This document shows positions 1 through 10,491 of a DNA stretch of 10,491 bases, piece by piece. The DNA comes from Desulfobacteraceae bacterium. Lineage in GTDB: Bacteria > Desulfobacterota > Desulfobacteria > Desulfobacterales > Desulfobacteraceae. Within the stretch, counting starts at the first letter, position 1; the number at the start of each line of letters is the position of its first letter. Where the stretch lies: assembly GCA_003354055.1 (NCBI GenBank), contig PIVQ01000196.1, positions 1-10,491 of the forward strand, written 5' to 3'. The translations under genes and the position numbers were made by a program. Below the pieces are notes generated by a model that saw only the letters and a program-made list of their open reading frames with translations, searched no databases and had not been told where the DNA came from.

Positions 1-197
1 TTGGTCTTGTAAGGCCTGGCATCGATGATCATTACATCTTCAGCCATGGGCACGGTGATTTTGGAAATGACAAAGTTGGCATCCACAATATCGTCGAACA
101 TCCAGGCTTCTTTGGCCTGGGAAGATGATACCATGAACAGGATAACCAGACCTGTAAGCAGGCTGGTAATGAATGTTTTTTTTGAGTTAAGTTTCAT
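1..197 (-). CDS. Exported rhodanese-like protein, N-terminal part only
   Basis: The frame starts at an ATG (197-195) preceded by AGGAG at 202-206 and runs off the left edge after 65 codons. Residues 1-28 form a signal peptide: a basic start (MKLNSKK), a hydrophobic stretch, and an SSSQA-K cleavage-like end, so the protein is probably periplasmic. The last visible residues contain VMIIDARPY, typical of the first strand of a rhodanese (sulfurtransferase) domain. The catalytic loop is outside the window, so a Cys cannot be confirmed. It is read from a near-consensus sigma-54 promoter about 100 nt upstream and diverges from the sigma-54 activator gene. A role in periplasmic sulfane-sulfur handling is inferred. 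A non-catalytic rhodanese fold is the alternative. Confidence 0.7.
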   Translation of the reverse strand, partial: MKLNSKKTFITSLLTGLVILFMVSSSQAKEAWMFDDIVDANFVISKITVPMAEDVMIIDARPYKT

Positions 198-283
198 TGT
201 GTCTCCTAAAAATAAAGGTTTATTTGTTTAGGGATAATGTGTCCGCACAGATCCCCGGTATTTTTAATATCTGCCAATATATG

Positions 284-299
284 AGCAAGGGTTGTGCCA
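284..299 (-). promoter_or_regulatory. Sigma-54 (-24/-12) promoter of the rhodanese-like gene
   Basis: Read on the minus strand, the sequence is TGGCAC-AACCC-TTGCT. It matches the sigma-54 consensus at every position, with the GG and GC elements correctly spaced (12 nt start to start). Transcription should begin near 273, giving a leader of about 76 nt before the ATG at 197. Such promoters need an enhancer-binding ATPase, and one is encoded immediately next door. Confidence 0.85.
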
Positions 300-370
300 A
301 TAGGGAGAAAAGGATGTCGCGGTTCTGCTATTTGACTGATATTAAAGGGTGAAATTCAACAATGGTCGTT

Positions 371-417
371 TTTTGTTGCCCATTGGATCTCCCATTGGAT
401 CTTCGATTTTGTTGCCC
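371..417. repeat. Nested short direct repeats upstream of the activator gene
   Basis: CCCATTGGATCT occurs twice in perfect tandem (379-390 and 391-402). The pair is flanked by two exact copies of TTTTGTTGCCC (371-381 and 407-417). The block lies between the sigma-54 promoter at 284-299 and the TTAACA boxes at 418-449. It may bind a second regulator or may be a slippage duplication. Confidence 0.75.
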
Positions 418-449
418 TTGTGTTAATTTTGTGTTAAGCGTTGTGTTAA
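418..449 (-). promoter_or_regulatory. Predicted enhancer (UAS): three TTAACACAA boxes
   Basis: TTGTGTTAA occurs three times on the plus strand (418-426, 429-437, 441-449), with start-to-start spacing of 11 and 12 bp, about one helical turn. Read toward the rhodanese-like gene, the boxes are TTAACACAA. The nearest lies 119 bp upstream of the -24 T at 299, a usual distance for sigma-54 activator sites. They also end just before the Shine-Dalgarno sequence of the activator gene, so binding could autoregulate it. The related boxes at 2415-2431 support a shared binder. That the binder is the protein encoded at 474 is inferred. Confidence 0.65.
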
Positions 450-473
450 CATGGTTAATAAGGAGGAGATAAA

Positions 474-1883
474 ATGGATATTGGTGACCAATGGCGGCCC
501 ATCATTGATTCTGTACAGGACGGCATCATCATTGTGGATGCGAATGGAAATTTTATCGCTGCCAACAACTCCGCCCAGCTCATGACCGGGTATTCGGAAG
601 CCCAGTTAAAGGGCCAGTCCTGCCGCATTCTAAATTGCACCGGGTGTGAGATACGGGGTAAAGGTCCGGGAAAACAATGGTGCGGTCTGTTTTCTGCCGG
701 AATGGTCAGGGATAAAAAATGTGTGATTACCTCAGCCTCCAACCGTACCATTCCCATTGTAAAATCCGCGACTGTGCTGTTGGGAAAAGACGGTGAGATC
801 ATCGGAGCCGTTGAAACTCTTAAAGATATTTCGGAAAACATTAACTATAAAAACGAACTGACCTCAATCCGGCGGATGTATCATATTGACGACGGATTCC
901 ACGGGATCGTCGGCCGGACACCGGTGATGATGAATCTCTTTGAGCACATTGAAAGCGTGGCATCTATGGATACGCCTGTGATGATTTTGGGAGAGAGCGG
1001 CACCGGAAAAGAGATGGTGGCCAAGGCCCTTCATGAGACCGGGAATCGGGCAGACAAACCCTTCATAAAGGTCAATTGTGCGGCCCTAAGTGAAAGCATC
1101 CTGGAAAGCGAGTTGTTCGGTCATGTCAAAGGCGCCTACACAGGGGCGGACACGAACCGGGTCGGGCGGTTTGAGGCTGCCCACAGTGGAACCATCTTTT
1201 TGGATGAAATCGGAGATATTCCCCTGTCAGTTCAAGTGAAGCTGCTACGGGTGTTGGAAGAGCGGATGATCCAGCGGGTGGGGGAAAACAAGTCAATCCC
1301 AATTGATGTCCGGATTATCACAGCCACCAATAAGGATCTTGACGCTATGATCGCGGATGGGAAGTTCAGAGAGGATCTTTTTTTTCGAATCAATGTCTTT
1401 CCCATGATCTGTCCGCCTTTACGGCATCGCAAGGATGATATCACCTTGATTATTCAGCATTTTATCACTATTCATGCGCAAAAAACCGGTAAGAATATTT
1501 TGGGGTTCACCCCCGAAGCCATGCGCTTCATGGTTGCCTATCCCTGGCCGGGCAATATCCGTGAGTTGAGAAACACGGTGGAATATGCCTTTGTTTTGGC
1601 CAAGGGCAAAGGCATACGGCCGGAGCATCTGCCCGAGAAAATCCATGGGGCTGCCTTATATACACCGGTATCCGAGGACGGGTTACCGGTGCCGCCGGCG
1701 TCTGAGTCGTCCCCTGCCGGACCGACCACGGTGACGGTCAGTAAAAATCAACGTCAGGAGCTGATCAGTGCCTTGCACAAGGCTCAGGGAAACCAGACCC
1801 GGGCCGCTGACATCCTGGGGGTATCCAGAATCACCGTGTGGAAACGGATGAAGAAGTACAATGTAAAGGTCAAAAGCGTTTAA
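474..1883 (+). CDS. Sigma-54-dependent transcriptional activator with Cys-rich PAS domain
   Basis: This 469-residue protein starts at an ATG preceded by AGGAGGAG. An N-terminal PAS domain (about 6-120) carries an unusual cysteine set (C50, C55, C58, C70, C83) that could bind a metal or Fe-S cluster or form disulfides. The central AAA+ domain (about 143-375) has Walker A GESGTGKE (173-180), the sigma-54-contact loop GAYTGA (220-225, Tyr for the usual Phe), Walker B IFLDEIGD (241-248), an arginine-finger region FREDLFFR and WPGNIREL (358-365). A Fis-type helix-turn-helix lies at about 425-462. There is no receiver domain, so activity is probably controlled through the PAS domain. The gene lies between two sigma-54 promoters with matching upstream boxes, which makes it the prime candidate to activate both. 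The stop codon overlaps the converging DsrE-like gene by four bases. Confidence 0.95.
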   Translation: MDIGDQWRPIIDSVQDGIIIVDANGNFIAANNSAQLMTGYSEAQLKGQSCRILNCTGCEIRGKGPGKQWCGLFSAGMVRDKKCVITSASNRTIPIVKSATVLLGKDGEIIGAVETLKDISENINYKNELTSIRRMYHIDDGFHGIVGRTPVMMNLFEHIESVASMDTPVMILGESGTGKEMVAKALHETGNRADKPFIKVNCAALSESILESELFGHVKGAYTGADTNRVGRFEAAHSGTIFLDEIGDIPLSVQVKLLRVLEERMIQRVGENKSIPIDVRIITATNKDLDAMIADGKFREDLFFRINVFPMICPPLRHRKDDITLIIQHFITIHAQKTGKNILGFTPEAMRFMVAYPWPGNIRELRNTVEYAFVLAKGKGIRPEHLPEKIHGAALYTPVSEDGLPVPPASESSPAGPTTVTVSKNQRQELISALHKAQGNQTRAADILGVSRITVWKRMKKYNVKVKSV

Positions 1884-2239
1884 AGGCTTATACAGGCGGC
1901 ATCACAGGCAATATCAATGAGTTCCGCTGCCGTGGCCATCCTGCATGATTCTGCCAGATTTTCCTCTTCAATAAACCTGGATTTTGCACAGGGAGTGCAG
2001 ACAAGAATCGGCACATCATGGGCCTGGAGATGGGCCAGGGAATCATCGGCGGAATCTCCGGTGGCTGCCTTAAGGTTTTCCGCTGCACCCTGGCGGGCCA
2101 GGTAAACGCCGTCATCCAAAAGAAAAACGGTCACATTCTTGCCTTTTTTCTGGGCGACCGCTGCCAGAAAAAGTCCCCGGGTTGCCCGGTTGGGATTGTC
2201 GGTTCCGCAGGAGATGGTGATGAGTACATTGTCAGTCAT
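1880..2239 (-). CDS. DsrE-family small sulfur-relay-like protein
   Basis: This 119-residue soluble protein starts at the ATG at 2239, chosen over an upstream in-frame ATG at 2305 because AAGGAG sits correctly in front of it. The fold signature is DsrE/DsrF-like: an opening strand VLITISCGTDNPNRATRG, a second strand VTVFLLDDGVYLA, then PILVCTPCAKSR. DsrE-family proteins take part in cytoplasmic sulfur transfer or have unknown roles. Cysteines are C11, C81, C84 (a CxxC), C99, C112 and C116. There is no dsrF or dsrH partner next to it, so this is not the canonical DsrEFH complex. It converges on the activator gene, with the two stop codons overlapping at 1880-1883 and no terminator between them. 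A sulfur-carrier role is inferred. Confidence 0.8.
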   Translation of the reverse strand: MTDNVLITISCGTDNPNRATRGLFLAAVAQKKGKNVTVFLLDDGVYLARQGAAENLKAATGDSADDSLAHLQAHDVPILVCTPCAKSRFIEEENLAESCRMATAAELIDIACDAACISL

Positions 2240-2330
2240 GGTTGCTCCTTGATTTTCGGTTGGCTGTGTAAAACAGCAGTTAGAGAGAATGCTTCTTCTA
2301 TTCATAGGACATGTTTAAACGATTTGTAAA

Positions 2331-2343
2331 GCCACACTGTGGC
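2331..2343. promoter_or_regulatory. Perfect 13-bp palindrome upstream of the DsrE-like gene
   Basis: GCCACA-C-TGTGGC is a perfect inverted repeat about 92 bp upstream of the DsrE-like start codon. It may be an operator for that gene. No sigma-54 promoter was found for the DsrE-like gene on the minus strand, and no factor can be named. Confidence 0.3.
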
Positions 2344-2414
2344 AGTCTCTTTTTTCTGTGCCGGTTTTATGATACCGTGGGCCTTTGTCGAAACCTCCGG
2401 TGGGAAAGCTTAGG

Positions 2415-2431
2415 TTAACAATTACTTAACA
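2415..2431 (+). promoter_or_regulatory. Predicted enhancer (UAS): two TTAACA boxes
   Basis: TTAACA occurs at 2415-2420 and 2426-2431, 11 bp apart. The near edge lies 121 bp upstream of the -24 T at 2552, in the same orientation relative to the promoter as the boxes at 418-449. The flanks also agree: here GTTAACA-N4-CTTAACA, and on the minus strand at 432-450 GTTAACA-N5-CTTAACA. This supports one activator serving both promoters. Confidence 0.6.
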
Positions 2432-2551
2432 GTCTTCCCGGCTGGAAAACTTTAGAGGTGTAAACCCCGAAATTAAAAATAAGATTTAACCACTGAATTG
2501 CCAAAGGATTTGACCTGTGACGCTTCCATTGGCGTTAGACAATTTAGATTC

Positions 2552-2567
2552 TGGCATTATCTTTGCT
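2552..2567 (+). promoter_or_regulatory. Sigma-54 (-24/-12) promoter of the thioredoxin/Fe-S/cytochrome operon
   Basis: The sequence is TGGCAT-TATCT-TTGCT, with the GG and GC dinucleotides at the required spacing. It differs from consensus only at the last base of the -24 block. Transcription should start near 2578, about 79 nt before the ATG at 2657. This geometry nearly matches that of the rhodanese-like gene (105 against 102 nt from the -24 T to the ATG). Confidence 0.85.
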
Positions 2568-2656
2568 ATATCTGCATGACGGAGAGAATGCGCGGCCCTT
2601 TTTTATATTAAAAGGATACTGCAGGCATTTCTCCACAAGTGAATAAAGGACTTGGA

Positions 2657-3223
2657 ATGAAAAAAGAGAACGTACTGGTTTTAGCGCTTATAATAATTGC
2701 CTTGGGCGGTAGCTATGTGTTTAATGCCATGAATAACGGCAGGCCGTCCGGAAGCTCTGTGCAAATACCCTCTGCCTCAGCAGAGGTCCGGCAGAAGAAC
2801 CCGGTAGCATCCTTAGGCGAAGTGGAAACTCCCGGGATATCCTCAGGTATTGAATGGAAAGACTATACCCCGGGTATGGCCCTGGCCAGAAAGGAAAATA
2901 AGAGTATCTTTCTCTACTTTCATGCACCTTGGTGTTCCTATTGCACGAAGCTGAAAAAAACCACATTCAAGGACGAACAGGTGCTTGCCTATTTAGAGGA
3001 GAATTTTATCAGCATCCAGGTGAACACGGATGAGAATAAGCCCCTTGCAGACAAGTGGCGGGTCAAGGGCCTACCCACCTTGTGGTTCCTTGAATCAACC
3101 GGGGATAAAATTAACAGTATGCCCGGGTATATTGAGGCCGGCCGACTGCTTCAGATCCTTAAATATATTCACACCCAAAGCTATACCACCATGGAGTTCC
3201 ACGAATTTGTAAAACAAGGATAA
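2657..3223 (+). CDS. Membrane-anchored thioredoxin-like protein, periplasmic CxxC
   Basis: I chose the ATG at 2657 (188 residues) because AAAGGA lies six bases before it; an in-frame GTG at 2639 has no comparable site. Residues 5-23 form an uncleaved signal anchor or signal peptide, followed by a low-complexity linker to about residue 62. The thioredoxin-fold domain (about 66-172) has FHAPWCSYCTKLK with active-site C93-S-Y-C96 and the cis-proline motif GLPT at 138-141. It resembles the thioredoxin_7/DUF255-like group, which reduces disulfides or persulfides rather than acting as a general thioredoxin. It is the first gene of the sigma-54 operon, 30 nt ahead of the Fe-S protein gene. Substrates are unknown; a partnership with the exported rhodanese-like protein or the Fe-S protein is inferred. 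Confidence 0.85.
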   Translation: MKKENVLVLALIIIALGGSYVFNAMNNGRPSGSSVQIPSASAEVRQKNPVASLGEVETPGISSGIEWKDYTPGMALARKENKSIFLYFHAPWCSYCTKLKKTTFKDEQVLAYLEENFISIQVNTDENKPLADKWRVKGLPTLWFLESTGDKINSMPGYIEAGRLLQILKYIHTQSYTTMEFHEFVKQG

Positions 3224-3253
3224 TCCGGTTCCTGGTTTCCCAAAGGGATCCGG

Positions 3254-4231
3254 ATGAAAGGCAGAAAAAATATGACCCGAAAATTGTCAAGACGCGCCTT
3301 TTTAAAAGGATCCCTCACTGCAGCAGGCAGTGTTGCTGCAAGTGCCCCATTGGCCTTGGCCACCAATGCAGTTACCAAGGAGTCAACAGAACCTCTTGTG
3401 ACCGTCATTGATATTGGCAAGTGTATTGGGTGTCAAGAGTGCGTCTATGCATGCCGAGAGTCCAATGCAGAAAAATTCCCCCGGCCCCGGAAGCCTTTTC
3501 CCAAGATGGTTCCCGATCGGGTTCCGGTTCAGGACTGGTCTGAAAAACAAGATGTTACAGATCGGCTCACCCCCTATAACTGGTTGTATATCCAGAAGGC
3601 CACTGCCGTCATTGACGGTGAGGAAACAGAAGTGACCATTCCGAGAAGATGTATGCATTGCGACAATCCTCCCTGTGTAAAACTCTGCCCCTGGGGGGCT
3701 GCCAAACAGGAGGCCAATGGATTATCTCGGATTGATTCCGATATCTGTCTGGGCGGATCCAAATGTAAAAAGGTTTGCCCCTGGGATGTTCCCCAGCGCC
3801 AGACCGGTGTGGGCCTTTACCTGGACATACTGCCCAGCCTGGCCGGAAACGGGGTGATGTACAAATGCGACCGGTGTTTTCAAAGAATCGAAAAAGGGCA
3901 ATCCCCTGCCTGTATTGAGGCCTGTCCTGAAGATGCCCAGATCATGGGGCCTAGGTCCGAGATGGTAAAACAGGCCAGGGCAATGGCCAAGGAGACAAAC
4001 GGTTATCTTTACGGGCTGGATGAAAATGGAGGCACCAATACCATCTATGTATCGCAGGTTCCCTTTGACCAATTGTCCATGAAGACAGGTAAAGGTCAGC
4101 CCCACATGGATCCGGTTAAAGACCGGATGGCCCAGGGAAGCAACCTGGCCCGTGCCATGGTCATTGCGCCCCTGGCAGGAGCCGCCGCGGCATTTGGTAA
4201 ATTTTACAAAGGGGTAAAGGAGGATAGCTGA
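3254..4231 (+). CDS. Tat-exported Fe-S electron-transfer protein, DmsB/HybA-like
   Basis: This 325-residue protein has a start supported by AAAGGGA five bases upstream; ATG 3272 is a weaker alternative. A twin-arginine signal SRRAFLK (12-18) plus a hydrophobic stretch to about 37 implies folded export. Four Cys groups follow the DmsB/NarH/HybA pattern: C57-60-63-67, C133-136-141-145, C165-171-175 and C205-208-220-224. Group III has Gly168 where the second Cys is expected, so one cluster may be [3Fe-4S], as in NarH where Trp takes that place. A short hydrophobic C-terminus (about 300-316) may touch or cross the membrane. The gene overlaps the next by one base (TGATG). Such subunits normally pass electrons between a molybdopterin enzyme or hydrogenase and a membrane cytochrome, but no catalytic subunit is present here. 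Confidence 0.92.
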   Translation: MKGRKNMTRKLSRRAFLKGSLTAAGSVAASAPLALATNAVTKESTEPLVTVIDIGKCIGCQECVYACRESNAEKFPRPRKPFPKMVPDRVPVQDWSEKQDVTDRLTPYNWLYIQKATAVIDGEETEVTIPRRCMHCDNPPCVKLCPWGAAKQEANGLSRIDSDICLGGSKCKKVCPWDVPQRQTGVGLYLDILPSLAGNGVMYKCDRCFQRIEKGQSPACIEACPEDAQIMGPRSEMVKQARAMAKETNGYLYGLDENGGTNTIYVSQVPFDQLSMKTGKGQPHMDPVKDRMAQGSNLARAMVIAPLAGAAAAFGKFYKGVKEDS

Positions 4232-4671
4232 TGAAGACTAAAATCAAAGGGAAACTTTACGGAATCACCCTCTTTCTCATTACCCTGTCAGGGTTTGCCC
4301 AGATGCCTATTTTCAAACGGTATTATATTGCCGATATTCCGGGGTTGGGCTGGCTGGCCGAGTTCTATGTTACGCATAGTATCCACTATATGATGGCATC
4401 TGTGCTTCTGGCCCTGGGCGGATATGCGGTGGTTGACTTTTTTTTCAACAACAGGGGACTTTCTGCACTGACGGTGTCGGGCAAGGTCAAAGCCTTGCTT
4501 TTGACGGGGCTAATTGTTTCCGGGGGATTGATGGTGGTGAGAAATTTGCCGGGGATTTATTTTTCCCATGTGTCCATTTATCTGATGAATCTTCTTCACT
4601 TAGGGTTTTGTATGGCTCTGATAGCAGTTTCCGGTTTTACCCTGGTGGCCCGGAAATCCTGGATTAGATAG
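4231..4671 (+). CDS. Four-helix membrane protein, putative cytochrome b subunit
   Basis: This 146-residue protein is translationally coupled to the Fe-S protein (stop/start overlap TGATG, with AAAGGAGG just upstream). Four hydrophobic segments are visible at about 8-26, 50-70, 87-103 and 115-139. Histidines H49, H52, H113 and H123 lie in or near the second and fourth helices and could ligate b-type heme, as in the gamma subunits of formate dehydrogenase or hydrogenase. Pairing with the Tat-exported polyferredoxin suggests electron exchange between that protein and the quinone pool. The family is not recognised with certainty, and heme binding is inferred from the histidines alone. It is the last gene of the operon, followed by a terminator. 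Confidence 0.75.
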   Translation: MKTKIKGKLYGITLFLITLSGFAQMPIFKRYYIADIPGLGWLAEFYVTHSIHYMMASVLLALGGYAVVDFFFNNRGLSALTVSGKVKALLLTGLIVSGGLMVVRNLPGIYFSHVSIYLMNLLHLGFCMALIAVSGFTLVARKSWIR

Positions 4672-4705
4672 AGATAGACTGCAACCTCCGTTAAGCTAAA
4701 TCAGC

Positions 4706-4752
4706 AAAGGACCGGCTTTTTCGATAGTTTATCTGAGGAAGCCGGTCTTTTT
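4706..4752 (+). terminator. Rho-independent terminator of the sigma-54 operon
   Basis: The arms GACCGGCTT (4710-4718) and AAGCCGGTC (4739-4747) form a stem that outer A-T pairs can extend, followed by TTTTT (4748-4752). The right arm lies inside the last codons of the converging response-regulator gene. On the minus strand the following T-run is weak, so it works mainly for the plus-strand operon. Confidence 0.8.
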
Positions 4753-5121
4753 AAGTTTGTCCATGATCACTTCCTTGTTAAAAGGTTTGATCACATACCC
4801 GTCGCATTTGCCCACGCAGGCTTTAACTGTTTCAATATCCGAATGGGAGGTTACCATGAGGATGGTGGCCCGTTCTTCATCATCCAGCCCCCTTTCTTCC
4901 TCAAGTTTACGGATTTGGGTCAGGACCTCAGTGCCGCTGATATCGGGCATGGAGATATCCAGAGTGATTAAATCATAAAGCTTCCACTCTTCTAAGGCGG
5001 TTCTTACGGCACTTATGGCAGCGCTTCCGTTTTGAACCCCTTCACAGATGCCCAGGTCACTGACACTTTTCATCATTTTTTTTCGGCTGACAACTTCGTC
5101 ATCCACAACAAGGATACGCAT
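4729..5121 (-). CDS. Single-domain CheY-like response regulator
   Basis: This 130-residue protein starts at the ATG at 5121, giving the canonical opening MRILVVDDE, with AAGGAA nine bases upstream. An in-frame ATG at 5166 would add 15 residues with no receiver homology. It consists only of a receiver domain: the acidic pair D7/D8, phospho-acceptor D55 in LITLDISMPD, T91 in the MVTSH motif, and K112 in VIKPF. There is no output domain, so it probably acts by protein-protein contact in a phosphorelay or chemotaxis-type pathway. No partner kinase is encoded nearby. Its last codons form part of the terminator hairpin of the converging operon. Confidence 0.9.
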   Translation of the reverse strand: MRILVVDDEVVSRKKMMKSVSDLGICEGVQNGSAAISAVRTALEEWKLYDLITLDISMPDISGTEVLTQIRKLEEERGLDDEERATILMVTSHSDIETVKACVGKCDGYVIKPFNKEVIMDKLKKTGFLR

Positions 5122-5364
5122 GTGATGATATTCCTTCGAGTATAGCTTTGCTAATGAAATTTTCAATTTGGTTGTTTGAAAGTATAGCCAGTTTTTTGTA
5201 CTTTGGGAATAATTTTTCTTTTTTTTTAGTTAAAATATTAGGGTACATCCATAGCACACAGATGAGAATATCAGTTATAGCAACGGTCTCTTAGCTTTTT
5301 ATTTTATTTCATAAAGGGTATATTTTATTTTTTAAATGTGAAAACAATTATTAGAGGTAGCCTT

Positions 5365-5397
5365 ATGTCAGTCCATGCAGGGGGTAAACTTAGGTGA
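5365..5397 (+). CDS. Possible 10-codon leader peptide before the SAM hydrolase gene
   Basis: An ATG with a good Shine-Dalgarno sequence (AGAGG at 5353-5357) opens a short frame, MSVHAGGKLR, ending in TGA. That stop overlaps the GTG start of the SAM hydrolase gene as GTGA. The arrangement would suit translational coupling, but such a short frame may arise by chance. Confidence 0.3.
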   Translation: MSVHAGGKLR

Positions 5398-6203
5398 GCA
5401 AATATAATTTACCAATTGTTTTGATCACGGATTTCGGGCACACGGACCCCTTTGTGGGAATTATGAAAGGGGTGATCCACGGGATTGCCCCCCATGCCGG
5501 AATCATTGACCTGTCCCACGGGATTCGGCCCCAGGATGTCTTTCACGGGGCCTTTGTATTGTACCGGTCCTACGCCTATTTTCCCAAGGGCAGTATTTTC
5601 TGTGCCGTGGTGGACCCGGGGGTGGGAACGGACCGGCGACCGGTGGCTGTTAAAACCCGTGACTATGTTTTTGTAGGGCCGGATAACGGACTTATCTGGG
5701 CGGCAGCCAATGCAAACGGCATTGAAGCCGCTGTCTGCCTGGAAAATCCGGAATATTTCTTAGATGAGATATCTCACACCTTTCATGGAAGGGACATCTT
5801 TGCCCCGGTAGCGGCTCATCTTTCCCTTAAAACGTCTTTGGCTGAGATGGGCCGGACTATTCTTGATTTGACCGAATTTAAGTTTCCCGAGCCTGAGCCC
5901 CGGGGGGAAACACTGATAGTCACTGTATTGGATCAGGATATTTACGGCAACCTGACACTCAACATTTGCCTACGGGATTTTTTGAGTTTTACCGGGCAGG
6001 GGTTTTCCCTTGAATTGAACGATGTAAGGATTACCCGGTTCCATACGACTTACGGACAGGCTGAGGAAAATGTTCCTTTTGTTGTCGCAGGATCTCACGG
6101 TCTCATGGAGATCGCTGTGAAGAACAACAGTGCCGCAGAAAAAACCTGTGCCTCTGTTCTGGACCGGTTTACACTTATACCGGGAAGATCAGAACTTACT
6201 TGA
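5394..6203 (+). CDS. S-adenosylmethionine hydrolase (adenosine-forming), DUF62 family
   Basis: This 269-residue cytoplasmic enzyme begins at a GTG preceded by GGGGG. Members of this family (SAM hydroxide adenosyltransferases, related to fluorinases and chlorinases) split SAM to adenosine and methionine using water. The N-terminal domain shows LITDFG (11-15) and VVDPGVGTDRR. The family Asp-Arg-His set is present as D74, R81 and H131 (in FHGRDIF), followed by a smaller C-terminal barrel (about 172-269). The 21-23-residue insertion loop typical of halogenating relatives is not evident, which favours the hydrolase. It lies 90 nt upstream of a nucleoside phosphorylase gene and is probably co-transcribed with it, so the adenosine could be salvaged directly. 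Confidence 0.9.
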   Translation: MSKYNLPIVLITDFGHTDPFVGIMKGVIHGIAPHAGIIDLSHGIRPQDVFHGAFVLYRSYAYFPKGSIFCAVVDPGVGTDRRPVAVKTRDYVFVGPDNGLIWAAANANGIEAAVCLENPEYFLDEISHTFHGRDIFAPVAAHLSLKTSLAEMGRTILDLTEFKFPEPEPRGETLIVTVLDQDIYGNLTLNICLRDFLSFTGQGFSLELNDVRITRFHTTYGQAEENVPFVVAGSHGLMEIAVKNNSAAEKTCASVLDRFTLIPGRSELT

Positions 6204-6217
6204 TTACCTGTTCTGAT
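6188..6217 (+). other. Intercistronic hairpin at the SAM hydrolase stop codon
   Basis: ATCAGAAC (6188-6195) and GTTCTGAT (6210-6217) form an 8-bp perfect stem with the TGA stop in the loop. There is no T-run after it, so it is more likely an mRNA stability or attenuation element than a full terminator. Confidence 0.4.
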
Positions 6218-6293
6218 TATGGTAGCGCAATGGAGCGAATGATTTAAATATCAACTGACACCAGAGCACTTATTCTTTTTAAAGGAGAACACA

Positions 6294-7043
6294 ATGATAC
6301 GGGTCGGTATAATCGGCGGATCCGGTTTGGATGATCCTGATATCCTTAAGGATGTCAGGGTAATTGAAGCAGATACACCATATGGCAAGCCCTCGTCCAG
6401 GATTAAATCGGGAAAAATAGGTGATACAGACGTCTTGATTATGGCCAGGCACGGCCGGAAGCATCAATTCAGTCCCACTCAGGTAAACAACAGGGCCAAT
6501 ATCTATGCCCTTAAAATTGCCGGAGCTACTCATATCCTGGCAACAACCGCCTGCGGCAGTCTCAGGCATGATATCGACCGGGGTCATTTTGTGATACTGG
6601 ACCAGTTTATTGATTTTACAAGGTTCCGTAAAACCACCTTTGCCGATTCCTTTGAGAGCGGTGCCGTACACACGGCCATGGCACATCCCTTTGACCAAAA
6701 TCTGCGGAGTAATCTTTATGAGTCGGCAAAGGGACTGGATTTGAACGTTCATAAGTCCGGTTGCGTGGTGACCATTGAAGGTCCCAGGTTTTCAACCGTG
6801 GCGGAATCGAAAATGTTTCGTCTCTGGGGTGCGGATGTGATCAATATGTCCATAGCACCAGAGGCAATGCTGGCCAATGAGGCCGGTATCCCATATGCTG
6901 CCGTGGCCATGTCCACGGATTATGACTGCTGGAAAGAGGATGAAGCCCCGGTGACCTGGGATGAAATCCTGGCTGTATTTAATAAAAACGCAGACAATGT
7001 CAAGAATCTGCTTGTCAGAACCATTGAGCATTTAGCTCTTTAG
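6294..7043 (+). CDS. mtnP: S-methyl-5'-thioadenosine / adenosine phosphorylase (PNP family)
   Basis: This 249-residue enzyme starts at an ATG behind AAAGGAG. It follows the MTAP fold closely: GGSGLD (8-13), phosphate-site RHGRKH (52-57) and VNNRANI, TTACGSL (84-90), VTIEGPRFST (159-168) and NMS (184-186). TDYDCWK (208-214), with its two aspartates, favours 6-aminopurines (MTA, adenosine, 5'-deoxyadenosine) over inosine or guanosine. The reaction is nucleoside plus phosphate to adenine plus a (methylthio)ribose 1-phosphate. It sits between SAM hydrolase and adenine phosphoribosyltransferase genes, so adenosine made by the hydrolase is a likely substrate. True specificity within the MTAP/MTIP/PNP group cannot be fixed from sequence alone. 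Confidence 0.92.
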   Translation: MIRVGIIGGSGLDDPDILKDVRVIEADTPYGKPSSRIKSGKIGDTDVLIMARHGRKHQFSPTQVNNRANIYALKIAGATHILATTACGSLRHDIDRGHFVILDQFIDFTRFRKTTFADSFESGAVHTAMAHPFDQNLRSNLYESAKGLDLNVHKSGCVVTIEGPRFSTVAESKMFRLWGADVINMSIAPEAMLANEAGIPYAAVAMSTDYDCWKEDEAPVTWDEILAVFNKNADNVKNLLVRTIEHLAL

Positions 7044-7089
7044 GTACCTTTAATTTTTTTTTATATAAACAGGAGTGCAACAACAATTT

Positions 7090-7611
7090 ATGGAGTTAAA
7101 AGAAACCATCAGAAGCATCCCCGGCTGGCCTATTGAAGGCGTTATTTTTAGAGATTTGACCACCTTGATGCAGGATCCCGATGCATTCAGGGAATCCTGT
7201 GACATCCTCATTGACAGATATAAGGACAAGGAGCTGGATAAGATTGTTGGTATTGATGCCAGGGGATTCGTTTTTGGTGCGGTTCTGGCCTATCAACTGG
7301 GGATCGGATTTGTTCCGGTACGGAAAAAAGGAAAGTTGCCCCATACCACCATCCAGGAAAGCTACAGCCTGGAATATGGTGAGGATACCCTTGAAATTCA
7401 TGAAGATGCCATAGAAAAGGGTGAAAAAGTGGTGATTGTGGATGATTTAATTGCTACAGGCGGCACTGTCGGTGCCACTGTCAAACTGGTGAACAAGCTT
7501 GGGGTTGACCTGATTGAATGTGCCTTTATTGTGGAGTTGCCTGACCTAAACGGCCGGGCGCAAATTCCGGGATGTAATGTTTTTTCCATTACGGAGTTTG
7601 ACGGCGACTAA
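7090..7611 (+). CDS. apt: Adenine phosphoribosyltransferase
   Basis: This 173-residue cytoplasmic enzyme converts adenine and PRPP to AMP and pyrophosphate. The sequence follows bacterial APRT along its whole length: GVIFRDLTTL near the start, GIDARGFVFG (54-63), FVPVRKKGKLP (74-84), SLEYGEDTLEIHEDAI and the PRPP loop VVIVDDLIATGGT (114-126). The start is uncertain. A GTG at 7075 in the same frame overlaps the AGGAG motif and so cannot use it. The ATG at 7090 lies 14 bases after AGGAG, a long spacing, but gives the usual family N-terminus. It is 46 nt downstream of the phosphorylase gene and consumes that enzyme's product. Confidence 0.94.
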   Translation: MELKETIRSIPGWPIEGVIFRDLTTLMQDPDAFRESCDILIDRYKDKELDKIVGIDARGFVFGAVLAYQLGIGFVPVRKKGKLPHTTIQESYSLEYGEDTLEIHEDAIEKGEKVVIVDDLIATGGTVGATVKLVNKLGVDLIECAFIVELPDLNGRAQIPGCNVFSITEFDGD

Positions 7612-7627
7612 GGAGAATTTACGCTGC

Positions 7628-7670
7628 GCCGGGTAGCCAGCTCTACAAATGACACCCGCTGGCCCCCGGC
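7628..7670 (+). other. GC-rich hairpin between the apt and lipoprotein genes
   Basis: GCCGGGTAGCCAGC (7628-7641) can pair with GCTGGCCCCCGGC (7658-7670) as two 6-bp blocks (GCCGGG and GCCAGC) around a small TA/G internal mismatch. No T-run follows, so it is not a standard intrinsic terminator. It may stabilise the upstream mRNA or be a dispersed palindromic repeat. Confidence 0.45.
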
Positions 7671-7694
7671 TTGCCTCATCTCATCGGAGAAATT

Positions 7695-8165
7695 ATGAAA
7701 TCAAATATCTGTAAAAACGGCCGGAAAACGGCTGTTTCAATTATAATTATTTGCCTGCTGATAATAACCGGATGTATTGGGGGGGGCTGGGGCCGTCTTA
7801 AACACAATCAGGACCTGATGGTTAATTATAAGGACAAAAAACTTTCTGAAACCCTGAACTATTATTATTGCGGCAGGTCCTCAATCCCCTATGCCGTCAT
7901 CGGCATTGACAAGGCTTATACCTTTGAGGGCGGGACCTGGTTCAAAATCGAATCCCCAGAAGACCTTTACTATAAAATCGGAAATCTCAGTGATCTTGAA
8001 CCCAACCTTACCATAATGTCCGGTAAAGATATTTTAGGGCCCGACGGCCGGGTGATAGGTCTTTGGTTTTCTTGCTACAACAGCACAGGGGTTAGGGTGG
8101 ATGAGGAAAATGGTATTGTAGAGGTGTTCAATCCCTACAAACCTAGTTCCAAATTTTATTATTAG
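7695..8165 (+). CDS. Predicted small lipoprotein, family not recognised
   Basis: The start is the ATG at 7695, with GGAG five bases before it. An earlier in-frame ATG at 7671 would spoil the signal peptide. The 156-residue product has a basic N-terminus, a hydrophobic core (13-24) and a lipobox IITGC with Cys27, so it should be lipidated and lie in the periplasm or at the outer membrane. Glycines follow the Cys, then a compact soluble domain with YYYCGRSSIPYAVIGID (57-72) and FKIESPEDLYYKIG (83-96). I do not know the family. It may belong to the purine operon by position, but the hairpin between them argues for separate control. It converges on the cyclic-nucleotide regulator gene with a single base between the stop codons. 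Confidence 0.75.
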   Translation: MKSNICKNGRKTAVSIIIICLLIITGCIGGGWGRLKHNQDLMVNYKDKKLSETLNYYYCGRSSIPYAVIGIDKAYTFEGGTWFKIESPEDLYYKIGNLSDLEPNLTIMSGKDILGPDGRVIGLWFSCYNSTGVRVDEENGIVEVFNPYKPSSKFYY

Positions 8166-8166
8166 C

Positions 8167-8883
8167 CTATACCGGTTTAACCCCTTCGATCATTGCAAAG
8201 ATTTTCAGGGCTTTTTCAAGAAATCTGGTGCCGCCCAGAAGCGTGATGGTCCGCTGGCCGTTTCGGTCTTTGTTCCGGTCCTGTGCAAGTTCTATCAGGT
8301 TTAAGTCTTCCATGGTTGTAAGGTCCTTGACGATCTCTTCTTCAGATTTTGCCAGGGCCTTGGCCAGGGCGGCAAGGGTGTCGTCATAGTACAGATCTGT
8401 TTTTCCGTGGCATCTGAGAAGATCAAGGATCCAGGCGATCCGTTCAAGGGTGGCAGGTCTTCCGCATTCCTGGGTGGAAAATTCATTAAGGCGGTGGGCA
8501 ATGGCCACCAGGCAGGCGGATATCACCTTAGGGCTTTTGTTCAGGTATTGCTCAAACACCTCTTTGGGTATACGGATGATCTGTGAATCCTCCAGAGCGG
8601 TGGCTGTAGCTGAGCGGGTATGGTTGCCCGTAAGCAGAGCAACTTCGCCAAATACCGCCTGTTCTCCCAGTACGGTCAATACGGATTTCTTACCGTCTTT
8701 GCGAATGGAAATTTCTACCTGCCCGGATTTGACCACATAGGCGGCATACCCCTTGGCACCTGTGGAAAAAATAGTTTCGTCCTTTTTGTACTGCTGGATC
8801 TGAAATCCGTCCGGTTTGGATGCGGGTTTGGGGTCGGGTTTATTTTTAATATATTCGGCAAAGGGTGTGAATTGGGTGTTCAT
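8167..8883 (-). CDS. CRP/FNR-type regulator with cyclic-nucleotide-binding domain
   Basis: This 238-residue protein starts at the ATG at 8883, with GAGG six bases upstream. After a Pro/Lys-rich N-terminal tail it has a cyclic-nucleotide-binding beta-barrel (about 27-115). The phosphate-binding cassette FGEVALL (78-84) is followed by R90-S91-A92, the pattern of true cAMP/cGMP binders. A long helix (about 117-137) links to a C-terminal winged helix-like region (about 145-217) with LAKALAKSEEEIVKDLTTM as the likely helix-turn-helix. This part is less typical of CRP, so DNA binding is likely rather than certain. No FNR-like N-terminal Cys cluster is present, so it is not an Fe-S oxygen sensor. 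It diverges from the small unknown gene at 9235. Confidence 0.85.
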   Translation of the reverse strand: MNTQFTPFAEYIKNKPDPKPASKPDGFQIQQYKKDETIFSTGAKGYAAYVVKSGQVEISIRKDGKKSVLTVLGEQAVFGEVALLTGNHTRSATATALEDSQIIRIPKEVFEQYLNKSPKVISACLVAIAHRLNEFSTQECGRPATLERIAWILDLLRCHGKTDLYYDDTLAALAKALAKSEEEIVKDLTTMEDLNLIELAQDRNKDRNGQRTITLLGGTRFLEKALKIFAMIEGVKPV

Positions 8884-9234
8884 GTTCTGCCTCGCTTAGG
8901 TTTTATCTCATCAGGATGAATCGCAAGATTTTATTAACTCACTTGATTCTTATATTCAGGAAAAAAAGAGAATTGCAAGGAAAAAAAGTATGGGTAAGGC
9001 GTGGTGTCAAAATTAAATCTTCCGGTACAAAAAATAACCATCCCAAGTGAATGGCCGTGAATGGGAATGCCACGCCAACTATCTGGGTGATTTTAATTTG
9101 AGACCGGGCCTAACAGGACAAGGCGTTTGAACAAATCTTTTCTTTTATTTTACTTGCCGTCTAAAAAAGGATAAAAGTATGGGTATTTTCTGTGAATTAC
9201 ACAGATTTTTTTAACCCCCCAAAGGGAGACACAT
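8884..9234. other. 351-bp divergent intergenic region with repeat and palindromes
   Basis: AAAAGTATGGGTA occurs at 8984-8996 and 9173-9185, each preceded by AAGGA, bounding about 200 bp. Between them, GGCGTGG (8998-9004) pairs with CCACGCC (9070-9076), an inner CATCCCA (9039-9045) pairs with TGGGAATG (9062-9069), and GTGAATGG is repeated at 9047-9054 and 9057-9064. A minus-strand frame is open across 8937-9092 but has no clear Shine-Dalgarno sequence. No sigma-54 promoter or known riboswitch was recognised. Confidence 0.55.
9189..9205. promoter_or_regulatory. 17-bp palindrome, possible CRP/FNR-type operator
   Basis: TCTGTG-AATTA-CACAGA has 6-bp perfect arms and lies 30 bp before the start codon at 9235. 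The TGTG/CACA arms resemble CRP-family sites, but the 5-bp centre is shorter than in the E. coli CRP consensus. The neighbouring CRP-like gene makes autoregulation or control of the 9235 gene plausible but unproven. Confidence 0.35.
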
Positions 9235-9600
9235 ATGAACGACAACGGCGGTTCGCCCAGCAGTATTGATTTTATGGTTGATAAAGAGAAACTTTATCGT
9301 GAAGAAACCATCACGGATCTGAAAATTGCCACAATCCGGCAGCTTATTCCCATCAAACCCGATGGGTCCGATGATACTGGCAGAGAATCTATTTTTATCG
9401 GAAGCACACAGTTGGGCACCCCCCAGGGACCTATCCCCATGCAGGCCAAATTAGAGGCAACCACATTTGAACAGGCCATGGAGGCCTTTCCCAAAGCCAT
9501 GGAAGAAGAAACGAAAAAGGTAATTGAAAACCTGAAACGGATGCATGAACAGCAGAAACAAACTGAGGATTCCAGAATCATCATGCCGGGCATGCAATAA
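9235..9600 (+). CDS. Small cytoplasmic protein of unknown function
   Basis: This 121-residue protein starts at an ATG preceded by AAAGGGAGA. It has no signal peptide, membrane segment or cysteine. The middle part contains SIFIGSTQLGTPQGPIPM (54-71), which looks conserved and compact. The C-terminal part (about 76-112) is rich in Glu, Lys and Gln and is likely a long helix or coiled coil. I recognise no domain with a known activity. It is a single-gene unit, bounded upstream by a palindromic site and downstream by a strong terminator, and is oriented away from the CRP-like gene. Confidence 0.75.
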   Translation: MNDNGGSPSSIDFMVDKEKLYREETITDLKIATIRQLIPIKPDGSDDTGRESIFIGSTQLGTPQGPIPMQAKLEATTFEQAMEAFPKAMEEETKKVIENLKRMHEQQKQTEDSRIIMPGMQ

Positions 9601-9626
9601 ACCGTGTCAGTATAGGACGTATTCAT

Positions 9627-9678
9627 AAAAAAAAACATGGCATCCGCCTGGACGAGGGCGGGATGCCATGTTTTTTTT
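9627..9678. terminator. Bidirectional Rho-independent terminator
   Basis: ACATGGCATCCGCC (9635-9648) and GGCGGGATGCCATGT (9657-9671) form a long stem with one bulged base and an 8-nt loop. Eight A's (9627-9634) lie on the left and eight T's (9671-9678) on the right, so it works in both directions. It separates the gene ending at 9600 from the converging PilZ gene. Confidence 0.93.
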
Positions 9679-9697
9679 CGTATACAGAAAATATAAT

Positions 9698-9743
9698 TTA
9701 GTGGTACTACCTGAACCGGCCGGAAAACAGGTTCAGCCACTAA
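9698..9743 (-). other. Bulged hairpin downstream of the PilZ gene
   Basis: TTAGTGG (9698-9704) pairs with CCACTAA (9737-9743), and CTGAACC (9711-9717) pairs with GGTTCAG (9730-9736), separated on one side only by a 6-nt bulge. The loop contains the palindrome CCGGCCGG. It lies in the 3' untranslated region of the PilZ gene and may help terminate or stabilise that transcript, although only a weak T-rich stretch follows on the minus strand. Confidence 0.45.
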
Positions 9744-9757
9744 TTCGATTAATAGAC

Positions 9758-10045
9758 TTAAAATGTATCACCAGCGGATTCGGATGAGAATTCAAGTCCG
9801 TACGAGATTGAACCATCAGGTTGCTTTTCTGCCCATACAAGTTTTGCGACACGAATTTCGGCATCATCATTTTTACCTATTTTCATATGAATTGTAATTG
9901 GATCTTTTGTTTCAATACGAATACCTGTACGTGACTGATCCAATGCTTGGGCATTTATAATATCTGCATTTACATAAAATTGCGTTTCCTCTTTACAGAT
10001 CTCTCGATAACTCTTACGACAGTTTTTATTTGAATCCGAATTCAT
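9758..10045 (-). CDS. PilZ-domain protein, predicted c-di-GMP binder
   Basis: This 95-residue protein starts at an ATG with AGGAGA eight bases upstream. It is little more than one PilZ domain. The RxxxR motif is R10-K-S-Y-R14 and the D/NxSxxG motif is D36-Q-S-R-T-G41. W71 in KLVWAEK and YGLEF (82-86) match the later barrel strands. Both c-di-GMP-contacting motifs are intact, so binding is expected. Stand-alone PilZ proteins usually control motility, adhesion or polysaccharide export by contacting a partner. The coding DNA is visibly AT-richer than the genes to its left. It diverges from a receiver-domain gene at 10419. Confidence 0.88.
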   Translation of the reverse strand: MNSDSNKNCRKSYREICKEETQFYVNADIINAQALDQSRTGIRIETKDPITIHMKIGKNDDAEIRVAKLVWAEKQPDGSISYGLEFSSESAGDTF

Positions 10046-10418
10046 AATATGACTCTCCTATGAATCTTAAATTATATGGAAAACAGAGATCAAAAGGATA
10101 AAAATTTCAGTGAGTTATTTGCAGACTCCATAAAAATAAGTGTACAGAATATAGTGGCGCAAGACAAATAAATTATTTTAAAATCTACCCAACCTCAGGA
10201 ATTATGCTATTCTCTACGCATATGCTATATTAATTCTTTACAGCCTCAATTCCCCTTGATACAGGTTTATTCATCGGTTGTTTACGAAAATTGGCGTTAA
10301 CGTTCATCAGCAAATATTCATAAATTAGTCATTGAAGGCTATTATAACCTTTCAGATGCGTAATAAGATTGTATAGTCCAGAATTATCATTTGAGTTTTT
10401 ATCAAATTGGGAGTTGAT
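10046..10418. other. 373-bp AT-rich divergent intergenic region
   Basis: This stretch lies between the PilZ gene and the receiver-domain gene. Apart from the candidate -10 box at 10071-10076 and a GCATATGC palindrome (10218-10225) overlapping an extended -10-like TGCTATATT on the plus strand, I see no gene, terminator or sigma-54 promoter. The DNA is clearly AT-richer than the rest of the window. Confidence 0.5.
10071..10076 (-). promoter_or_regulatory. Candidate -10 box of the PilZ gene
   Basis: TATAAT reads perfectly on the minus strand here, 26-31 bp upstream of the PilZ start codon. No good -35 box was found at 16-18 bp, so this is only a candidate. Confidence 0.3.
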
Positions 10419-10491
10419 ATGAATAAAGTCGATAATATTACAGCTGGGAGCAATATCTTTATTGTAGATGATGATGCTACGAATTTAAACT
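10419..10491 (+). CDS. Receiver-domain signalling protein, N-terminal fragment
   Basis: The frame starts at an ATG with GGGAG five bases before it and runs off the right edge after 24 codons. Residues 13-24 read IFIVDDDATNLN, the first strand and acidic pocket of a response-regulator receiver domain. The output domain lies outside the window: it could be a response regulator, a GGDEF or HD-GYP protein, or a hybrid kinase. Its position next to a PilZ gene makes a c-di-GMP enzyme an attractive but unproven guess. Confidence 0.75.
   Translation, partial: MNKVDNITAGSNIFIVDDDATNLN

What the first reader, a model, noticed from the sequence alone, without database searches (positions are those of the whole stretch)
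284..2567. Two sigma-54 promoters with matching geometry and shared TTAACA enhancer boxes around one activator gene
The minus-strand promoter at 284-299 and the plus-strand promoter at 2552-2567 both have canonical -24/-12 spacing. TTAACA boxes repeat at 11-12 bp intervals (418-449 and 2415-2431) in the same orientation relative to each promoter. Their near edges are 119 and 121 bp from the -24 T, and the ATGs are 102 and 105 nt downstream of it. This coincidence, with the activator gene lying between, suggests a complete local regulon and gives a testable recognition motif, roughly GTTAACA-N4/5-CTTAACA.
Basis: partly seen in the sequence, partly recalled or inferred. Interest (0 to 1): 0.75.

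Follow-up and report, generated by a model that had tools for sequence, protein, structure and literature searches.

The report
Conserved sigma-54 switch for sulfur-respiration genes
In a family of marine sulfate-reducing bacteria, one regulator gene sits between two promoters that carry the same repeated DNA boxes, and the boxes have been kept at fixed distances in dozens of relatives, so this looks like a real, uncharacterised switch for a set of electron-transfer and sulfur-handling genes.

Summary
Both -24/-12 promoters match the consensus perfectly and the TTAACA boxes lie where described. Relatives turn the pattern into strong evidence. At the left promoter all 29 loci examined (window plus 28 relatives) keep TTAACA boxes 110-150 bp upstream: 71 boxes, shuffled mean 0.96, maximum 5. 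At the right promoter 16 of 31 keep an exact box. In 86 genomes of the family, array and activator gene occur together, nearly always side by side. FDX loci without the activator: 0 of 44 have boxes plus promoter. The left operon, cut by the window, encodes in relatives a three-domain rhodanese, a small protein, an octaheme 'tetrathionate reductase family' cytochrome and a cytochrome b; the right encodes thioredoxin-like, 4Fe-4S and membrane proteins. Two corrections. The equal box-promoter distances are coincidence: medians are 114 (left) and 125.5 (right), and the window's left spacer has an exact 12-bp tandem duplication. The regulon is not always local: small-protein/porin operons and a rhodanese gene elsewhere carry the boxes in some relatives. 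New regulon of a known kind; binding by the activator and the signal are inferred.

The parts
3..197 (-). Start of a periplasmic rhodanese gene (RHO), cut by the window edge; first gene of the left operon
   Evidence: 65-aa open frame, no family match on its own; full-length relative L001 5927-7018 has three rhodanese stretches
284..299 (-). Left sigma-54 promoter TGGCACAACCCTTGCT, reading toward RHO
   Evidence: Zero mismatches; TGGCAC-N5-TTGCT in 26 of 29 loci, the other 3 differ by one base
379..402 (.). Exact 12-bp tandem duplication CCCATTGGATCT in the left spacer, which lengthens the box-promoter distance to 127
   Evidence: median of the 29 loci is 114
410..416 (-). Degenerate last unit GGCAACA of the left array
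   Evidence: C/A/A of CAAYA kept in 28/29/29 of 29
421..449 (-). Left enhancer array: TTAACA at 444-449, 432-437 and 421-426, units 11-12 bp apart
   Evidence: TTAACA present 110-150 bp upstream in 29 of 29 loci
453..458 (-). Further upstream unit TTAACC of the left array
   Evidence: Aligned unit, variable
474..1883 (+). Activator gene (ACT): PAS, AAA+ sigma-54 activation domain, Fis-type helix-turn-helix; no receiver domain match
1880..2239 (-). DsrE-family gene between the activator and the right promoter; present in part of the relatives
2331..2343 (+). Terminator-like stem followed by a T-run, downstream of the activator; similar element in 6 of the 80 loci, including two without the DsrE gene
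   Evidence: consensus match only (3 such sites found in the region, 2.6 expected)
2415..2431 (+). Right enhancer boxes GTTAACA-N4-CTTAACA
   Evidence: exact box at 110-150 bp in 16 of 31 loci, relaxed pair in 17 of 31
2552..2567 (+). Right sigma-54 promoter TGGCATTATCTTTGCT
   Evidence: Zero mismatches; a strong promoter match in 31 of 31 loci with activator and TRX
2657..3223 (+). Thioredoxin-like protein (TRX), first gene of the right operon
3254..4231 (+). 4Fe-4S protein with a twin-arginine-like start (by eye) (FDX), HmcB/HybA-like
   Evidence: the 25 NCBIfam hits shown are all below their cut-offs
4231..4671 (+). Small membrane protein (CYTB, my label by eye: possibly a b-type cytochrome); no family match
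   Evidence: conserved next to FDX

Best explanation
A one-component sigma-54 activator (PAS-AAA+-Fis) controls two flanking operons from two enhancers made of TTAACA units set 11-12 bp apart, about one helical turn. In response to a signal, probably sensed through the cysteine-rich PAS domain, it oligomerises on the array and contacts sigma-54 RNA polymerase at a -24/-12 promoter about 110-140 bp downstream through a DNA loop, opening the promoter by ATP hydrolysis. The left promoter drives rhodanese / small protein / octaheme cytochrome / cytochrome b; the right drives thioredoxin-like / 4Fe-4S / membrane protein. Together they look like a periplasm-to-membrane electron-transfer module for a sulfur (or selenium) oxyanion or sulfane sulfur. 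Because the left array lies next to the activator's own start codon, it may also limit the activator's own transcription. Shown here: promoters, boxes, their conservation at fixed distances, linkage to the activator gene and operon content in relatives. Inferred: binding by this activator, looping, the signal, the substrate and autoregulation.
For: Promoters and boxes exact. Left side: 71 TTAACA in 29 of 29 loci at 110-150 bp, shuffled mean 0.96, max 5; neighbouring bins at chance. By ungapped comparison of the last 180 bases, 28 of the 29 remain at a 70% identity cut-off, so this is not recent copying (ungapped comparison understates identity where there are indels). Right side: 23 boxes in 16 of 31, shuffled mean 0.77, max 4. 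Box-to-promoter distance kept (27 of 29 within 123-128 for the reference box) while box-to-activator-ATG distance varies from 27 to 186: in L013 the array is 186 bp from the ATG but still 123 bp from the promoter. Full pattern in 22 activator-bearing genomes: 17 of 22 hit, 27 rows at 24 distinct sites, of which 22 are at activator loci and 2 at small-protein/porin operons with boxes at 112 and 123 bp, the same distances as on the left; read-backwards control 0 in all 22 (places compared, genes). Family-wide: array profile at E<=1e-4 in 41 of 86 genomes, activator at >=67% identity in 41 of 86, both in 39; the two array-only genomes carry the activator in split or truncated pieces. Gap between array and activator 13-46 bp in 39 of 40, 166 in one. 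FDX loci without the activator: 10 of 44 testable have a promoter-like match, 0 have boxes with it. More distant activators (56-65% identity) still lie beside TTAACA or TGTTAA elements and sigma-54 promoters in L168, L164, L229, L230 and L231.
Against: No binding or transcription data. On the right side 15 of 31 loci lack an exact box at 110-150 bp, and 14 of 31 lack the relaxed pair; in five Desulfotignum loci (L028, L030, L031, L040, L045) the stretch where boxes would lie is inside the activator gene and holds none. For L165, a 55% ortholog, the scan found no strong sigma-54 promoter. The L228 boxes lie further upstream (175-194) and those of L230/L231 closer (48-81), and profile R1 does not find an array beside the activator in the five genomes with 63-66% activators. 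Of the four further genomes with R1 only at E 0.001-0.01, G187 has it beside the activator but G182, G190 and G007 show no regulon genes at the place. GTTAAC is palindromic, so the right-hand pairs can also be read as an inverted repeat. The activator carries GAYTGA instead of GAFTGA.
Confidence: 0.85

Rival explanations
1. A different regulator (another PAS-type activator or a repressor such as Rex) binds the TTAACA boxes, and the neighbouring activator acts elsewhere.
For: These genomes give many candidate activator genes (10-131 first-look candidates per genome, not all scored), some 47-56% identical to this one. In one genome (G188) the activator reads in two frames while the boxes remain. 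TTAACA resembles half of the Rex site as I recall it.
Against: The array lies next to this activator in 40 of 41 genomes with an activator match at >=67% identity, and the 41st (G023) has a weak array match there. Three of the five paralogs at 53-56% identity were fetched; they stand beside porin genes and show no such boxes with a strong promoter (L225-L227). The 11-12 bp direct spacing differs from the Rex inverted repeat (recalled, not tested).
Confidence: 0.09
2. The left array is only the activator's own operator (autoregulation) and not an enhancer for the rhodanese operon.
For: The array ends 13-46 bp from the activator match in 39 of 40 genomes. A sigma-70-like match for the activator overlaps a box at 446-475 (3 such matches found in the region, 3.4 expected).
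Against: Spacing to the sigma-54 promoter is kept more tightly (sd 3.1) than spacing to the activator ATG (sd 27.7, driven mainly by L013 and L015). The same boxes stand before the right promoter, small-protein/porin operons and a rhodanese gene, away from the activator start.
Confidence: 0.05
3. The functional unit is an inverted repeat bound by a dimer (TGTTAAC-N5-GTTAACA, i.e. TGT/ACA half-sites) rather than a direct-repeat array.
For: Known Desulfovibrio motifs include TGT/ACA half-sites 9, 11 or 12 bp apart (PMC4641369 section 6). Several right-side sites read like TGTTAACAAATTGTTAACA. TGTTAA occurs 24 times in 21 of 29 left regions at 110-150 bp.
Against: On the left, TTAACA (71) outnumbers TGTTAA (24), and the last units are directional: ATTAACA and GGCAAYA, mostly without TG before them.
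Confidence: 0.35
4. Chance clustering in AT-rich DNA.
For: TTAACA alone is not over-represented in the window.
Confidence: 0.01

Closest known systems
DVU3142 / ohcBAC regulon of Desulfovibrio vulgaris (Kazakov et al. 2015, PMC4641369)
   Same: One-component sigma-54 activator encoded divergently from an operon with an octaheme cytochrome; sigma-54 promoter and upstream sites predicted; the complex has an iron-sulfur protein and a b-type cytochrome.
   Different: Here the genes are split into two operons on both sides of the activator, and rhodanese, thioredoxin-like, DsrE and (in relatives) porin genes are added. The DVU3142 sequence and its motif could not be obtained, so orthology and motif identity are untested.
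extHIJKL(MNOPQS) cluster of Geobacter sulfurreducens (PMC5877670)
   Same: Order rhodanese, porin, small protein, multihaem cytochrome, with a b-type cytochrome further on, is matched by L228 and L229. ExtKL is described there as a proposed cytochrome with selenocysteine, and a second octaheme copy in four of seven genomes here has an in-frame TGA.
   Different: The Geobacter cluster is reported to be regulated directly by Fur and has extra cytochromes and a Rieske protein. Its porin matters for selenite/tellurite reduction; no such function is shown here.
NifA/NtrC-type one-component activators (PrdR, NifA, ZraR)
   Same: AAA+ and Fis-type domains, with a PAS sensor; ZraR is the closest solved structure by sequence, NifA and PrdR the closest NCBIfam models.
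   Different: All 25 NCBIfam scores shown (of 32) are below the curated cut-offs; an unnamed subfamily.
Octaheme tetrathionate reductase family (TIGR04315)
   Same: Octaheme protein of the left operon in L001 scores 503.5 against a cut-off of 375.
   Different: Substrate not tested; outside the window.

Membership tests
One-component sigma-54 enhancer-binding activators | AAA+ sigma-54 activation domain | tested here: met
   PF00158 E 4.6e-71, residues 145-311
One-component sigma-54 enhancer-binding activators | GAFTGA loop that contacts sigma-54 | tested here: inconclusive
   GAYTGA in the window protein and in 16 of the 20 proteins (window included); GAFTGA in the more distant L164, L159, L162 and L153
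One-component sigma-54 enhancer-binding activators | Fis-type DNA-binding domain | tested here: met
   PF02954 E 1.4e-10, residues 427-462
One-component sigma-54 enhancer-binding activators | Sensor domain other than a receiver | tested here: met
   PAS matches, no response-regulator match
One-component sigma-54 enhancer-binding activators | Binds upstream sites and activates | not testable with these tools
   Needs footprinting and reporters
Sigma-54 promoter | TGGCAC/T-N5-TTGCW with GG and GC 10 bp apart | tested here: met
   Both exact; conserved in 29 and 31 loci with at most small departures
DVU3142/Ohc regulon | Activator orthologous to DVU3142 | not tested
   No Desulfovibrio sequence was reached; the 40% relative in L153 beside an octaheme/FeS/cyt b operon is the nearest arrangement seen
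DVU3142/Ohc regulon | Single ohcBAC operon (FeS, octaheme, cyt b) divergent from the activator | tested here: not met
   FeS and membrane protein are on the other side of the activator
ext cluster of Geobacter | Rhodanese-porin-small protein-multihaem cytochrome order | tested here: met
   Met in relatives L228 and L229; in L001, L006, L014 and L032 no porin gene lies in the operon
ext cluster of Geobacter | Sequence orthology to ExtH-ExtL | not tested
   Geobacter proteins were not compared

The most novel reading that the evidence does not exclude
The enhancer is a true direct-repeat array: four or five TTAACA-like units one helical turn apart that load the activator in one orientation on one face of the DNA, unlike the usual dimer palindrome. 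The PAS domain with four invariant cysteines (C50, C58, C70, C83) senses sulfane sulfur, redox state or a chalcogen oxyanion, making this a dedicated switch for an octaheme-cytochrome respiratory module across Desulfobacteraceae.
Probability: 0.3. Interest if true: 0.6.

Novelty: new member of a known kind. Interest (0 to 1): 0.47.

Why it matters
It gives a well-defined, mostly single-locus regulon with a sharp recognition element to an uncharacterised octaheme-cytochrome and rhodanese module of marine sulfate reducers. Finding the signal of this one activator would tell what the module is for. Natural spacing variants (a 12-bp duplication in the window, a 150-bp shift in L013, repeat expansion in L015) make it a good system for testing how enhancer spacing works on sigma-54 promoters.

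Tried and rejected
Chance: rejected. Matching geometry as a functional rule: rejected. Larger regulon: the array profile in 23 genomes gave 22 strong rows (E<1e-5) in 21 genomes, all at activator loci (places compared). Of the 29 weaker rows 19 were looked at: those at right promoters (L195, L198, L200), the small-protein/porin operon (L197) and the rhodanese (L191) have a strong promoter at a fitting distance; L194 has one 14 bp away, judged unrelated; the other 13 have none. L190 is a toxin-antitoxin-like locus by eye. IHF site in the spacer: 2 of 29, shuffled mean 0.55, max 5, not convincing. Rex as binder was judged from recall only.

Rows left out: one search kept the 80 best of 340 loci. 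Activators under 60% identity were left out. L008, L009 and L011 lack the left region. L036 has no TRX match and is absent from the right-side count. 5 of 49 loci were too short upstream; L003 there shows only 31 bp above its promoter. In one search, 28 of the 29 arrays were used (L047 left out). One search used stricter filters. In one search the L047 reference box (134) is probably mis-anchored, since its exact box is at 123. The output was cut in the middle.
Full report
What is in the window. The window carries, from left to right, the start of a rhodanese gene on the minus strand (3-197, cut), a PAS-AAA+-Fis activator (474-1883), a DsrE-family gene on the minus strand (1880-2239), and a plus-strand row of thioredoxin-like (2657-3223), 4Fe-4S (3254-4231) and small membrane protein (4231-4671) genes. 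The relatives that bear names are Desulfobacter, Desulfobacula, Desulfotignum and other Desulfobacteraceae or Desulfobacterales, mostly metagenome-assembled. No whole genome is held for the window itself.

The observation. Both promoters match TGGCAY-N5-TTGCW with no mismatch and are the only such matches in the window. The boxes are at 421-426, 432-437 and 444-449 on the minus strand and 2415-2420 and 2426-2431 on the plus strand. The number of boxes by itself is ordinary for this sequence, so the test is conservation.

Conservation at the left promoter. From 80 loci found with the 4Fe-4S protein (80 of 340), 28 have the activator with enough DNA in front of it; with the window this makes 29. 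All 29 have a strong -24/-12 promoter, 26 of them TGGCAC-N5-TTGCT. All 29 have at least one exact TTAACA 110-150 bp upstream of the -24 T: 71 boxes, where dinucleotide shuffles give a mean of 0.96 and at most 5; the bins nearer and farther are at chance level. At a 70% cut-off (ungapped, last 180 bases) 28 of the 29 upstream regions remain, so the sequences around the boxes have diverged. Aligned, the array reads roughly NTTAACA-N5-NTTAACA-N4-ATTAACA-N4-GGCAAYA, with the two central TTAA cores and the CAA of the last unit nearly invariant. A relaxed pair of units is present in 28 of 29, shuffled mean 0.12, max 2; the strict pair in 21 of 29, shuffled max 0.

Conservation at the right promoter. 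31 loci (30 relatives and the window) have a strong promoter in front of the thioredoxin-like gene. 16 of 31 have an exact box at 110-150 bp (23 boxes; shuffled mean 0.77, max 4), 17 of 31 have a relaxed pair (shuffled mean 0.10, max 2) and 7 of 31 the strict pair (shuffled max 1). In five Desulfotignum loci (L028, L030, L031, L040, L045) the intergenic region is short and no box is seen. This side is therefore well supported but not universal.

Linkage to the activator. A sequence-only profile of the left array (R1) scanned against 86 genomes of the family is found at E<=1e-4 in 41 (45 at E<=0.01, of which G182, G190 and G007 show no regulon genes at the place). The activator at 67% identity or more is found in 41; 39 have both. 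The two array-only genomes, G188 and G204, carry activator pieces beside the array. The two activator-only genomes have weaker array matches next to the gene (G187 at 1.6e-3; G023 at 0.48). Array and activator are 13-46 bp apart in 39 of 40 genomes and 166 in one. FDX loci without the activator show boxes with a promoter in 0 of 44 testable cases, 10 of which have a promoter-like match. In 22 activator-bearing genomes (about 109 Mb) the complete pattern of two boxes and a promoter hits 17 of 22 and gives 27 rows at 24 distinct sites: 18 left-type (two of them in G010), 4 right-type and 2 at small-protein/porin operons; the read-backwards control gives none. At those two operons the boxes start 123 and 112 bp from the promoter, as on the left. 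In G022 the porin reads only in pieces in more than one frame. With the boxes reversed, one of 22 genomes (G023) is hit, in front of another rhodanese gene.

The boxes belong to the promoters. The reference box of the left array stays 123-128 bp from the promoter in 27 of 29 loci (sd 3.1), while its distance to the activator ATG runs from 27 to 186 (sd 27.7, mainly L013 and L015). In L013 extra DNA separates array and activator but the array-promoter distance is unchanged, and in L015 the array has extra units.

The equal distances are a coincidence. The nearest exact box starts a median of 114 bp (left) and 125.5 bp (right) from the -24 T. The window's 127 and 126 agree because its left spacer contains an exact 12-bp tandem duplication, CCCATTGGATCT at 379-390 and 391-402. 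The promoter-to-ATG distances also vary (right side 58-137, median 82).

What is controlled. In L001 the left operon is rhodanese with three domains, a 125-aa protein, an octaheme cytochrome of TIGR04315 (503.5 bits, cut-off 375) and a cytochrome b561. L006, L014 and L032 have the same order. In more distant relatives the activator (55-65% identity) stands beside a small protein, octaheme cytochrome and cytochrome b, with a DUF3373-type porin in L164, L165, L168, L228, L229 and L230 (not in the fetched piece L231), and with the rhodanese in L228, L229 and L231. In L164 and L165 further genes look like sulfur-transfer and transport genes (by eye, not scanned). In two Desulfotignum genomes a small-protein/porin pair carries its own boxes and promoter elsewhere. 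In G226, a further genome of the family, boxes lie 157-164 bp before a promoter ahead of such a pair. The picture is a periplasm-to-membrane electron-transfer module with sulfur-transfer proteins.

Mechanism. By established knowledge of this family, the activator binds the boxes as an oligomer and drives open-complex formation by sigma-54 polymerase through a loop. Here only the DNA sites and the protein domains are shown. Four cysteines of the PAS domain are invariant in the 20 proteins aligned, down to 40% identity (C50, C58, C70, C83), which suggests a metal- or sulfur-based sensor; this is inference. The left units are mostly direct repeats (TTAACA 71, TGTTAA 24 in the array region), but GTTAAC is a palindrome and the right-hand sites can be read either way.

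Against the literature. The nearest published case is the DVU3142-ohcBAC regulon predicted in Desulfovibrio (PMC4641369; sections 6, 10 and 13 and passages read). The gene order of the left operon in L228 and L229 resembles extHIJKL of Geobacter (PMC5877670, passages read), which is reported to be under Fur. A 2025 survey of Desulfobacteraceae networks mentions sigma-54 activators only in general in the two passages seen (PMC11887813). In the listings no title or abstract start points to this regulon; the papers listed there were otherwise not opened, and the library lacks most subscription journals.

Verdict. Ordinary in kind, new in identity, and strongly supported by comparison: a one-activator, mostly two-operon sigma-54 regulon with a clear element.

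Noticed in passing
window 2320-2350: Stem with T-run (GCCACACTGTGGC...CTCTTTTTT) downstream of the activator; similar in L001, L002, L006, L010, L020 and L029, of which L002 and L010 show no DsrE gene. Probably the activator's terminator.
   Followed up: partly
L001 5539-5916, L168 6905-7252, L164 6901-7230: The small protein of the octaheme operon has a CRSCH haem motif and cytochrome c matches in L164, but no CXXCH in L001 or L168 (by eye, on what the calls printed) and no family match there: apparently a cytochrome that lost its haem site.
   Followed up: partly
G002, G004, G005, G007: A second octaheme copy over the TIGR04315 cut-off with one in-frame TGA, possibly selenocysteine, as proposed for the Geobacter ExtKL protein.
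   Followed up: no
L225, L226, L227: A paralogous activator (52-54% identity) sits divergently beside a porin and small-protein pair with no TTAACA array or strong promoter; it may define a second specificity.
   Followed up: partly
L223 (G188) 6983-8348: The activator reads in two frames in this assembly while both promoters and boxes remain; sequencing error or recent damage.
   Followed up: partly
L117 (G022) 5738-7344: The porin-like gene behind the boxed promoter reads in pieces in more than one frame and is only 31-38% identical to the L168 porin, while its counterpart in G020 is an open 576-aa gene.
   Followed up: no
L153 10774-12713: A 40% relative of the activator beside an octaheme/FeS/cytochrome operon, with TGTTAACATAGGCAAC above a weak promoter: perhaps a diverged form of the same element.
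   Followed up: no
window 5394-7611: SAM hydroxide adenosyltransferase followed by two further genes that I read as a phosphorylase and a phosphoribosyltransferase (names by eye, not scanned); the neighbourhood is conserved next to the right operon in many relatives.
   Followed up: no
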